Shown in pieces: positions 1 through 64,000 of a DNA stretch of 64,000 nt (positions within the stretch are counted from its first letter, which is position 1; each line of letters starts with the position of its first letter). The position numbers and the translations under genes are program-made. The DNA comes from Guptibacillus hwajinpoensis (GTDB taxonomy: Bacteria; Bacillota; Bacilli; Bacillales; Guptibacillaceae), in contig NZ_LELK01000004.1 of NCBI RefSeq assembly GCF_001039475.1, positions 1,269,676 through 1,333,675 of the forward strand, written 5' to 3'. The notes under the pieces were generated by a model. That model saw only the letters and a program-made list of their open reading frames with translations. It was not told the origin of the DNA and did not search any database.

Positions 1-30
1 AAGTGATGACTGTATTAAGCTAAATAAGTA

Positions 31-57
31 GGTCCGGTGCAAGCCGGATCTCTTTTT
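31..57 (+). terminator. Rho-independent terminator of the upstream gene
   Basis: A 7-bp stem (GGTCCGG / CCGGATC, one G-T pair) with a 6-nt loop is followed by TCTTTTT. The gene it ends lies left of the window; by B. subtilis gene order this would be malate dehydrogenase, but no coding sequence is left here to test that. Confidence 0.75.
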
Positions 58-67
58 ACACAAAAAC

Positions 68-81
68 AGAAAGCGCTTTCT
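68..81 (+). promoter_or_regulatory. Candidate cre (CcpA operator)
   Basis: AGAAAGCGCTTTCT is a near-perfect palindrome around the GCGC core of the catabolite-responsive element consensus. It sits about 20 nt upstream of the MaoC-like start, placed to act on that gene. Sequence match only. Confidence 0.5.
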
Positions 82-102
82 TTATGAGAAGGGGGAGTAG
101 CT

Positions 103-582
103 ATGATTTTAGGCAAAAAACGTAAAATAGGTCGGATGATTGAAGAGATTTCTGTAGGAGAAAAACTTGAAGTAACAGAGAAAATAGAAGATCGTGATTT
201 ACTGTTATTTCTAGGGCTTTCTAATGATAACAATCCTCTATTTATTCAACATGATTATGCATCTATGACACCATTCAAAAAACCAATTGTTCCACAGATT
301 ATGCTTCTTGCCATCGTAACTGGCGCGATTTCTAAATACCTACCCGGCCCTGGTAGTAGTATTAAAAAGAGTGATGTGACATATAACAATCCGGTTTATC
401 ACTATGAGACGGTACACTACCAGTTTGAGGTAATTGATGTTTCAAAAGAAGCTCATGAAGTTCTTATTCGTGTGAACGGTACAAATGAAACGGGGCATTC
501 AGTTCTTGAAGGCGAGTTCACAGTGTGTCCTCCATATCCTGTAAAGCCATTAACTAAAACAACATCCTTTGATAATTTTTAA
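103..582 (+). CDS. MaoC-like hot-dog fold protein
   Basis: 159 aa, ATG start behind GGGGGAG. The family is the single hot-dog MaoC/R-specific enoyl-CoA hydratase group. The hydratase motif is recognisable near residues 39-52 (LSNDNNPLF), with the Asp (D42) and the NP pair kept. The catalytic His normally two residues after NP is Phe (F47), so the usual hydration chemistry is doubtful. The middle of the protein (KSDVTYNNPVYHYETVHYQF) reads as the hot-dog strand region. It lies upstream of phoP and has its own terminator, so it is probably a single transcription unit. No signal peptide or membrane segment is visible. The fold assignment is fairly secure; the substrate is unknown. Confidence 0.75.
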   Translation: MILGKKRKIGRMIEEISVGEKLEVTEKIEDRDLLLFLGLSNDNNPLFIQHDYASMTPFKKPIVPQIMLLAIVTGAISKYLPGPGSSIKKSDVTYNNPVYHYETVHYQFEVIDVSKEAHEVLIRVNGTNETGHSVLEGEFTVCPPYPVKPLTKTTSFDNF

Positions 583-607
583 GAGCCTACTCCGTAGGCT
601 CTTTTTA
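583..607 (+). terminator. Terminator after MaoC-like gene
   Basis: GAGCCTAC-tcc-GTAGGCTC followed by TTTTT, starting directly after the stop codon. Confidence 0.85.
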
Positions 608-623
608 TGTATGTTTTTATGAT

Positions 624-637
624 AGTAAGCGCTTAAT
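624..637 (+). promoter_or_regulatory. Candidate cre upstream of phoP
   Basis: A palindromic TAAGCGCTTA core resembles a cre box and lies about 140 nt before phoP. In B. subtilis the phoPR promoter region is repressed by CcpA, so a cre here fits the family. Match is by eye. Confidence 0.4.
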
Positions 638-697
638 AAACGGGTTTGCTGTAAGTTCTTCTTTTGCCTTATCAAAAATAATAGTATGATGAGTGTA

Positions 698-727
698 ATC
701 AGGCAAAAATAATAGAACATGCCTGAT
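698..727 (+). promoter_or_regulatory. Inverted repeat in phoP upstream region
   Basis: ATCAGGCA and TGCCTGAT form a perfect 8-bp inverted repeat with a 14-nt A-rich spacer, ending about 50 nt before the phoP start. There is no T-run after it, so it is not a terminator. It could be an operator or a leader hairpin; function unknown. Confidence 0.5.
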
Positions 728-777
728 CTACGGTATCGGCATTGATGAATGGGGAAATTCGTTAGGGGGACTTTACA

Positions 778-1494
778 ATGAGTCAAAAAATTCTAGTTGT
801 CGATGATGAACTATCAATCTTGACATTGCTTCAATTTAATCTTGAACAGGCAGGTTATGAGGTTGTTACAGCTGAAAATGGGGCTGAAGCTCTTGAAGTT
901 GTTACTGCTGAAAATCCTAAATGTATCATTCTTGATCTTATGCTACCTGAAATGGATGGATTAGAAGTATGTAAAGAATTAAGACAACGGCATATTCACA
1001 CACCTGTTCTTATGCTTACCGCGAAGGACGACGAATTTGACAAGGTACTCGGTCTCGAACTTGGGGCTGATGATTATATGACCAAACCCTTTAGTCCAAG
1101 AGAAGTAGTTGCTCGAGTGAAAGCCATACTAAGGCGAGTGAAGCAGCTAGAAGAATCCAAAACAGCTTCTGAAATGCAAGAAGAAGAGAAAATTCAAGTT
1201 GGGCAGTTAGCAGTTTACCCAAATAACTATGAAGCATTTTTCCAAGGAAAAATAATGGAAGTTACACCAAAAGAGTTTGAATTGTTGGTATACCTTGTTC
1301 GTCACAAAGGACGTGTTCTGACTAGAGAGCAGCTTCTAAGTGCAGTTTGGGATTATGATTTTGTTGGTGATACAAGAATTGTTGATGTTCATGTTAGTCA
1401 TCTACGGGAGAAGATTGAACAAAACACTCGTAAACCTGAATATATTAAGACGATTCGAGGACTTGGTTATAAGTTAGAGGAGCCTTCAATTTAA
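778..1494 (+). CDS. phoP: Phosphate response regulator PhoP
   Basis: 238 aa OmpR-family response regulator. The receiver domain is residues 3-118, with acidic residues DDE at 9-11, phospho-acceptor D53 (LDLMLPEMDG) and the conserved lysine in TKPFSP near 103. The C-terminal winged helix (about 140-235) has the typical RIVDVHVSHLREKIE recognition helix and a GLGYKL end. It would bind Pho boxes and control phosphate starvation genes. The start has a good GGGGGA site. Its stop overlaps the phoR start by one base, so the two are translationally coupled. Identification rests on strong similarity and on the adjacent phoR and polA. Confidence 0.95.
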   Translation: MSQKILVVDDELSILTLLQFNLEQAGYEVVTAENGAEALEVVTAENPKCIILDLMLPEMDGLEVCKELRQRHIHTPVLMLTAKDDEFDKVLGLELGADDYMTKPFSPREVVARVKAILRRVKQLEESKTASEMQEEEKIQVGQLAVYPNNYEAFFQGKIMEVTPKEFELLVYLVRHKGRVLTREQLLSAVWDYDFVGDTRIVDVHVSHLREKIEQNTRKPEYIKTIRGLGYKLEEPSI

Positions 1495-2912
1495 TGAAAA
1501 AGTTTCGCTCGCGGTTTCTTAATGCGCAGTTTGTAATCCTCTTTATTGTTTTTATAATCATGATTGTCTTTCTTGGAAATCTATTTGAGGGAATCCTGTT
1601 CGAGGATGCGAGTCAAGAAGCTTTAACGAATATGTGGCTTATATTAATTAGCTCGTTTGCAACGGCCTTTTTCGTCATTATCTATATAAGCCTGAGCATC
1701 TCCAACCAGCTAACAAAGCCACTTGAAGGTGCGCTTAAAGTTGCAAATGAACTTGCTTCTGGAAATTTTCAGGCAAGGACTTACGAGTATAAGCTAGATG
1801 AGACAGGACAATTAAGTCATGCTCTCAACATTTTAGCTCGCAATTTGCAAAATATGACAAGCTCATATGAAATGCAGCAAAATCGATTAATGACGTTAAT
1901 TGAAAACATGGACAGTGGGTTAATCCTAATTGATACAAAAGGTTTTATTAACCTTGTGAATCGTTTCTATAAAGAAACGTTTGGGATTGACTCTAAAGAA
2001 TATATTGATTCTCTCTACTATAATGCAATTCCGTATCGTGAGATTATACGTCTTGTAGAGGAAACGCTTTTGGTAGAGAAAACAGTAAGGAAACAAGTTG
2101 AGCTTCAAGTAGGAATCGAAATTCGTCATTTTGATGTTTCGGGTGCGCCAATTCTAGATCATGATGATAAATTAAAAGGCGTTGTGCTTGTTTTTCACGA
2201 TATTACTGAACTGAAAAAACTTGAACAAATGCGTAAAGATTTTGTTGCGAATGTTTCTCATGAATTGAAAACACCAGTTACTTCATTAAAAGGATTTGCT
2301 GAAACATTATTAGATGGCGCGATGGAAAACAAAGCATTTCGCACTAGGTTTCTAACAATTATCCTCAATGAAAGTGACCGACTTCAAAGTCTCATTCAAG
2401 ATTTGTTAGATTTATCAAAAATGGAACAAAAGCATTTTTCACTAAGCTGGCAAGACGTAGATTTACAAGAAATCATAGATGATTGTCTGCTGATGACTAA
2501 GAGCAAGGCAGACGAGAAGAACATAGAAATATCCGTCGAGTATGAAGGTTATGTTAGTGTTAAAGGAGATACTAACCGATTAAAACAGGTTTTTCTTAAC
2601 TTAATTGCAAATAGCCTTACTTATACTCAAGAGAACGGAAAAGTTGATATTTCGGTTAAAGAAACAAACGAAACCGTTGAGTTCAACATATCCGATAACG
2701 GCATAGGGATAAGGAAACAGGAAATCCCTCGAATATTTGAACGGTTCTATCGTGTTGATCGGGCAAGAAGCAGAAATTCAGGTGGTACAGGACTTGGTCT
2801 TGCGATTGTTAAGCACCTTATTGAGGCACATAACGGAAAGATTCAAGTGGATAGTGAACCAGGAAAGGGAACGACATTTCGCATTTCGCTATTAAAGAAA
2901 CGTAAATTTTAA
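1494..2912 (+). CDS. phoR: Phosphate sensor histidine kinase PhoR (short form)
   Basis: 472 aa, about 100 residues shorter than B. subtilis PhoR. Order: TM1 (about 13-30), a very short external loop (about 31-46), TM2 (47-68), HAMP (about 69-121), PAS (about 125-240), HisKA with H256 in NVSHELKTP, and HATPase with the N, G1 (DNGIGI) and G2 (GGTGLGLAIV) boxes. The large extracytoplasmic sensor domain of longer PhoR proteins is missing. Input therefore probably comes through the membrane segments, the PAS domain or a cytoplasmic partner; this is inference. It partners PhoP, with which it overlaps by one base. Confidence 0.93.
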   Translation: MKKFRSRFLNAQFVILFIVFIIMIVFLGNLFEGILFEDASQEALTNMWLILISSFATAFFVIIYISLSISNQLTKPLEGALKVANELASGNFQARTYEYKLDETGQLSHALNILARNLQNMTSSYEMQQNRLMTLIENMDSGLILIDTKGFINLVNRFYKETFGIDSKEYIDSLYYNAIPYREIIRLVEETLLVEKTVRKQVELQVGIEIRHFDVSGAPILDHDDKLKGVVLVFHDITELKKLEQMRKDFVANVSHELKTPVTSLKGFAETLLDGAMENKAFRTRFLTIILNESDRLQSLIQDLLDLSKMEQKHFSLSWQDVDLQEIIDDCLLMTKSKADEKNIEISVEYEGYVSVKGDTNRLKQVFLNLIANSLTYTQENGKVDISVKETNETVEFNISDNGIGIRKQEIPRIFERFYRVDRARSRNSGGTGLGLAIVKHLIEAHNGKIQVDSEPGKGTTFRISLLKKRKF

Positions 2913-3006
2913 TCTTTACGTTTTCTTTACACTTTGTTTATATGCCCTTTAAACTATTTCTGTATAGTAACAATTGACCCCTTCATCATGACGAGAGCAA
3001 ATTTTT

Positions 3007-3034
3007 GAGACGAGTTTATCTCGTCTCCTTTTTT
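3007..3034 (+). terminator. Terminator of phoPR
   Basis: Perfect 8-bp stem GAGACGAG / CTCGTCTC followed by CTTTTTT. Confidence 0.85.
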
Positions 3035-3112
3035 ATTTCTCGATGGCTCATTCGAGTGAAACTTCAATTTCACTCGAATGAGCCAAAAGTCAACAATGCA
3101 TTAATATAGCCT
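3035..3112 (+). repeat. Family 2 dispersed palindromic repeat, copy A
   Basis: Contains a perfect 17-bp stem with a 6-nt loop (3045-3061 / 3068-3084, starting GGCTCATTCGAG), then CAAAAGTCAAC and an ATAGCC end. The same blocks recur at 53139-53333 and partly at 41359-41464. Its left end is missing or merged into the phoPR terminator. The rest of the roughly 370-nt phoR-polA gap is AT-rich and I see no other feature in it. Confidence 0.75.
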
Positions 3113-3281
3113 ATGGTATACGAATTTATTGTACGTACTAAGAATACATTTTTTTGTTTACGGTATTTATAAGCTGTCGCTTGTTTTTCTTTCTTTTTGC
3201 CAACGTGGTAAAATGAAGAAAGCAGGCGTTTTTTAGTTGATGATAAGAGACGCTAATTGCATTCGAACGGGAGGCTTTCTA

Positions 3282-5912
3282 TTGAAGAATAAACTTGTAC
3301 TAATTGATGGAAACAGTATAGCGTATCGTGCATTTTTTGCACTTCCACTGTTAAATAATGATAAAGGCGTATACACAAACGCTGTACTTGGCTTTACAAC
3401 GATGCTTTTGAAAATTATTGAAAATGAGTCGCCTACACATATGCTTGTTGCATTTGATGCTGGTAAAACAACATTTCGCCATAAAACGTATACCGAGTAC
3501 AAAGGTGGTCGTCAGAAGACTCCTTCTGAATTAAGTGAACAATTCCCTGTTATTCGTGAAGTACTTGATGCTTTTGATATTAAACGATATGAGATTAAAG
3601 ACTATGAAGCCGATGATATTATCGGTACAGTAGCGTTACTTGCAGATAAAGAAGATTGGGATGTTAAGATTTATTCAGGAGATAAAGACCTTCTTCAACT
3701 TGTTTCAAAAAATGTTCATGTTGCTTTAACAAGAAAAGGCATCACGGATATTGATACATATGATCCGGCGTTTTTAAATGAAAAATATGGACTTACACCA
3801 GATCAAATAATTGATATGAAAGCGTTGATGGGTGACAATTCCGATAACATTCCTGGCGTACCAGGTGTAGGCGAGAAAACAGCGCTTAAACTATTAAAAC
3901 AGTTTGGAACAGTGGAAGCAGTATTTGAGTCACTCGATGAGGTTTCAGGAAAGAAATTGAAAGAAAAGCTAGAAGAGAATCAAGATAAAGCGATGATGAG
4001 CAAAGAGCTCGTTACGATCTATAAAGATACTCCTCTTGATCTAGAATTGAAGAATTTAACGTACAGCGGATTTGATCATGATACTGTTGCAGCATTATTT
4101 AGTGATCTTGGCTTTAAGTCTCTACTTACCCGGATAGGTGCCGAAGAAGTCGAGGAAGAAACTGAAATTGATGAATTAAATTTTGAAACACTTGATCAAA
4201 TTGAAGAAAAACATTTAGTCAGTCCATCAGCAATGATTGTAGAAGTGATGGAAGAAAATTACCATAACGCGGACATACAAGGATTTTCTATTATTAATGA
4301 GAATGGGAATTTCTATCTTCCTACTGATCTTGCTTTGTCTTCAGACGTATTCAAAACGTTTCTAGAAGACGGGTCACAGAAGAAGTGGGTATTCGATGCG
4401 AAAAGCGCAGTTGTTGCACTTGGATGGAAAGGAATTGCGCTAAAAGGGATTACGTTCGATTTAGTCATTGCATCTTATCTGCTCAATCCATCTGAATCAA
4501 CCCATGACTTATCTGCCATTTCAAGGCGGGAAGGTTTCTCCATAGTTTCATCAGATGAGACCGTTTATGGAAAAGGAGCCAAGCGGAAGTTACCTGAAGA
4601 AAATGAGCTTGCAGATCATCTAGTTAGAAAGGCATATGCTGTGTATCAGTTAAAGGAAACGCTTGAAGAACAGCTGAGAAAAAATGAGCAATTCGAATTG
4701 TTCCAAGATCTTGAAATGCCTTTAACCCTAGTGCTTGGAGAAATGGAAACAAAAGGTGTTTCTGTTGATACAGCGTTTCTTGAGAAAATGGGCGAAGAGT
4801 TAAACAAGAAGTTAAGCGCTATTCAATCTCGTATTTTCGAACTAGCAGGAGTGGAGTTCAATATTAATTCTCCTAAGCAATTAGGTGAAGTTCTGTTTGA
4901 AAAGCTAGAGCTTCCAGTTATTAAGAAAACAAAAACAGGATATTCTACTTCAGCTGATGTACTTGAAAAGCTTGAGAGTAAGCATGAAGTAATACCAGAA
5001 ATTCTTATCTATCGCCAGCTTGGAAAGTTGAATTCAACGTACATTGAGGGTCTCCTTAAAGTTATTTATTCAGATACTGGTAAAATCCATACGCGATTTA
5101 ATCAGGCATTAACCCAAACAGGACGATTAAGTTCGATCGACCCTAACTTACAAAATATCCCCATTCGCCTTGAGGAAGGACGCAAAATACGTAAAGCTTT
5201 TATTCCTTCAACGAAGAATTGGGTTATGTTTGCTGCTGATTATTCTCAAATAGAATTGCGAGTTCTTGCACACATTGCTAAAGATGAGAATCTAATTGAG
5301 GCATTCCAACAAGGCGAGGATATCCATACGAAAACAGCGATGAATGTTTTTGATGTTCAGAAAGATGATGTTACTTCAGACATGAGAAGACATGCAAAAG
5401 CTGTAAACTTTGGTATTGTTTATGGAATCAGTGATTATGGACTTTCACAAAGTATTGGAATATCTAGAAAAGAGGCAGGAGAATTTATAGACCGTTACCT
5501 TGAGAGTTTTCCAGGGGTAAAAAGATATATGGAAGATGTTGTTTCAGAAGCGAAGCAAGATGGTTTTGTTTCGACATTGATGCAAAGAAGAAGATATCTT
5601 CCTGAGATCAATTCTAGAAACTTTAATCAGCGAGGTTTCGCTGAGCGAACAGCGATGAACACACCGATTCAAGGAACAGCTGCAGATATTATTAAGCTAG
5701 CTATGGTTCAAATGGATACTCGTCTTAAAGAAGAGAATCTTCAGGCACGTATGCTACTTCAAGTACACGATGAACTCATTTTTGAAGCACCTGAAGAAGA
5801 GATTGAAACGTTAAAACGTATCGTACCCGAAGTGATGGAATCTGCAATCAAACTCGATGTACCTTTGAAGGTTGATTATGAGTATGGCTCCACCTGGTAT
5901 GATGCGAAGTAG
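3282..5912 (+). CDS. polA: DNA polymerase I
   Basis: 876 aa from a TTG start preceded by GGGAGG; an upstream in-frame TTG at 3237 lacks a ribosome binding site and would add residues unlike the family. The N-terminal 5'-3' exonuclease (1-290) starts KNKLVLIDGNS and has the acidic metal-site cluster (YEADDIIGT, GDKDLLQL, GDNSDNIPGVPGVGEKTA). The middle 3'-5' exonuclease-like domain lacks the expected DxE motif. The polymerase domain (about 470-876) has motif A (AADYSQIELR), motif B (RRHAKAVNFGIVYG) and motif C (QVHDEL). Role: Okazaki fragment maturation and repair synthesis. mutM follows after 20 nt, as in other bacilli. Confidence 0.97.
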   Translation: MKNKLVLIDGNSIAYRAFFALPLLNNDKGVYTNAVLGFTTMLLKIIENESPTHMLVAFDAGKTTFRHKTYTEYKGGRQKTPSELSEQFPVIREVLDAFDIKRYEIKDYEADDIIGTVALLADKEDWDVKIYSGDKDLLQLVSKNVHVALTRKGITDIDTYDPAFLNEKYGLTPDQIIDMKALMGDNSDNIPGVPGVGEKTALKLLKQFGTVEAVFESLDEVSGKKLKEKLEENQDKAMMSKELVTIYKDTPLDLELKNLTYSGFDHDTVAALFSDLGFKSLLTRIGAEEVEEETEIDELNFETLDQIEEKHLVSPSAMIVEVMEENYHNADIQGFSIINENGNFYLPTDLALSSDVFKTFLEDGSQKKWVFDAKSAVVALGWKGIALKGITFDLVIASYLLNPSESTHDLSAISRREGFSIVSSDETVYGKGAKRKLPEENELADHLVRKAYAVYQLKETLEEQLRKNEQFELFQDLEMPLTLVLGEMETKGVSVDTAFLEKMGEELNKKLSAIQSRIFELAGVEFNINSPKQLGEVLFEKLELPVIKKTKTGYSTSADVLEKLESKHEVIPEILIYRQLGKLNSTYIEGLLKVIYSDTGKIHTRFNQALTQTGRLSSIDPNLQNIPIRLEEGRKIRKAFIPSTKNWVMFAADYSQIELRVLAHIAKDENLIEAFQQGEDIHTKTAMNVFDVQKDDVTSDMRRHAKAVNFGIVYGISDYGLSQSIGISRKEAGEFIDRYLESFPGVKRYMEDVVSEAKQDGFVSTLMQRRRYLPEINSRNFNQRGFAERTAMNTPIQGTAADIIKLAMVQMDTRLKEENLQARMLLQVHDELIFEAPEEEIETLKRIVPEVMESAIKLDVPLKVDYEYGSTWYDAK

Positions 5913-5932
5913 GCATCAAAGGAGATGGGGAT

Positions 5933-6763
5933 ATGCCGGAGTTACCAGAAGTAGAAACGGTTAAACGAACGCTAGAAGAACTAATTATAGGTAAGAAAAT
6001 CACTGAAGTACACGTAAAATGGCCGAAAATAATTAAACGCCCAGATGACATTGAAGAATTCAAAATGAAAGTGGTTGGGCAGTCGTTCAAACGTGTGGAA
6101 CGAAGAGGAAAGTTTCTAAAGCTTTTCCTTGAAGAAGATGTCATTGTCTCTCACCTTCGGATGGAAGGCAAGTATCGGATGAATCAATCTGGGGAAGAAG
6201 CAGATCATCATACACATGTCTTCTTTGTTTTTGATGATGGAACTGAGCTTCGTTACCATGATGTACGAAAATTTGGCACTATGCATTTGTTCCCGATTGG
6301 AACAGAAGAATTAGTATTGCCACTTGCTCAGTTAGGTCACGAACCTTTTTCACCTGAGTTTACTGTAGATGTTTTGAAAGAGGGATTTAAGAAGACGACT
6401 CGTAAAGTTAAAACGGTCCTACTTGATCAAACACTAGTCGTTGGATTAGGTAACATCTATGTAGATGAAGCGCTTTTTAAGGCAGGAATTCATCCTGAGC
6501 GAATTGCTTCCACACTCAATGAACGTGAAATGGAGCGTCTCCAATTCGAAATTGTTGACACGCTAATGGAGGCTGTAAATAAAGGTGGTAGTACAATTCG
6601 CTCCTATGTAAACAGCCAGGGGAAAATCGGTACCTATCAGGACAATTTGTTTGTTTACGGGCGAGTTGGATTAGAATGTAAGTCTTGTAGCAATGTGCTT
6701 GAGAAAATTGTAGTAGGTGGACGAGGAACTACTTATTGTCCAGTATGCCAGGTAAATGAGTAA
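5933..6763 (+). CDS. mutM: Formamidopyrimidine-DNA glycosylase
   Basis: 276 aa bifunctional glycosylase/AP lyase for oxidised purines such as 8-oxoguanine. The N-terminus MPELPEVET has the catalytic P2 and E3. RGKFLKL near residue 57 is the conserved lysine region, and LVVGLGNIYVDEALF is the helix-two-turns-helix. The C-terminal zinc finger is CKSC...CPVC. Full length for the family. It is probably cotranscribed with polA, which ends 20 nt upstream. Confidence 0.97.
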   Translation: MPELPEVETVKRTLEELIIGKKITEVHVKWPKIIKRPDDIEEFKMKVVGQSFKRVERRGKFLKLFLEEDVIVSHLRMEGKYRMNQSGEEADHHTHVFFVFDDGTELRYHDVRKFGTMHLFPIGTEELVLPLAQLGHEPFSPEFTVDVLKEGFKKTTRKVKTVLLDQTLVVGLGNIYVDEALFKAGIHPERIASTLNEREMERLQFEIVDTLMEAVNKGGSTIRSYVNSQGKIGTYQDNLFVYGRVGLECKSCSNVLEKIVVGGRGTTYCPVCQVNE

Positions 6764-6781
6764 CTCGTAGCGTTGGATGGG

Positions 6782-6821
6782 CTCCTTTCATATACTATTT
6801 AAGATTTCAGTATGGAAGGAG
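6782..6821 (+). promoter_or_regulatory. Hairpin that sequesters the ytaF ribosome binding site
   Basis: CTCCTTTCATA (6782-6792) pairs with TATGGAAGGAG (6811-6821); the right arm contains the ytaF Shine-Dalgarno GGAAGGAG, 7 nt before its ATG. The loop side holds CATATACTA, which resembles a sporulation sigma factor -10 (CATANNNTA). A transcript starting there would lack the left arm and expose the site. The pairing is seen; the switching role is inference. Confidence 0.5.
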
Positions 6822-6828
6822 TTCGCCA

Positions 6829-7461
6829 ATGTACTGGGTTTCTCTTTTTTTCTTAGCATTTGCTGTTAGTGTTGACGGTTTTGGAGTTGGCTTAACATAT
6901 GGCTTACGAAGAATGAAAATTCCTTTTAAGTCGATTCTAATCATTACAATCTGCTCGGCGTTTTCCATGTTGATCGCAATGGGACTCGGATCATTTCTGC
7001 AGCTCTGGATTTCAGACGTTGTGGCTCAGCGCGTTGGAGGGTTTATTCTTATTGCTCTTGGTGCGTGGGTATTATACCAAATGATCAGGAAAACAAATGA
7101 AGGAGAAAGAACGGTTTCAGAACGGATGCTACTGCATTTTGAAATACGCTCTCTCGGTGTTGTTATTAGTATATTACGAAAACCGACGACAGCGGATTTT
7201 GATGATTCTGGCACAATAACAGGTATTGAGGCGATTATGCTTGGTGCTGCTCTTTCACTAGATGCATTTGGAGCAGGTGTGGGTGCTTCTATGATTGGGT
7301 ATGCTCCCATTGAAACGTCACTACTCATCGCATGTATGAGTTCGTTTTTTGTTCTACTCGGACTTAAGTTTGGAAATCTCACTTCTTCTATTAAGTGGAT
7401 GGATAAAGTATCGTATTTACCTGGTTGTTTATTAATAATACTGGGCTTCATGAGGATGTAG
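6829..7461 (+). CDS. ytaF: Sporulation membrane protein YtaF
   Basis: 210 aa MntP-like integral membrane protein with about six hydrophobic helices. The two internal half-repeats have matching FAVSVDGFGVGLTYG and ALSLDAFGAGVGASM helices, each with a membrane Asp, as in the MntP/YtaF transporter-like group. The B. subtilis homologue is annotated as a sporulation membrane protein; the transported ion is not known. It lies between mutM and coaE. Its ribosome binding site is buried in a hairpin (6782-6821), unlike its neighbours. Confidence 0.88.
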   Translation: MYWVSLFFLAFAVSVDGFGVGLTYGLRRMKIPFKSILIITICSAFSMLIAMGLGSFLQLWISDVVAQRVGGFILIALGAWVLYQMIRKTNEGERTVSERMLLHFEIRSLGVVISILRKPTTADFDDSGTITGIEAIMLGAALSLDAFGAGVGASMIGYAPIETSLLIACMSSFFVLLGLKFGNLTSSIKWMDKVSYLPGCLLIILGFMRM

Positions 7462-7478
7462 CCCTCAAGGAGGATACA

Positions 7479-8072
7479 ATGGATATAGGACTGACCGGTG
7501 GAATTGCTAGTGGAAAAAGTACTGTAGCGGATATGATCAGAAACTATAACATACCAATCGTCGATGCAGATGTTATTGCTAGGGAGGTTGTTGAGCCGGG
7601 TGAGTCCGCATTAGAAGAGATCGTTCAGTCATTTGGTTCAGAAATGAAGGCAGAAGATGGAGGTCTTGATCGAAAACGACTTGGTTCAGTTATTTTTAAC
7701 AATGAAGATAAGCGTGAGCTTCTCAACAGTATTCTGCATCCAGCCATTCGAAAGCGCATGCTTGAAGAGGTAGCTTCATACAAGAACCAAGGAGAACCGC
7801 ACGTAGTACTTGATATTCCACTTCTATATGAAAGTGAATTGAATCATTTAGTTGATCGAACGCTCCTTGTTTATGTTGATCCTTCAACACAGTTGAAGAG
7901 ATTGATGGAACGAGATGGAAGTACTGAACAAGAAGCATCCGATCGGATTCAATCACAAATGCCAATTGAGAAGAAGAAAGAACTTGCTGATGCCGTTATT
8001 GATAACACTGGATCAAGAAAAGAATCTGAAGAACAGCTAGTTCATGTTCTAAGAAAATGGGAAATTATCTAG
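7479..8072 (+). CDS. coaE: Dephospho-CoA kinase
   Basis: 197 aa. Catalyses the last step of coenzyme A synthesis, ATP-dependent phosphorylation of dephospho-CoA. The P-loop GGIASGKST is at residues 7-15, and VDADVIAREVV and LDIPLLYES are typical CoaE motifs. The ATG at 7479 follows AAGGAGG and gives the family N-terminus MDIGLTGG; a longer frame opening at 7425 would overlap ytaF and adds unrelated residues. Cytoplasmic. Confidence 0.96.
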   Translation: MDIGLTGGIASGKSTVADMIRNYNIPIVDADVIAREVVEPGESALEEIVQSFGSEMKAEDGGLDRKRLGSVIFNNEDKRELLNSILHPAIRKRMLEEVASYKNQGEPHVVLDIPLLYESELNHLVDRTLLVYVDPSTQLKRLMERDGSTEQEASDRIQSQMPIEKKKELADAVIDNTGSRKESEEQLVHVLRKWEII

Positions 8073-8132
8073 AAAAAGTTCTTTTGAAATGATGGAGATT
8101 TTTGTTTTAGGTTTAGAAATTCACATATCGAA

Positions 8133-8201
8133 GTTGATTGGAGCGGATGATCGACTCCCGCTAGTCCCGCGGAAAGCGAGCATCCTGGAGCGGAAATCAA
8201 C
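8133..8201 (+). repeat. Family 1 dispersed repeat, copy R1 (short form)
   Basis: TTGATTGGAGCGG at the left and GAAAGCGAGCATCCTGGAG then CGGAAATCAAC at the right; the ends are inverted repeats of each other. A GTAACAATGTTT flank on the right is also found beside other copies. It lies between coaE and its terminator. Confidence 0.85.
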
Positions 8202-8228
8202 CTCTCTCAAAAGGTAACAATGTTTCCG

Positions 8229-8257
8229 AAAAAACACGTCATTTGACGTGTTTTTTT
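8229..8257 (+). terminator. Terminator of the polA-mutM-ytaF-coaE region
   Basis: AAAACACGTCA-tt-TGACGTGTTTT with a long T-run. Confidence 0.85.
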
Positions 8258-8329
8258 GATTCTTCTTAACCTGTTTTGTAGACGATAAACCAGATATGTA
8301 CTTTTGTTTGTGAATAGTGTAAATATATC

Positions 8330-8357
8330 TTTTCATTTGCATATTATATGTTATACT
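8330..8357 (+). promoter_or_regulatory. gapB promoter with candidate CcpN operator
   Basis: TTTTCA-N16-TATACT. The -10 lies within TATGTTATACT (8347-8357), which fits the CcpN operator consensus TRTGHYATAYW as I recall it. CcpN represses gapB during growth on glucose in B. subtilis. No experimental support here. Confidence 0.5.
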
Positions 8358-8411
8358 AATTTTGTGATAGGGGAATTAAGTATAACACATATATGGCAGG
8401 AGGAACGCTGG

Positions 8412-9440
8412 ATGAACACAAGAATAGCGATTAATGGCTTTGGAAGAATTGGGCGTATGGTTTTTAGAAAGGCAATGATGGATGAGGATTTGGAAGTAGT
8501 AGCAATTAACGCTAGCTATCCGCCGGAAACGCTCAGCCATTTAATTAAATATGATAGCATTCATGGTACGTTTGATGGAGACGTTAGTCCTTTTGAAAAC
8601 GGTATCAAGATTAATAATAAAAAAGTAGTAGTGCTAAACAACCGCGATCCAAAAAATCTCCCATGGAAAGAAATGGGCATTGATATTGTTATTGAAGCAA
8701 CTGGTAAATTCCGGACTAGAGATGAAGCAGCTTACCATCTGGATGCCGGTGCAACAAAAGTGATTATTACAGCGCCTGGGAAAAATGAAGATTTAACGAT
8801 TGTAATGGGCATAAATGAAAGCGAATACAATAGCGAAAAACACCATATATTGTCAAATGCTTCATGCACAACAAACTGTCTTGCTCCTGTTGTGCAAGTA
8901 CTTGATAAATCGTTCGGGATCGTTTCAGGTATGATGACAACTGTTCATGCTTATACGAATGATCAGAAAAACATTGATAATCCACATAAAGATTTAAGAA
9001 GAGCTCGTGCATGCGGACAGTCAATTATTCCTACCTCCACAGGAGCAGCGAAAGCAATATCAAAAGTTCTCCCTCACCTTGAAGGGAAATTAAACGGAAT
9101 GTCCTTACGTGTACCCACTCCAAATGTATCACTTGTTGATCTCGTAGTTGATTTGGAGAAGGAAGTCACAGTGGAACAAGTTAATGATGTACTAAAAGCA
9201 GCATCAGAGGGACCTCTCCGTGGCATACTCGCTTATTCTGATGAACCGCTAGTTTCAATTGACTATAATGGAAATGATCATTCTTCCATCATTGATGGAC
9301 TTTCAACGATGGTTGTTGAGAATAAGAAGGTGAAAGTTCTAGCATGGTATGACAATGAGTGGGGATATTCTTGCAGAGTTGTCGATATGGCAAAATATGT
9401 GGGAGAAAAGATACCCGGGAGAATGAAAGTAAGCGTTTAA
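8412..9440 (+). CDS. gapB: Glyceraldehyde-3-phosphate dehydrogenase, gluconeogenic type
   Basis: 342 aa; ATG behind GGAGGA. N-terminal Rossmann domain MNTRIAINGFGRIGR; catalytic C152 in SNASCTTNC; HAYTNDQ and WYDNEWGYS motifs. After the second beta strand it reads AINASYPPETL rather than the IND of the glycolytic GapA, as in GapB enzymes that prefer NADP and run towards gluconeogenesis. It lies between coaE and speD as in B. subtilis, where gapB is monocistronic and CcpN-repressed. It has its own promoter and terminator here. Confidence 0.94.
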   Translation: MNTRIAINGFGRIGRMVFRKAMMDEDLEVVAINASYPPETLSHLIKYDSIHGTFDGDVSPFENGIKINNKKVVVLNNRDPKNLPWKEMGIDIVIEATGKFRTRDEAAYHLDAGATKVIITAPGKNEDLTIVMGINESEYNSEKHHILSNASCTTNCLAPVVQVLDKSFGIVSGMMTTVHAYTNDQKNIDNPHKDLRRARACGQSIIPTSTGAAKAISKVLPHLEGKLNGMSLRVPTPNVSLVDLVVDLEKEVTVEQVNDVLKAASEGPLRGILAYSDEPLVSIDYNGNDHSSIIDGLSTMVVENKKVKVLAWYDNEWGYSCRVVDMAKYVGEKIPGRMKVSV

Positions 9441-9455
9441 TAATATAATAAGATA

Positions 9456-9482
9456 AAAGCGGGAGTGCTACACTTCCGCTTT
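9456..9482 (+). terminator. Terminator of gapB
   Basis: AAAGCGGGAGTG-cta-CACTTCCGCTTT, 12 bp with one G-T pair, then TCATTTT. Confidence 0.8.
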
Positions 9483-9531
9483 TCATTTTGACTAAACGTC
9501 TAGGTACTAAGGAGGAAGACTTAATTTATTG

Positions 9532-9560
9532 TTGCAAATCATTTTTAAAAGCATTATACT
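9532..9560 (+). promoter_or_regulatory. speD promoter
   Basis: TTGCAA-N17-TATACT, a good sigma-A match. It predicts a start near 9567 and an untranslated leader of about 138 nt before speD. Confidence 0.6.
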
Positions 9561-9605
9561 ATTTTTCGTGAACTTCTTTTATAGCAATTTGGCATTGGAA
9601 ACTAC

Positions 9606-9704
9606 TTAAAGGGTTAGGACCTCATCGGACTAACTTTCCCCCGTGGTGGATTTTCAATACCGCATGCTGACTACGCATGAGTAAACTTAAAGGGGGAATT
9701 TGCT
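9606..9704 (+). promoter_or_regulatory. Structured speD leader RNA, candidate cis-regulator
   Basis: Three nested or adjacent pairings can be drawn: GTTAG (9613-9617) with CTAAC (9630-9634); CATGC (9663-9667) with GCATG (9675-9679); and TTCCCCC (9636-9642) with GGGGGAA (9692-9698). The last arm is the speD ribosome binding site, 6 nt before the ATG. A further GTGGT/ACCGC helix lies inside. This looks like a multi-branched element that can close the ribosome binding site. I do not recognise it as a SAM-I type riboswitch. A SAM or polyamine response is only a guess from the gene. Confidence 0.5.
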
Positions 9705-10094
9705 ATGGATACAATGGGACGTCACGTTATCGCCGAATTATGGGGCTGTGACATTGAAAAACTTAACAACATGAAATTAATTGAAGAAACGTTTGTAGAA
9801 GCTGCTCTAAAGTCTGGTGCAGAAGTACGTGAGGTAGCATTTCATAAATTTGCGCCACAAGGCGTTAGTGGTGTGGTTATTATTTCTGAATCACACTTAA
9901 CGATCCACAGTTTTCCAGAACATGGTTACGCAAGCATCGATGTATACACATGTGGTGATCTTGATCCTAACGTTGCAGCTAATTATATCGCTGACGCTCT
10001 TGGAGCAGATACACGTGAGAACATTGAGCTTCCTCGAGGCATGGGTCCAGTGAAACCTAAAGTTAGAAAAGAGCAATCAGCGTTTACTTCATAA
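9705..10094 (+). CDS. speD: S-adenosylmethionine decarboxylase proenzyme
   Basis: 129 aa class 1B enzyme that makes decarboxylated AdoMet for spermidine synthesis. Self-cleavage is expected between E62 and S63 ([13 protein letters not shown]), which leaves a pyruvoyl group on the large chain. H68 and C83 (VYTCGD) are the known catalytic residues. Full length. It has its own promoter, a structured leader covering its ribosome binding site, and a terminator, so expression is probably controlled after transcription starts. Confidence 0.96.
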
Positions 10095-10109
10095 TTATAC
10101 AAATACTGA

Positions 10110-10137
10110 AAGGGGTGCTAACGCACTCCTTTTTTTT
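10110..10137 (+). terminator. Terminator of speD
   Basis: AAGGGGTGC-taac-GCACTCCTT followed by TTTTTT. Confidence 0.85.
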
Positions 10138-10222
10138 CTTTCCTTCCTTGCTAATTAACTTCTATGCAATTGATTTATCATTCAATTATTGCTATTCTTA
10201 AAAAAAATAGAGGAGGACAAGG

Positions 10223-10612
10223 GTGGGAATTAAAGACTTTTTTAGCAACCGTTCAGAAACAAGTGAAAGGCATCCTAATGATGCATTAAAAACACATTAT
10301 TTTAAAGCAACTAAGGAACAGGCTTTTACTGAAGCAAAAGCTGTTCTTCAGAAACATTACCAAGGTGAGGTTGTTACAAATTCTCCTGAGCGTGGGGAAT
10401 TTGTCTATCAAGTTAAATCACCTAAGAAAGCACTAATCGTTGTGACGGTAGTATCCGTTCGTGCTTACAAAACAGCAGTTGATTTTTCAGTTTCAACTGA
10501 GACACCTCTTCCAGTTGATTTCGGATATAGCAAGAAAATAATAGGCACAGTATATAGTGATATTCAAAATAAGTTAACGTTAATCGGAACGGGTATTTCT
10601 GAACAATTTTAG
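10223..10612 (+). CDS. Conserved hypothetical cytosolic protein
   Basis: 129 aa, GTG start 6 nt after AGGAGGACA. I do not recognise a named family. There is no signal peptide or clear membrane helix. The fold looks mixed alpha/beta: a helical N-terminal half with FKATKEQAFTEAKAVLQKHY, then strands (GEFVYQV, KALIVVTVVSV, TAVDFSVST). Helix-then-sheet small proteins of this kind are often SRPBCC- or DUF-type, but that is a guess. It lies alone between speD and nrdR, without a clear terminator of its own before nrdR. Confidence 0.7.
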   Translation: MGIKDFFSNRSETSERHPNDALKTHYFKATKEQAFTEAKAVLQKHYQGEVVTNSPERGEFVYQVKSPKKALIVVTVVSVRAYKTAVDFSVSTETPLPVDFGYSKKIIGTVYSDIQNKLTLIGTGISEQF

Positions 10613-10686
10613 AGATAGATGTGTAGCAGCGCATTGTATGCTAAAATAGAAGGTAGAAATCTTGTTCGTTTAGTGGAGATGATCTA

Positions 10687-11145
10687 ATGCGTTGTCCCAA
10701 CTGCAATCAGAATGGTACAAGAGTGCTTGATTCCAGACCGGTTCATGAAGGTCGTTCGATCCGTAGACGCCGGGAATGTGAATCTTGTACGTACCGATTT
10801 ACAACATTTGAAACAGTTGAAGAAATACCGCTTATTGTTGTTAAAAAAGAGGGAACTAGAGAAGAATTTAGCAGGGATAAGATTCTTAGAGGATTAATAA
10901 AAGCCTGTGAGAAACGACCTGTCCCACTTGAAACTCTTGAAACAATTGTTAATGAAATTGAACGAGATCTTCGTAATCAAGGAGCATCCGAAATTAGCAG
11001 TGATGTCGTTGGTGAGCTCGTTATGGACCAATTGGCTAAAGTCGATGAAGTTGCATACGTTCGATTTGCTTCCGTCTATCGTCAATTCAAGGACATTAAT
11101 GTGTTTATTCGGGAATTAAAAGATTTAATCAACAGAGCAGAGTAA
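10687..11145 (+). CDS. nrdR: Transcriptional repressor NrdR
   Basis: 152 aa repressor of ribonucleotide reductase genes. The N-terminal zinc ribbon has C3, C6, C31 and C34, with the basic RSIRRRREC segment that contacts DNA. An ATP-cone domain spans about 46-136 ([20 protein letters not shown]), which senses ATP/dATP. Full length. The gene has its own terminator before a family 1 repeat. Confidence 0.97.
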
Positions 11146-11153
11146 CGAAAGGG

Positions 11154-11177
11154 GAGCTTAATGTAAGCTCTTTTTTT
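11154..11177 (+). terminator. Terminator of nrdR
   Basis: GAGCTTA-atg-TAAGCTC followed by TTTTTTT. Confidence 0.85.
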
Positions 11178-11218
11178 GTACGTTAATACACGACTAATTA
11201 GAGATCCCCACTTCAAAG

Positions 11219-11286
11219 TTGATTGGAGTCGAAGGATGCTCACCGCCCGCACTGCGGAAAGCGAGCATCCTGGAGCGCAAATCAAT
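11219..11286 (+). repeat. Family 1 dispersed repeat, copy R2 (short form)
   Basis: TTGATTGGAGTCG at the left and GAAAGCGAGCATCCTGGAG then CGCAAATCAA at the right, with AACAACAAAGTTTACGAAA beyond. It lies between the nrdR terminator and dnaB. Confidence 0.85.
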
Positions 11287-11372
11287 CTCTACTCTTATAA
11301 CAACAAAGTTTACGAAAACAGCAAAAAAAGATTAAGCTTTAAAATTCACGAGAGAATAAAAAGGTGAAGCAT

Positions 11373-12731
11373 ATGCATTGGAAAGAACTACTACCTGTCG
11401 ATACACTTCAGGTTGAAGCGTCAGGACTCTTGCATGAATATGACAGACGAGTGCTAACTCTTTTATATCAACCTCTAATTGGTGCAGGTGCATACAGTCT
11501 TTATATGACCCTTTGGAGTGCCCATGAGCAGAAAGATACGCTTGTTACTACAATGACTCATCACAACTTATTACTTATGATGAGGTGGGATTTAAAGAGA
11601 ATACTTGAAGAACGTAGGAAGTTAGAAGGAATAGGATTATTGAAAACTTATTTAAAGTCTGGGGAAGACCCAAGGCACTTCACATATGAACTTCAACCAC
11701 CTCTTACACCTGATCGATTCTTTAACGACGGCGTACTCAACATTTATTTGTTTAACAGACTTGGTCGAAACAGATACAACGACCTTAAACAACACTTTAC
11801 GGTTGATAAACTAAACCCCAGTGAGTACAGTAATATTACAGCATCATTCAATGAGGTATATGACTCTCTTCACCCTTCTGAAATGACATCTTTACATGAA
11901 GAAGAGGAGAATCATGATGCTATTGAGAAACGAAGCGATAATAAAGGACTCATTTTTACTTCGTCTCAGTTTGACTTCGAGGTGATGAAACAGCATATCT
12001 CTGATATGATTGTATCAGATCGAATGTTAACAGATAATGTTAAAAAGACAATAGAGCGCCTTGCTTTCGTCTACAAAATAGAACCGTATGAAATGGGCCG
12101 AATTGTGGAACAAGCGGCCATTCATCACGAAGAATTATCTGATGACCTTTTACGTAAAGAAGTTAGTAGCTGGTTTGCTCTTGAAAATCGGGGGAAAATG
12201 CCAGCTCTTCAATATAGGCATCAACCTACTTCTTTGCAGGAATTCCATACAAAAGAACCCGTCACAGAAGAGGAAAAAGCTGCTCAGCGATATGAGCAAA
12301 TGACTCCTTACGACATCTTGCAGCGTGCTGCGGAAGGTGGGAAGCCATCTGAAGCTGATATGAAATTGGTAGAGCGTATAATGGATGAGCAAAAGCTAAC
12401 CCCAGGAGTTATGAATGTTCTTCTTGACTTTATTCTTGAAACTCAAGACAAGAAACTATCCAAAAATTATGTGGAAAAGTTTGCGAGTCATTGGGCTAGA
12501 GCAAGGGTAAAGACAGTTAGAGATGCGATGAATCTTGCCATTAAAGAACTTCAGCAGCCTGCTAAGCCAAAAGGGAAATCTGGGAATTCTAATAGTCGAG
12601 GAAAGTCTACAGCTCGTAAGGATAAAGTTCCGGAATGGATTTCTGAACAGAAGGAACCGGACATGTCTAAAGAAGAGCGATCTGAAAAACAGGACCAGCT
12701 TAAGAAAATGTTGAGTAAATACAAAAAATAA
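11373..12731 (+). CDS. dnaB: Replication initiation and membrane attachment protein DnaB
   Basis: 452 aa primosome protein of Firmicutes (not the E. coli helicase DnaB). It works with DnaD and DnaI to load the replicative helicase at oriC and at restarted forks. The N-terminal domain starts MHWKELLPVDT and includes YQPLIGAGAYSLY. A DnaD-like C-terminal domain lies at about 310-390 (YEQMTPYDILQ..., NYVEKFASHWARARVKT). A low-complexity basic linker (KPKGKSGNSNSRGKS) and a charged tail follow. I chose the ATG over the GTG three codons earlier because AAGGTG is itself the ribosome binding site. dnaI follows after 26 nt. Confidence 0.93.
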   Translation: MHWKELLPVDTLQVEASGLLHEYDRRVLTLLYQPLIGAGAYSLYMTLWSAHEQKDTLVTTMTHHNLLLMMRWDLKRILEERRKLEGIGLLKTYLKSGEDPRHFTYELQPPLTPDRFFNDGVLNIYLFNRLGRNRYNDLKQHFTVDKLNPSEYSNITASFNEVYDSLHPSEMTSLHEEEENHDAIEKRSDNKGLIFTSSQFDFEVMKQHISDMIVSDRMLTDNVKKTIERLAFVYKIEPYEMGRIVEQAAIHHEELSDDLLRKEVSSWFALENRGKMPALQYRHQPTSLQEFHTKEPVTEEEKAAQRYEQMTPYDILQRAAEGGKPSEADMKLVERIMDEQKLTPGVMNVLLDFILETQDKKLSKNYVEKFASHWARARVKTVRDAMNLAIKELQQPAKPKGKSGNSNSRGKSTARKDKVPEWISEQKEPDMSKEERSEKQDQLKKMLSKYKK

Positions 12732-12757
12732 GTCGTTTAAAAGCGGGGTGAAGTGGG

Positions 12758-13690
12758 ATGGAATCCATCCAGGAATCATTTAATAAAATGCCTGGTAATA
12801 AAAAATTCCAACAGCAGTATCAAGAGATGAAGAAGGCCATTATGGCAGACGCTGATATCCGTGCCTTCATTGAGGAACATGATGAGGTTGACGATAAAAT
12901 GGTTGATCGAAGTCTAGCAAGGCTATACGAATATACAACACAGGCGAAACGATGTGAAGGATGTCCGGGACTTGCAAACTGTATCAATATGATGCAAGGG
13001 TATGAGCCTGAGTTATTCATCAATCGTTCCGTGATAGATATACGTTACAATCGCTGTCCAACTAGAATGGAAGATGAGAAAAACAAGAAGCGGAATGAAA
13101 TGATTCAAAGCTATTACATTCCAAAGGAAATTCTTCAAGCTACATTCGCTGACTTAGATGATGAAGACCCTGTCCGTGTTGAAGCGATTGGGACAGCCAT
13201 TCAGTATGTAGAGGAATTTGTTCCTGGGGAGACATCAAAAGGTCTTTATATACATGGCGGGTTTGGAGTGGGAAAAACCTTTATTCTAGGTGCGATTGCA
13301 AATCAACTTGCAAAAGATAAAGGAGTTCGTTCTCAGTTTATTTATACGCCTGACTTTTTCCGTCAGATGAAAAGTGCGATCCAAGATCAGTCTATTGATG
13401 CAAAACTTGATTATCTGAAAGAAACGCCGCTACTGATTCTTGACGATATTGGAGCAGAGAATATTTCGAGCTGGGTGCGTGATGATATTCTCGGAGCTCT
13501 TCTTCAATACCGAATGACTGAAGGTCTTCCAACTCTTTATTCTTCTAATTTAGATTATAGTTTGCTTGAGGAACACCTTGCCTACTCTCACAAGAGTGGG
13601 ATAGAGGAAACGAAAGCGAAACGAATAATGGAGCGAATTAAGCACTTTACAACACCAGTCTTTCTCGAAGGAAAAAATCGTCGAGTATAA
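12758..13690 (+). CDS. dnaI: Primosomal protein DnaI, helicase loader
   Basis: 310 aa AAA+ ATPase that loads the DnaC helicase ring. N-terminal helicase-binding domain with zinc ligands C66, C69, C75 and C100. AAA+ domain: Walker A GGFGVGKT (167-174), Walker B LLILDDIG (D229, D230), sensor 1 SSNLDYS. The basic KAKRIMERIKHF segment near the end holds sensor 2. In an operon with dnaB; the terminator follows directly. Confidence 0.97.
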   Translation: MESIQESFNKMPGNKKFQQQYQEMKKAIMADADIRAFIEEHDEVDDKMVDRSLARLYEYTTQAKRCEGCPGLANCINMMQGYEPELFINRSVIDIRYNRCPTRMEDEKNKKRNEMIQSYYIPKEILQATFADLDDEDPVRVEAIGTAIQYVEEFVPGETSKGLYIHGGFGVGKTFILGAIANQLAKDKGVRSQFIYTPDFFRQMKSAIQDQSIDAKLDYLKETPLLILDDIGAENISSWVRDDILGALLQYRMTEGLPTLYSSNLDYSLLEEHLAYSHKSGIEETKAKRIMERIKHFTTPVFLEGKNRRV

Positions 13691-13691
13691 A

Positions 13692-13717
13692 GTCCTCCTG
13701 TTGGAGGGCTTTTTTTT
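13692..13717 (+). terminator. Terminator of dnaB-dnaI
   Basis: GTCCTCC / GGAGGGC stem followed by TTTTTTTT. Confidence 0.85.
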
Positions 13718-13788
13718 ACGGTTCTATACATGATTTCCTCATTATGACCATATAGATTTTAATATGAAGATGGACAGGGGGGAAAGCG

Positions 13789-14625
13789 TTGGTTTCGATA
13801 ACATTTAGCGATCTAGAAGACTTCGAATTTATGACTGCACAATTGACTAAAGTTACGGATCATCCAAAACGTGTGAAAAGTGATAGAGAAGCGCTGAAAG
13901 TATCCATTGCAATTGAACCATACGATACAAGAATGTGTTATCTTATTTCTCAATGCCTTGCCCTTTTGGGCACCACTTATGAGAAGCGATGGATGGACCA
14001 GCTTCTAAAGTCCACTTATTACTTTCAAGATCAAGATGAAATCGCAGAGATCTCAGCCATTGCAAGAAACATTGGTGATGGAAATATAGACGATATTCCC
14101 GGTGCTTCTCGCTATTCGAATCGACATGACTTACTGCTTGAAGCGGCCGTGTCTTGTATCGAGCAGGGTGGAACCATCTCATTTGATTCTTTTTTACGAT
14201 TTCGTACAGGGCCCTATCGTTCTCTATTAGCATCGCTTATTGGAGAAGCAATTGATGAATATAAATTAGAACAGGAATATCAAAATTTTGTCCAGGCATT
14301 AAGGATACTACTAAAATCAAGAGATACTGTTACTAAACGTGCTATCCTTGTGTTTAATGGAAGCTACCATTTGTATAATGCAACAGGACAGGTTTTGACG
14401 TGTCAGGAGGGTTTACGGATAGAAGATCTTCCGAATGGACTTAGTGTAGAAGATATAGATCCTGACATTTTGCTACCTTTGCTTGTTGCTGCTCCAGAAG
14501 AGATTCATTTCTATACAGATGATAACGAAGAGGGACTTGCTCAGACAATCCGCAACGTATTTGAAGAGCGAATATATTTTTTCCCATATTGTATGTCTAA
14601 AATACTTTTTTCGGGCAATCATTAA
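13789..14625 (+). CDS. ytxC: Sporulation protein YtxC
   Basis: 278 aa, TTG start preceded by GGGGGGA. Belongs to the YtxC-like family, known from spore formers and annotated as a putative sporulation protein; molecular function unknown. Recognisable segments are SFDSFLRFRTGPYR and the C-terminal ERIYFFPYCMSK. Charged and soluble, no membrane helix. Position between dnaI and thrS is the B. subtilis order. A thrS promoter starts within 10 nt of its stop. Confidence 0.85.
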   Translation: MVSITFSDLEDFEFMTAQLTKVTDHPKRVKSDREALKVSIAIEPYDTRMCYLISQCLALLGTTYEKRWMDQLLKSTYYFQDQDEIAEISAIARNIGDGNIDDIPGASRYSNRHDLLLEAAVSCIEQGGTISFDSFLRFRTGPYRSLLASLIGEAIDEYKLEQEYQNFVQALRILLKSRDTVTKRAILVFNGSYHLYNATGQVLTCQEGLRIEDLPNGLSVEDIDPDILLPLLVAAPEEIHFYTDDNEEGLAQTIRNVFEERIYFFPYCMSKILFSGNH

Positions 14626-14632
14626 AATAGGC

Positions 14633-14661
14633 TTGATTTTCATAAGTACACTACTTATAAT
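14633..14661 (+). promoter_or_regulatory. thrS promoter
   Basis: TTGATT-N17-TATAAT, strong sigma-A match directly upstream of the T-box leader. Confidence 0.75.
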
Positions 14662-14689
14662 ACCTACATACACGCATATACGTTATTGT

Positions 14690-14913
14690 TACGATAAGGA
14701 CATGAGATGTTCTGTCAGCTTTCAGAGAGGGAAGAAATGGTGCGAACTTCCTAGCCGGACAAACAGTCTTACCACCTTTGAACTCTACCCTGGAAATGGG
14801 GTAGCGTTTCTGCTACGTTATAGCAGTCTGAGCCGCGTAGGATTTCTCTATGCGGGAAGCAGGGTGGAACCACGAGATTAACACTCGTCCCTTTTTGGGA
14901 TGAGTGTTTTTTT
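14690..14913 (+). promoter_or_regulatory. T-box leader of thrS
   Basis: The conserved T-box AGGGTGGAACCACG is at 14861-14874, followed by a terminator hairpin (AACACTCGTCCC / GGGATGAGTGTT, 14880-14908) with a T-run. Uncharged tRNA(Thr) is expected to stabilise the antiterminator. Upstream stem I elements are present (GATAAGGACATGAGA). A Thr ACC triplet at 14789-14791 is a possible specifier, but two more ACC triplets lie at 14773-14778, so the assignment is tentative. Confidence 0.93.
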
Positions 14914-14938
14914 ATATGCAAAAAAGGAGTGAAGTAGC

Positions 14939-16876
14939 ATGGCTGAAATGGTTAAAATGACGTTTCCTGACGGTTCTGTAAAGGAATTTAATAAAGGAAC
15001 AACAACTGAAGATATCGCAAGTTCAATTAGCCCGGGATTGAAGAAGAAGGCACTTGCTGGGAAGGTGAACGGAGTATTAGTTGATCTGCGTCGTGGAATT
15101 GAAGAAGACGCTCAAATCGAAATTGTTACTCAAGAAAGCGAAGATGGTCTTGAAGTACTTCGTCATAGTACTGCTCACCTTATGGCGCAGGCGATTAAAC
15201 GACTTTATAGTGATGTGAAGCTTGGCGTAGGACCTGTTATTGATAGTGGTTTCTATTATGATATTGATTGCCCTGTCTCCATTACACCTGAGGATCTTCC
15301 TAAGATAGAGAAGGAAATGAAGAAAATCATTAATGAGAATCTTGAAGTGAAGCGCATCGTCGTAAGCCGAGAAGAAGCTGAGAAAATGTTTAAAGAAATC
15401 GGTGATGACCTTAAGCTTGAGTTACTAGAAGCCATTCCAGCTGATGAACAAGTAACAATATATGAGCAAGGTGAATTCTTTGATCTTTGTCGTGGACCAC
15501 ATGTCCCTTCTACTAGTAAGATTAAAAGCTTTAAACTGTTATCAATAGCAGGCGCTTATTGGCGCGGAGATAGTGATAACCAAATGCTCCAACGTATTTA
15601 CGGAACTGCATTTCCTAAGCAATCTCAAGTTGAAGAATATCTTCACTTATTAGAAGAAGCGAAGGAACGTGATCATCGTAAACTCGGCAAAGAACTAAAG
15701 CTTTTCACTATTTCTCAAGAGGTAGGACAAGGATTGCCAATCTGGTTACCTAGAGGGGCAACAATTCGCCGTACGATTGAGCGATATATTGTTGATCTTG
15801 AAGAGCGACTTGGTTACAACCATGTTTATACGCCACATCTTGCAAATGTAGAACTTTACAAAACAAGCGGTCATTGGGAGCACTATCAAGACGATATGTA
15901 TCCTCCAATGAAAATGGATGAAACAGAAGAGTTAGTTCTTCGTCCGATGAATTGCCCACATCATATGATGATCTACAAAAACGATCTGAAAAGCTATCGT
16001 GGCCTTCCATATCGTGTAGCAGAACTTGGAACGATGCATCGTTATGAAATGTCAGGTGCACTCGCTGGACTTCAGCGCGTCCGTTCTATGACATTAAATG
16101 ATGCTCACATTTTCTGTCGTCCTGATCAGATCAAGCAAGAGTTTATAGAAGTAGTTGAGCTCATTCAAGAAGTATACAAAGACTTTAGTATTAATGATTA
16201 CTCATTCCGTCTTTCTTATCGTGATCCAGAAGATAAGAAGAAGTATATCGACAATGATGAGATGTGGGAAAAAGCTCAGAGAATGCTTAAAGAAGCAATG
16301 GGTGACCTTAATGTTGAGTACGTTGAAGCAGAAGGGGAAGCGGCGTTCTACGGACCTAAATTGGATGTTCAAGTGAAAACGGCTCTTGGAAAAGAAGAAA
16401 CATTATCTACAGTGCAACTTGATTTCTTGCTTCCAGAACGATTCGATCTATCCTACATTGGTGAAGATGGTAATCATCACCGTCCAGTTGTTATTCACCG
16501 TGGTGTTGTATCAACTATGGAACGATTTGTTGCGTTCTTAATTGAAGAATACAAAGGTGCATTCCCAACATGGCTTTCACCAGTTCAAGCGGAAATCATC
16601 CCTGTATCAGAAGTGCATATGGACTATGCAAAATTAGTTCAAAAGAAACTTCAACGAGCAGGCATTCGCGTAGAAGTAGATGAGCGTAACGAAAAGATTG
16701 GTTACAAAATTCGTGAAGCACAAATGCAGAAAATTCCTTATATGCTTGTCGTAGGAGATAAAGAGGTTGAAGGTGAAGCTGTTAACGTTCGCCGTTATAG
16801 CCAACAGGATTCAGAGACTGTTTCTCTAAACGAATTCACTGCTAGAATTGAAGAAGAAATTAAAAACAAAAAGTAA
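14939..16876 (+). CDS. thrS: Threonine-tRNA ligase
   Basis: 645 aa class II synthetase. N-terminal TGS domain (about 1-63), editing domain with [10 protein letters not shown] and CRGPHVPST, catalytic core with motif 2 ([19 protein letters not shown]), zinc-site MNCPHH and motif 3 ([11 protein letters not shown]). The C-terminal anticodon-binding domain is about 540-640. ATG behind AAAGGAG. Expressed through the T-box leader and followed by its own terminator. Confidence 0.98.
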
Positions 16877-16880
16877 TGAA

Positions 16881-16906
16881 GAGCCGGCGAAAATGCCGGC
16901 TTTTTA
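16881..16906 (+). terminator. Terminator of thrS
   Basis: AGCCGGC-gaaaat-GCCGGCT followed by TTTT. Confidence 0.85.
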
Positions 16907-16937
16907 ATTTAAGATGAAACAAATTTACAAAAAACCC

Positions 16938-16966
16938 TTGTCACAAAGAGAAAGATTCGTTATGAT
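16938..16966 (+). promoter_or_regulatory. infC operon promoter P1
   Basis: TTGTCA-N17-TATGAT, upstream of a second promoter at 16999-17028. Confidence 0.5.
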
Positions 16967-16998
16967 AATCAAGTGCACTTCGAACGAATCTTATCACC

Positions 16999-17028
16999 TT
17001 GACATAAATTTGGTCAGCATGGTATACT
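16999..17028 (+). promoter_or_regulatory. infC operon promoter P2
   Basis: TTGACA-N18-TATACT, the stronger match of the two and directly upstream of the structured leader. Confidence 0.7.
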
Positions 17029-17039
17029 GTCTTAGGTAA

Positions 17040-17170
17040 TTAAATATCGGAAACAAAGCAAGCAGAAGCGCCCGCTTCTCACCTGATTGACGCCGTAACT
17101 GGTAGTTTGCAGGTACACTGTTTTTATAATTGTGTAATGTGTGGGTGTCGTATGCGCCGACGCTTTTTTT
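17040..17170 (+). promoter_or_regulatory. L20-type autoregulatory leader of infC-rpmI-rplT
   Basis: Leader with GCAGAAGCGCCCGCTTCTC, then a terminator-like hairpin GTGTCG / CGACGC (17145-17163) ending in TTTTTTT, well before infC. In B. subtilis ribosomal protein L20 binds this leader and promotes termination. The hairpin is seen; assignment to the L20 leader family is from context and resemblance. Confidence 0.7.
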
Positions 17171-17251
17171 ATGCTTTGAACCGAATATATAAACCATTTA
17201 ATGACATCATGTTAGATGATCATCATCGAACAATAACCATGGAGGTGGCTG

Positions 17252-17770
17252 ATTATTAGTAGAGATATGAACGTCAATGAGGGCATTCGTGCTCGGGAAG
17301 TACGTCTTGTTGGTGCAGACGGAAACCAAATTGGTGTGAAATCCAAAACTGAGGCATTAGATATGGCTCGTAATGCAAATCTTGATCTTGTTATGGTTGC
17401 TCCAACCGCGAAACCTCCTGTTTGTCGCATTATGGACTACGGAAAGTTCCGCTACGAGCAGCAGAAGAAAGAGAAAGAAGCGCGTAAGAAACAAAAGATC
17501 ATTACCGTTAAAGAGGTTCGCTTGAGCCCGAACATTGAAGAACACGACTTCAATACGAAGCTTCGTAATGCACGTAAGTTTCTTGAAAAAGGCGACAAAG
17601 TGAAAGCATCGATCCGTTTCCGCGGACGTATGATTACACACTCTGATATCGGTAAAAAGGTGCTTGAGCACCTAGCAGAAGATTGCAAAGATATATCAAC
17701 TGTTGAGTCCAAACCCAAAATGGAAGGGCGCAGCATGTTCCTAATCTTGGCACCTATCGCAGAAAAGTAA
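17252..17770 (+). CDS. infC: Translation initiation factor IF-3
   Basis: 172 aa from a rare ATT start, 4 nt after GGAGGTGG. This gives [19 protein letters not shown], matching the family N-terminus (B. subtilis infC also starts with ATT). The first ATG, at 17267, would remove five residues and lies too far from the ribosome binding site. IF-3 rejects non-canonical starts, so an ATT start allows autoregulation. N domain contains [13 protein letters not shown], linker is [12 protein letters not shown] domain contains [15 protein letters not shown] and [10 protein letters not shown]. First gene of the infC-rpmI-rplT operon. Confidence 0.95.
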
Positions 17771-17792
17771 TTCTTGAAGGAGGAACTCACTC

Positions 17793-17993
17793 ATGCCAAA
17801 AATGAAATCTCACCGTGGAGCTTCAAAACGGTTTAAGAAAACTGGATCAGGTAAACTTAAGCGCAGCCGTGCTTACACTAGCCATATGTTCGGTAACAAG
17901 TCTCAAAAGCAGAAGCGTAAGCTTCGTAAAGCTTCTCTTGTTTCCGCAGGTGACTTCAAGCGCATTAAGACTTTAATCTACAACAAGAAGTAA
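17793..17993 (+). CDS. rpmI: Ribosomal protein L35
   Basis: 66 aa, very basic 50S protein: starts [20 protein letters not shown], contains the conserved [24 protein letters not shown] ribosome binding site. Second gene of the operon. Confidence 0.98.
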
Positions 17994-18037
17994 TCGGTTT
18001 TTATATTATTTAGACACAGAAATAGGAGGGGTTTAGT

Positions 18038-18394
18038 ATGCCAAGAGTAAAAGGTGGCTACGTAACACGTCGTAGACGTAAAAGAACGTTAAAACTCGCA
18101 AAAGGATATTACGGATCTAAGTCTTTGCTTTTCAAAGTTGCTAATCAGCAAGTTATGAAATCAAACATGTACGCTTATCGTGACCGTCGCCAGAAAAAGC
18201 GCGACTTCCGTAAGCTTTGGATCACTCGTATCAATGCGGCAGCTCGTTTGAATGGACTTTCTTACAGCCGTTTGATGTTTGGTCTTAAAACAGCTGGTAT
18301 CGACATCAACCGTAAAATGCTTGCTGAGCTTGCAGTTAACGACGAAAAAGCGTTCACTGAACTAGCATCAAAAGCAAAAGAAAACTTGAAGTAA
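18038..18394 (+). CDS. rplT: Ribosomal protein L20
   Basis: 118 aa 50S assembly protein. Starts [19 protein letters not shown] with an extended basic N-terminal tail, then [19 protein letters not shown] and [13 protein letters not shown]. In related bacilli it binds its own operon leader and causes premature termination. AGGAGGGG ribosome binding site; the operon terminator follows. Confidence 0.98.
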
Positions 18395-18403
18395 GTTTTT
18401 TGA

Positions 18404-18433
18404 ACCATTCTCACTTGTGAGAATGGTTTTTTT
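18404..18433 (+). terminator. Terminator of infC-rpmI-rplT
   Basis: ACCATTCTCAC-tt-GTGAGAATGGT with a T-run. Confidence 0.9.
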
Positions 18434-18464
18434 ATTTCATAAAAGGAAAGGAGGTAATTCTACT

Positions 18465-18743
18465 ATGGATGTTCTCACCCTTTTTCTTGTTTACCTCATC
18501 ATCATGAATAGTTGGAGCTTCATAGCAATGGGCGTTGATAAAAAGAAAGCGCAAAAACGTAAACAACGAATTCCTGAAAAAACATTATGGCTCTTTTTTA
18601 TCATTGGAGGTAGCATAGGTGGCTACATTGGGATGAAATATTTTAGGCATAAAACGAAACACAAGCAATTTGTGTACGGCACACCTGCAATCATTGTTGT
18701 TCATTTACTTTTAGTAGCTGTCTATGTTTATTTCTTTAGTTAG
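18465..18743 (+). CDS. ysdA: DUF1294 membrane protein YsdA
   Basis: 92 aa, ATG behind AAAGGAGG. Three predicted membrane helices (about 4-22, 42-60, 72-90) around a basic loop KKKAQKRKQRIPEKTLW. The GGSIGGYIGMKYFRHKTKH segment is the DUF1294 signature. No biochemical function is known. Directly downstream of rplT, as in B. subtilis. Confidence 0.88.
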   Translation: MDVLTLFLVYLIIMNSWSFIAMGVDKKKAQKRKQRIPEKTLWLFFIIGGSIGGYIGMKYFRHKTKHKQFVYGTPAIIVVHLLLVAVYVYFFS

Positions 18744-18745
18744 AA

Positions 18746-18769
18746 AAAAACGCCGTGTAGGCGTTTTTT
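18746..18769 (+). terminator. Terminator of ysdA
   Basis: AAAACGCC-gtgta-GGCGTTTT followed by TT. Confidence 0.8.
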
Positions 18770-18794
18770 AATTGGTGAATGTTTTTGTATTTTA

Positions 18795-19225
18795 AGCGCT
18801 TGTCTCCGGTTTTCTTCGTGTCTAGGTGCAGTGGGCAGGTCCTCGAGTCGCTTCAGGATTTCATCGGAACACAAAGACTGTGTTCAGATGAAATCCTCCA
18901 GCTGTTTCGCCCGTTCAGTTGAGACAAAAGGAGTCTCATCTTCACGGGCTCCAACATCCTGCGGATTTAAGCAGGCCTGCTCCGCTTTTCGTTAGATCCA
19001 GCTGCGCAGGCCAAATCCTCCGGCTGTTTCGCTCGTTCAGTTGAGACAAAAGGAGTCTCATCTTCACGGGCTCCAACATCCTGCGGATTTAAGCAGCCCT
19101 GCTCCGCTTTTCGTTAGATCCAGCTACGACTCGCAGAAACTGCGATATTTCACTCTTTCACAGGAACACAAAAAACGTGTTCCTGTGAAAGAGTTCCAAT
19201 ATCTCCGTTTCTAAACGCTCGTCTC
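18795..19225. repeat. Family 3 repeat block with a tandem 113-bp duplication
   Basis: Two near-identical units, 18891-19003 and 19013-19125 (period 122), each with GAGACAAAAGGAGTCTC and the run CATCCTGCGGATTTAAGCAG. Outer parts carry GTCTAGGTGCAG, CCTCGAGTCGCTTCAG and two strong hairpins: GATTTCATC..GATGAAATC near 18857-18895, and CTCTTTCACAGGAACAC / GTGTTCCTGTGAAAGAG near 19153-19192. GC content is above the flanks. This resembles an intergenic repeat common in Bacillaceae (CCTCGAGTCGCTTCAG type). No coding frame is convincing in the nearly 500-nt gap. Confidence 0.75.
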
Positions 19226-19236
19226 CGCTTTTCGTA

Positions 19237-20268
19237 TTAAGACTCATTTTGTTTTAGGTACCTTTTGTCTTTTAGGAACAGGCGCCAGAAGTAGATGAAG
19301 CCTGGGGTTAGGATGAAGAAGGCTACGATGTAGGTGACGATTAGGGCTCGGAATGTGGCGGGATCTGTGAATCCGGTTTCGATTGTGACGTTTGGATAGA
19401 CGATATAAGGGAGATGGGCTGAGCCATATGCATAACTAGCTAGTAAATACTGTACAACGATGCTTATCATGGCGAGTCTTGGGATGCCGACTCCTGTTTT
19501 TCTCGGAATAAAGAGTGAAGCGTAGCCGAGAGCGAATGTAGCAATTGATCCTATAAGCCAGGGAATGTAGTTCATTAGGTTTTCATATAGCCAGAGTGCT
19601 TCATTGCGAATGGTAAGAACAAGCAAGGCCGCCATTGCAAGTGAAATCGGACCAACGAGAATAGCGTCTCTTCTATACGTCTCATATGCTTCTTGATCTC
19701 CTGATACGTTAGAGTAGTCCGAAAGCAACAAGGATGATAGAAAAAGTGTACTAGAAACGGCAAAGGCCATGAATGCATATACGCTAGGACTGGTTAATAA
19801 CTCACCAAGTAGTAGACGTTCTGCTCCATTCGTTGTTTCGATGAAATTTCCATGTGTAATGGGCAAAACACAGATTAAGAGAGCCGGAATAAGAAATCCA
19901 GTGACTCCTGAGATAATCGTTAAAATCCGTTTGTAATTTGAAGATGCTGAATGTGAAAATACGAGAAATGCACTTCGAAGAGCAAGTAGAAGAATGATCA
20001 TGCTACCTGGGATGAGAAGAACAGTACCTAATGTAAACGTTGCGCCAGGGAAAAAGCTAAAAAGAGCCACTACAATCGCAACAATGAACACATTGGTTAC
20101 TTCCCATGAAGGGGAGAGGTAGCGGTTGGCTATATTTGTTGCTTTCGTATTGTTACGATTTAAATAAATCATAGACCAAAACCCTGCCCCGAAATCGATG
20201 GTTGCCATAACCGCGTAAATAAAGACAAGTCCCCAAATCAACGTGATTGCGTAGAATGCTTCTGACAT
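19237..20268 (-). CDS. ythB: Cytochrome bd-type quinol oxidase subunit II (YthB-like)
   Basis: 343 aa integral membrane protein, eight or nine helices. The N-terminal FDFGAG-like motif of CydB proteins is present as ATIDFGAGFW. Start is the ATG at 20268 behind AGAGGTG; a GTG three codons upstream is part of that site. Role: partner of subunit I in quinol oxidation and oxygen reduction. It resembles the B. subtilis YthB (alternative, cyanide-insensitive-type) oxidase rather than CydB of the cydABCD operon; there are no cydCD transporter genes nearby. Subunit I lies 51 nt upstream on the same strand. Confidence 0.87.
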   Translation of the reverse strand: MSEAFYAITLIWGLVFIYAVMATIDFGAGFWSMIYLNRNNTKATNIANRYLSPSWEVTNVFIVAIVVALFSFFPGATFTLGTVLLIPGSMIILLLALRSAFLVFSHSASSNYKRILTIISGVTGFLIPALLICVLPITHGNFIETTNGAERLLLGELLTSPSVYAFMAFAVSSTLFLSSLLLSDYSNVSGDQEAYETYRRDAILVGPISLAMAALLVLTIRNEALWLYENLMNYIPWLIGSIATFALGYASLFIPRKTGVGIPRLAMISIVVQYLLASYAYGSAHLPYIVYPNVTIETGFTDPATFRALIVTYIVAFFILTPGFIYFWRLFLKDKRYLKQNES

Positions 20269-20319
20269 GTTGTTCACCTCTTGATCTTTTTTAGAGTAGG
20301 GTAAAACACCTGCAGTGAA

Positions 20320-21642
20320 TTATTGGTCGAGTTCTTCGGATATAGGATTTCGGTTGAAATAATAACGAAGAACGAGCACTGTCGAAATCATTAAAATGAT
20401 ATAGACTATGAGAAAGAGCACGAAAAGCAGGCCGATATTACCTGAAGTCGTCACTGCCTCTTCTGTCTTCATTATGTGATAGATAATCCATGGTTGCCTT
20501 CCTGTACAGGCGAAAATCCAACCAAATTCGATAGCAGTCATTGCGAGAGGTCCTGCGGCGATAAACCCCCACATGAGCGGGCGTGGGAACTCTTTTCGCT
20601 TAAGAATTTTGTACCATGTAAAACCTACGATGGATAATAGAAGTAACAGTGAACCGATTCCTACCATAGAGTTAAATAAAGTGTGGACAAACAAAGGTGG
20701 CCATTCCTCTTCAGGCCATTCTTCAAGTCCAAGAACTTTGGTATCAAAGGCGTCATCTGAAAGGAAACTGAGCGCCCATGGTACTTCAATGGCCCACTTT
20801 ACCTCGCGATCTTCCTTATCTGTATAACCTCCAATAGCAAGTGGCGCATACCTCTGTGTTTCAAATAATCCCTCTGCAGCGGCAAGCTTTTCTGGTTGAT
20901 ACTGATACAGCTGTTGAGCAGATTCATGTCCATTTAATGATGTCAAAACTGATAAAATACCTCCGATTACAAGCCCCATCATTAGTGCTTTATGATGAAA
21001 CTTATATTCTCTCGTATTTCCTCGCTGACGAATCATCTTGTAAGCAGCAATAGACGCAATGACAAAAGCACCTGTCATTAGTGCTGAGACAGTTACATGT
21101 CCAGCTGTAACGAAGAAGGAAGGATTGAAAAATGCTTCCCAAGGATCAACGTTCACGAATTTTCCATCTACAATTTCAAACCCAGCTGGAGTTCCTTGGA
21201 AGGCGTGTACGTTTGTTATTAAAATAGCGGACGCGCTAGCACCGAATGCAACGAGTGTTACGCTAACGATACGCATAATAGGCGAAAGACGGTCAGCTGC
21301 ATAAACATAAATCGACATAAAAAGAGCTTCTAGAAAAAACGCATAGATTTCAATCTGGAAAGGTAATGCAATAACTCTTCCTACAACTTCCATAAATCCA
21401 GGCCATAAAAGAGAGAGCTGAACACCTGCAATAGTTCCAGTCGGAATCGCAACGCCAAGTAAGACAGCAAATCCCTTCGTCCAACGGTTAGCCATTAAAG
21501 CGTAGTCTTTGTCCTTTGTTTTCTGATACATTAGCTCAGCAATGAGAACCATGAAGGGTAAACCTACACCTAGCGTTGCATAAATAATATGTACACCCAT
21601 TGTCATACCAAATAGCGAGCGGGCGATAACGAGTTCATCCAA
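20320..21642 (-). CDS. ythA: Cytochrome bd-type quinol oxidase subunit I (YthA-like)
   Basis: 440 aa. TTG start placed behind GGAGGAG, giving MDELVIARSLFGMTMGVHI; a longer frame from 21657 would put that site inside the gene. H18 is the expected haem b595 axial ligand, and CTGRQPW is the conserved GRQPW segment. The quinol-binding (Q) loop is short, as in the cyanide-insensitive and YthA-type oxidases. About nine helices. Forms the terminal oxidase with the downstream subunit II. Opposite in strand to its surroundings and flanked by repeats, so likely acquired or moved here. Confidence 0.88.
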   Translation of the reverse strand: MDELVIARSLFGMTMGVHIIYATLGVGLPFMVLIAELMYQKTKDKDYALMANRWTKGFAVLLGVAIPTGTIAGVQLSLLWPGFMEVVGRVIALPFQIEIYAFFLEALFMSIYVYAADRLSPIMRIVSVTLVAFGASASAILITNVHAFQGTPAGFEIVDGKFVNVDPWEAFFNPSFFVTAGHVTVSALMTGAFVIASIAAYKMIRQRGNTREYKFHHKALMMGLVIGGILSVLTSLNGHESAQQLYQYQPEKLAAAEGLFETQRYAPLAIGGYTDKEDREVKWAIEVPWALSFLSDDAFDTKVLGLEEWPEEEWPPLFVHTLFNSMVGIGSLLLLLSIVGFTWYKILKRKEFPRPLMWGFIAAGPLAMTAIEFGWIFACTGRQPWIIYHIMKTEEAVTTSGNIGLLFVLFLIVYIILMISTVLVLRYYFNRNPISEELDQ

Positions 21643-21782
21643 AGCAATCTCCTCCATTTACCGTTCTGTTCAAATCTCCCCTTATTGTCCACGTATTGCC
21701 AGAAAATATTCTTATAACTCACTCATTTTTTGACATAACAACTCGTCTGCTGTCATACACGTTAATGGAAGGGGGGAACATC

Positions 21783-22355
21783 ATGAATGAGCTTGTCCTA
21801 CCGCTTGTCGAAGTTGTGTCGAACAGCGGAATATACGCCCCGTTCTATTTTATTGTTCTTCATTTTATTCGTCAGTTTTTCTTTGTACCGGTTAGTGTTG
21901 TGTGTATTGCTGGAGGAGTTATGTTCGGAGCGCTTTACGGTACAATCTATTCCGTGATCGGCATTACGGTTGTAAGTACTGTTTTCTACTTGGTGGTTAA
22001 GCGAGTGCCTTCATTGTTTAAGAAAATTACTCGGATGAAAGAGAAATGGATGCGTAAACGAATGCCGATGTCTGTAGGACAAATCGCCATCTTAAGATTG
22101 GTTCCTTTCGTTCATTTTCATTTAATATCGCTTTGCTTAATTGAGGTTTCAAAGGACTTTCAGGATTACTTACGTTCATCCATTATTTCCAACTTACCAC
22201 TTGCGTTGATGTATTCTTTTTTTGGAACAGCAATTAGGGGGTTCGAACCTGTACTAATTGTTTTAATCCTTTCAGGCCTTGCTATTCTTTTCTATTTATT
22301 AAGAAGACGAGAATGGATTATGAAGTGGGATGAATTCTTTCAGCCGGCTAGGTAA
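21783..22355 (+). CDS. TVP38/TMEM64 (VTT domain) family membrane protein
   Basis: 190 aa from an ATG behind GGGGGGAA. About five membrane helices. The VTT/SNARE-associated signature is seen in FFFVPVSVVCIAGGVMFGAL and in the later ILRLVPFVHFHLISL stretch. Members of this family are thought to act on lipid distribution or undecaprenyl-phosphate recycling; the role here is unknown. It diverges from ythAB. A 21-bp bidirectional terminator separates it from ysdB. Confidence 0.78.
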   Translation: MNELVLPLVEVVSNSGIYAPFYFIVLHFIRQFFFVPVSVVCIAGGVMFGALYGTIYSVIGITVVSTVFYLVVKRVPSLFKKITRMKEKWMRKRMPMSVGQIAILRLVPFVHFHLISLCLIEVSKDFQDYLRSSIISNLPLALMYSFFGTAIRGFEPVLIVLILSGLAILFYLLRRREWIMKWDEFFQPAR

Positions 22356-22359
22356 TCGT

Positions 22360-22405
22360 ATAAACAAAGAAATCCCCCTGGCATCAGGGGGATTTCTTTG
22401 TTTAT
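22360..22405. terminator. Bidirectional terminator, perfect 21-bp stem
   Basis: 22360-22380 and 22385-22405 are exact inverted repeats (core AAATCCCCCTG / CAGGGGGATTT) with a GCAT loop, flanked by A/T-rich arms. It serves the convergent VTT gene and ysdB, and overlaps the ysdB stop codon. Confidence 0.85.
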
Positions 22406-22797
22406 GAGTTTTCTCTATGACGTAGAAATTCTTTCACTGGACTTTTCCATTCAATTTTGGCGCTTGGATAACGAAGGTCCATCTCTTTCTCAAGGAAATA
22501 GAAGTCTTCTTTTTCAAGTAAATAAAGCTCTGATGCATTCTTCACGCCAACAGATATGGTAATGATGTCGAATGAATGATCTGTCGTTCCAAGGTATTTC
22601 TCACCTTCAAATAGCGCTCCTTTATACGTGAGGAGAAAGTTCTTTCTAACGTTGGACGGGTCATCAAAAAAATAGTAATCTTTATGATCATAGGCCTTCT
22701 CTAGCTTGCGTTTTGGATCGAGAAAAAAGCGAATGACAGAATAGGCAATCAAGACCATTGCAGCAAGAATGACAAGACGAAAAAGTATAATAATCAT
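22402..22797 (-). CDS. ysdB: YsdB, sigma-W pathway protein
   Basis: 131 aa with one N-terminal membrane helix (about 3-25: LFRLVILAAMVLIAYSVIRFF), then a basic turn and a soluble domain containing DHKDYYFFDDPSNVRKNF and GALFEGEKYLG. Family name from B. subtilis, where ysdB influences sigma-W activity; mechanism unsettled. In B. subtilis it is next to ysdA; here the oxidase pair and the VTT gene lie between them, and it is on the opposite strand to ysdA. Confidence 0.8.
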   Translation of the reverse strand: MIIILFRLVILAAMVLIAYSVIRFFLDPKRKLEKAYDHKDYYFFDDPSNVRKNFLLTYKGALFEGEKYLGTTDHSFDIITISVGVKNASELYLLEKEDFYFLEKEMDLRYPSAKIEWKSPVKEFLRHRENS

Positions 22798-22893
22798 TAG
22801 TCAGCACCTCGTTTTCACTATGCTTCTATTCTTTATACGTTTATGATAAAGAAAGGTTTCATAAAAAGAAATGTTTTAGAAAGGACGGTTAAA

Positions 22894-23382
22894 TTGAATT
22901 TCAACAAATTATTCACACTACAGAAACAATTAGATGATCGAATCGTGCAGGAGCATAACCTCGAAGGCGAAGATCTTTTTGAAAATAAGTTACTTGCTTT
23001 AAAAGTAGAAGTGGGTGAACTTGCGAATGAAACGCGGTGTTTCAAATATTGGAGTAAGAAAGCTCCTTCTCCTAAAGAAACAGTTCTTGAGGAGTATGTT
23101 GATGGCATTCATTTCATTCTCTCATTAGGCCTTGAACTTGGTTATACTGAAGGTGTTATTCCAACACAATCTGACGAGCGACTCACAGCTGTCCAAGCTT
23201 TTCACGATGTTTACCGTGCAATAGATCGGGTTGCAAATGAGAAAGAAGAAGGTGCCTATCTAAATCTTATCGAATGTTACCTTGAACTCGGCGACCGAAT
23301 TGGTTTAAGTCTCAATGAAATTGATCAAGCTTATTTAAAGAAAAATGAAGTCAATCATAATCGACAGGATCACGGATATTAG
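22894..23382 (+). CDS. Dimeric dUTP diphosphatase
   Basis: 162 aa, all-alpha NTP pyrophosphohydrolase of the phage/Bacillus dimeric dUTPase type (MazG-like superfamily). It would convert dUTP to dUMP. The metal sites are visible: E39 and E42 in KVEVGELANE, then E67 and D70 in EEYVDGIHF. TTG start behind AAAGGACGG; the longer frame from 22843 starts before that site and overlaps the ysdB promoter area. Confidence 0.88.
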   Translation: MNFNKLFTLQKQLDDRIVQEHNLEGEDLFENKLLALKVEVGELANETRCFKYWSKKAPSPKETVLEEYVDGIHFILSLGLELGYTEGVIPTQSDERLTAVQAFHDVYRAIDRVANEKEEGAYLNLIECYLELGDRIGLSLNEIDQAYLKKNEVNHNRQDHGY

Positions 23383-23463
23383 AAGTGTGAAGCGCTCTCA
23401 ATTGTGAAAAATTTCGGAAACCGTTATAATAAATAAAGAATACATATCAAGGAGGCAATACAT

Positions 23464-24546
23464 ATGGCGAAAGATGAAACATTGCAGATGCTTAAAGAAC
23501 TAACAGATGCGAATGGTGTACCGGGCAATGAACGTGAACCTCGCGATGTTATGAAAAAGTACATCGAACCTCTTGCGGATGAGTTAATGTATGACAACTT
23601 GGGTAGTTTAATTGCTGTTAAAAAAGGAAAAGCAGAAGGCCCCAAAATCATGGTAGCTGGTCACCTTGATGAAATTGGCTTTATGATTACACGAATTGAT
23701 GATAAAGGATTTCTTTGGTTCCAAACTGTTGGAGGCTGGTGGGAGCAGGTAATGCTGGCTCAGCGTGTTAATGTTATGACACGTAAAGGGAATATCATGG
23801 GTGTAATTGGTTCAAAACCTCCACATATTCTCCCAGCAGAACAGCGCAAGAAATCAGTTGATAAGAAAGATATGTTTATTGATATTGGTGCTTCAAGTAA
23901 AGAAGAAGCAATGGAGTGGGGAGTTAAACCTGGTGACTCTGTTGTACCTGTTTGTGAATTCACGGTCATGAACAACGAGAAGATGCTTATGGCAAAAGCA
24001 TGGGATAACCGCATCGGCTGCGCGATTGCAATAGAAGTTCTTCGAAAGCTTCAAGATGGTGACCACCCGAACACTGTTTATGGAGTTGGAACAGTTCAAG
24101 AAGAAGTAGGTCTTCGAGGCGCTACTACAGCTGCCAATATGATTAAGCCGGATATCGGTTTTGCAGTGGATGTTGGTATTGCTGGAGATACTCCAGGAGT
24201 TAGTGATAAAGATGCTCAATCCAAAATGGGTAAAGGCCCACAAATCATTATGTATGATGCATCAATGGTTAGTCATAAAGGCCTTCGTGATCTTGTGACT
24301 GACACAGCTGATGAGAAAGACATTCCTTATCAATTCGATGCGATTGCAGGTGGTGGAACAGATTCAGGTAAAATTCACCTTACTGCAAATGGAGTACCAG
24401 CATTATCGATCACAATTGCCACACGTTATATTCATACTCACGCAGCGATTCTGCATCGCGATGATTTCGAAAATGCAGTAAACTTAATTGTTGAAGTCAT
24501 TAAAAAGCTAGACGCTGATACAGTTAAAGAAATTACATTTAATTAA
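23464..24546 (+). CDS. ysdC: M42 family aminopeptidase YsdC
   Basis: 360 aa dinuclear metallo-aminopeptidase. Metal ligands can be placed: H67 (AGHLDE), D181 (AWDNRIG), E213/E214 (VQEEVG) and D236 (FAVDVG), with a C-terminal His in [17 protein letters not shown] ribosome binding site. Homologues form 12-subunit cytosolic tetrahedra that degrade peptides. In the B. subtilis order next to sspI. Confidence 0.94.
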
Positions 24547-24550
24547 ACAC

Positions 24551-24581
24551 AAAATCCGGTGGAATTTTTCCACCGGATTTT
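24551..24581. terminator. Bidirectional terminator between ysdC and sspI
   Basis: AAAATCCGGTGG / CCACCGGATTTT, 12 bp, 7-nt T-rich loop; works for both convergent genes. Confidence 0.85.
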
Positions 24582-24586
24582 GCTCG

Positions 24587-24793
24587 TTAATTAACCCCTT
24601 GTGCCATGTAAGAAAGCATTTGCTCACGTTCATTCTCTGGAGCTTCTTTCCAAAGAATTTCGAAAAGAACGCCTAGTCCAGGAAGCATCTTCTCTTCTCC
24701 GCTTTGCATAGCGTCAAGGATTGTAGCTTCAAGCTGCTCCTCGTTGTTTCCATCAATATTAGCGAGGATCGCTTTTCGTAAGTTAAGGTCCAT
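24587..24793 (-). CDS. sspI: Small acid-soluble spore protein SspI
   Basis: 68 aa; starts [16 protein letters not shown] and contains the highly conserved [21 protein letters not shown]. SspI is a minor SASP made in the forespore. Ribosome binding site AAAGGTGAGG. Upstream on the minus strand, CATACTA (24840-24846) fits a sigma-G -10, but I could not find a clear -35. Same neighbours as in B. subtilis. Confidence 0.95.
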
Positions 24794-24934
24794 ACTTTAC
24801 ACCTCACCTTTCTCATTCGCTTGTTAGAACAAGCACCATTAGTATGAGCGTTTCAGTTTAATTTCATGAGTTTTGTTGGAATCTTCCGTTGTGACCCTTT
24901 ATAATGAAAACATTGAGAACCAAAGGAGAGCATA

Positions 24935-25684
24935 ATGATTATAGAATCCGTAAAAAATCAAAAAGTGAAAGATTGGAAAAAGCTCCAAACAAGAAAAGGA
25001 AGAGAGAAAGCAGAATCTTACCTTATTGAAGGTCCGCATATTATTGAAGAAGCTGCAAAAGCAGAAGCTCCAATTGTAGAAGTCATTCTAACAGAAGGTA
25101 TGGATTTATCTTCCTATCCGTTTAAAGAAAGTCCTATTGTCTATACTGTTACAGAGAAAGTCATGTTTGAGCTAACCGATACAGAAACCCCACAGGGAAT
25201 AATGGCAGTATGCAAAATGGCCGAGCCTGTATCACCTCAAAATGGAAAGCTTCTTCTTCTTGATGCGATTCAGGATCCAGGAAATCTAGGAACGATTATT
25301 CGTACAGCAGATAGTGCGGGATATGATGGTGTATTGTTAGGGGCAGGAACAGTAGATCCCTACAATAGTAAAGTGCTTCGTTCTACACAAGGCTCTATAT
25401 TTCATTTGCCAGTTAGAAAAGCGAATTTAGTTGAGGAAGTTAAATCACTCAAGCAATCAGGTATGCACATATACGCAACTGAAGTAAGTGGAGGCACGCC
25501 TTATCAAGAAGTTGAACATCAGTCAAACTTTGCTGTTATTCTAGGTAACGAAGCAAATGGAGTATCAGAAGAACTTCAAACGCTGGCAGATGTAAATGTC
25601 TATATTCCGATATATGGCGATGCTGAGTCATTAAATGTAGCTGTAGCCGCTGGAATTCTTATGTATGGTTTACTTCGTTCATAA
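24935..25684 (+). CDS. ysgA: TrmH-family RNA 2'-O-ribose methyltransferase
   Basis: 249 aa SPOUT enzyme. N-terminal SpoU substrate-binding domain (about 1-85) and the knotted methyltransferase domain with motif 1 NLGTIIRTADSAG, motif 2 ILGNEANGVSEEL and motif 3 LNVAVAAGIL. It uses AdoMet to methylate rRNA or tRNA; the target nucleotide cannot be read from sequence. A TTGGAA-N18-TATAAT promoter lies at 24876-24905. Directly upstream of pheST as in B. subtilis (ysgA). Confidence 0.92.
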   Translation: MIIESVKNQKVKDWKKLQTRKGREKAESYLIEGPHIIEEAAKAEAPIVEVILTEGMDLSSYPFKESPIVYTVTEKVMFELTDTETPQGIMAVCKMAEPVSPQNGKLLLLDAIQDPGNLGTIIRTADSAGYDGVLLGAGTVDPYNSKVLRSTQGSIFHLPVRKANLVEEVKSLKQSGMHIYATEVSGGTPYQEVEHQSNFAVILGNEANGVSEELQTLADVNVYIPIYGDAESLNVAVAAGILMYGLLRS

Positions 25685-25690
25685 TCAGGC

Positions 25691-25719
25691 TTGCAGAGTG
25701 ATGGTTTTTTTTCTATAAT
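25691..25719 (+). promoter_or_regulatory. pheST promoter
   Basis: TTGCAG-N17-TATAAT, starting 7 nt after the ysgA stop. Confidence 0.75.
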
Positions 25720-25725
25720 TAGAAG

Positions 25726-25985
25726 CAACTTATATATGTTAAAAACAATGATAGAGAGTAGTAAGCTGCCGCTGCCTTTGCAGGGAGGAAATGCCGTGAC
25801 TGGAAGCATTTCTACAGGGAAGCCGCCGAATTCGCTCTGGAGTTGCCGCTTAGTTGGTATACAAAAGCGGATCGGTGACAAACCGTTATTCTTTGCTTAA
25901 GGCTGATAGATTCATTCTATCAGTGAATTAGGGTGGTACCGCGAAATCAAATCTTCGCCCCTTTACTGGGAGCGAGGATTTTTTT
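25726..25985 (+). promoter_or_regulatory. T-box leader of pheST
   Basis: Conserved T-box AGGGTGGTACCGCG at 25930-25943; terminator arms ATCTTCGCCCC and GGGAGCGAGGAT then TTTTTTT; stem I with AGAGAGTAGTAAGCTG. A Phe codon TTC at 25831-25833 in GCCGAATTCGCTC is the likely specifier, consistent with tRNA(Phe) sensing. Confidence 0.94.
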
Positions 25986-26038
25986 ATTGCTTAAAAAAGC
26001 TTTACTTGAAAGAAAAGTATGAAGTGGAGGTCAAAACG

Positions 26039-27073
26039 ATGCAGGAACGTTTACAAACGTTAAAAGAGGAAGCCCTGTCACAAATTGAGAAAGCTTCTTC
26101 AATGAAAGAAGTACAGGATATTCGAGTTGCTTACCTTGGAAAGAAAGGACCAATTACGGAAATTTCAAAGGGGATGGGCAAGCTTTCAGCTGAAGAGCGT
26201 CCTAAGATGGGACAGCTGGTTAATGAAATTCGCACAGCCATATCTGACCAACTTGAAGCGAAAGTGAATGGTTTAGAGAAAGCAGCTGTTGAAGAAAGAC
26301 TTAAGAAAGAAACAATTGATATCTCTCTTCCAGGTCGTCCAATCAAGAGAGGCAATCACCATCCGCTAACGAGGGTCATTGAAGAAATTGAAGATCTCTT
26401 TCTTGGAATGGGCTTTTCAATTGCTGAAGGTCCTGAAGTTGAAACAGATTACTATAATTTCGAAGCACTGAATCTCCCTAAAGATCATCCAGCTCGTGAT
26501 ATGCAGGACTCATTCTATATTACTGAGGAAACTTTACTTCGTACACATACATCTCCTATGCAGGCAAGAACGATGGAAAAGCTTAACGGTGAAGGTCCAG
26601 TTAAAATTATTGTTCCAGGTAAGGTTTACCGTCGTGATACAGATGATGCAACACATTCTCATCAATTCATGCAAATTGAGGGGTTAATGGTTGGAGAGAA
26701 TGTTCGAATGAGTGATTTGAAGGGCGTGTTGCAATCATTCGCAAAGAAAATGTTCGGTGACGAGCGTGAAATCCGTCTCCGTCCAAGTTTCTTCCCATTT
26801 ACAGAACCTTCTGTTGAAATGGATATCTCATGTTTTATTTGCTCTGGTAATGGTTGTTCTGTATGTAAAGGTACAGGATGGATTGAGATTCTTGGTGGAG
26901 GAATGGTTCACCCGAATGTTCTCCGTATGTCAGGATTTGACCCTGAGAAAGTAACTGGCTTTGCATTTGGTATGGGACCTGAACGAATTGCAATGCTCAA
27001 ATATGGAATTGATGATATTCGTCACTTCTATACAAATGACAGTCGTTTTATTAAACAATTTAACACACTATAG
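26039..27073 (+). CDS. pheS: Phenylalanine-tRNA ligase alpha subunit
   Basis: 344 aa, ATG behind GTGGAGG. N-terminal coiled coil (about 1-85) that grips tRNA, then the class II catalytic core with [24 protein letters not shown] (motif 1 area), RVYRRD-type [21 protein letters not shown] (motif 2) and [14 protein letters not shown] (motif 3). Forms the alpha2-beta2 enzyme with pheT, which starts 23 nt downstream. Confidence 0.98.
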
Positions 27074-27096
27074 ATGATGGTTAGGAGGAGAAAAGA

Positions 27097-29505
27097 ATGC
27101 TCGTATCAATGAACTGGCTACAACAGTATGTAGATTTAGATAGTTATTCAGCTGATGAACTAGCAGACCTTATTACTAAGGGCGGAATTGAAGTTGAGAC
27201 AGTTGAACAGCTTAATAAAGGAATTAGTGGAGTGGTAATCGGACACGTTCTATCTTGTGAACAACACCCTGATGCGGATAAGCTAAACATTTGCCGTGTA
27301 GATATTGGTGAAGAAGAACCAGTCCAAATTATTTGTGGAGCTGCGAACATTGCAGCAGGACAATACGTAGCAGTGGCAAAGGTTGGAGCTGTTCTACCAG
27401 GAAACTTCAAAATTAAGAAAGCGAAGCTTCGTGGTGAAGCATCGCATGGTATGATTTGCTCACTCCAAGAGCTTGGGATCGAAAGCAAGCTTGTTCATAA
27501 AGAATATGCAGATGGCATTTTTGTATTCAGTGATGATGTAACACCAGGTGAGGATGCACTTCATTACCTTAATTTGAATGATGAAATTCTTGAATTAGGT
27601 TTAACGCCAAATCGTGCAGATGCGATGAATATGATCGGTGTTGCTTATGAAGTTGGAGCGGTACTAAATCGATCGATTGAACTCCCATCACCTGAGCTTG
27701 TTCGTTCTGAGGAAAACGCACAAGATTATGTGTCTGTTCAAATAGAGAACGAAGATGATAACCCGTATTATGGGGCAACTGTTATTAAAAATGTAACCAT
27801 TGCTTCATCTCCTCAGTGGCTTATTAATAGACTAGTGTCTGCAGGAATTCGCCCAATTAATAACGTAGTTGATATTACAAACTATGTTCTTCTTGAATAC
27901 GGGCAGCCATTACATGCTTTCGATTATGACCGCTTTGGATCGAAAGAGGTTGTTATTCGTCGTGCAGCAGAAGGAGAGAAAATCGTTACACTTGATGATA
28001 CAGAGCGTACGCTCTCAAGTGATCATCTTGTGATAACGAATGGTTCCAAGCCAGTTGCTGTTGCAGGAGTAATGGGTGGAGCAGATTCTGAAGTTCAACA
28101 GAATACAACGACGATCTTGCTCGAAGCGGCTTATTTTGATAGTAAGCTTGTGCGTAAAGCATCGAAAGATCTTGGGTTAAGAAGTGACTCTAGTGCACGA
28201 TTTGAAAAAGGAATAGACCGTAATCGCGTAATCGGTGCAAGCGAGCGTGCTGCACAGCTTATTCAAGAGATTGCCGGTGGAACCGTTCTTAAAGGTACAG
28301 CGGAACAGGGTGATCGTACAGTTGAAGGGAAAGAAGTTAGTATCGAAGTAACGAGAATTAATCAAGTACTCGGTACTGAGATTTCTGAAACAGAAGTTGC
28401 GGCTATTTTTGAGCGTCTTCAATTCTCATATCAGAACTTTGGTGGCACGTTTACTGTTCAGGTTCCTCCTCGTCGTCCTGATATCACGATTTCAGAGGAC
28501 TTGATTGAGGAAGTTGGCCGTCTTTACGGTTATGACAATGTTCCTGCAACGCTACCAATTACCGAAAGCACGCCAGGTCAACTTTCTGATTACCAGAAGA
28601 AACGCCGTCGTGTTCGTCGAGCTTTAGAAGGAGCGGGACTATATCAGACGGTGACTTATTCCCTAACTAGCCCTTCAAAACGTGTATTCTTCTCTAATGA
28701 GACAACAGATGCCATTCGTCTAGCGATGCCGATGAGTGAAGAGCGAAGTGAACTTAGAACTAGTTTGCTACCACATCTTCTCGAGGTGGCGCAGTATAAC
28801 AAGAATCGTCAGCTAGAGAACCTGGCTTTTTACGAAACAGCTTCTGTTTTCTTACCAGAAGGAGAGCTTCCTAAAGAGCAGGAACATCTTGCTGGTGTAG
28901 TATCTGGCCTATGGCAAGAGCATCTATGGCAGAAAGAAAAGAAGCCTGTTGATTTCTTCGTTGTGAAAGGTATTCTTGAAGAACTTGCCGTAGAATTCGG
29001 TGTGGAAGATCGCCTTACATTTGCTAGAGCAGATGAACCGAAGCTGCATCCGGGTAGAACAGCAGCAGTTCATCTAGATGATGAATTGATCGGTTATATT
29101 GGTCAACTTCATCCCGAAGTTGAGAAAGAGCTTGATTTAAGTGAAACATATGTTTTCGAAATCAATCTTGAAGCATTGTTGAAAGCAGATGTTGATCATC
29201 TTAAATACAAGAAGCTTCCTCGCTTCCCTTCAGTAACTCGTGATGTTGCACTCGTTGTCAATGAATCACTTGAAGCAGGTCAGGTGAAACGCGTCATCGA
29301 AGAAGCTGGCGGAGCAAAGCTCGTAGAAATTAATTTATTCGATGTCTATCAGGGTGAACACTTAGAAGAAGGTAAGAAATCACTTGCTTTCTCCTTGCGG
29401 TACTACAACCCTGAACAAACATTAACAGAAGAAGAAGTAAAGAAGGCGCATGATCGCGTGCTTACTGCAGTAGAAGAACAATTCGGTGCTGCGCTTCGTA
29501 GCTAA
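27097..29505 (+). CDS. pheT: Phenylalanine-tRNA ligase beta subunit
   Basis: 802 aa. Order: EMAP/tRNA-binding domain (about 39-150), B3/B4 editing domain (about 210-390), B5 (about 405-480), catalytic-like domain and the C-terminal ferredoxin-fold anticodon-binding domain (about 708-800, [13 protein letters not shown]). The subunit provides tRNA contacts and hydrolyses Tyr-tRNA(Phe). AGGAGGAG ribosome binding site. Followed by a strong terminator. Confidence 0.98.
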
Positions 29506-29508
29506 TAG

Positions 29509-29548
29509 AAAAGACTCCTTTCTTTTTAAAAGAAAGGAGTCTTTTTTT
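29509..29548 (+). terminator. Terminator of pheST
   Basis: AAAGACTCCTTTCTTTT-taa-AAGAAAGGAGTCTTTTTTT, long near-perfect stem. Confidence 0.9.
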
Positions 29549-29557
29549 GTGACCAAA

Positions 29558-29662
29558 TTCTAAAAGGTTGTTGCTTTTGAAATAATTATTGAATAAAAAA
29601 CCACACTTTGCTAATTGGAGCGGAAATTAACCCGCGCTTATAGCAACAATGTCTACGAAAAG
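29558..29662 (+). repeat. Family 1 dispersed repeat, copy R3 (core deleted)
   Basis: Keeps the outer flanks TTCTAAAAGGTTGTTGCTTTT and TAGCAACAATGTCTACGAAAAGAG seen around other copies, but the core is reduced to ATTGGAGCGGAAATTAACC: the two inner ends are fused and the GC-rich centre is gone. Confidence 0.75.
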
Positions 29663-29669
29663 AGTTATT

Positions 29670-30860
29670 TTACATAAACATACCAACAAAAATAGCCGTA
29701 ATAAACGAAGCAAGCGTTCCACCAATAATAGCTTTGAACCCAAGACGAGATACCTGAGAACGCTTAGAGGGTTCAAGTGACCCAAGTCCAATAATCAATT
29801 GACCAATTGATGAGAAATTAGCAAAGTTACAAAGAGCAACTGATAGAATCGCAACTGTCTTCTCAGATAATCCATCCTGTATAGAAGTTAAATTCTGATA
29901 AGCAACAAATTCATTTATAGACATTTTGGTACCAATGATTGAAGCAGCACGGAAGGCTTCATCTAGTGGGATACCTACAAGTAAAGCAAACGGATAGAAG
30001 ATATAACCGAGTATTGAGCCAAGGTCAGTTCCAACTTCACCAAGCATCCCGTTTACAACGGCAAGTATACTAATGAATGCAATTAACAGCCCACCAATAT
30101 TTAATGCAAGCGTAACACCACTAACAGTACCGTCTGCGATTGCTTCAAAAATATTAGCATGTTCTGATCGTTTCATCGTTACGTTATCATTTGTTTGTGA
30201 TTCTTCAGTTTCAGGCTCCATGATTTTTGAAATAATCAGTGACACGAACGGCACGCTGAATACGGAAATCAATAAATATTTCAGATCAATTCCCATCAGG
30301 GAGTAGCCAACAAGAATTGCTCCACTAGCGGAAGCTGTACCTCCCACCATGATAGCGAATATTTCAGATCTCGTTAATAACTTCAAATAGGGTTTAACGA
30401 GAAGCGGCGCTTCTGCAAGTCCAAGAAAAGAGTTGCCAACAGCATTAAAAGTCTCAACTTTTGTTGTACCCATAAGTTTCCCAACCGTTACCCCGATTAC
30501 CTGAACGACGATTGGAATGATGCGTAAATAATAGAGAGCTGAGACGAGCGCAGATATGAAAATAATAACGGCAAGTACGTTAATAGCAAAAACAAACGTT
30601 AAATCGGTTTGTTCGTATAATCCGCCGAATACGAATTGAATGCCTTCGTTACTGTAATTAATGACATTCTGTACGGCTGCTGATGCTTTTTCTAGTAGTA
30701 GCTTTCCTGTATTTACTTTAAGGACAAATAAAACAAATAGTCCTTCTATGAGTAGGCCAATTCCAATTGTTTTCCATCTAACCGATTTTTTTCTATTGCT
30801 TAATAACCAGGCAATCGCGAGTACGCCTGCAATTGATAGAAACCCTGTGATAATATTCAT
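29670..30860 (-). CDS. nupG: Concentrative purine nucleoside transporter (NupG-like)
   Basis: 396 aa CNT (NupC) family permease with about ten helices. GNSFLGLAEAPLLVKPYL and FANFSSIGQLIIGLGSLEP are the conserved substrate/cation site segments. A guanine-type riboswitch and terminator sit in its leader, as for B. subtilis nupG (yxjA), which imports guanosine and inosine; that is the main reason for the subtype call. ATG behind GGGGGA. It diverges from a nucleoside hydrolase gene, so import and cleavage are encoded side by side. The pair is not at this place in B. subtilis. Confidence 0.88.
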   Translation of the reverse strand: MNIITGFLSIAGVLAIAWLLSNRKKSVRWKTIGIGLLIEGLFVLFVLKVNTGKLLLEKASAAVQNVINYSNEGIQFVFGGLYEQTDLTFVFAINVLAVIIFISALVSALYYLRIIPIVVQVIGVTVGKLMGTTKVETFNAVGNSFLGLAEAPLLVKPYLKLLTRSEIFAIMVGGTASASGAILVGYSLMGIDLKYLLISVFSVPFVSLIISKIMEPETEESQTNDNVTMKRSEHANIFEAIADGTVSGVTLALNIGGLLIAFISILAVVNGMLGEVGTDLGSILGYIFYPFALLVGIPLDEAFRAASIIGTKMSINEFVAYQNLTSIQDGLSEKTVAILSVALCNFANFSSIGQLIIGLGSLEPSKRSQVSRLGFKAIIGGTLASFITAIFVGMFM

Positions 30861-30901
30861 GATGACTGAATCCCCCTGTTAAATAAGTGTTGCTCCACAA
30901 A

Positions 30902-30944
30902 TAAAAAAATATAAAAACTCGAACATATAAGAATGTCCGAGTTT
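30902..30944 (-). terminator. Riboswitch terminator of nupG
   Basis: On the minus strand AAACTCGGACAT / ATGTTCGAGTTT (12 bp with a wobble) followed by a T-rich run; the expected expression platform of the upstream aptamer. Confidence 0.8.
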
Positions 30945-31005
30945 ATAGGAAGAATAGTCACAACAGTAAATACAACACATGTGTATGTATAAACAATGCG
31001 TACCT

Positions 31006-31077
31006 TCCCTATAGTCCAGCAATTAACGGTTGCCGGGTAGAAACTTATTGGACCCTATTTCCAAAATTATATAGAGA
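31006..31077 (-). promoter_or_regulatory. Guanine-type purine riboswitch
   Basis: Read on the minus strand: P1 TCTCTA / TAGGGA, J1/2 TATAAT, P2 TTGGA / TCCAA, J2/3 AAGTTTCTACC, P3 CGGCA / TGCTG, J3/1 GACTATA. The discriminating base is C (GACTA), which specifies guanine or hypoxanthine rather than adenine. With the terminator before nupG it should switch the transporter off when guanine is plentiful. A weak promoter TTGCTA-N17-TAGATT lies just upstream. Confidence 0.93.
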
Positions 31078-31281
31078 TAAATGTGAAGTTGTATTAATCA
31101 ATCTAGCAGAAGAAATAGTAGGTAGCAAGACCTGTTTAGATAGTAGGAATCTTTAAAAAATTCATGCTCACTATGTAAGCGTTCGACAAAATACGAGGGA
31201 TTGTTTCTCTTCACAAGCTTTGATAGAGTACAAAGTAAAAAGCTGAATGACAGCTGTTTTTAAAATTTAGGGAGATGACTT

Positions 31282-32256
31282 ATGAGTAAAAAACAAGTGT
31301 ATTTTAACCATGATGGTGGCGTTGATGATTTAGCATCTTTATTTCTATTGCTTACAATGGAGGAAATAGAGTTAGTAGGTGTTTCTGTTATTCCGGCAGA
31401 TTGCTATTTAGAGCCAGCTGTTTCAGCAAGCAGAAAAATAATTGATCGGTTTGGTAAGGGAGAAGACCTTAACGTAGCTGCTTCAACTTCACGTGGTGTC
31501 AATCCATTCCCGAAAGAGTGGCGTATGCACGCATTCTATGTAGATGCGTTACCTTTATTAAATGAGTCAAACGTTGTTCATACTCTGAAATCAGAATTGC
31601 CAGCACACGTACACCTTATCCAAACTCTTGAACAAAGCAAAGAACCAATCACACTTCTTTTCACAGGTCCATTAACAGATCTTGCTAGAGCTCTAGAGAT
31701 CGCTCCTGGAATTGAAAAGAAGATCGAAAAGTTAGTTTGGATGGGAGGCACATTTCTTAATGAAGGGAATGTCGAAGAGCCTGAACATGATGGAACGGCA
31801 GAATGGAATGCTTTCTGGGATCCAGAGGCAGTCGCAGCGGTTTTTGCTACTGAAATAGAAATAAACATGGTTGCTCTTGAAAGCACAAATCAAGTTCCTT
31901 TAACCAATGAAATTCGTAATATGTGGGCGTCACAACGAAAGCATATAGGAGTCGATTTTATTGGGCAATGCTATGCCATGTGTCCACCACTTGTTCATAT
32001 CGAAACAAACTCTACATATTACCTCTGGGATGTGTTAACAACGGTATCATTAACGCCTCAATCGTTCATTCATTCGAAAGTGGTTAACTGTTATGTTGAA
32101 AAAGACGGAGTAAGTCAGGGTAGAACGATTCTTGATGAAAAGGGAAGAGAAGTTACTGTAGTCAATGACGTCGATCGTGACCTGTTCTTTCAATATTTGA
32201 CAGCACTTATGCATCAGGCAGAAGATCAACTAGAAGCGCCACAACTATTCCTATAA
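31282..32256 (+). CDS. Inosine/uridine-preferring nucleoside hydrolase family protein
   Basis: 324 aa, ATG behind GGGAGA. Metal-site motif near the N-terminus reads FNHDGGVDDLASL: the D-x3-DD core (D11, D15, D16) is kept, while the first Asp of the usual DxDPGxDDA is Asn and PG is GG. The C-terminal Asp that completes the calcium site is probably D in YYLWDVLT. TGPLTDLARAL and WMGGTFLNEGNV are typical. It would hydrolyse the N-glycosidic bond of imported nucleosides. Divergent from nupG, which supports a salvage role. The nucleoside preferred is unknown. Confidence 0.85.
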   Translation: MSKKQVYFNHDGGVDDLASLFLLLTMEEIELVGVSVIPADCYLEPAVSASRKIIDRFGKGEDLNVAASTSRGVNPFPKEWRMHAFYVDALPLLNESNVVHTLKSELPAHVHLIQTLEQSKEPITLLFTGPLTDLARALEIAPGIEKKIEKLVWMGGTFLNEGNVEEPEHDGTAEWNAFWDPEAVAAVFATEIEINMVALESTNQVPLTNEIRNMWASQRKHIGVDFIGQCYAMCPPLVHIETNSTYYLWDVLTTVSLTPQSFIHSKVVNCYVEKDGVSQGRTILDEKGREVTVVNDVDRDLFFQYLTALMHQAEDQLEAPQLFL

Positions 32257-32268
32257 TTTAGAGATCAA

Positions 32269-32298
32269 AAAGGCTGGCTCAACAGAGCCAGCCTTTCA
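32269..32298. terminator. Bidirectional terminator between nucleoside hydrolase gene and rnhC
   Basis: AAAGGCTGGCTC-aaca-GAGCCAGCCTTT, 12 bp perfect, A-run on the left and T-run on the right. Confidence 0.85.
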
Positions 32299-32318
32299 TT
32301 CATCATTTAAAAGTTTGA

Positions 32319-33269
32319 TTAATTTCGATTAGATTTCTCGGCGATTTTTTTTGCTTTTAAGCTGTTAGCGAAGTGAGTCTTAGCGAGTTGATTTAGTACG
32401 TCTTCACCATGCTTTTGAATTAATTTGGCTGCTGCAAGATCTACAGCTGCACCTGCTCCTTTAGGTAATTTAACGTTGTTTTCTTTACCAAGCTTATCAA
32501 TTTCCATGACAAAAGAATATCTTGCTATGATAGAAGCAGCTGCAACAGCGAGATGAATTTCTTCAGCTTTGGTAGCGAAATATACGTTTTCTTTCACAAT
32601 AGTCGATTGACCTTTCAAATAGTTAAAATAGATTTCTGGCTTAGCGAATTGGTCAATTAAAATAGCATCGTAAGAAGGGATTTTGCGTTGTACGTTCTGA
32701 ATAGCTTGGTTATGTAATAAAGCCTTCATCTTCCCCTGATTCATTCCTTTTTTCTGCATCGCATTATACTTCTGGTTTGGTAATACTAACAGACTGTATG
32801 GAATTGTTTTAATCAGGTTTCTTGCAATTTCAATGATTTCGGGATCTTTCATTCCTTTAGAATCTCGTACACCGAGCTCTTTTAAAAGTGGAATCTGTTT
32901 TTGGTCTACGAATGCAGCTGCTACTGTAATGGGTCCAAAGAAGTCTCCAGTTCCTACTTCATCACTTCCAATAGCTGAAAGGGTAGAAATGTGAGCAGGT
33001 GGTGCGAATTGATGATCTCCTACTTTTTTCTTTGCAGATGATTTGCTTGATGTAGAGGGCTTACTAGAAGATTGCCATGGCTTTGCTTCTGCTTCTGCCG
33101 CTGTACCTTGAAACATAACCTTTCCCGAACGATATCCTGTAATCGTACAAGAAGGTGTCTTTGCTACGAAAATGCTACCTGGTGGCTGTTTATCGCTTAA
33201 GAGGCTGTTGTATTTCTTTTTAATTTCATTCATAATGGATGGTGATACAGTTAAAACTACCTGTGACAT
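32319..33269 (-). CDS. rnhC: Ribonuclease HIII
   Basis: 316 aa, ATG behind AAAGGAG; a longer frame to 33347 lacks a ribosome binding site. N-terminal TBP-like substrate-binding domain (about 1-75), then a Ser/Lys-rich linker (PSTSSKSSAKKK) and the catalytic domain starting IGSDEVGTGDFFGPI with D103 and E104. Cleaves RNA in RNA-DNA hybrids. Divergently transcribed from zapA, as in B. subtilis. Confidence 0.95.
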   Translation of the reverse strand: MSQVVLTVSPSIMNEIKKKYNSLLSDKQPPGSIFVAKTPSCTITGYRSGKVMFQGTAAEAEAKPWQSSSKPSTSSKSSAKKKVGDHQFAPPAHISTLSAIGSDEVGTGDFFGPITVAAAFVDQKQIPLLKELGVRDSKGMKDPEIIEIARNLIKTIPYSLLVLPNQKYNAMQKKGMNQGKMKALLHNQAIQNVQRKIPSYDAILIDQFAKPEIYFNYLKGQSTIVKENVYFATKAEEIHLAVAAASIIARYSFVMEIDKLGKENNVKLPKGAGAAVDLAAAKLIQKHGEDVLNQLAKTHFANSLKAKKIAEKSNRN

Positions 33270-33419
33270 AACAAAACTCCTTTGTGAACTGTGCTTACAT
33301 CCTATTATATCAGACTGTGTTTGTGAATCGGAACGGTTCAAGAGCACTGTGTTTCATTACCACACTATTCATGCTATGATATACGTTAGGATTCTCTCTC
33401 ATGATAGGAGGCTTATTGG

Positions 33420-33680
33420 GTGACAGACAGTCATGGAAAAATACGTACAACTGTTGAGATTTATGGTGAACAATATACAATCGTCGGCGATGAAAGTCAT
33501 CAACATATTCGTGAAGTCTCAAATTTAGTCGATGACAAGATGAGTGAGATTAAAGGTTTAAATCCGTATCTAGATACAAAGCGCCTCGCTGTGTTAACAG
33601 CAGTAAATATAGTAAATGAATACGTTATGATTAAAAAAGAACTCGAAGAAATGAAGAAAAAACTGAGAGAAGAGGAATAA
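33420..33680 (+). CDS. zapA: Cell division protein ZapA
   Basis: 86 aa, GTG start 9 nt after AGGAGG. Globular N-terminal part (TTVEIYGEQYTIVGDESHQHI) and C-terminal coiled coil (MIKKELEEMKKKLREEE). Binds FtsZ and bundles its filaments at midcell. cvpA starts 6 nt after its stop. Confidence 0.95.
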   Translation: MTDSHGKIRTTVEIYGEQYTIVGDESHQHIREVSNLVDDKMSEIKGLNPYLDTKRLAVLTAVNIVNEYVMIKKELEEMKKKLREEE

Positions 33681-33686
33681 CGTAAG

Positions 33687-34229
33687 ATGGTTGATCTAAT
33701 TCTTTTAATAATACTGGTTGGAGGCTTCCTAGTAGGGCTTCGAAGAGGTCTTATTCTACAGGTAGTCCATTTGGCCGGATTTATTGTTTCGTTTATCGTC
33801 GCTTACATGTACTTTAAAGATCTCGCACCACAGCTAAAACTCTGGATTCCATATCCATCTTTTGGTAATGAGGCTGCATCAACAGCCATGATTTTTGATG
33901 CTATTAATCTTGAAGCTACATATTATAGTGGAATTGCATTTGCACTCTTGTTTTTTGGTACAAAAATCATTATGCAAATAATAGGGTCCATGCTCGATTT
34001 TCTTGCGGATCTTCCAATTTTGAGAACTGTGAATGGTTGGCTTGGTGGTGTACTTGGGTTTGTAGAAGTGTACATTGTCGTATTTCTATTTCTCTTCATT
34101 GCTGCCCTTCTTCCAAATGAGACGGTTCAAACCGCTATTTCCAATTCAATTCTTGCAGAGAGTATTGTGAAGCACACTCCTGTGCTAACAGAACAAATTA
34201 AAGATCTCTGGAGTACGCATGTAGCATAA
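33687..34229 (+). CDS. cvpA: CvpA family membrane protein
   Basis: 180 aa, four membrane helices; GFLVGLRRGLILQVVHLAGFIVSF is the CvpA signature at the N-terminus. The E. coli namesake is linked to colicin V production; the role in bacilli (yshB) is unknown. In an operon with zapA, 6 nt apart. Confidence 0.88.
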   Translation: MVDLILLIILVGGFLVGLRRGLILQVVHLAGFIVSFIVAYMYFKDLAPQLKLWIPYPSFGNEAASTAMIFDAINLEATYYSGIAFALLFFGTKIIMQIIGSMLDFLADLPILRTVNGWLGGVLGFVEVYIVVFLFLFIAALLPNETVQTAISNSILAESIVKHTPVLTEQIKDLWSTHVA

Positions 34230-34256
34230 CCCTTCGCATAGAAGGGTTATTTGTTT
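34228..34256 (+). terminator. Terminator of zapA-cvpA
   Basis: AACCCTTC-gcata-GAAGGGTT followed by ATTTGTTTG; U-run weak. Confidence 0.7.
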
Positions 34257-34307
34257 GTTATAAGCTTTTATAGAAGTTCTTTTTATAGAAATTAATGCTA
34301 TAAGAGA

Positions 34308-34440
34308 GGTTAATTTCCGCTCCAGGATGCTCGCTTTCCGCGGGGCGGGACACTTGAGCCTCCTCGTCGCTACGCTCCTGTGGGGTCTCACCTGTCCCGC
34401 TAGTCCCGCAGGAGTCGAGCATCCTTCCGCTCCAATTAGC
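34308..34440 (-). repeat. Family 1 dispersed repeat, copy R4 (long form, inverted)
   Basis: Reverse orientation of the other copies: TTAATTTCCGCTCCAGGATG at the left and ATCCTTCCGCTCCAATTAG at the right, with the long GC-rich centre (GGGACACTTGAGCC, GGGGTCTCACCTGTCCCGC). Fills most of the 430-nt gap between cvpA and polX; the rest is AT-rich without features I can name. Confidence 0.88.
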
Positions 34441-34661
34441 GAAGTGTGGCTCTTATACAAAAATTCTTTTGGTAGTAACAATCTGTTAGTAAAGAGACTT
34501 TCTAAAATATTAGTGAAAACTGCACTTAGCAGATTAGCCACTACTTTTATGCAACAATATTTAAAATAACACTTAATAATAAATAAGATTAAATAATTGG
34601 ATTTAGCTGTAAATATGGATACGATAGAGGTAATGATTTCATTAAGAAGGGTGAGAAGACA

Positions 34662-36377
34662 ATGAACAAAAAGAACGTCATTCAATACCTTGAAAAAATT
34701 GCAGTGTACATGGAACTTAAAGGTGAGAATCCTTTTAAAATATCGGCATTTCGTAAAGCAGCTCGTGCGTTAGAGACGGATGATCGAAGCATGGATCAAA
34801 TCGATGATCCTGCTGAACTAACAGGCATTGGTAAGGGAACGGCAGCTGTTATTAATGAGATAATAGAAAACGGTGAATCTGAAACTCTTGAGTCTTTAAA
34901 GAAAGAAGTGCCAGAAGGACTTGTTCCGCTCCTTAAATTGCCAGGCCTTGGGGGTAAAAAACTTGCCAAACTATATAAGGAGCTCGGAGTTGTTGATCTA
35001 GCTTCACTTAAAAAAGCATGCGAAGCAGAGCAGATTCAAGAACTACCTGGTTTCGGCAAGAAAAGTGAAGAAAAGATACTTGCAGCGCTTGAGGAAGTTG
35101 GAAAAAGACCGGATCGTTTATCGATTGCTTACATGCTCCCTCTTGCAGAGAAAATTGAGGCTCAATTAAATGAAATTTCAAGTATAGAAAAATTCGCAAG
35201 AGCAGGTAGCTTGCGAAGAGTTCGTGAGACTATTAAAGATCTTGATTTTATTATTGCGACTACAACAGCTGCTGACGTTTCAGAGAAGTTGTTAGAGCTT
35301 GACGGTATTTCCAAGATTGTCGTAAAAGGAGAAACGAAGATTACGCTCGAATTAGATGACGAGTATGGCGTATCAGTTGATTTCCGAATAGTGAAACCGG
35401 AAGAATTCGCAACAACGCTTCACCATTTTACAGGTTCAAAGGCACACAATGTAAAAATGAGGCAGATTGCGAAAAAAAATGGCGAGCGAATTAGTGAATA
35501 TGGAGTTGAATCTTTAGAAACTGGAGAAGTTCTTACCTTTAAGAGTGAGGAAGAATTCTACCACCATTTTGGTCTGTCCTTTATTCCACCTGAAATCCGC
35601 GAAGATACTGGTGAGATTGAGGAAGCTGCCGAAAAGAAGATGGAGTTAGTTCAATTAGAAGACATTCAAGGTGATCTCCATATGCACTCTACTTGGAGTG
35701 ACGGAGCTTATACAATAGAAGAAATGGCTGAGCGTGCGCGAGAGAAGGGCTATTCTTATATTGCAATAACAGATCATTCACAGTATTTAAAGGTTGCGAA
35801 TGGTTTAACTGCTGAAAGACTGCGCGAACAAAGAGTCGAGATCAATCGGTTAAATAAAAAATGGACCGATTTTAGAGTTTTCGCAGGAGTAGAGATGGAT
35901 ATATTACCAGATGGTACGCTCGATTATAATGACGAATTACTTGCTGAGATGGACTTTGTTATTGCCTCTATTCACTCTTCATTCACTCAAGATGAAGAGA
36001 CGATTATGGCACGTCTTGAGACAGCGCTAAAGAGTCATCATGTTGATCTTATTGCCCATCCATCTGGAAGGCTTCTTGGCAGAAGAAAAGGTTATGCACT
36101 CAATCATGAGAAGTTGATCCAACTTGCTAAAGAAACCAATACGGCCCTTGAATTAAATGCTAATCCAAATCGATTGGACCTTGCTGCTGAATGGCTTCGG
36201 AAAGCACAGGATGAAGATGTTAAAATCATGATTAATACAGATGCCCATCACATGGACATGCTTGAACATATGGAAATTGGCGTATCTGCTGGACGAAGAG
36301 GTTGGCTACGAAAAGAGAGCGTCTTAAACACATTCACGGTGAAAGAACTAGAAACATTCTTTAACCGTCATCGTTAA
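34662..36377 (+). CDS. polX: DNA polymerase/3'-5' exonuclease PolX
   Basis: 571 aa family X polymerase with a C-terminal PHP nuclease domain. N-terminal helix-hairpin-helix 8-kDa region (PFKISAFRKAARALE, LTGIGKGTAAVINEI, LPGLGGKKLAKLY), palm with SLRRVRETIKDLDFIIA, and PHP domain from about 338 (GDLHMHSTWSDG, ITDHSQYLKVANG, INTDAHH). Fills short gaps in base excision repair. A purely cytosolic protein. mutS2 follows 30 nt downstream. Confidence 0.95.
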   Translation: MNKKNVIQYLEKIAVYMELKGENPFKISAFRKAARALETDDRSMDQIDDPAELTGIGKGTAAVINEIIENGESETLESLKKEVPEGLVPLLKLPGLGGKKLAKLYKELGVVDLASLKKACEAEQIQELPGFGKKSEEKILAALEEVGKRPDRLSIAYMLPLAEKIEAQLNEISSIEKFARAGSLRRVRETIKDLDFIIATTTAADVSEKLLELDGISKIVVKGETKITLELDDEYGVSVDFRIVKPEEFATTLHHFTGSKAHNVKMRQIAKKNGERISEYGVESLETGEVLTFKSEEEFYHHFGLSFIPPEIREDTGEIEEAAEKKMELVQLEDIQGDLHMHSTWSDGAYTIEEMAERAREKGYSYIAITDHSQYLKVANGLTAERLREQRVEINRLNKKWTDFRVFAGVEMDILPDGTLDYNDELLAEMDFVIASIHSSFTQDEETIMARLETALKSHHVDLIAHPSGRLLGRRKGYALNHEKLIQLAKETNTALELNANPNRLDLAAEWLRKAQDEDVKIMINTDAHHMDMLEHMEIGVSAGRRGWLRKESVLNTFTVKELETFFNRHR

Positions 36378-36407
36378 CTAAATTTAAGCTTCTAGGAGGA
36401 ACGACCA

Positions 36408-38753
36408 TTGCAAAAAAGAGTCTTGCGGCTACTCGAATACGACAAAGTTAAAGAACGACTCGGTAAACATGTATCTTCTTCATTAGGGAAGCAAAGGGTG
36501 GAACAGCTCGTTCCAATGTTTTCTCTACAAGATGTAAAGCATCAGCTAGATGGAACAGAAGAAGGAAGAAAAGTAATCCGACTTCGTGGTCAGGCACCAC
36601 TAGGCGGCATTCGAGATATACGCCAGAGTGTTAAGAGAGCGGAAATAGGTGGAATGCTTAATCCGTCCGAATTATTAGATATTTCAAGTACAATCTATGG
36701 CGGACGACGATTTAAGACATTCCTAGAGAATATGGTTGAAGATGGGGTAGAACTTCCGCTTCTTCACGATCTTGTAAGTCAAATTATGCATGAAACGGAG
36801 CTTGAACAGGAGATTAATGCATGCATTGATCAAGACGGAGATTTATTAGATTCAGCTAGCGATGCTTTACGTCGTCTACGTACACAGTTACGAAGTTTTG
36901 AATCACGAGTAAGGGAAAAGCTTGAGAGCTTGATTCGGTCATCAAGTACTAGAAAAATGCTTTCCGATGCTCTGATTACCATTCGCAATGAACGTTATGT
37001 GATCCCTGTAAAGCAAGAATACCGTGGTTCATTTGGAGGTATGGTTCACGATCAATCATCCTCAGGAGCTACGTTGTTTATTGAACCTCAATCAGTTGTA
37101 TCGATCAACAATCAGCTTAAAGAAGTGAAAGTGAAAGAGAAGCTTGAAATTGAGCGTATTTTAACTGAATTGACAGGACGAGTTGCAGAGTCTTCAGAAA
37201 CGTTGCGTCATAATGTCGATACGCTTGCAGATATCGATTTTATTTTCGCACGAGCTTTGTATGCAAATGAACTGAAAGCAACTCATCCATCCATGAATGA
37301 TGAAGGCGAGCTTGAGATTCGAAACGGTCGACATCCGCTTCTTCCTCAGGATGAAGTCGTACCTTCTTCTCTTTATCTTGGACGTGATTATTCATCACTT
37401 GTTATTACAGGTCCAAATACAGGGGGGAAAACTGTTACACTGAAGACAGCTGGTCTTTTAACACTTATGGCACAGTCGGGTTTACATATTCCAGCTGATG
37501 AAGGCTCTACGATGTCCGTTTTCCAACAAATATTTGCTGATATTGGCGATGAGCAATCTATTGAACAAAGTCTAAGTACATTCTCTTCTCATATGACGAA
37601 TATCGTTACTATTCTAGAGAACATTGATCACAATAGTCTTGTTCTGTTTGATGAGCTTGGTGCTGGTACGGACCCTCAAGAAGGTGCAGCGCTTGCCATC
37701 TCCATTCTTGATTACGTATATAACCGTGGATCTAGAGTGATTGCCACAACCCACTATAGTGAATTAAAAGCCTATGCTTATAATCGTGAAGGGGTTATGA
37801 ATGCTAGTGTAGAATTTGATGTGGAGACCCTTCGTCCAACCTATCGTCTCTTAATTGGTGTACCTGGACGAAGCAATGCATTCGAAATTTCAAGACGTCT
37901 AGGATTAATGGATGATATTATTGACGATGCACGGTCACAGATTTCTAGTGAGAGTAATAAAGTAGATCGCATGATTTCTTCTTTAGAAGATAGTCAGAAG
38001 CAGGCTGAGCGCGATCGAGAGGTTGCAACTGATCTCCGAAAAGAAGCTGAATTACTTAAAAAAGACTTGGAAACTCAATTAGAGAAATTTGAGAAACAGC
38101 GTGAACGTATGTTTGAAGAAGCAGAGCAGAAGGCTGCAGAAGAAGTTGAGAAAGCACAGGAACAAGCTAAACGAATTATCCATGATCTGCGTACCTTCCA
38201 AAAGGGAGCTGTTAAAGAACATCAGTTAATCGATGCACAGAAACAGCTTGAGGATGCAAAGCCTGAACTTCGAAGTGAAAAGCCTACACAAAAGAAAGCA
38301 AAAGTTAGATCCTACCAACCTGGTGATGAAGTGAAAGTGATTAGCTTTAACCAAAAGGGTCATATTGTCGAACAAGTGGGCAAGAACGAATACCAGGTTC
38401 AACTTGGAATAATGAAGATGAACGTAAAATCAAACGACCTTGAAGCGATTAAATCAAAACCAGCCGTTGAACGAAAGCCCTTTGTTACTGTTCGGGGAAG
38501 CGATAGCAGAGTAAAGACAGAGCTTGATCTGAGAGGTAAAAGATACGAAGACGCTCAAATGGAAGTAGAGCGCTATATTGACGATGCACTACTTGCGGGA
38601 TATAGCCAGGTTTCGATTATCCATGGGAAAGGTACTGGGGCGCTTAGAAAAGGTGTTCATGAATGGTTGAAACGTCACTCTCGCGTGAAAAATCTCCGAA
38701 TGGGCGGCATGAATGAAGGCGGCGGTGGTGTTACCGTTGTGGAACTGAAGTAG
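36408..38753 (+). CDS. mutS2: Endonuclease MutS2
   Basis: 781 aa, TTG start behind AGGAGGA. MutS-like core without the mismatch-recognition domain: Walker A TGPNTGGKT (about 330), Walker B LVLFDELGAGTDPQEGAA, long coiled coil (about 510-620), KOW-like KVRSYQPGDEVKVISF, and a C-terminal Smr domain (LDLRGKRYEDA, SIIHGKGTGALRKGV). Not a mismatch repair factor. Family members suppress recombination or, in B. subtilis, act on collided ribosomes. Confidence 0.95.
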   Translation: MQKRVLRLLEYDKVKERLGKHVSSSLGKQRVEQLVPMFSLQDVKHQLDGTEEGRKVIRLRGQAPLGGIRDIRQSVKRAEIGGMLNPSELLDISSTIYGGRRFKTFLENMVEDGVELPLLHDLVSQIMHETELEQEINACIDQDGDLLDSASDALRRLRTQLRSFESRVREKLESLIRSSSTRKMLSDALITIRNERYVIPVKQEYRGSFGGMVHDQSSSGATLFIEPQSVVSINNQLKEVKVKEKLEIERILTELTGRVAESSETLRHNVDTLADIDFIFARALYANELKATHPSMNDEGELEIRNGRHPLLPQDEVVPSSLYLGRDYSSLVITGPNTGGKTVTLKTAGLLTLMAQSGLHIPADEGSTMSVFQQIFADIGDEQSIEQSLSTFSSHMTNIVTILENIDHNSLVLFDELGAGTDPQEGAALAISILDYVYNRGSRVIATTHYSELKAYAYNREGVMNASVEFDVETLRPTYRLLIGVPGRSNAFEISRRLGLMDDIIDDARSQISSESNKVDRMISSLEDSQKQAERDREVATDLRKEAELLKKDLETQLEKFEKQRERMFEEAEQKAAEEVEKAQEQAKRIIHDLRTFQKGAVKEHQLIDAQKQLEDAKPELRSEKPTQKKAKVRSYQPGDEVKVISFNQKGHIVEQVGKNEYQVQLGIMKMNVKSNDLEAIKSKPAVERKPFVTVRGSDSRVKTELDLRGKRYEDAQMEVERYIDDALLAGYSQVSIIHGKGTGALRKGVHEWLKRHSRVKNLRMGGMNEGGGGVTVVELK

Positions 38754-38770
38754 AGAAAGGAATTATCATT

Positions 38771-39178
38771 ATGGATCAATTGTGGGAGAGTGTAGCATTT
38801 CAGACAGCCGCTAATTACAGTGTTGTTATTGTTTGTATGATTGTTTTTCTTGCGCTTTTTGAATTTGTCACATCCTATCGTAACTGGGAGGAAATTCAAA
38901 GAGGAAATCTTGCTGTTGCAATGGCTACTGGGGGTAAGATATTCGGAATAGCCAATATCTTTCGGTTTTCAATTGAACACAATGATTCGCTTGTCACGAT
39001 GATGGGATGGGGAGTCTTCGGTTTTTTCCTTCTATTAATCGGATACTTTACCTTTGAATTTCTAACGCCTAAATTTAAGATTGATAAACAAATAGCAGCA
39101 GATAATCGAGCAGTAGGTTTTATTTCGATGGTGATATCGATTGGCCTGTCCTTCGTTATTGGAGCTGGGATTTCATAA
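38771..39178 (+). CDS. yshE: DUF350 membrane protein (YshE-like)
   Basis: 135 aa with four membrane helices in two pairs: TAANYSVVIVCMIVFLALFEF, then VAMATGGKIFGIANIF, MGWGVFGFFLLLIGYFTF and FISMVISIGLSFVIGAGIS. GGKIFGIANIFRFSI is the DUF350 motif. Function unknown. 17 nt after mutS2, and 12 nt before a tiny membrane peptide gene, so probably part of the polX-mutS2 operon. Confidence 0.82.
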   Translation: MDQLWESVAFQTAANYSVVIVCMIVFLALFEFVTSYRNWEEIQRGNLAVAMATGGKIFGIANIFRFSIEHNDSLVTMMGWGVFGFFLLLIGYFTFEFLTPKFKIDKQIAADNRAVGFISMVISIGLSFVIGAGIS

Positions 39179-39190
39179 GAGGAGCAAGGT

Positions 39191-39274
39191 ATGGAAACGT
39201 TATGGAAAGTACTTATAGTCGTATCTATCGTGTTTTTTATTGCAGGTATAGTTTATTTACTTTATTTTGTGTAA
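39191..39274 (+). CDS. Putative 27-residue single-pass membrane peptide
   Basis: ATG to TAA of 27 codons, 8 nt after AGAGGAG. The product is METLWKV followed by one hydrophobic helix of about 20 residues (LIVVSIVFFIAGIVYLLYFV), with no cytoplasmic tail. It starts 12 nt after the DUF350 gene and ends 6 nt before the operon terminator hairpin. The site, spacing and hydrophobicity support translation. It could be a small partner of the DUF350 protein. Not confirmed by homology here. Confidence 0.6.
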   Translation: METLWKVLIVVSIVFFIAGIVYLLYFV

Positions 39275-39280
39275 TCATGA

Positions 39281-39310
39281 AGAAACAGGCGAAATGCCTG
39301 TTTCTTTTTT
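39281..39310 (+). terminator. Terminator of the polX-mutS2-DUF350 operon
   Basis: AGAAACAGGC-gaaat-GCCTGTTTCT followed by TTTTT. Confidence 0.88.
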
Positions 39311-39319
39311 ATTTGCTAA

Positions 39320-39476
39320 GGCTCTTTTCTAAAATATTGTTGCTTTTAAAACATATATAAAAAAACACACTTAGTGATTGGAGCGGAAGGAGGCTTCCCG
39401 CCCGCCCTGCTGGAAGCGAGCATCCTGGAGCGGAAATTAACCTACTCATATAGTAACAATGTTTACTAAAAGAGCC
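39320..39476 (+). repeat. Family 1 dispersed repeat, copy R5 with terminal inverted repeats
   Basis: The core is the short form (GATTGGAGCGG ... GGAGCGGAAATTAACC, about 39374-39442). Outer arms GGCTCTTTTCTAAAATATTG and TAACAATGTTTACTAAAAGA then GCC form terminal inverted repeats, which define a 157-bp unit. Confidence 0.85.
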
Positions 39477-39566
39477 TTTGCTAAAGAAAGATAAGAGTGA
39501 CGCTTGTCTCCTTTTTCCGACTTAAATTGCCAATGTATTCAAAAAAATCAAAAAAAGATAGGATAT

Positions 39567-39587
39567 TTTAAGCGTTTTCATTATAAT
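39567..39587 (+). promoter_or_regulatory. Candidate lcfA control region (cre-like site and -10)
   Basis: TTTAAGCGTTTTCA (39567-39580) matches the cre consensus in 11 of 14 positions, followed by TATAAT. No -35 is clear. CcpA control of lcfA is known in B. subtilis. I see no FadR palindrome here. Confidence 0.35.
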
Positions 39588-39645
39588 TATCTTATAGAGA
39601 GAATATTTGGTTTGGAAGGAGTCGTAAAAGGGAGGTTGACGATAT

Positions 39646-41340
39646 ATGACGAACAACGTTGAAAAAGAGTGGTTTAGCTATTATCAAGAAGGAGTTCCTA
39701 GCTCAATTGAATATGAGAATAAACCACTGCAAGCTTATCTGATTGATGCAGCCACAAAACATCCTAACAAAACAGCTGTTCATTTCCTTGGGAAAGAACT
39801 AACGTTTCAAGAACTACTTAGCCGGTCGAAGCGACTAGCAAATTCATTGCGTGAGAATGGGCTCAAGAAGAGTGATCGTGTATCCATTATGCTTCCGAAT
39901 TGTCCGCAAGCTGTTATTAGTTACTATGCTGTCCTTATGGCAGGAGGAGTAGTCGTTCAAACCAATCCTCTGTATATGGAGAGAGAATTGGAGCATCAGC
40001 TTACCGATTCAGAAGCGAATATAATGATTTGTCTTGACCTTGTACTACCAAAAGTATTGAAGGTGAAAAATAAGACAATGCTTCAACATATTGTTGTAAC
40101 AAAAATCCAGGACTATTTACCATTTCCTAAAAATCTACTTTTTCCGCTTATCCAAAAGCAAAAGAAGCAGGGATTGCTTGTTGAAATGCCATCTACAGAT
40201 GAAATTCATACATTCAAGAACTGGGTAGCAAATGGGAGTGAGGATGACATTGAATTAGATGTTAATCCGAAAGAAGATCTTGCTCTTCTTCAATATACGG
40301 GTGGAACAACAGGTCTTGCGAAAGGTGTCATGCTAACTCATTTCAATCTTGTAGTGAATACAATGCAGTGTAAGAATTGGATTCCTGATGCGAAGTACGG
40401 TGAGGAAAGTGTTATGGGTATTCTTCCGTTCTTCCATGTTTACGGCATGACATGTGTGATGAACCTTTCAATTATGTATGCGGCTAAAATGATTATTCTT
40501 CCTAAATTCGAACCAAAAGATACGCTTAAGGCGATTGAGAAGCAGAAGCCCACATTATTTCCTGGGGCACCAACCATCTATATATCATTGTTAAATGAAC
40601 CTGACTTTGATAAGTATGATCTATCATCGATTAAAGCATGTATAAGCGGTTCTGCGCCACTCCCAATTGAGGTCCAACAAAAGTTTCAGGAGAAAATCAC
40701 TGGTAGACTCGTAGAAGGATATGGCCTAACGGAGTCTTCCCCTGTAACGCACTCGAATCCACTTTCGGATGGAACGGTAGTTGGAAGTATAGGCCTTCCC
40801 TGGCCAGATACAGATGCTAAAATTGTATTGCCAACAGGAGATGAAGCGGCTCTTAAAGAGATTGGAGAGCTTATTGTTCAAGGACCTCAAGTTATGAAAG
40901 GCTATTGGAAGAGACCTGATGAAACGAATGCGGTATTAAAGAATGGGTGGCTTTTTACAGGTGATATGGCCTATCGAGATGAAAAAGGTTACTTCTATGT
41001 AGTGGATCGAAAGAAAGATATGATTATTGCAGGTGGCTATAATATTTATCCTCGTGAAGTGGAAGAAGTACTCTATGAACATCCAGCAGTACAAGAAGCT
41101 GTTATCATCGGCATACCTGATGCTTATCGCGGTGAAACGGTAAAGGCATTTGTCGTATTAAAGCAGAATGAAAAGGCAACTGAAGAAGAAATGAATCAAT
41201 TCTGTCGTAAATTCCTTGCTGCTTATAAAGTGCCTAGACTTTATGAATTTAGAGAAGAGCTTCCGAAAACTACGGTTGGTAAAATTCTCCGTCGTGTTCT
41301 AGTAGATGAAGAAAAGGCAAAAAAGGACCAATCGCTCTAG
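39646..41340 (+). CDS. lcfA: Long-chain-fatty-acid-CoA ligase
   Basis: 564 aa adenylate-forming enzyme. P-loop YTGGTTGLAKG (about 218), EGYGLTESSPV, GDMAYRDEKGYFYVVDRKKDM and the catalytic Lys region TTVGKILRRVL near the C-terminus. Activates fatty acids for beta-oxidation. GGGAGG ribosome binding site. First gene of the lcfA-fadR-fadB-etfB-etfA order of B. subtilis, but a terminator and a separate fadR promoter lie after it here. Confidence 0.94.
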   Translation: MTNNVEKEWFSYYQEGVPSSIEYENKPLQAYLIDAATKHPNKTAVHFLGKELTFQELLSRSKRLANSLRENGLKKSDRVSIMLPNCPQAVISYYAVLMAGGVVVQTNPLYMERELEHQLTDSEANIMICLDLVLPKVLKVKNKTMLQHIVVTKIQDYLPFPKNLLFPLIQKQKKQGLLVEMPSTDEIHTFKNWVANGSEDDIELDVNPKEDLALLQYTGGTTGLAKGVMLTHFNLVVNTMQCKNWIPDAKYGEESVMGILPFFHVYGMTCVMNLSIMYAAKMIILPKFEPKDTLKAIEKQKPTLFPGAPTIYISLLNEPDFDKYDLSSIKACISGSAPLPIEVQQKFQEKITGRLVEGYGLTESSPVTHSNPLSDGTVVGSIGLPWPDTDAKIVLPTGDEAALKEIGELIVQGPQVMKGYWKRPDETNAVLKNGWLFTGDMAYRDEKGYFYVVDRKKDMIIAGGYNIYPREVEEVLYEHPAVQEAVIIGIPDAYRGETVKAFVVLKQNEKATEEEMNQFCRKFLAAYKVPRLYEFREELPKTTVGKILRRVLVDEEKAKKDQSL

Positions 41341-41353
41341 CGATTGGTTTTTC
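41327..41353 (+). terminator. Terminator of lcfA
   Basis: ACCAATCGCT-ct-AGCGATTGGT followed by TTTTCT; overlaps the lcfA stop codon. Confidence 0.85.
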
Positions 41354-41358
41354 TGATT

Positions 41359-41464
41359 GGCTATGTCAATGGACAGTGTTGATTTTTGGCTTATTTACGC
41401 CCTGCGATTGGTCATCCCGAATGAGTCAAAAATAGAGAAATCAACAATATGAGCAAACATAGCC
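41359..41464 (+). repeat. Family 2 dispersed repeat, copy B
   Basis: Ends GGCTATGT and ACATAGCC form an inverted repeat. Inner GTTGATTTTTGGCT and GAGTCAAAAATAGAGAAATCAAC also pair, and GCGATTGGTCATCC is shared with copy C. 106 bp, a shortened form. Confidence 0.8.
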
Positions 41465-41592
41465 TTCTGATTTAATGTCTAAAATTAATCATTAATATTC
41501 TGGAAAGATTCGCACATTTCTGCTTATTATGGTATGATTATTTTGTAAAAAATCTCCTGATTCTAAACGAGCGCTCGCTCAGAAATCTTATG

Positions 41593-41622
41593 TTGACAGC
41601 GGATGGTTCGTATCGCTACAAT
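41593..41622 (+). promoter_or_regulatory. fadR operon promoter
   Basis: TTGACA-N18-TACAAT, upstream of the FadR operator. A separate CGAGCGCTCG palindrome lies just before it (41569-41578). Confidence 0.75.
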
Positions 41623-41628
41623 AAGATT

Positions 41629-41648
41629 ATGAATGAACGCTCATTCAT
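41629..41648 (+). promoter_or_regulatory. FadR operator
   Basis: ATGAATGA-ACGC-TCATTCAT, a perfect palindrome that matches the FadR box described for Bacillus (ATGAATGANTANTCATTCAT). It sits over the predicted transcription start of fadR-fadB-etfB-etfA, so FadR should repress its own operon and be released by long-chain acyl-CoA. Confidence 0.85.
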
Positions 41649-41689
41649 TTTCGGATGAGCGCCGGATAAAGAATAAAGGAGAAACTATT

Positions 41690-42283
41690 ATGGTTGAAAA
41701 GGGGAAAAAAAGAGGACCAAAGTACGATAAAATCATAGACGCAGCAGTTGTTGTCATTGCTCAAAATGGTTATCATCAAGCACAGGTTTCCAAAATTGCT
41801 AGAGAAGCAGGAGTTGCTGATGGTACAATCTATCTTTATTTTAAAAACAAAGAAGATCTTTTAATCTCGCTATTCCAGAAAAAGATGGGCAGCTTTATCG
41901 ACAAAACGGAAGAGCAAATTGCCAACAAAGACAACGCAATGGATAAACTGTTCACGCTGATTGATATGCATTTTAAACACCTTGGTTCAGATTATGAGCT
42001 TGCTATCGTTACACAACTAGAGCTTAGACAAACAAACAAAGCGCTTCGTGCTCAAATCGGCGAGGTACTGAAGAAATACCTCACCCTAGTTGATCATATT
42101 CTCGATGAAGGTATTAAATCAGGTTTGTTTATAGAGGAATTGGACATTCGACTAGCTAGACAAATGATTTTTGGGACGTTGGATGAAACCGTAACAAACT
42201 GGGTTATGAAAGATCACAAGTTTGATTTAGAGGCACTCGCAAAGCCGCTTCACAATTTATTGATAAACGGCTTGAGTAAATAA
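41690..42283 (+). CDS. fadR: Fatty acid degradation regulator FadR (TetR family)
   Basis: 197 aa; ATG behind AAAGGAG. N-terminal TetR helix-turn-helix (KYDKIIDAAVVVIAQNGYHQAQVSKIAREAGVADG is its span, residues about 11-45, with GTIYLYFKNKEDLL after it); C-terminal ligand domain (about 75-190). Represses beta-oxidation genes until long-chain acyl-CoA binds. The matching operator lies 42 nt upstream. Confidence 0.93.
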   Translation: MVEKGKKRGPKYDKIIDAAVVVIAQNGYHQAQVSKIAREAGVADGTIYLYFKNKEDLLISLFQKKMGSFIDKTEEQIANKDNAMDKLFTLIDMHFKHLGSDYELAIVTQLELRQTNKALRAQIGEVLKKYLTLVDHILDEGIKSGLFIEELDIRLARQMIFGTLDETVTNWVMKDHKFDLEALAKPLHNLLINGLSK

Positions 42284-42288
42284 AAAGA

Positions 42289-42311
42289 TGTCCCGGCTTA
42301 GACCGGGACCA
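42289..42311 (+). other. Intercistronic hairpin between fadR and fadB
   Basis: GTCCCGG-cttaga-CCGGGAC, 7 perfect GC-rich pairs with no T-run, between the fadR stop and the fadB ribosome binding site. Possible mRNA processing or stability element. Confidence 0.55.
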
Positions 42312-42332
42312 CCATATGAAAGGAGTGGAGAA

Positions 42333-43106
42333 GTGGAATTTATTAGAGTAAAGAATGAGAACAAGGTTGCGCATGTAACATTGAATAGACCACCAGCTAA
42401 TGCAGTTGCATCTGATGTTTTAAAAGAACTGTCCGAAGTGCTCTCAAGTATTGAAGGAGATCCCGAGACAAAAGTAATCCTTATTTCAGGTGAAGGCAAA
42501 TTTTTCTCAGCAGGTGCTGATATTAAGGAATTTACTACAGTTAGTAGTGAAGAGGGATTTGCAGAGCTAGGTGGTTTTGGACAGCAATTATTCGATAAAA
42601 TGGAAGCGTTCCCAAAACCGATCATTGCAGCTATTCATGGTGCTGCGCTTGGTGGAGGTTTGGAGCTCGCGATGGCTTGTCATATTCGATTAGTAACTGA
42701 AAACGCCAAGCTTGGACTTCCTGAACTACAACTTGGTCTTGTTCCTGGATTTGCGGGAACTCAAAGACTACCAGCACTTGTGGGGAAAGCAAAAGCAACT
42801 GAAATGCTACTAACAAGTGAGCCAATTACAGGCATTGAAGCTGTGGCTGCAGGTCTAGCGAATCAAGTATATAGCGACGAAGATCTGCTTCCTAAAGCTA
42901 AAGAACTTGCTGAGAAGATCGCTTTAAAGAGTGCTGTAGCAGTTAACTATGCTCTTAAACTTCTCACCTATTCTAAGTCAGAGCAGTTTGATGAAGGTGT
43001 TCAAAAAGAAAGAGAGTATTTTGGGAAGGCATTTGCTTCAGAAGATGGACAAGAAGGTATTCGTGCATTTATTGAGAAACGTAAGCCGCAATTCCAAGAT
43101 AAATAA
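42333..43106 (+). CDS. fadB: Enoyl-CoA hydratase
   Basis: 257 aa crotonase. GTG start 7 nt after AAGGAG; the longer frame from 42288 reads through the hairpin. Oxyanion-hole motifs SAGADIKEF and HGAALGGGLELAMACH; catalytic Glu in LGLPELQLGLVPGFAGTQRL. Hydrates 2-enoyl-CoA in beta-oxidation. No 3-hydroxyacyl-CoA dehydrogenase domain is present. Second gene of the FadR operon. Confidence 0.92.
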   Translation: MEFIRVKNENKVAHVTLNRPPANAVASDVLKELSEVLSSIEGDPETKVILISGEGKFFSAGADIKEFTTVSSEEGFAELGGFGQQLFDKMEAFPKPIIAAIHGAALGGGLELAMACHIRLVTENAKLGLPELQLGLVPGFAGTQRLPALVGKAKATEMLLTSEPITGIEAVAAGLANQVYSDEDLLPKAKELAEKIALKSAVAVNYALKLLTYSKSEQFDEGVQKEREYFGKAFASEDGQEGIRAFIEKRKPQFQDK

Positions 43107-43135
43107 AGTGAACTATCTCAGGGAGGGATAAAGAT

Positions 43136-43906
43136 ATGAACATTTATGTAATCATGAAAAGAACTTTTGATACTGAGGAAAAAATCGTTATCGAAAACGG
43201 AAAAATTAGTGAAGAAGGTGTTGAATTCATTATCAACCCTTATGATGAATATGCCATTGAAGAAGCGATTCAACTCCGTGATGATCATGGCGGTGAAGTA
43301 ACAGTTGTAAGTATTGGTGATGAAGAAGTTGAGAAAGAGCTAAGAACAGCCCTTGCAATGGGAGCAGATAAAGCGGTTCTTATTAATAACGAAGATCTCG
43401 ACGATAGCGATCAATATACAACAACGGCCCTTCTAGCAGCATATTTTGAGGATAAAGAATTCGACATCATTCTCGGAGGAAACGTATCGAACGATAATAG
43501 TACTGGACAAGTTGGACCACGTCTTGCTGAGAAACTTGGAATCGCTTACGTAACAACGATTACTAAGCTTGATATTGATGGAACAACAGCTACAATGGAG
43601 CGCGATGTTGAAGGTGACATGGAAATTGTTGAAGCACAACTACCACTTCTTGTGACGGCTCAACAAGGATTAAACGAGCCACGCTATCCTTCACTTCCAG
43701 GTATTATGAAGGCAAAGAAAAAGCCATTAGAAAATATAGATTATGATGAACTTGATGTAGAAGATGATGAAATTGAAGCTAAAACAGAAACGATTGAGCG
43801 TTATCTTCCACCTAAAAAAGAAGCAGGTAAGGTTCTCGAAGGTGAGTTAGGTGATCAAGTAGAAGAACTAGTGAAACTACTTCGCCAGGAAGCGAAAGTT
43901 ATATAG
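43136..43906 (+). CDS. etfB: Electron transfer flavoprotein beta subunit
   Basis: 256 aa, GGGAGGG ribosome binding site. AANT-hydrolase-like fold; binds AMP. LRTALAMGADKAVLI and GGNVSNDNSTGQVGPRLAEKLG are typical EtfB segments. It carries electrons from acyl-CoA dehydrogenases with EtfA, whose gene starts 12 nt downstream. Confidence 0.95.
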   Translation: MNIYVIMKRTFDTEEKIVIENGKISEEGVEFIINPYDEYAIEEAIQLRDDHGGEVTVVSIGDEEVEKELRTALAMGADKAVLINNEDLDDSDQYTTTALLAAYFEDKEFDIILGGNVSNDNSTGQVGPRLAEKLGIAYVTTITKLDIDGTTATMERDVEGDMEIVEAQLPLLVTAQQGLNEPRYPSLPGIMKAKKKPLENIDYDELDVEDDEIEAKTETIERYLPPKKEAGKVLEGELGDQVEELVKLLRQEAKVI

Positions 43907-43918
43907 GAGGGGACAATT

Positions 43919-44896
43919 ATGGCTAAAAAAGTACTTGTATTTGCAGAAGCTCGTGATAATGAACTACGTAACGTATCGTTTGAGGCGATTGGTGCAGGGA
44001 AAGAAATCGCAGCTGGTGGTGAAGTCATCGCAGTAGTAGTGGGAGAAAATGTAGGCTCTCTAACAGATCCTCTTTTCCATTACGGAGCAGACCGCGTCAT
44101 TAAAGTAGAAGATGAGAAACTTAAAAACTATACGAGTGATGGGTACGGACAGGCTTTCATACAGATCGTTGATTCCGTTGATCCTGATGCTATTCTTATG
44201 CCACATACTTCAATAGGGAAAGACTTAGCTCCTCGACTGGCAAGTAAACTTGATGCTGGACTTGTTTCAGATGCTATAGGAATTGAACTTGAGGGAGAAG
44301 ACGTAGTCTTTACTCGTCCAATCTACTCAGGTAAAGCTTTTGAGAAGAAGAAGATTAAAGAGGGCATCATTCTTGCAACAATTCGACCCAACAATATTGC
44401 TCCACTTGAATTAGATGAGTCTCGTTCTGGTGAAGTTTTTGAAGAGAGCATAAAGATTAAAGATTTGCGTACGATTGTGAAAGAAGTTGTTCGTAAATCG
44501 ACTTCAGGCGTTGATCTTTCTGAAGCAAAAGTGATTGTTGCTGGTGGTAGAGGTGTTAAGAGTGAAGAAGGATTTGAACCTCTACAAGAACTAGCAGATC
44601 TACTTGGCGCAGCAGTAGGAGCTTCTCGTGGTGCATGTGATGCCGATTACTGCGACTATTCCCTCCAAATTGGGCAAACCGGTAAAGTAGTAACTCCAGA
44701 TCTTTATATTGCCTGTGGTATTTCAGGTGCAATTCAGCACTTAGCAGGTATGTCTAATTCCAAAGTAATTGTTGCAATTAATAAAGATCCTGAAGCAAGT
44801 ATCTTCAGCGTTGCTGATTATGGTATTGTAGGCGATCTTTTCGAAGTTGTACCATTGCTTACACAAGAATTTAAGAAGGTACTTCAAACAAGCTAA
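43919..44896 (+). CDS. etfA: Electron transfer flavoprotein alpha subunit
   Basis: 325 aa, GGAGGGG ribosome binding site. N-terminal ETF domain, then the FAD-binding C-terminal domain (about 200-320) with VAGGRGVKSEEGF, GASRGACDADY, IGQTGKVVTPDLYIACGISG and NKDPEASIFSVADYGIVGD. Last gene of the operon. Confidence 0.96.
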   Translation: MAKKVLVFAEARDNELRNVSFEAIGAGKEIAAGGEVIAVVVGENVGSLTDPLFHYGADRVIKVEDEKLKNYTSDGYGQAFIQIVDSVDPDAILMPHTSIGKDLAPRLASKLDAGLVSDAIGIELEGEDVVFTRPIYSGKAFEKKKIKEGIILATIRPNNIAPLELDESRSGEVFEESIKIKDLRTIVKEVVRKSTSGVDLSEAKVIVAGGRGVKSEEGFEPLQELADLLGAAVGASRGACDADYCDYSLQIGQTGKVVTPDLYIACGISGAIQHLAGMSNSKVIVAINKDPEASIFSVADYGIVGDLFEVVPLLTQEFKKVLQTS

Positions 44897-44900
44897 GAAC

Positions 44901-44927
44901 AAAGCGAGCTATATAGCTCGCTTTTTC
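44901..44927 (+). terminator. Terminator of the fad operon
   Basis: AAAGCGAGCTA-ta-TAGCTCGCTTT followed by TTC. Confidence 0.88.
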
Positions 44928-45044
44928 TTATGTGCCGAGAAGTTTCTGAAAGATTGTTTTTATATAATGAATTTTTTATTAAAGGCTCTTATCTAAACGC
45001 TAGTAGTTTTTAAAGAATTTCCCTATAGAGAACAACATTCCATA

Positions 45045-45176
45045 GTTGATTGGAGCGGAAGGAGCTCGACTCCTGCGGGACTAGCGGGACAGGTGAGACC
45101 CCACAGGAGCGTAAGCGACGAGGAGGCTCAAGTGTCCCGCCCCGCAGAAAGCGAGCACCTAGAGCGGAAATCAACT
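45045..45176 (+). repeat. Family 1 dispersed repeat, copy R6 (long form)
   Basis: TTGATTGGAGCGGAAGGAGC at the left and GAGCACCTAGAGCGGAAATC at the right with the long centre (GGGACTAGCGGGACAGGTGA then CGTAAGCGACGAGGAGGCTC). It is the reverse complement of copy R4 over the centre. It lies in the 550-nt gap between etfA and trxA. Confidence 0.88.
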
Positions 45177-45384
45177 ACTACTCTTATCGTATAGAAACAA
45201 AGTCTAATATAACAACCGATTTAAAAGAACAGTCTCTAAATTTGTTTGTATTATTTACGATGACTCGTTTTATTAAAAGAAAGATGGGGAACAATGAATG
45301 TGAGTCAAAAAAATGGAATCATGAAGAGTATTAATGATATACTCATTTTGAGCCAGTTGATCGATACCAACATGGCAGAGCACA

Positions 45385-45414
45385 TTGAGGCAACCGGCCT
45401 TAACCTGGTATTCT
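45385..45414 (+). promoter_or_regulatory. Possible trxA promoter
   Basis: TTGAGG-N18-TATTCT, 35 nt before trxA. A moderate match only; no other candidate stands out. Confidence 0.35.
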
Positions 45415-45448
45415 CAAGTGATAAATGTTTGAAGGAGGAAGATATAGA

Positions 45449-45760
45449 ATGGCTATTGTACACGCAACAGATCAAAGTTTCACAGAAGAAACAAGTGAAG
45501 GTCTTGTACTAGCGGATTTTTGGGCACCATGGTGTGGCCCATGTAAAATGATTGCACCAGTTCTTGAAGAGCTTGATGCTGAAATGAGCGACGTTAAAGT
45601 TGTTAAACTTGACGTTGATGAAAATCAGGAAACGGCAAGCAAGTTCGGTGTTATGAGTATCCCAACACTACTAGTAATCAAAAATGGTGAGGTAGTTGAC
45701 CAAGTAGTTGGCTTCCAACCAAAAGAAGCACTTGCACAAACACTTTCAAAACATCAATAA
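45449..45760 (+). CDS. trxA: Thioredoxin
   Basis: 103 aa, ATG behind GAAGGAGGA. Active site APWCGPCK with C29 and C32; cis-proline in SIPTLLV; buried Asp in LADFWAP. The main cytosolic disulfide reductant. In B. subtilis uvrC follows directly; here about 9 kb of other genes intervene. Confidence 0.97.
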
Positions 45761-45770
45761 TTGTTTAAAG

Positions 45771-45803
45771 AGCCCTGTTCTCAAAAGAACAGGGCTTTTT
45801 TTT
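45771..45803 (+). terminator. Terminator of trxA
   Basis: AGCCCTGTTC-tcaaaa-GAACAGGGCT followed by TTTTTTT. Confidence 0.9.
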
Positions 45804-45835
45804 GTGGTGATTTATTTTCTGACAAATTTACGGTA

Positions 45836-45864
45836 TTGACACTGATAATCGTTCTCGATATAAT
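45836..45864 (+). promoter_or_regulatory. Promoter with Fur-like operator in its spacer
   Basis: A consensus promoter TTGACA-N17-TATAAT. The spacer contains TGATAATCGTTCTCG (45843-45857), which matches the 7-1-7 Fur box TGATAATnATTATCA in 11 of 14 defined positions. Binding there would block the polymerase. Confidence 0.6.
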
Positions 45865-45903
45865 CGTCATGGATAAAAGACCATACGAAGAGGAGTTTTA
45901 CAT

Positions 45904-47115
45904 ATGAAAAAGTCTATGATGTTATTCGCTTCAATTACACTAGCAGGTACAGTACTTGTAGCTTGTGGTAATGATTCAGAAAATGCTGCAAATACTGCGA
46001 ATACAGAGAATAATTCTCAGGAAGAATCTACAGATTCTCAATCTTCAGATCAAAGCAAGGAGATGTCAGTTGATGAATCGGCAACTGCTAAACAAGTCGA
46101 TGCATATAAAGCGATTACAGACGAATTGAATAAAATGAAGGAAGATCAAGAAGTAGATTGGGATCTTGTTGAATCGACTTATACTAGCGACTTGAAAAGC
46201 GCTGTAAATGAAATCGATAATGAGTTTGATCAATTTATTACAACAGGTATTCAGGCTGGAACATCAGGAGAGCTTGAAGAGAATGTGGCACGCCAGATGA
46301 TTGATAAAGGCACTCAGTCTTATTTCTACCAGAAACAAAAGTCTTTGCAGCAAGCAGTTATTGATGCGAAAGACGCTGATAAAAATGATGAAGCAATGCT
46401 TCATTTTGAAGAAATTAAGTTACTTGTAGAAAATGTTTTTGTTCCTACAGCTGAAAAACGTGATTCTTATTATGAGCTTGAAGGAGAGTCAAGCATCGTG
46501 GAGAACATTAACAGTGGATTGACTGCACAGGAAGAAGCTCTTTCTAGTGAAGAAGGTATGGAAGATTTTGCGGTAGCGAAGCAAATTACGGATAAGTCAA
46601 TTTATAGAAGCTATTACCTTGCTTCAAATTCTTACGCTGAGAAAATTGAAGAAGCAGTAAATGCTGGTGATTCCGAGGAACTACAAATCATGCAAACGGA
46701 AGCATTAGGATTTTATCAGGCAATTAAAGGGTCACTAGCTGGTGGAGATGAAGAAGCAGCAGCTAAACTAAGTGAGTTATTTGATATTAGTAATGAGCCT
46801 GCTTCTATTAAAGCAGACGAAGTTTCTAACCTATTCGTGAAGGCATTTGCAGGGAAAATCAAAGGCTATCACGAAAAAGTTGCAGAAATGGCTGAAGAGG
46901 GCAAAATTACTGATTCAAAAGAAGCTGCTATGGAAGCAAATGTCTTTTTGAAAGCTATTGAAATGCCAGTAACTGATGCAATCGGTCAAGAGGAAGCCGA
47001 TGCGCTATACGCAGATGCAACAAGCTGGTATGAAGCAATTGATAACGATAATGCTGAAGAAGCAAACAAGCTAAGTGAGCAAATTTTGTCCGAATTACAA
47101 AGTGTAGTAGAATAA
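45904..47115 (+). CDS. Lipoprotein with three internal helical repeats, possibly iron-linked
   Basis: 403 aa. Signal peptide with lipobox LVAC, lipidated C21, then a Ser/Glu/Asn-rich linker (22-60). The rest is acidic and helical, with three related segments at about 129-180, 225-275 and 306-355. The first two share the pattern AxQxxDKxxxSYYY and an EA-rich helix. I do not recognise a named family with certainty. The repeated helical pattern, surface location and Fur-like box in the promoter suggest a role in metal binding beside the FTR1-type genes at 51-53 kb. No histidine-rich or EfeO catalytic motif is visible. AGGAG ribosome binding site. Confidence 0.65.
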   Translation: MKKSMMLFASITLAGTVLVACGNDSENAANTANTENNSQEESTDSQSSDQSKEMSVDESATAKQVDAYKAITDELNKMKEDQEVDWDLVESTYTSDLKSAVNEIDNEFDQFITTGIQAGTSGELEENVARQMIDKGTQSYFYQKQKSLQQAVIDAKDADKNDEAMLHFEEIKLLVENVFVPTAEKRDSYYELEGESSIVENINSGLTAQEEALSSEEGMEDFAVAKQITDKSIYRSYYLASNSYAEKIEEAVNAGDSEELQIMQTEALGFYQAIKGSLAGGDEEAAAKLSELFDISNEPASIKADEVSNLFVKAFAGKIKGYHEKVAEMAEEGKITDSKEAAMEANVFLKAIEMPVTDAIGQEEADALYADATSWYEAIDNDNAEEANKLSEQILSELQSVVE

Positions 47116-47127
47116 TGATAGAATTTG

Positions 47128-47155
47128 ACGGCCGCTAAATGCGGCCGTTTCTCTT
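47128..47155 (+). terminator. Terminator after the lipoprotein gene
   Basis: ACGGCCGC-taaat-GCGGCCGT followed by TTCTCTT; U-run is imperfect. Confidence 0.65.
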
Positions 47156-47202
47156 GTATAAAGGTTATTTATATGAGGTATTTCAAGTGAAGGGTGCAAT
47201 TT

Positions 47203-48144
47203 ATGAACATATTGATTACAGGTGGAGCTGGTTTTATTGGAAGTAGTCTCTCCAAGTCACTATTAAAAGCAAACCACGAAGTCTCAATTATCGATCACTT
47301 TTCAACATCCTACCATGTTGAAAGGAAATTGGAGCAGGTTGAACAAATTAAAAAGATCGGTCCTGTTGCGATACATGAGTTTGATTTACTAGATGAGGAG
47401 AAAACAATCGCTCATTTTAATGAACACTCTTATGATGCCGTTATTCATCTGGCTGCACTACCTGGCGTACAGCCTTCTTTAACGGATCCACATGCTTACA
47501 TTGATCAGGATATAAAGGTTACTGTTAACGTGTTAAGGGCTGCTGGAATTTCAGGTGTATCCCAAGTGTTATTTGGTTCTTCTTCTTCGGTATACGGTGA
47601 TCAAGATGGTCCAGTTTCAGAATCCATAGCTAATGGCAAAGTAAAGTCACCTTATGCAGCTGCTAAAGCAGGAGCAGAGTCATTCTGCCATGCCTATCAG
47701 TCGCTTTATGGTTTCAAATTAACAATCCTTCGTTTTTTCACTGTTTATGGACCATGGGGGAGACCCGATATGGCCATTCCACTCTTTCTAACAAAACTTT
47801 TAAATGGAGAGCCAATCCATATATACGGTCGTCATCAATCTAGGGATTTTACATACATCGATGATATTGTAAACGGTATATCCCTTGCACTTAATCAAAC
47901 GAAACAGTCTGAAATTTATAACCTCGGCTCTGGAAAACCGGTTCGTCTTGAAAACTTAATTCGTCTTTTAATGAACTATTTTCCTGATGCAAATGTAGTA
48001 GACGAAACGTTTCGTGCTGGCGATGTTAGACACACGTGGAGTAACATAGAGAAGGCGAAGAAAGATCTTGGGTATGTTCCTGAAATAGGATTCGAAGAAG
48101 GGTTGCGGAGAACAGTCGAATGGGCAAAAAATTATCACGATTAG
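47203..48144 (+). CDS. NAD-dependent sugar-nucleotide epimerase
   Basis: 313 aa short-chain dehydrogenase (extended type). Start is the ATG after AAGGGTG; a GTG at 47194 is part of that site. NAD site ITGGAGFIGSSL, catalytic YxxxK in SPYAAAKAG, and RFFTVYGPWGRPDMA and the SRDFTYIDDIV motif, which are common in UDP-glucuronate or UDP-glucose 4-epimerases. The exact sugar cannot be told. First gene of a tight four-gene operon; the next gene overlaps its 3' end by 25 nt. Confidence 0.85.
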   Translation: MNILITGGAGFIGSSLSKSLLKANHEVSIIDHFSTSYHVERKLEQVEQIKKIGPVAIHEFDLLDEEKTIAHFNEHSYDAVIHLAALPGVQPSLTDPHAYIDQDIKVTVNVLRAAGISGVSQVLFGSSSSVYGDQDGPVSESIANGKVKSPYAAAKAGAESFCHAYQSLYGFKLTILRFFTVYGPWGRPDMAIPLFLTKLLNGEPIHIYGRHQSRDFTYIDDIVNGISLALNQTKQSEIYNLGSGKPVRLENLIRLLMNYFPDANVVDETFRAGDVRHTWSNIEKAKKDLGYVPEIGFEEGLRRTVEWAKNYHD

Positions 48145-49064
48145 TAAAGTGGAATGTTGGCTTGCTCCTAGTCATGCTGTTTATTTTTCTTCTATTAAAT
48201 AAGTTTAGTTTATCGATGGTAACCTCTTTTAGCTTTAAACTCCTAACTCATCCAATTGTGCTTCTTACGATGGTTGGAGGGTATACAGTCTCATTCTTAT
48301 TGCGAGGCTGGTGCTGGCAACTTCTTGTTGATCAGAAGATCAAATTCAAAGTATACATAGCAGGAATTTTCTATAGCTTGTTTTTTAATCATCTTCTTCC
48401 GTTTAAAGGAGGGGAAGCCGTTCGAATGGGAGTCTTGGCACAAGAACAGCAAGGGAAATGGGGAACAGCTATTCAATCGGTTATTCTATTACGCATGGTT
48501 GATATGTTCTGGTTGGGTGTATTTGCGATTGTCGGTGCTGCTTGGATAGGAATTAACGTTCATCTAAATTTTCTAATTGGATTGCTTTTTGGTTTAGTAG
48601 CTTTAGGTGTACTAGTCGTTCTATTTCTTAAAAAAAGTAAGTTGCAATCCGTATTCAAAAGGCAGTGGCTCACGTTAAGAGACCTTATGATTTCATCGTA
48701 TTTCCCTGTCGTTATCGTGCTATCATGTATAAGTTGGATTGCTGAAGGGGTTGTGGTCTTCGGTGTTGCAAGCCTAACTGAATACACTTTTACTTATTGG
48801 AATGCGATGTGGGTAACGGCACTATCGGTGGGGGCAGGTGTGTTTCAGCTAGCACCAGGAGGATTTGCAACCTATGAAAGTGTTATGAGTTTCTCTTTAA
48901 ACCAGGTCGGTTTTGGTTGGGAGGAAGCTCTTTCGATTGCGCTTATTACACATGCATTTAAATACCTCTATTCTTTTGCTGCCGGTCTGGTAGCGTTTTA
49001 CCTTTATCCTCTTCAATTTCGTAGATTGAAGACGTTTCTAACTAAGAAAGGAGAAACATCATGA
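48120..49064 (+). CDS. UPF0104/AglD2-type membrane protein (LPG synthase TM domain)
   Basis: 314 aa, about eight membrane helices. Matches the lysylphosphatidylglycerol synthase transmembrane/flippase-like group: FNHLLPFKGGEAVRMGVLA in the third loop and LAPGGFATYE near residue 240 are its marks. No C-terminal GNAT-like synthase domain, so it does not make lysyl-PG itself. Proposed flippase or glycolipid-handling role; inference. Translation is coupled: its start lies inside the epimerase gene and its stop overlaps the next start (ATGA). Confidence 0.8.
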   Translation: MGKKLSRLVKWNVGLLLVMLFIFLLLNKFSLSMVTSFSFKLLTHPIVLLTMVGGYTVSFLLRGWCWQLLVDQKIKFKVYIAGIFYSLFFNHLLPFKGGEAVRMGVLAQEQQGKWGTAIQSVILLRMVDMFWLGVFAIVGAAWIGINVHLNFLIGLLFGLVALGVLVVLFLKKSKLQSVFKRQWLTLRDLMISSYFPVVIVLSCISWIAEGVVVFGVASLTEYTFTYWNAMWVTALSVGAGVFQLAPGGFATYESVMSFSLNQVGFGWEEALSIALITHAFKYLYSFAAGLVAFYLYPLQFRRLKTFLTKKGETS

Positions 49065-50521
49065 AGCAAGCATCAGGTTTTGAGAAAATAGCAGCGAGGT
49101 GCTGGAACCTTCTTAATGAAGGTAAGCCATTCACCCCAATCTTTGTTACTGGGACTGTATTGTTAGTGTATCTAACACAGTGGTCTTCAATCGAGTTCTG
49201 GGAAGCCTTTATTATTGGACTTGGTGCCATTCTTCCCCTTCTTGTTTTATATTACGTATACGATTTTCCACTTTTTTTAAGGAATTATTTATGGCTACCA
49301 TTAATGGCATATTTATTACTATTTGATACATACGCCTTATCAGCAGCATTGCTTGGAGTTGGTTTGTATTTCTTCTTTACCGTTTTTTTCTGGGGAACAT
49401 TCTATTACCACCTACGAATCGGGACAAGCTGGCTGAACTTCACACGTTTCTGGAAGTTAGTGCTTAAGAATAGTGATTCAACAAGTGGAAATGCCCAAGA
49501 ACAATTGCCTAAGTTTCTATTGATCATACCAATATGGTCGATGGTCATTAATGCATCAATGGGTTCTGGGCCTTCGTTCCAGTGGAGCAACCTTCTATAC
49601 TTATACGCTGGGATCTGGTTGTTTAGCTTTGTTTTGCATCGGAATTTATTTGATTGGAAACCTGAGGTCAAACCTGATTATACAAAGGCGATACCGAATA
49701 CTTCTACAAATGAACGCGTTATGATGATCGTCATTGACGGAATGCGTAAAGAACGTTTTCAAGAAGCGAATACACCATTTCTCGATTCATTAAAGAAAAA
49801 CGGGACAGAATACAGTCAAATGGAAACTGTTTACCCAGCACGAACGGTGGTGTGTTTTTCTTCCATGATGACAGGCACCTACCCTCTCGAGCATGGTATA
49901 AAGTCAAATATGGTTTGGAAGCTTGGGGTAAAGGTAGAAACCATTTTTGATACTTTACGTAAAGTTGGAAAAAGCGGACGTCTCCTTGGTATCGCTCATC
50001 TTGTTGATGCAATGGGTGACGATGTTGACACAGTAACAGCTGTTATGAACAACGATATAGCTGATACCAAAATCATGGAAGGCGCACGCCGAATCATGTT
50101 GGATAAAAATCCTGACTTCTTCGCAGTACAGCTAATCGGTACCGATCAAACTGGCCATGCAAGAGGTGTATTGTATGATGATTACATTCAAAAAATTGAA
50201 GAAGCAGATAAACTAGTTGAGGAATATGTTGGATGGTTAGAGGAACAAGGATTCATGGAAAATACAACATTAATTGTTTGTGCTGATCATGGTCAAGCAG
50301 ATGGAATTGGTGGGCATGGCCATCTCGATGAAGGGGAAAGGTACGTACCTTTCTTCATGAATGGTCCTTCAATAGCAAAAGGGAAAATCATTGAGGACAA
50401 GCATAGCCTTACATCTGTAGCACCAACTGTTGCTCATCTGCTAGGAGCTCCAATCCCTTCTCATAGTAGGGGAGCTATTCTAGAAGATGCTTTTCAAGAT
50501 AGGAAGGAAGAAATAAGGTAA
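49061..50521 (+). CDS. Membrane-anchored phosphodiesterase/phosphatase of the alkaline phosphatase superfamily
   Basis: 486 aa. N-terminal half (about 20-205) has six or more membrane helices. The C-terminal half (about 220-480) is a type I phosphodiesterase/nucleotide pyrophosphatase-like domain: VIDGMRKERF (first metal Asp), PARTVVCFSSMMTGTYPLEHGI (nucleophile Thr/Ser region), QLIGTDQTGHARG and VCADHGQADGIGGHGH (metal Asp/His). Such enzymes cleave phosphodiesters or transfer phospho-groups to envelope glycans. The substrate is unknown. 4-nt overlap with the upstream gene and 1-nt overlap with the downstream one. Confidence 0.82.
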   Translation: MKQASGFEKIAARCWNLLNEGKPFTPIFVTGTVLLVYLTQWSSIEFWEAFIIGLGAILPLLVLYYVYDFPLFLRNYLWLPLMAYLLLFDTYALSAALLGVGLYFFFTVFFWGTFYYHLRIGTSWLNFTRFWKLVLKNSDSTSGNAQEQLPKFLLIIPIWSMVINASMGSGPSFQWSNLLYLYAGIWLFSFVLHRNLFDWKPEVKPDYTKAIPNTSTNERVMMIVIDGMRKERFQEANTPFLDSLKKNGTEYSQMETVYPARTVVCFSSMMTGTYPLEHGIKSNMVWKLGVKVETIFDTLRKVGKSGRLLGIAHLVDAMGDDVDTVTAVMNNDIADTKIMEGARRIMLDKNPDFFAVQLIGTDQTGHARGVLYDDYIQKIEEADKLVEEYVGWLEEQGFMENTTLIVCADHGQADGIGGHGHLDEGERYVPFFMNGPSIAKGKIIEDKHSLTSVAPTVAHLLGAPIPSHSRGAILEDAFQDRKEEIR

Positions 50522-51294
50522 TGAAACAACACGTAATAGTATTTTTACCTGCTCATAATGAAGAACATGCGATCGGAGAAGTTATTAAGCAGATTCCACG
50601 TCATTTTCACTCGAATGTTCGTGTGAGTGTGCTCGTTATCGATGATGGATCAACTGACCGAACAGTTGAAGTAGCAAAACATTATGGCGCAGACTATGTT
50701 TATTCTTTTACTGAAAATCAAGGGCTAGGTGCTGCAGTGCGTAAGGGTCTATCCCATTCTCTTGAACTCGGCGCGGATATTGGTGTTATGCTCGACGCTG
50801 ATAATGAGTATCCAGCATGGCAACTTCCCGAACTTTTAGATCCTCTATTACGTGGTGAAGCGGATTATGTAATGGGTTCACGCTTTAAAGGAACGATTGA
50901 TGGAATGCGTCTTCATCGTCGATTAGGAAACTACTGCTTTACTTTCCTACAATCTCTTCTATTACAGAAGTGGATCTATGACGGTCAATCCGGAATGAGA
51001 GTATTCTCAAAACAGGCGATGGAGCACGGCGAAATTATTCATGATTACAACTATGCACAGGTCTTAACCTTAAACCTTGTTAGAAAAGGGTTTAGGGTGA
51101 AGGAAGTGCCGATCGCCTATCAGGTTCGTTCTACAGGAGAATCTTATATTAAATTTAAAGCGTATGTTACATCGGTTTTACCAGCCATTATGAAAGAGAT
51201 AATGCGACCAGTAGAAAAAGTGAAAATCGATGAGAATGCGCATGTATTAGCGAGAAATCCTATTCCGGATTTCGTGGCAGAAAAGTCACAATAA
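50521..51294 (+). CDS. Family 2 glycosyltransferase
   Basis: 257 aa GT-A fold, similar to dolichyl- or undecaprenyl-phosphate glycosyltransferases. Nucleotide site VLVIDDGSTDRTVEVA, DxD as MLDADNEYP, and acceptor loop GQSGMRVFS. No C-terminal membrane helices, so it would act at the inner face of the membrane, probably charging a lipid carrier. Start overlaps the phosphodiesterase stop by one base (TAATG). Confidence 0.85.
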   Translation: MKQHVIVFLPAHNEEHAIGEVIKQIPRHFHSNVRVSVLVIDDGSTDRTVEVAKHYGADYVYSFTENQGLGAAVRKGLSHSLELGADIGVMLDADNEYPAWQLPELLDPLLRGEADYVMGSRFKGTIDGMRLHRRLGNYCFTFLQSLLLQKWIYDGQSGMRVFSKQAMEHGEIIHDYNYAQVLTLNLVRKGFRVKEVPIAYQVRSTGESYIKFKAYVTSVLPAIMKEIMRPVEKVKIDENAHVLARNPIPDFVAEKSQ

Positions 51295-51308
51295 TTGCAG
51301 ATCATTTA

Positions 51309-51337
51309 TTGACTTAAGAGCTGATAATCATTATCAT
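51309..51337 (+). promoter_or_regulatory. Fur-controlled promoter of the iron permease genes
   Basis: TTGACT-N17-TATCAT. TGATAATCATTATCA (51322-51336) is a perfect 7-1-7 Fur box within the promoter, extended on the right by TTATCA. Repression by Fur when iron is sufficient is expected. The gap to the next start is very short. Confidence 0.88.
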
Positions 51338-51358
51338 TATCAATGAGGAGGATTTTCA

Positions 51359-52123
51359 ATGATAAAACGTATTTTTTCAATAGCATTCATAGTAGTATTG
51401 ATCAGTACACTTTCTGTTCCTGATCTGGCTCAGGCCTATTCTTATGGTGACCCAACAGAAGAGATTGTGGCTGAAGCATATGTTGAAATGTCTGCTAAAC
51501 TAAACGAGTCTCCTCCAAAGTATGAAGAAGCGAATGAAATATTTGCTTCAGTAAGTGACGAAATAAAGTTACATATGGGTGATGATGCTGTTCAAGCAGT
51601 TCAAAGCGAGCTTGATGATGAGAATAAAGAAGCTGTCATTAAAAATATGCAGGAGATTCTTGTTCTCAATATTTCACGTCGACTCGAAGGCGTTGAACAG
51701 GATTTTGAAGAATATGATACAACTAGAAAACTGGTAGGTAAAGCAGATGCGACATACAAAAAGCTTTCACCAGTTGTTAAACAAGATAACCAGGATCTAG
51801 ATGAAACGATTAAAGCTGAATTTGAAACGCTTCTTAACTCTCTAGGTAACCCGGGATTATTCGGTGTTGGTGAGAAAGAATCAGATAAAGAACAATTTAT
51901 TGAAAGCAAAAAGATTATCCTTGATGGTTTAAAGGCTCAATTCGATATGAAATCAGTTGAAATTGGGCACTTTGGCGAAAGCGCCACAGATGAAGAGACA
52001 GCAAGCAACGGTAAAACAGAATGGACAGATCTTGGTCAGTTATCAAATTGGTTACCGCTTGTATTGCTTATTGTCGTGATTGCGAGCGTTGTGATCTATA
52101 CAAAAAGGCGTCGTCGCTCGTAA
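51359..52123 (+). CDS. Exported, membrane-anchored partner of the FTR1 iron permease
   Basis: 254 aa; signal peptide with likely cleavage after AQA (A26), a helical, acidic outer domain (27-225) and a C-terminal membrane helix (about 229-246) ending KRRRRS. Membrane anchored with the domain outside. In many Firmicutes FTR1 proteins a similar N-terminal outer domain precedes the permease on one chain; here it is a separate gene 28 nt ahead of the permease. That makes an iron-capture role likely but not shown. AGGAGG ribosome binding site; Fur box upstream. Confidence 0.72.
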   Translation: MIKRIFSIAFIVVLISTLSVPDLAQAYSYGDPTEEIVAEAYVEMSAKLNESPPKYEEANEIFASVSDEIKLHMGDDAVQAVQSELDDENKEAVIKNMQEILVLNISRRLEGVEQDFEEYDTTRKLVGKADATYKKLSPVVKQDNQDLDETIKAEFETLLNSLGNPGLFGVGEKESDKEQFIESKKIILDGLKAQFDMKSVEIGHFGESATDEETASNGKTEWTDLGQLSNWLPLVLLIVVIASVVIYTKRRRRS

Positions 52124-52151
52124 CATTTGATTGTAGAAAGGGGAAAACATA

Positions 52152-53090
52152 ATGGAAATTCAGGCATTACTGATTATGTTCAGAGAAGTACTTGAAGCAC
52201 TTCTCATCATTGGAATCATTACAACATACATGAAGCGAATGGGACAGTGCCAGTATAATAAATTTGTCTGGCTCGGTGCAGGGCTTGCCGTATTAGCAAG
52301 CGTTGGGGTAGCCATGTTGTTCCAGGTTGTCTTCACAGGGTTCGCTGCGATGGGAAGTGAGATCTACCTGAAGATTTCCATTATGTTAATCTCTGCTGTA
52401 CTACTTACTCAAATGGTTTTCTGGATGGCTTCACATAGCCGCGATCTTAAAGGTAAAACTGAAGGTAAGATGACCCAGCTCATTACAACAGGTAACATTG
52501 TAGGAATGGTGATTCACTCATTTCTTGTTGTTCTTCGAGAAGGTGTTGAGACTGTCTTCTTCTTCGCTGCCATTACAGGTGGGGATATCGGCAAAGGGTT
52601 TGAAGGTTGGGGTGCCATTACAGGAGTCATAATTGCTTCTGGTGTTTCCTACTTCTTCTTTAAGGGTACAATGCGTATTCCACTTAAATCTTTCTTTAAA
52701 GTAACAGGGATTTTCATTGTGTTGATTGCAGGTGGATTGTTTGTTCAGGGCATTTCGATGATGCAAGATATTAAAATGATCGGTAGCGTAATGCCTCACG
52801 TATACGACTTAACGTGGTTCCTACCTGAACATCCGATTGATTATGCTCACTACGTTCGTGATCATGGTGTGGCGCCACTGCTCTCTGGTGATATAGGGAT
52901 ATTCTTTAAGGCATTGTTTGGATATTCATCTATGCCATCACTTGAAGAAATTGTTGGATATATCGGATACTTCACCGTCATTTACCTACTTGTTAATACG
53001 AAAAAAGAACCTGCGAAAGCTAGCGTAAAAGAACCAAAAACGGCTGTTTATAACACATCAAACAAGATGAATGAATCTGCAGTTAAATAA
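52152..53090 (+). CDS. efeU: FTR1 family iron permease
   Basis: 312 aa, seven membrane helices. Both iron-binding REXXE motifs are present: REVLE (11-15) in the first helix and REGVE (129-133) in the fourth. This is the EfeU/Ftr1p core without the N-terminal outer domain that many Bacillus homologues carry. Couples import to an oxidase or peroxidase in known systems, but no EfeB-type peroxidase or multicopper oxidase gene is in the window. Cotranscribed with the preceding gene under a perfect Fur box. Confidence 0.9.
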   Translation: MEIQALLIMFREVLEALLIIGIITTYMKRMGQCQYNKFVWLGAGLAVLASVGVAMLFQVVFTGFAAMGSEIYLKISIMLISAVLLTQMVFWMASHSRDLKGKTEGKMTQLITTGNIVGMVIHSFLVVLREGVETVFFFAAITGGDIGKGFEGWGAITGVIIASGVSYFFFKGTMRIPLKSFFKVTGIFIVLIAGGLFVQGISMMQDIKMIGSVMPHVYDLTWFLPEHPIDYAHYVRDHGVAPLLSGDIGIFFKALFGYSSMPSLEEIVGYIGYFTVIYLLVNTKKEPAKASVKEPKTAVYNTSNKMNESAVK

Positions 53091-53102
53091 TTAACTAAGG
53101 TG

Positions 53103-53136
53103 CAAGGCGATGCATATCGTCTTGTGCTTTTTCTTT
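53103..53136 (+). terminator. Terminator of the iron permease operon
   Basis: CAAGGCGAT-gcat-ATCGTCTTG followed by TGCTTTTTC. Confidence 0.7.
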
Positions 53137-53138
53137 AT

Positions 53139-53333
53139 GGCTATGTTAGCTCATATTGTTAATTTCTCGATTTTTGGCTCATTCGAGTGAAACCTCAGTT
53201 TTACTCGCCTTTCAGCTCTGCTGAAAGGTCGCCCTGTGATGACCAATCGCTTCGAGCAAATTCATTTGCTCAGGCGATTGGTCACCACAGGGCATAAATG
53301 AGCCAAAAATCAACACTGTTGATTAACATAGCC
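53139..53333 (+). repeat. Family 2 dispersed repeat, copy C (195 bp, most complete)
   Basis: Terminal inverted repeat GGCTATGTTA / TAACATAGCC (the right arm reads GATTAACATAGCC). Inside, TTTTTGGCTCATT pairs with AATGAGCCAAAAA. The centre is a nested hairpin: GCCCTGTGATGACCAATCGC with GCGATTGGTCACCACAGGGC around GAGCAAAT / ATTTGCTC. There is also CCTTTCAGC / GCTGAAAGG. Non-coding; MITE-like in shape. Confidence 0.88.
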
Positions 53334-53386
53334 TTCTTTATTATTACAAACGTCTTATAATGGATCTAACTAAAGGGTGATGTGGT

Positions 53387-54883
53387 TTGAATCGATTAGA
53401 TGAGAAATTAGTATGGAACAAGATTCTTATATGTACACTATGGATTGTTTCCATTAGTAGTATATTCCTTGTAGTGTGGTGGAGATTTGTCTATGCACTC
53501 GATGTACCGCGTTCGTGGGATCAAGTTGACTTTTCTTTGGCATTAACGAGGTTTGACCTATTTGCTATGCAGCCACATTTCCCCGGGTATCCTTATTTCA
53601 TCCTGGGTGGGATGCTTATTAACGAGTGGGTTGTGAATCCAACTCAGGCTCTTGCAAATTGGAATTCACTTTTGTTATTAACGACTGTTTATCCGATTTA
53701 CAAACTTAGTCGATCCTATCTCTGGGCGACAGGGAGCGTAGTAGCGGTAGCGATCATTCAATCAATGGTTTTTCTAAATGTTATGGCTGTTCAACCGATG
53801 AGTGAAGCAGCTGCTGTAGCGATCCTCTGGTGGTATATCTGGATATTACAGAGTGCCTTTCAACGCAAGAACTCGACAGTATTTGTTGTCTTGTCATCTT
53901 TATTATTTAGTTTCTTATTAGGTATACGCCTTTCGTACCTACCGTTTGGGATCGGACTTTTACTCCTTCTATTATCACGAAAAAAGCAATTCAAAACCCG
54001 AGAGTACGCCTCGTTTTTAATTATTCAAATAAGCATTGCTTTATTGTTTCAGTTGATATGGGTGGCTGGACTTGCAGTCTCAGAAGGCGGAGTAGCAGCG
54101 TTTATTCAATTAGCGCTCGGTTTCTCGAATGGACATTTTCAGGATTGGGGAGGAACGGCGGTTTCAGCTTCTTCATCTATTCTTGAACGACTTTCCAATT
54201 TGCTGTTCTATAATATCGCTTGGACTGGTTTCGCTGGACAATCTACTTTGTTGTTAGGCGTGATTGCACTATTCTCTGTCTATGCAGCGATTGCATTAGT
54301 GAAAAGAATAAGAAAGTCTAGTGGTACTCCGTTCGTTTGGGCTTACGTAGCAATGTTTATTGGTTATTTCCTGTGGGCTTTATTTGCGCAAAATGTTGAT
54401 AAGCCAAGGCATATCCTTCCTCTACCAACGATGGCACTGTTTGGCCTTGCTACCATTATTGTGAGTGAGCATACTCTTCGTACTAGAGTAATGGTTTTTT
54501 TATTATTCGTAGTGGTTACACAAACTACTTTCTCGTACGTCGTTATGAAAGAGGCAGAAAAGCCAGCAGCTGTTCATCAACTTATTGATTATTTAGAAGA
54601 GATCAATGAACCGGTTATCGTGTATACATGGGAAGAAACAAGGGTAATGGGATATGTAGATGCCGACTTTGAACATGAACAGATCTATACGTATTCTACT
54701 TTTCGATCAGATAAAAGCTATTACGAAAACCATCGAATCTTCTTAACAGGGGAAGTTGTAGATGGATTTAAAGAACAGGGAATTCCAATTGAGAATTCAA
54801 TAAAGAGAGTCATAAACTTTGATTCATCATCCTTGTATGATCCTATTTATGACAACATTGTTTTATATGAGTATCGCGAATAA
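53387..54883 (+). CDS. Multi-spanning GT-C-like membrane protein
   Basis: 498 aa, TTG start 6 nt after AAAGGGTGA. About ten or eleven membrane helices, with a long first outer loop (RFVYALDVPRSWDQVDFSLA) that carries Asp residues where GT-C glycosyltransferases have their catalytic acid, and a soluble C-terminal domain of about 110 residues. This suggests a lipid-linked sugar transferase of the ArnT/PMT type; the family is not certain. Separated from the epimerase operon by the iron genes, but could use lipid-linked sugars made by it. Confidence 0.65.
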   Translation: MNRLDEKLVWNKILICTLWIVSISSIFLVVWWRFVYALDVPRSWDQVDFSLALTRFDLFAMQPHFPGYPYFILGGMLINEWVVNPTQALANWNSLLLLTTVYPIYKLSRSYLWATGSVVAVAIIQSMVFLNVMAVQPMSEAAAVAILWWYIWILQSAFQRKNSTVFVVLSSLLFSFLLGIRLSYLPFGIGLLLLLLSRKKQFKTREYASFLIIQISIALLFQLIWVAGLAVSEGGVAAFIQLALGFSNGHFQDWGGTAVSASSSILERLSNLLFYNIAWTGFAGQSTLLLGVIALFSVYAAIALVKRIRKSSGTPFVWAYVAMFIGYFLWALFAQNVDKPRHILPLPTMALFGLATIIVSEHTLRTRVMVFLLFVVVTQTTFSYVVMKEAEKPAAVHQLIDYLEEINEPVIVYTWEETRVMGYVDADFEHEQIYTYSTFRSDKSYYENHRIFLTGEVVDGFKEQGIPIENSIKRVINFDSSSLYDPIYDNIVLYEYRE

Positions 54884-54959
54884 AGAAAATAGCGGGATTG
54901 TGGTACAATGAGAGGCGAACATAGATACGCCTTTAAAGGGAATAGTGAGGTGAGTCAGC

Positions 54960-56741
54960 ATGGAGCAAAATCTTAAGAACAAGCTAGCAATCCTTCCTGA
55001 CCAGCCCGGGTGTTACTTAATGAAAGATCGCCAGGGAACGATTATTTACGTTGGGAAAGCAAAGGTTCTGAAAAATAGAGTACGTTCATATTTTAGTGGA
55101 TCACATGATGGAAAGACACAGCGTCTAGTAAGTGAAATCCGGGATTTTGAATATATTGTTACATCTACAGATCTTGAAGCACTGATTCTAGAGCTTAATT
55201 TGATTAAAAAGCATGATCCTAAATATAATGTCATGTTAAAAGACGATAAAAGCTATCCATACATTAAAATCACATCTGAAGAGCAGCCACGTCTAATTAC
55301 CACGAGAAAGATAAAGAAAGATAAAGGAAAGTATTTTGGACCTTATCCAAATGCGTATGCAGCTAGTGCTACAAAGAAGTTGCTAGATCGTCTTTATCCA
55401 CTACGGAAATGTAGAAAAATGCCTGACCGTGTTTGCCTTTACTACCACATTGGTCAATGTCTTGCACCTTGCGTGAAAGATGTTACGAAAGAACAAAATA
55501 AGGAAATGATTGATGGAATCACGCGTTTTCTAAATGGCGGCCATCAAGAGGTTAAAGAGGACATTGAACGGAAGATGGGTCTTGCTGCTGAGAATATGGA
55601 TTTTGAGCGAGCAAAAGAATACCGCGATCTTATGTTTCATATCGATAAAGTAATGGAAGTACAGAAGATCCAATCCAATGACGGAATTGATAGGGATATC
55701 TTTGGTTACAGCTACGATAAGGGCTGGATGTGTGTTCAAGTCTTCTTTGTTCGTCAGGGAAAGCTTATTGAAAGAGATGTTTCACTGTTTCCATTCTATA
55801 ATGATGCGGAAGAGGATTTCTTAACCTATCTCGGTCAATTCTACTTACAGAAAAACCATCCAAAACCGAAAGAATTGCTTTTGCCACAGCATGTTAATGC
55901 TGAGATGGCACAAGAATTGTTAGAGATTCCTGTTCACCAACCGAAGCGAGGAAAGAAAAAAGAGCTCGTTGAATTGACAGAAAAAAATGCTACGATTGCT
56001 CTTAATGAGAAATTCTCTCTCATTGAGCGTGATGAGAAGAGAACAATTGATGCAGTCGAGAATTTAGGGGATCAACTCGGAATTGACGCACCACTCCGAA
56101 TCGAAGCATTTGATAATTCTAATATACAAGGGACAAATCCTGTATCGGCTATGGTTGTTTTCCTAGATGGCAAGCCTAAGAAAAATGAGTATCGTAAATA
56201 CAAAATTAAAACGGTTGAAGGTCCAAATGATGTTGGATCGATGAAAGAAGTCGTTCGTAGACGCTACTCAAGAATGTTGAAGGAAAGTGGCCCCCTACCG
56301 GACTTAATTATTATTGATGGTGGAATTGCTCAAATTCAAGCTGCAAAAGATGTGCTTGAGAATGAACTAGGACTTGATATACCTGTATGTTCTTTAACAA
56401 AAGATGAGAAACACAAAACATCACATTTACTCATAGGTGATCCACCTGTTGCTGTCTATTTATCAAGAAACAGCCAGGAGTTCTACCTATTGCAGCGAAT
56501 ACAAGATGAAGTCCATCGCTTTGCGATAACGTTCCATCGTCAGCTCAGAGGAAAATCTATGCTGAAATCAAGTCTTGATGATATTCCAGGTATCGGAGAG
56601 AAGCGTAAAAAAATGCTTCTTAAACATTTTGGCTCAATTAAAAAAATGAAAGAAGCAAGTGTAGAAGAATTACAAGAAGCAGGTTTACCTCAAGCTGTTG
56701 CAAAGGAGTTACTTGTAAGATTCGAAAATCAAGCGAATTAA
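54960..56741 (+). CDS. uvrC: Excinuclease ABC subunit C
   Basis: 593 aa. GIY-YIG nuclease domain at the N-terminus ([19 protein letters not shown]), UVR motif (about 195-235, [20 protein letters not shown]), the RNase H-like nuclease domain ([29 protein letters not shown]), and a C-terminal helix-hairpin-helix pair ([20 protein letters not shown]). Makes the dual incisions of nucleotide excision repair. Confidence 0.97.
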
Positions 56742-56755
56742 TTTGCAACAATCTG

Positions 56756-56784
56756 TTGCGGCTTTCTGCTCAGTCCGTTATAAT
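56756..56784 (+). promoter_or_regulatory. lysC promoter
   Basis: TTGCGG-N17-TATAAT, upstream of the lysine riboswitch. Confidence 0.7.
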
Positions 56785-56819
56785 GAATGAAATTTAATAG
56801 GTCCACACTTCGAAAGTTG

Positions 56820-57007
56820 AAGTGATGGTAGAGGCGCAAAAACCATTAGTAAGTTCTCTCTAGAGTGATAAGACTCGTCGACAGGAGCTGAAAGGGGAAT
56901 TTGCCGAAGTGGAAAGACGCTTATCTGTCTGAAGCTGGATCTGTGTTGAATAAATGCAGAGCTGTCATCCAATACCTACCCTGGAATTGGATGGAGAACT
57001 ATCTCAC
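56820..57007 (+). promoter_or_regulatory. Lysine riboswitch (L box)
   Basis: L-box core features are in order: GTAGAGGCGCAA, AGTAAG, AAAGGGGAATTTGCCGAAG, GAGCTGTCATCC, GGATGGAGAACTATC. The ends AGTGA / TCAC form P1. With the terminator that follows it should shut lysC expression in high lysine. Confidence 0.94.
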
Positions 57008-57036
57008 AAAGGGACGTTTTCTTGGATTTGTTTTGA

Positions 57037-57075
57037 AAACAACAGTGAGGTTTTTCTCATTGTTGTTTTTTTTAT
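57037..57075 (+). terminator. Riboswitch terminator upstream of lysC
   Basis: AACAACAGTGAG-gtttt-TCTCATTGTTGTT (near-perfect) followed by TTTTTTT. Confidence 0.9.
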
Positions 57076-57109
57076 ACTTTATTACTTTTTCATAAGCTTC
57101 TTTTCTAAA

Positions 57110-57315
57110 GGCTCTTTTTCTAAAAGATTGTTGCTTTTGAAACAAATAAAACACCACACTTCGCAATTGGAGCGGAAGGATGCTGGACTAGCGGGACAGG
57201 TGAGACCCCACAGGAGCGTAAGCGACGAGGAGGATCACCGCCCGCCCCGCGGAAAGCGAGCATCCTGGAGCGGAAATTCACCCATTCATGTAGCAACAAT
57301 GTCTGCGAAAAGAGC
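57110..57315 (+). repeat. Family 1 dispersed repeat, copy R7 (long form) inside the lysC leader
   Basis: Terminal arms GGCTCTTTTTCTAAAAGATT and AACAATGTCTGCGAAAAGAG then C. Core from AATTGGAGCGGAAGGATGC to CTGGAGCGGAAATTCACC with the GGGACAGGTGAGACCCC centre. It lies between the lysine riboswitch terminator and the lysC start, so every read-through transcript carries it. Confidence 0.9.
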
Positions 57316-57435
57316 TTTTTATAAAGAATAAAGTATAACAAAACGAAAACCATATTACTCTTGATTAGTGAGGCGTGTGCGTTAAGTGCATAAATAGAGT
57401 GAGAAACCAGTTACATGAGAGAAAGGATGGAGAGA

Positions 57436-58671
57436 GTGGGACTACGCGTATTAAAGTTTGGTGGAACATCTGTAGGCGATGTAGAGAAAATTAAAAATGT
57501 CTCAAGAAGACTCATTGAGGCAGTGGATGCTGGTGACGAAGTTGTTGCTGTCGTATCTGCTATGGGGAAAACAACCGATGAACTTGTTGGATTAACAAAA
57601 GGTATTACAACAAAACCCTCTCCTAGGGAGCTAGATATGCTTCTAACAACAGGTGAGCAAGTAACAACTGCGTTACTTTCAATGGCAATACAAGAAGCAG
57701 GATACGATTCAGTATCGTTAACTGGCTGGCAGGCTGGAATAAAGACAGAAACGTTTCATGGCAATGCCAGAATCCTTGATATCGATTCAAAGAGAATGAA
57801 TCAGCATCTTGCTGAAGGGAAAATTGTAATCGTTGCTGGATTCCAGGGACTTACAGATACAACCGATATTGCTACGCTTGGTAGAGGTGGATCTGATACA
57901 ACAGCAGTTGCGATAGCTGCTGCTCTTAAGGCAGATCGGTGTGAAATTTATACAGACGTAGATGGTGTTTATACAACCGATCCTCGGTATGTAAATGCAG
58001 CTAGGAAACTGTCTACCATTTCTTATGATGAAATGCTTGAACTTGCCAATTTAGGAGCAGGGGTTCTGCATCCAAGAGCGGTTGAGTTCGCCAAAAATTA
58101 TAATATATTGCTTGAGGTCCGCTCGAGCTTTACGAATGAACCTGGAACGTTAATAGAGGAGGTAGCATCAATGGAACAAAATTTAGTCGTCAGGGGTCTG
58201 GCGTTTGAAAGTAACGTAACAAAAATCACGATTTCTGGATTACCAAACGAAATTACAACACTACCAACTCTTTTCTCATCTCTCGCGTCTAATGGCATTA
58301 ATGTCGATGTTATTATTCAAAGTACAAGTGAGAAGAATACAACAAGCATTTCATTTTCAATCGAAACGGCTTCTCTTGAGTTAACATTGGATGTGTTAAA
58401 CCGAATTAAAGTCAAATTACCATACAATAATATTTTCCATGAATCTGATTTAGCTAAAGTATCAATTGTAGGATCAGGAATGATCTCTAACCCAGGTGTC
58501 GCTGCCCAGATGTTTGAAGTACTATCTGAACATGGGATTGAAATCAAGATGGTCAGTACATCAGAAATAAAAGTTTCTACAATTGTGCCTCAGGATAAAA
58601 TGATTTATGCGATTGAGTCACTACATGATCAATTCCAGTTAGATGAGAGAAAGCCAGTTGAGCAAGTATAA
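57436..58671 (+). CDS. lysC: Aspartokinase II (alpha and beta subunits)
   Basis: 411 aa, first step of lysine/threonine/methionine synthesis. GTG start gives MGLRVLKFGGTSVGD; the ATG at 57415 would add seven residues not seen in the family. Kinase domain (1-240) with KFGGTSVGD and GRGGSDTTAVAIAAAL; two ACT domains (about 260-405) bind lysine. As in B. subtilis, an in-frame ATG at codon 246 (58171) behind GAGGAGG should yield a separate 166-aa beta subunit, MEQNLVVRGLAFES. Controlled by the lysine riboswitch. Confidence 0.95.
   Translation: MGLRVLKFGGTSVGDVEKIKNVSRRLIEAVDAGDEVVAVVSAMGKTTDELVGLTKGITTKPSPRELDMLLTTGEQVTTALLSMAIQEAGYDSVSLTGWQAGIKTETFHGNARILDIDSKRMNQHLAEGKIVIVAGFQGLTDTTDIATLGRGGSDTTAVAIAAALKADRCEIYTDVDGVYTTDPRYVNAARKLSTISYDEMLELANLGAGVLHPRAVEFAKNYNILLEVRSSFTNEPGTLIEEVASMEQNLVVRGLAFESNVTKITISGLPNEITTLPTLFSSLASNGINVDVIIQSTSEKNTTSISFSIETASLELTLDVLNRIKVKLPYNNIFHESDLAKVSIVGSGMISNPGVAAQMFEVLSEHGIEIKMVSTSEIKVSTIVPQDKMIYAIESLHDQFQLDERKPVEQV
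58171..58671 (+). CDS. lysC: Aspartokinase II beta subunit (internal start)
   Basis: 166-aa product expected from an ATG inside lysC, preceded by a strong GAGGAGGTAG site 6 nt away. Codon 246, exactly the place of the documented internal start in B. subtilis lysC. It contains only the two ACT domains and joins the alpha chain in an alpha2-beta2 enzyme. Confidence 0.8.
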   Translation: MEQNLVVRGLAFESNVTKITISGLPNEITTLPTLFSSLASNGINVDVIIQSTSEKNTTSISFSIETASLELTLDVLNRIKVKLPYNNIFHESDLAKVSIVGSGMISNPGVAAQMFEVLSEHGIEIKMVSTSEIKVSTIVPQDKMIYAIESLHDQFQLDERKPVEQV

Positions 58672-58677
58672 CGAATG

Positions 58678-58707
58678 AAAGGGAGACCACATTGGGTCTC
58701 CCTTTTT
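58678..58707. terminator. Terminator between lysC and yslB
   Basis: AAAGGGAGACC-acattg-GGTCTCCCTTT with a T-run; overlaps the end of the convergent yslB. Confidence 0.88.
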
Positions 58708-59149
58708 ATTCTACTTTATCTTTTGGATCCCATTTAACTGTGATCTGAATGTCGTTCTTTTTGTCAGTTTCATAGGCTTCTGTCATACAGTTAAGCATGT
58801 TTTGGTACTGCTCAGATATAAATCCAGCTTCTAACTGATAACAAGGCATCCGAGTCGTGTTCTTTCGTTCTGTAATTAATTGTGATTGGAGCAGGAAAAT
58901 GATCTCATTCTTTTTTTCCTGTTGTACTAAGAGTGTACCCCAACTCGCTTTCGTGAAGAATTCTATTATTTCTTCTTTAGAAGAGAGTGGGTATTGTCTT
59001 GCCATCTCCTTGCCTGTCCAGTACAGAACGGCTGGCTGTTCATTTCCTAAAAGCTCAGGAAGAAGAATCTCCCTTAAGAATTCATACCCAAAAGCTGTTG
59101 TTTCTACTTCATGGCTATAGTCAATCGTGTTTGTACGCTTCTTAAACAT
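58706..59149 (-). CDS. yslB: DUF2507 protein YslB
   Basis: 147 aa soluble protein; AFGYEFLREILLPELLG and ILYWTGKEMARQ-like VLYWTGKEMARQYPL are typical of the YslB family, related in fold to V4R domains. Function unknown; it lies between lysC and sdhC as in B. subtilis, convergent with lysC. AGGAGG ribosome binding site upstream of its ATG. Confidence 0.85.
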   Translation of the reverse strand: MFKKRTNTIDYSHEVETTAFGYEFLREILLPELLGNEQPAVLYWTGKEMARQYPLSSKEEIIEFFTKASWGTLLVQQEKKNEIIFLLQSQLITERKNTTRMPCYQLEAGFISEQYQNMLNCMTEAYETDKKNDIQITVKWDPKDKVE

Positions 59150-59303
59150 AAATTCCTCCTAGCTTGTCTGCTATAATTATAACGTTTAGAAGCGAATTCC
59201 TCCATAGCACAATAGATAGAAATAAAATAAAAAGAGCACATTGAATTGTGACAAATTAGAGTCAACTTAATAGATTTAGAAAAGTCTGAATGTACGCGTT
59301 TTC

Positions 59304-59332
59304 TTGACGGTCCTAAATGATGGGAGTACAAT
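59304..59332 (+). promoter_or_regulatory. sdhCAB promoter
   Basis: TTGACG-N17-TACAAT; predicts a leader of about 110 nt. I see no other clear element in the roughly 300-nt yslB-sdhC gap. Confidence 0.7.
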
Positions 59333-59451
59333 GGTTATGTCACAATTTAATCGACAGAAAGCGATGATTTCTGTGCATGCAAAGACATCTATTGTAGAAA
59401 AATGCACTGACAGATGGTAGCTTAACAACTTAAAAGGGGGACACACAAAAC

Positions 59452-60060
59452 ATGGCCGCAAGTCGAGACTTTGTAAGCCGAAAATTGCATTCGCTTCTAG
59501 GGGTTATTCCACTCGGACTCTATGTTACGCAACATCTAACAGTAAACTATTTCGCAACAAGAGGGCCTGAGGACTTTAATGCAGCAGCGCATTTTATGGA
59601 AAGCCTACCTTATCGTTATTTATTAGAAATTTTCGTTATTTTCTTACCGCTCTTATTCCATGCGATTTATGGTGTGTTTATCGCATTTCAATCCAAAAAT
59701 AACGTAAGTACTTATGGGTATTTACGCAATTGGATGTTTTACTTGCAGCGGATATCTGGTGTAATCGTACTTATTTTTGTAACATGGCACGTTTGGCAGA
59801 CTAGGATTCAAGCCGCTATGGGAGCAGAAGTTAACTATCAAATGATGGCTGATATTCTATCAAACCCTGGAATGATGATCTTTTATATCGTAGGTGTTGT
59901 AGGTACTGTCTTCCACTTTGCGAATGGTTTATGGTCGTTCTTCGTAAGCTGGGGCTTAACAGTTACACCTAAATCACAACGCGCAATGACTTACGTGACA
60001 ATGGTTATTTTCGTTGCACTATCATTCGTTGGGATCCGCGCGTTATTTGCATTCGTATAA
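59452..60060 (+). CDS. sdhC: Succinate dehydrogenase cytochrome b558 subunit
   Basis: 202 aa, five membrane helices; binds two haems b and menaquinone and anchors the SdhAB head. Conserved His are found in RKLHSLLGV, TQHLTVNY, FHAIYG and TWHVWQ. ATG behind AAAGGGGG. First gene of sdhCAB. Confidence 0.95.
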   Translation: MAASRDFVSRKLHSLLGVIPLGLYVTQHLTVNYFATRGPEDFNAAAHFMESLPYRYLLEIFVIFLPLLFHAIYGVFIAFQSKNNVSTYGYLRNWMFYLQRISGVIVLIFVTWHVWQTRIQAAMGAEVNYQMMADILSNPGMMIFYIVGVVGTVFHFANGLWSFFVSWGLTVTPKSQRAMTYVTMVIFVALSFVGIRALFAFV

Positions 60061-60085
60061 GAAACCGAACAGTCTTCACCATCAA

Positions 60086-60108
60086 GTCTGGACACATAAT
60101 ATCCAGAC
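60086..60108 (+). other. Intercistronic hairpin between sdhC and sdhA
   Basis: GTCTGG-(11 nt)-CCAGAC upstream of the sdhA ribosome binding site; no T-run. Possible mRNA stability element. Confidence 0.45.
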
Positions 60109-60138
60109 AGAGCCAGCATTTAAGGGGGAACCGTTCTT

Positions 60139-61902
60139 ATGAGTAAAGGTAAATTAGTAATTGTTGGAGGCGGTCTTGCCGGGTTAATGGCAACGATCAA
60201 AGCGGCAGAAGCCGGAATGAATGTAGATTTACTTTCCATCGTACCAGTTAAGCGATCTCACTCTGTTTGTGCACAGGGTGGAATTAACGGTGCTGTTAAT
60301 ACAAAAGGAGAAGGAGATTCTCCTTGGGAACACTTTGATGATACAGTTTATGGAGGAGACTTCCTTGCGAACCAGCCTCCAGTAAAGGCTATGTGTGATG
60401 CGGCACCTGGTATCATCCATTTAATGGACCGTATGGGTGTTATGTTTAATAGAACGCCAGAAGGTCTACTAGACTTCCGACGCTTTGGTGGTACTCAGCA
60501 CCACCGTACTGCGTTTGCAGGGGCGACAACAGGACAACAGTTGCTTTATGCATTAGATGAGCAAGTACGTCGCCATGAAGTGGCTGGACTTGTCACGAAA
60601 TATGAAGGATGGGAATTCCTATCTGCGATTCTTGATGATGGAGGTGTCTGTCGTGGAGTTGTCGGTGAGAACTTGACGACATCTGAAATTCGCAGCTTTG
60701 AAGCTGATGCTGTAATTATGGCAACAGGTGGTCCTGGTATCATCTTTGGTAAAAGTACAAATTCGGTCATTAATACTGGATCAGCAGCTGGTGCTCTTTA
60801 TCAACAGGGAGCGATTTATTCGAATGGTGAGTTTATTCAAATTCATCCTACAGCTATTCCTGGTGATGATAAGCTACGTCTTATGAGCGAATCTGCACGA
60901 GGGGAAGGCGGACGTGTTTGGACATACAAAGACGGTAAACCTTGGTACTTCCTCGAAGAAAAATATCCTGCATATGGTAATCTAGTACCGCGAGATATTG
61001 CAACGAGAGAGATTTTTGATGTTTGCGTACGTCAAAAGCTTGGAATCAATGGCGAAAACATGGTTTACCTTGACCTTTCCCATAAAGACTCTAAAGAGCT
61101 TGATATTAAGCTTGGCGGAATCATTGAGATTTATGAGAAATTCATGGGTGACGATCCTCGTAAAGTACCTATGAAAATCTTCCCTGCTGTTCATTACTCT
61201 ATGGGTGGTCTTTGGGTTGATTTTAACCAACAAACGAATATCCCAGGATTATTTGCAGCGGGTGAATGTGATTATTCTCAACACGGTGGAAATCGTCTAG
61301 GAGCAAACTCGCTACTTTCTTCTATTTATGGAGGTATGGTAGCTGGTCCGAATGCGGTAGAGTATATTAATGGTCTTGAAGAAACGGTTGAAGATTTACC
61401 ATCAACTTTATTTGAGAAGCATCAGCAGGAAGAGCAGTCCAAACAAGATGCGATTCTGAAAATGGACGGAACAGAAAACGCATATCAAATTCATAAAGAA
61501 CTTGGTGAGTGGATGACTGCTAATGTTACTGTGGTAAGAGATAATGAAAAGCTTCGAGAAACGGATGAGAAGATCCAAGAGTTAATGGAGCGTTACGAGA
61601 ATATCAACATTAATGATACGTCTAAATGGAGTAATCAGGGAGCTGCATTTACTCGACAGCTTTCAAACATGCTTCAACTTGCAAGAGTCATCACAATTGG
61701 TGCCCTTAATCGAGATGAAAGCCGTGGAGCTCATTACAAACCTGAATTCCCTGACCGTAATGATGAAGACTGGCTTAAAACGACTATGGCAAAATACGAT
61801 GCAGTTAACAATAAACCAGAGTTCTACTATGAAGAAGTAGATACATCATTAATTACACCTCGTAAACGCGATTATTCGAAGAAGAAAGCGGGGAAAAACT
61901 AA
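60139..61902 (+). CDS. sdhA: Succinate dehydrogenase flavoprotein subunit
   Basis: 587 aa. FAD site IVGGGLAGLMATIKAAEAG at the N-terminus, covalent FAD His in SVCAQGGINGA region (HSVCAQGG), active site RGEGGRVW, and HYSMGGLWVDFNQQTNIPGLFAAGECDYSQHGGNRLGANSLLSSIYGG spanning the capping/FAD end. Oxidises succinate in the TCA cycle. GGGGGA ribosome binding site. sdhB starts on the last base of its stop codon. Confidence 0.97.
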   Translation: MSKGKLVIVGGGLAGLMATIKAAEAGMNVDLLSIVPVKRSHSVCAQGGINGAVNTKGEGDSPWEHFDDTVYGGDFLANQPPVKAMCDAAPGIIHLMDRMGVMFNRTPEGLLDFRRFGGTQHHRTAFAGATTGQQLLYALDEQVRRHEVAGLVTKYEGWEFLSAILDDGGVCRGVVGENLTTSEIRSFEADAVIMATGGPGIIFGKSTNSVINTGSAAGALYQQGAIYSNGEFIQIHPTAIPGDDKLRLMSESARGEGGRVWTYKDGKPWYFLEEKYPAYGNLVPRDIATREIFDVCVRQKLGINGENMVYLDLSHKDSKELDIKLGGIIEIYEKFMGDDPRKVPMKIFPAVHYSMGGLWVDFNQQTNIPGLFAAGECDYSQHGGNRLGANSLLSSIYGGMVAGPNAVEYINGLEETVEDLPSTLFEKHQQEEQSKQDAILKMDGTENAYQIHKELGEWMTANVTVVRDNEKLRETDEKIQELMERYENININDTSKWSNQGAAFTRQLSNMLQLARVITIGALNRDESRGAHYKPEFPDRNDEDWLKTTMAKYDAVNNKPEFYYEEVDTSLITPRKRDYSKKKAGKN

Positions 61903-62660
61903 TGAGTGAAGAACGTACAGTTACGCTGAAGATTAAAAGACAAGATGGTCCAGAATCAGCATCGTATGAAGAATCATTCACAATCCCATATCGTCAAAAT
62001 ATGAACGTTATTTCTGCGCTAATGGAGATTCGACGTAATCCAGTTAATGCAAAAGGCGAAAAAACAACACCTGTTGTGTGGGAAATGGGTTGTCTAGAAG
62101 AAGTATGTGGGGCCTGTTCGATGGTCATCAACGGGAAGCCACGTCAATCATGTACCGCCCTTATCGATCACCTCGAGCAGCCGATTCGCCTTGAGCCAAT
62201 GACGACATTCCCTGTCGTTCGTGACCTAGCAGTGGATCGAAGCAGAATGTTCGACGCTCTTAAAAAGGTGAAAGCATGGATCCCGATTGATGGCACTTAT
62301 GATCTTGGACCTGGACCAAGAATGCCTGAGAATAAGCGACAGTGGGCGTATGAACTTTCAAAGTGTATGACTTGCGGTGTATGTCTAGAAGCGTGTCCTA
62401 ATGTTAATAGCCGGTCTGAGTTTATTGGACCTGCAGCTGTTTCACAAGTTCGCTTGTTTAACGCGCATCCTACAGGTGCAATGAACAAAGAAGAACGACT
62501 TGAAGGATTAATGGATGAGGGAGGACTTGCCAACTGTGGTAATTCGCAGAACTGTGTGCAATCATGTCCTAAAGGAATCCCATTGACGACGTCAATTGCT
62601 GCTATGAACCGTGCAACATCTCTTCAAACATTTAAGAACTTCTTTGGAAGTGACCATTAA
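61902..62660 (+). CDS. sdhB: Succinate dehydrogenase iron-sulfur subunit
   Basis: 252 aa. N-terminal [2Fe-2S] domain with CLEEVCGACSMVINGKPRQS then C; C-terminal domain with CMTCGVCLEACP and CGNSQNCVQSCPKG for the other two clusters. Passes electrons from SdhA to menaquinone. Overlaps sdhA by one base. Confidence 0.97.
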   Translation: MSEERTVTLKIKRQDGPESASYEESFTIPYRQNMNVISALMEIRRNPVNAKGEKTTPVVWEMGCLEEVCGACSMVINGKPRQSCTALIDHLEQPIRLEPMTTFPVVRDLAVDRSRMFDALKKVKAWIPIDGTYDLGPGPRMPENKRQWAYELSKCMTCGVCLEACPNVNSRSEFIGPAAVSQVRLFNAHPTGAMNKEERLEGLMDEGGLANCGNSQNCVQSCPKGIPLTTSIAAMNRATSLQTFKNFFGSDH

Positions 62661-62664
62661 AAAG

Positions 62665-62694
62665 AAAGATCCCCATAATGGGGATCTTTTTTGT
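62665..62694 (+). terminator. Terminator of sdhCAB
   Basis: AAAGATCCCC-ataat-GGGGATCTTT followed by TTTG. Confidence 0.88.
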
Positions 62695-62802
62695 ATATGA
62701 AAACTAACATTTTTAGTTATTTCTCAGGAAATGATGAATGAAGGCGAAGCCTGTCATCCTTGAATACTTGATGTAGTGTAAAAGAGTTTGCTATTTACTG
62801 TA

Positions 62803-62829
62803 ACACGTATGCTTATGAATCATATATTG
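62803..62829 (+). promoter_or_regulatory. Candidate sigma-K promoter of gerE
   Basis: AC, 16-nt spacer, then CATATATTG, which matches the sigma-K -10 CATANNNTA in all but the last base. gerE is transcribed by sigma-K in B. subtilis. Confidence 0.4.
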
Positions 62830-62885
62830 TATGGACTATATAATTTCAGCTGAAGTTGCTTTGTTGCCCTATCGAGGAGGGTGGA

Positions 62886-63113
62886 ATGTTGAAAGGGAAC
62901 CACTACCGACCAAAGCCACTATTAACAAAACGAGAAAGAGAAGTTTTCGAATTGCTAGTTCAAGACAAAACAACAAGAGAAATAGCGGAGGAACTGTTTA
63001 TTAGTGAAAAAACAGTTCGAAACCATATTTCCAATACGATGCAAAAGCTGGGGGTAAAGGGGCGTTCCCAGGCTGTTGTTGAATTGCTTCGTCTGGGAGA
63101 ATTAGAAATATAG
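62886..63113 (+). CDS. gerE: Spore coat gene regulator GerE
   Basis: 75 aa LuxR-type helix-turn-helix alone, no receiver domain. LLTKREREVFELLVQDKTTR then EIAEELFISEKTVRNHISN is the conserved HTH. ATG behind GAGGAGGGTGG; a TTG at 62856 is upstream of that site. Works in the mother cell late in sporulation. Terminator follows directly. Confidence 0.95.
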   Translation: MLKGNHYRPKPLLTKREREVFELLVQDKTTREIAEELFISEKTVRNHISNTMQKLGVKGRSQAVVELLRLGELEI

Positions 63114-63117
63114 CAAA

Positions 63118-63144
63118 ATCGGCTTATCATAAGCCGGTTTTTTT
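63118..63144 (+). terminator. Terminator of gerE
   Basis: CGGCTTAT-c-ATAAGCCG then TTTTTTTT. Confidence 0.85.
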
Positions 63145-63346
63145 ATATTCTTTTTGTGATGAAGAAAGAATCACATTAACACACTGTATGTAGAAAAAAT
63201 AGGTACCTATCATAATTTCCAATTTAATAGTACACTTAGATAAACTATTTACTATGTAATCAAGGTTTTTAGATAGTTATATAGACGATTTTTGGAAAAT
63301 AATCTTTTTATCCTTTTGTTCCGTATACAAGTGGAACCTTTTCTCA

Positions 63347-63375
63347 TTGACGTTCTATTTTTAATTTACTATTAT
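63347..63375 (+). promoter_or_regulatory. glcT promoter
   Basis: TTGACG-N17-TATTAT, about 50 nt before glcT. The rest of the AT-rich gerE-glcT gap shows nothing else I can name. Confidence 0.6.
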
Positions 63376-63426
63376 TAATACGTTCGTAATCATAAATGAA
63401 ACCGGTTTAATGAGGGGAACTTATAA

Positions 63427-64000
63427 ATGAATGGTCCATTCAAAATTAAAAAAATTCTAAATAATAATGTCGTCATCGCTTTAACAGAGCAAGAGAATGA
63501 AGTCGTCCTTACGGGGAAAGGCATAGGCTTCAATCAAAAGCAGGGCGAAATATTGGATGATACAAAGGTAGATAAGTATTTTGTTCTTATAGACAAGTCT
63601 GAACAAGAGCAGTACAAGCTACTAGTGCCACATGTGTCTGAGTCCTTTATTGGTGTCATGAATGAAGTAATCTTCCTAATTAGCGAAAAGCTGGACACTG
63701 ATTTTGACGAACATATCCATATTGCTTTAACTGATCATTTATCATTCGCCATTAAACGTCTTCAACAGGGTCTTGGGGTTAAGAATCCGTTTCTGATTGA
63801 AACACAAACCATGTATCCAAAAGAGTACACGATTGCTGAAGAAGTGATTCAATTAATGAATCATAAACTTAATGTCTCACTACCTGATGGAGAGATCGGT
63901 TTCGTAGCATTGCATATCCATAGCGCTGTGACGAATCGAAGCATTACGGAACTGAGTAAATACTCACTATTAATTAATCGCCTTGTATCAGTGATCGAGG
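63427..64000 (+). CDS. glcT: PtsGHI operon antiterminator GlcT (5' part)
   Basis: First 191 codons, open at the window edge; family length is about 280. N-terminal RNA-binding CAT domain (MNGPFKIKKILNNNVVIAL, GKGIGFNQKQGE), then PRD1 from about residue 65 with the phospho-acceptor HIHIALTDHLSFAIKR and HIHSAVTNR histidines. BglG family; binds a RAT hairpin and prevents termination upstream of ptsG when glucose is present. ATG behind GAGGGGAA. By B. subtilis order ptsG would follow outside the window. Confidence 0.92.
   Translation, partial: MNGPFKIKKILNNNVVIALTEQENEVVLTGKGIGFNQKQGEILDDTKVDKYFVLIDKSEQEQYKLLVPHVSESFIGVMNEVIFLISEKLDTDFDEHIHIALTDHLSFAIKRLQQGLGVKNPFLIETQTMYPKEYTIAEEVIQLMNHKLNVSLPDGEIGFVALHIHSAVTNRSITELSKYSLLINRLVSVIE

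Follow-up and report, generated by a model that had tools for sequence, protein, structure and literature searches.

We asked which joint product is made by four overlapping genes of Guptibacillus hwajinpoensis that encode a sugar-nucleotide epimerase, a flippase-like membrane protein, a phosphodiesterase and a GT2 glycosyltransferase, and that lie in a window (the whole stretch of DNA analysed) of 64,000 nucleotides. A preliminary description had read the set as making, attaching, flipping and transferring or trimming a glycolipid or envelope polymer. Our results support a joint product and this make-attach-flip-transfer logic, but they depart from the earlier interpretation in the orientation of the phosphodiesterase and in a link to iron, which had been missed. 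The features concerned are the following:

45836..45864, + strand: promoter TTGACA-17-TATAAT (12/12 consensus) before the lipoprotein gene
45843-45857: Fur-like box (11/14) between the hexamers of the lipoprotein promoter
45904..47115, + strand: lipoprotein, remote relative of FEA1-related lipoproteins, putative surface iron binder
47127..47149, + strand: terminator-like hairpin between the lipoprotein and epimerase genes
47203..48144, + strand: epimerase (epi) of the UDP-glucuronate/UDP-galacturonate 4-epimerase type (Pfam Epimerase, E 4.9e-60)
48120..49064, + strand: flippase-like membrane protein (flip; LPG_synthase_TM, E 2.8e-26), without a synthetase domain
49061..50521, + strand: phosphodiesterase (pde; Phosphodiest, E 2.3e-29), six TM helices and an NPP-type domain, predicted to face the cytosol
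50521..51294, + strand: GT2 (gt2; Glycos_transf_2, E 4e-24), polyprenyl-phosphate-sugar-synthase-like
51309..51337, + strand: promoter-like site TTGACT-17-TATCAT before efeX
51322-51336: perfect Fur box (14/14) overlapping the promoter-like site before efeX
51359..52123, + strand: EfeX, exported protein with a C-terminal TM segment and YSYG and LGNPGLFG motifs
52152..53090, + strand: FTR1/EfeU iron permease (PF03239, E 7.1e-38)
53387..54883, + strand: GT-C-like membrane glycosyltransferase, candidate final transferase

Gene packing and the conserved block

The four overlapping genes reported earlier hold up: all lie on the + strand with overlaps of 25, 4 and 1 nt, and the family labels given to them fit the Pfam matches (Epimerase, LPG_synthase_TM, Phosphodiest and Glycos_transf_2). 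An in-frame GTG is also present at 47194, 9 nt 5' of the epimerase ORF start at 47203. Among 80 related loci, the best 80 of 140 confirmed relatives, the genes overlap or lie at most 10 nt apart at the epi/flip junction in 72/73 loci with both genes, at flip/pde in 75/75 loci with both genes, and at pde/gt2 in 79/80; such tight packing is more than chance.

The order lipoprotein, epimerase, flippase-like protein, phosphodiesterase, GT2, EfeX, FTR1/EfeU and GT-C is fixed in 67 of the 80 loci; in 41 of these trxA or uvrC lies no more than 9 kb away, an arrangement shared with the window, and in 26 neither does. The rare co-occurrence elsewhere that the preliminary description had weighed against its own proposal is not what we found: all four genes occur together in 73/80 loci and the phosphodiesterase-GT2 pair in 80/80. 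Its suggestion that the GT-C at 53387 belongs with them agrees with that gene lying no more than 9 kb from the phosphodiesterase in 78/80 loci. Three loci lack flip, with no ORF in the gap, two lack epi and two lack both, implying that neither gene is strictly required in place. No phosphodiesterase match at E <= 1e-30 was found among 72,556 plasmid records.

Fur boxes and the iron permease

The block is an iron-uptake unit, with an FTR1/EfeU permease, a FEA1-like lipoprotein and Fur boxes, which the earlier account had overlooked; in place of phosphate or salt, the stress it singled out, we propose iron limitation. EfeU matches PF03239 with 131 bits (cut-off 25.3) and NF041756 with E 5.9e-53 and 180 bits, below the latter's cut-off of 255. 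Against NF038033 (FEA1-related lipoprotein) the window lipoprotein reaches 41.8 bits, far under the curated cut-off of 250, and the match recurs at E <= 0.001 in 45 of the 48 lipoproteins that were aligned out of 76. Its AF2 model is all-helical (pLDDT 89), with no Foldseek match at E <= 0.001 and no convincing solved fold by VIA-align (best Z 9.5, rmsd 17.0 over 235 residues). EfeX matched neither a Pfam nor an NCBIfam family at E <= 0.001, and none of the eight block proteins matched the EfeO or peroxidase (EfeB) families at this threshold. The block resembles EfeUOB/FTR1 iron uptake in its permease, exported partner proteins and Fur-type regulation, but EfeO and EfeB are not recognised in it and it adds an epimerase-flippase-phosphodiesterase-GT2-GT-C glycan module.

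The pairing with the permease extends genome-wide. The phosphodiesterase is carried by 93 of 397 genomes of the order, counting one with a broken gene (G116) and two with one stop each (G045 and G060), and the EfeU subfamily is present in 93/93 of these versus 1/304 negatives, the single exception being a remnant with stops. The four genes of one Fictibacillus genome (G096, L077) lie apart from lipoprotein-efeX-efeU-GT-C (L157), and Fur boxes are found at both loci.

A Fur box of at least 13/14 precedes efeX in 75 of the 78 loci with efeX; the background at this score, counted on the order's 80 loci, amounts to 8 further sites in 1.63 Mb. Around the start of the lipoprotein ORF, the span -150..+60 holds a box of at least 12/14 in 63/75 loci and of at least 13/14 in 46/75; the window's own box, at 11/14, has the same letters and score in its near relatives L046-L048. 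No box of at least 12/14 stands before the window epimerase, and Fur control of this gene needs read-through from the lipoprotein promoter. The hairpin between the two genes would likewise demand read-through for a single transcript, although evidence for it is weak (nine such sites in 45700-55000 versus 6.6 expected by shuffling).

A search of the phylum gave 12 matches among 398 genomes, seven of them outside the order; the neighbourhoods of G404, G572, G773 and G435 were studied, and those of G490, G451 and G578 (L151-L153) as ORF lists. Three families outside the order have the phosphodiesterase-GT2 pair next to ferric-iron-binding proteins that belong to ABC importers, rather than next to FTR1. 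In most loci of the order, as in L154-L156, genes for the lipoprotein and EfeX are found alongside the module. Boxes of 12-13/14 also occur inside genes in the L154-L156 stretches, so Fur boxes there weigh less. A 737-aa ORF in the high-GC relative L150, considered as a phosphodiesterase-GT2 fusion, proved by translation and Pfam to be real in its GT2 half only, with the phosphodiesterase in another frame.

Predicted activities of the encoded enzymes

Conservation counts for the epimerase, phosphodiesterase and other block proteins cover all block copies found. S127, S128, S129, Y151, K155, T180 and R187 are identical in 77/77 block epimerases. In UGAepi, the B. cereus UDP-glucuronic acid 4-epimerase, Tyr149 is a catalytic residue paired with Lys153, and Thr126, Ser127, Ser128, Thr178 (main chain) and Arg185 are carboxylate binders (PMC7984243, PMC12338863). 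By alignment, Y151/K155 match the catalytic pair, and S127 (Ser for Thr126), S128, S129, T180 and R187 the carboxylate-binding residues, in all 77 copies. By these residues, the window epimerase is of the UDP-glucuronate rather than the UDP-glucose type, with this activity predicted; unlike the B. cereus gene, it sits in a Fur-linked operon. Five genomes (G109, G773 and those of L091, L072 and L087) lack the epimerase in the stretch examined, and 5/5 hold a copy with the same signature elsewhere. A gene for a TuaD-like UDP-glucose dehydrogenase lies near the block in 17/80 loci, and a relative is found in 90/93 phosphodiesterase-positive versus 207/304 negative genomes, the former count being tallied by eye from the match listing and then tested statistically. 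At E <= 1e-90 it was not found in G037 and G080, which have the phosphodiesterase; the third positive genome without it at this threshold is G116, with its broken phosphodiesterase.

The GT2 has the features of polyprenyl-phosphate sugar synthases (DPM1-like) in domain, DxD motif (D92 and D94 invariant, 15/15) and similarity, and GalA transfer is predicted. Its matches among solved structures include 5mlz (dolichol-phosphate mannose synthase similarity; E 1e-16) and chains of undecaprenyl-phosphate 4-deoxy-4-formamido-L-arabinose transferase. No TM segment exceeds the hydropathy threshold in the average of 81 sequences, by a crude method, whereas CsbB/GtcA/YfhO-type LTA glycosylation employs a GT2 with C-terminal TM segments. 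The flippase-like protein (28.8 bits against NF033480, cut-off 600) differs from MprF lysyl-PG synthase in consisting, at 314 aa, of the TM region only, without the C-terminal synthetase domain. In the GT-C, D45 and D48 are invariant in 27/27 aligned sequences (25 of 79 block copies plus two distant ones). The window copy scores 21.2 bits against PMT_2, below the cut-off of 26.1, and the L155 copy scores 58.8 bits. Searching the PDB with the GT-C profile gave no glycosyltransferase match; its single weak match (antiporter subunit, E 0.0026) was taken as chance.

The phosphodiesterase had been described as outer-facing, a placement not borne out by our predictions. Its AF2 model has six TM helices, and the mean K+R per sequence is 4.8 at the N-terminus, 4.0 in the 4-5 loop and 3.9 on the catalytic-domain side, versus 0.2, 0.1 and 0.4 on the opposite side; the 2-3 loop, which is short and lies on the charged side, averages only 0.01. 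The modelled helices and charge distribution suggest that the catalytic domain probably faces the cytosol, in contrast to the outer-face catalytic domain of LtaS/EptA-type membrane phosphotransferases. A C265-C407 disulfide, considered as proof of an outside position, was dropped, C407 being Ala in 3/4 distant copies.

D226, T262, N283, D362, H366, D409, H410, H419 and H421 are present in 81/81 copies and 4/4 distant copies (47 of the 81 sequences were aligned). We take their roles to be those in NPPs, with Thr as nucleophile, Asp and His as metal ligands and Asn in the substrate site. NPP hydrolases are the best structural neighbours (7n1s, Z 27.9, rmsd 2.7 over 261 residues, tied with others). 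The enzyme shares domain fold, Thr nucleophile, Asp/His metal ligands and the Asn position with Xac NPP, ENPP1 and ENPP7; it differs in its six predicted TM helices ahead of the domain, a conserved KNSDSTSGNAQEQ loop and its predicted cytosolic location.

A proposed acidic glycan for ferric iron and competing readings

The four overlapping genes probably assemble an acidic sugar coat that acts jointly with the iron importer. Our preferred reading, to which we assign a probability of roughly 0.55, is that the four genes provide one half, the cytosolic steps and the flipping, of a Fur-controlled, lipid-carrier uronic-acid pathway working with a ferric-iron importer. UDP-glucose dehydrogenase would supply UDP-GlcA and the epimerase would convert it to UDP-GalA. 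At the inner leaflet, the GT2 would load GalA onto polyprenyl phosphate, and the NPP-type phosphodiesterase may act, also on the cytosolic side, on a lipid- or nucleotide-linked phosphodiester. The LPG_synthase_TM protein would flip the lipid-linked sugar, which the GT-C would pass to wall glycan, the lipoprotein or EfeX as extracytoplasmic acceptor; the carboxylates could then keep Fe3+ close to the permease, EfeX and the FEA1-like lipoprotein.

Within this uronic-acid reading, the phosphodiesterase might take no building step and instead serve turnover, removing UDP-uronate or lipid-linked sugar that is present in excess. Its structural kinship with NPP hydrolases points that way, but among the eight proteins it ranks highest in conservation (200/486 columns at >=97% identity, 81 sequences) and is partnered by the GT2 in all 80 loci, which we infer to be unusual for a clean-up enzyme, and we consider this role possible but doubtful. 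The glycan might also sit on the capture protein rather than the wall, with the GT-C placing a uronic acid on the iron-binding lipoprotein or EfeX. PMT_2 (O-mannosyltransferase-like) matches at E <= 0.001 in 11 of the 27 aligned GT-C relatives, the presence of the lipoprotein and EfeX genes with the module in most loci, the Ser-, Thr- and Asn-rich linker after the window lipobox, and a cupredoxin-like lipoprotein with a long Ser/Thr/His/Gly linker beside the GT2 of L150 are in keeping with such protein glycosylation. Against it, at least three of four other lipoproteins (L051, L058, L064 and L103) have Glu/Lys/Gln-rich linkers with few Ser/Thr, which led us to reject the linker as a conserved glycosylation site, and no sequon is known; we regard this alternative as unlikely.

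Envelope remodelling under iron limitation, in which surface charge is changed or phosphate-rich polymers are replaced with no iron binding for uptake, is compatible with Fur control, with the TuaD-like dehydrogenase near the block and with the precedent of teichuronic acids, in which uronic acids take the place of phosphate polymers. General remodelling would predict a looser association than the genome-wide pairing with one EfeU subfamily and the position beside ferric-binding proteins in other families, making this account rather improbable. A generic glycolipid or teichoic-acid-related pathway with no tie to iron, the frame of the preliminary description, is allowed by the enzyme classes alone, yet it is strongly disfavoured by the Fur boxes, the co-occurrence with EfeU and the split loci that retain Fur boxes.

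Beyond the preferred uronic-acid pathway, we tentatively raise the prospect of a separate class of iron acquisition, in which a Fur-controlled, lipid-linked uronic-acid pathway might build an Fe3+-capturing surface ligand that feeds the lineage's own importer (FTR1 or a FutA/FbpA-type ABC system). Its hallmark would be the cytosol-facing NPP-fold membrane protein, perhaps acting as a covalent-Thr phosphoglycosyl (or phosphodiester) transferase; to our knowledge, there is no known case of such transfer for an NPP fold on the cytosolic side. Importers of the FTR1 and Fbp types are familiar, but there is less clarity on how bacteria with thick walls gather scarce ferric iron close to the membrane, and a conserved glycan module travelling with both importer types would offer a concrete, testable answer. 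It would also provide a function for a highly conserved, uncharacterised phosphodiesterase found in nearly a quarter of the sampled genomes of the order.

In line with the earlier remark that the set is not a named pathway, we found no description of it, or of a link between the four-gene glycan module and iron starvation or an importer, in the open-licence literature searched (mostly titles and abstract openings, which is not proof of absence). Its logic has precedents. Rhizobial RgtE and RgtA-D form a polyprenyl-phosphate-GalA pathway that, compared at the level of pathway logic, would share UDP-GalA, a soluble GT2 and a GT-C with our proposal; the window set differs in being Gram-positive and Fur-linked, in having a phosphodiesterase and an LPG_synthase_TM protein, and in having no lipid A acceptor. 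The ArnC/ArnT 4-amino-arabinose pathway follows the same sequence of GT2 transfer to polyprenyl phosphate, flipping and GT-C that we propose here, but no ArnA or ArnD scores over the curated cut-off in the window block, and here the carboxylate of the sugar is predicted to be retained.

The four-gene unit and the eight-gene block

The preliminary description had reported four overlapping reading frames, and re-reading of the window sequence bore out all of them, with their coordinates and overlaps. The features of the block that matter here are as follows:

47203-48144, + strand: epi, epimerase
48120-49064, + strand: flip, LPG_synthase_TM protein
49061-50521, + strand: pde, phosphodiesterase
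50521-51294, + strand: gt2, GT2 glycosyltransferase
51322-51336: perfect Fur box at EfeX
51359-52123: EfeX, conserved and exported

The four operon proteins score strongly with the Pfam families Epimerase, LPG_synthase_TM, Phosphodiest and Glycos_transf_2. Related loci were found with the phosphodiesterase, and the best 80 of 140 relatives were compared. In these, the three junctions inside the four-gene set overlap or lie at most 10 nt apart (72/73, 75/75 and 79/80), whereas the outer junctions have median spacings of 116 and 74 nt; epi, flip, pde and gt2 therefore make up one unit.

In the window, a lipoprotein gene whose product shows weak similarity to FEA1-related lipoproteins (Pfam/NCBIfam) precedes the unit, and the genes for EfeX, the FTR1/EfeU iron permease and the GT-C-like protein follow it. 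The eight genes stand in identical order in 67 of the 80 loci, 41 of which have trxA or uvrC within 9 kb, like the window, and 26 of which do not; one further locus holds all eight with efeU and the GT-C gene in exchanged positions. The lipoprotein gene is absent from three loci (in one, L106, the contig starts just 5' of epi), flip from three, epi from two, epi and flip together from two, and lipoprotein, EfeX, EfeU and GT-C together from two, both Fictibacillus. Keeping a constant order at differing chromosomal sites, the block is either functionally bound or mobile as a unit.

EfeX carries the motifs YSYG and LGNPGLFG and matched no Pfam or NCBIfam family at E ≤ 0.001; it stays with FTR1, and a shorter form stays with FutA-like ferric-binding genes. 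Two loci recorded as Chryseobacterium sp. ISL-80 (L092) and Paenibacillus sp. FJAT-29882 (L074) show block identities typical of Bacillaceae loci, with etfA, trxA and uvrC of L092 also at 72-73%, and these record titles may be wrong.

Association with the iron permease and Fur boxes

We consider it highly probable (about 0.9) that the four genes are part of an iron-uptake unit; this figure, like the graded wording used below for the sugar, its route and its role, is a judgement and was not computed. Phosphodiesterase-positive genomes (E ≤ 1e-30) number 93 of 397 in the window's order, distributed over 40 of its 135 genera, and an EfeU relative (E ≤ 1e-60) is present in all 93, versus one of the 304 negative genomes (Fisher 2.8e-91, which overstates the evidence because related genomes are not independent). 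The single exception, genome G006, is a natural loss of the block: in this species of the window's genus, a fragment of efeU with stops (locus L160, 8784-9835) is left between trxA and uvrC and the remaining block is gone. A distant FTR1 match (E 1e-20 to 1e-30) occurs in thirteen more genomes, all of them negative for the phosphodiesterase. Genome G096 (Fictibacillus) has the four genes (locus L077) next to trxA/uvrC, and lipoprotein, EfeX, EfeU and GT-C clustered elsewhere (L157); genome G201 has a second locus, L158, of the same composition as L157, so that in both genomes the two block halves are split apart yet both retained. At G116:C88:3086-4520, in another relative, the phosphodiesterase gene is interrupted by many stops, and a stop-free efeU match lies about 1.6 kb downstream.

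We scanned the loci for Fur boxes with a Bacillus-type consensus, scoring 14 positions and counting from -150 to +60 around each ORF start. Of 78 loci with EfeX, 75 have a box of at least 13/14 at its start; for the lipoprotein start the count is 46 of 75 (63 of 75 at 12/14). Across the 1.63 Mb of these loci, eight such sites lie elsewhere. All eight lie about 310 nt or less from the start of the lipoprotein, EfeX or EfeU ORF, and in seven the box is downstream of the assigned start; assigned starts are often too far upstream. Boxes of 13/14 and 14/14 also stand at lipoprotein and EfeX in L157 and L158. For the epimerase, 13/14 boxes lie 46 and 36 nt upstream in the Fictibacillus cores L077 and L098, and about 110 nt upstream in L154, a locus outside the order. 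In the window itself, the lipoprotein box scores 11/14, within a perfect consensus promoter; no box of at least 12/14 was found upstream of the epimerase, and a terminator-like hairpin lies 3' of the lipoprotein gene, both of which count against Fur control of the epimerase there. Other control elements of the window are ordinary: an L20 leader (17054-17175), a T-box (25739-25965), a purine riboswitch (30992-31094, - strand) and a lysine riboswitch preceding lysC (56821-57009).

The sugar donor and the phosphodiesterase

Among the closest solved relatives of the epimerase is 6zl6, the B. cereus UDP-glucuronate epimerase, whose sequence fits the residue numbering of published papers. According to two such papers, UDP-glucuronate 4-epimerase binds the carboxylate through Thr126, Ser127, Ser128, Thr178 (main chain) and Arg185, with Tyr149 in catalysis (PMC7984243, PMC12338863). 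The counterparts in the block epimerase (Ser127, Ser128, Ser129, Thr180, Arg187 and Tyr151) are identical in 77/77 sequences. A TuaD-related UDP-glucose dehydrogenase gene is found in 17 of the 80 loci, directly 3' of GT-C in eight and upstream of the lipoprotein in nine (eight of these on the opposite strand); the copy in L052 scores 567.7 bits against TuaD (cut-off 700), its top solved match being 'UDP-glucose dehydrogenase' (E 1e-121). The Guptibacillus hwajinpoensis genome has six genes of this family above cut-off, elsewhere. Dehydrogenases are present in 90/93 phosphodiesterase-positive versus 207/304 negative genomes (Fisher 5e-10, a weak test, the family being common and the genomes related). 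Where the epimerase is absent from the examined stretch, a copy with the same signature occurs elsewhere in the genome (G109, G773 and the genomes of L091, L072 and L087). Together, the epimerase residues, the dehydrogenase and these copies make UDP-GalA (or UDP-GlcA) a well-supported candidate donor, which we infer GT2 to use. The sugar is likely to be a uronic acid, and we somewhat favor its travelling via a polyprenyl carrier to GT-C.

In the predicted model of the phosphodiesterase (pLDDT 82.8), six TM helices lead into a nucleotide pyrophosphatase/phosphodiesterase (NPP)-fold domain. Over 261 residues this domain aligns with 7n1s at Z 27.9 and rmsd 2.7, a score at which ENPP7 and others tie; its catalytic residues are invariant (81/81). 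Positive charge is concentrated on the side of the N-terminus, the helix 4-5 loop and the catalytic domain, and Cys265 never varies, an unusual feature for a domain outside a Firmicute cell; for both reasons the domain is predicted to be cytosolic, where it would work beside GT2. It may hydrolyze a UDP-sugar or lipid-linked sugar, transfer a phosphate-linked group or form an acceptor lipid. The loop joining TM helices 4 and 5, FTRFWKLVLKNSDSTSGNAQEQLPK (residues 127-151, window ~49439-49513), hardly changes within the order or across four distant copies.

The module outside the order

A phylum-wide phosphodiesterase search returned 12 positive genomes of 398, seven of them outside the order. 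Three of these, G572, G773 and G435, share a flip-phosphodiesterase-GT2-EfeX-lipoprotein core, accompanied by a GT-C belonging to the same family as in the block and by a ferric-binding protein. The two copies of this protein that were compared, from G773 and G572, are near 2pt1, 'Iron transport protein' (E 2.1e-97 and 7.4e-94, respectively). ABC permease and ATPase families are confirmed beside the module in G773, ORFs that agree in size and start are present in G435, and in G572 they would fall outside the stretch examined. Boxes of 13-14/14 lie 45 to 110 nt upstream of the ferric-binding gene in all three, and also upstream of GT-C (G773) and the epimerase (G572), in AT-rich stretches that hold 12-13/14 boxes inside genes too. 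A PF03239 search of the seven genomes found no FTR1 in five and distant copies elsewhere in two.

The high-GC genome G404 encodes, after the phosphodiesterase and GT2, a cupredoxin-like lipoprotein that matches EfeO weakly (25.7 bits), then a ferric-binding protein of FbpA type (7w3w, E 9.4e-75), a protein with weak resemblance to GT-C, the permease and ATPase of an ABC importer, and an epimerase of the UDP-glucuronate 4-epimerase type (G404:C1:539835). The top-scoring NCBIfam models for the ABC parts (aminoethylphosphonate, thiamine and polyamine) are all under cut-off and leave their names ambiguous, and we read these parts as iron-related because of the solved ferric-binding relatives. The glycan module thus seems tied to ferric import generally, beyond FTR1 alone. 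That its product binds iron for uptake, as opposed to serving some other need in iron starvation, is a tentative reading to which we give slightly less than even odds. In the high-GC relative L150, the cupredoxin-like lipoprotein adjoining GT2 (10962-11645) has a repetitive Ser/Thr/His/Gly linker and is a possible glycan acceptor.
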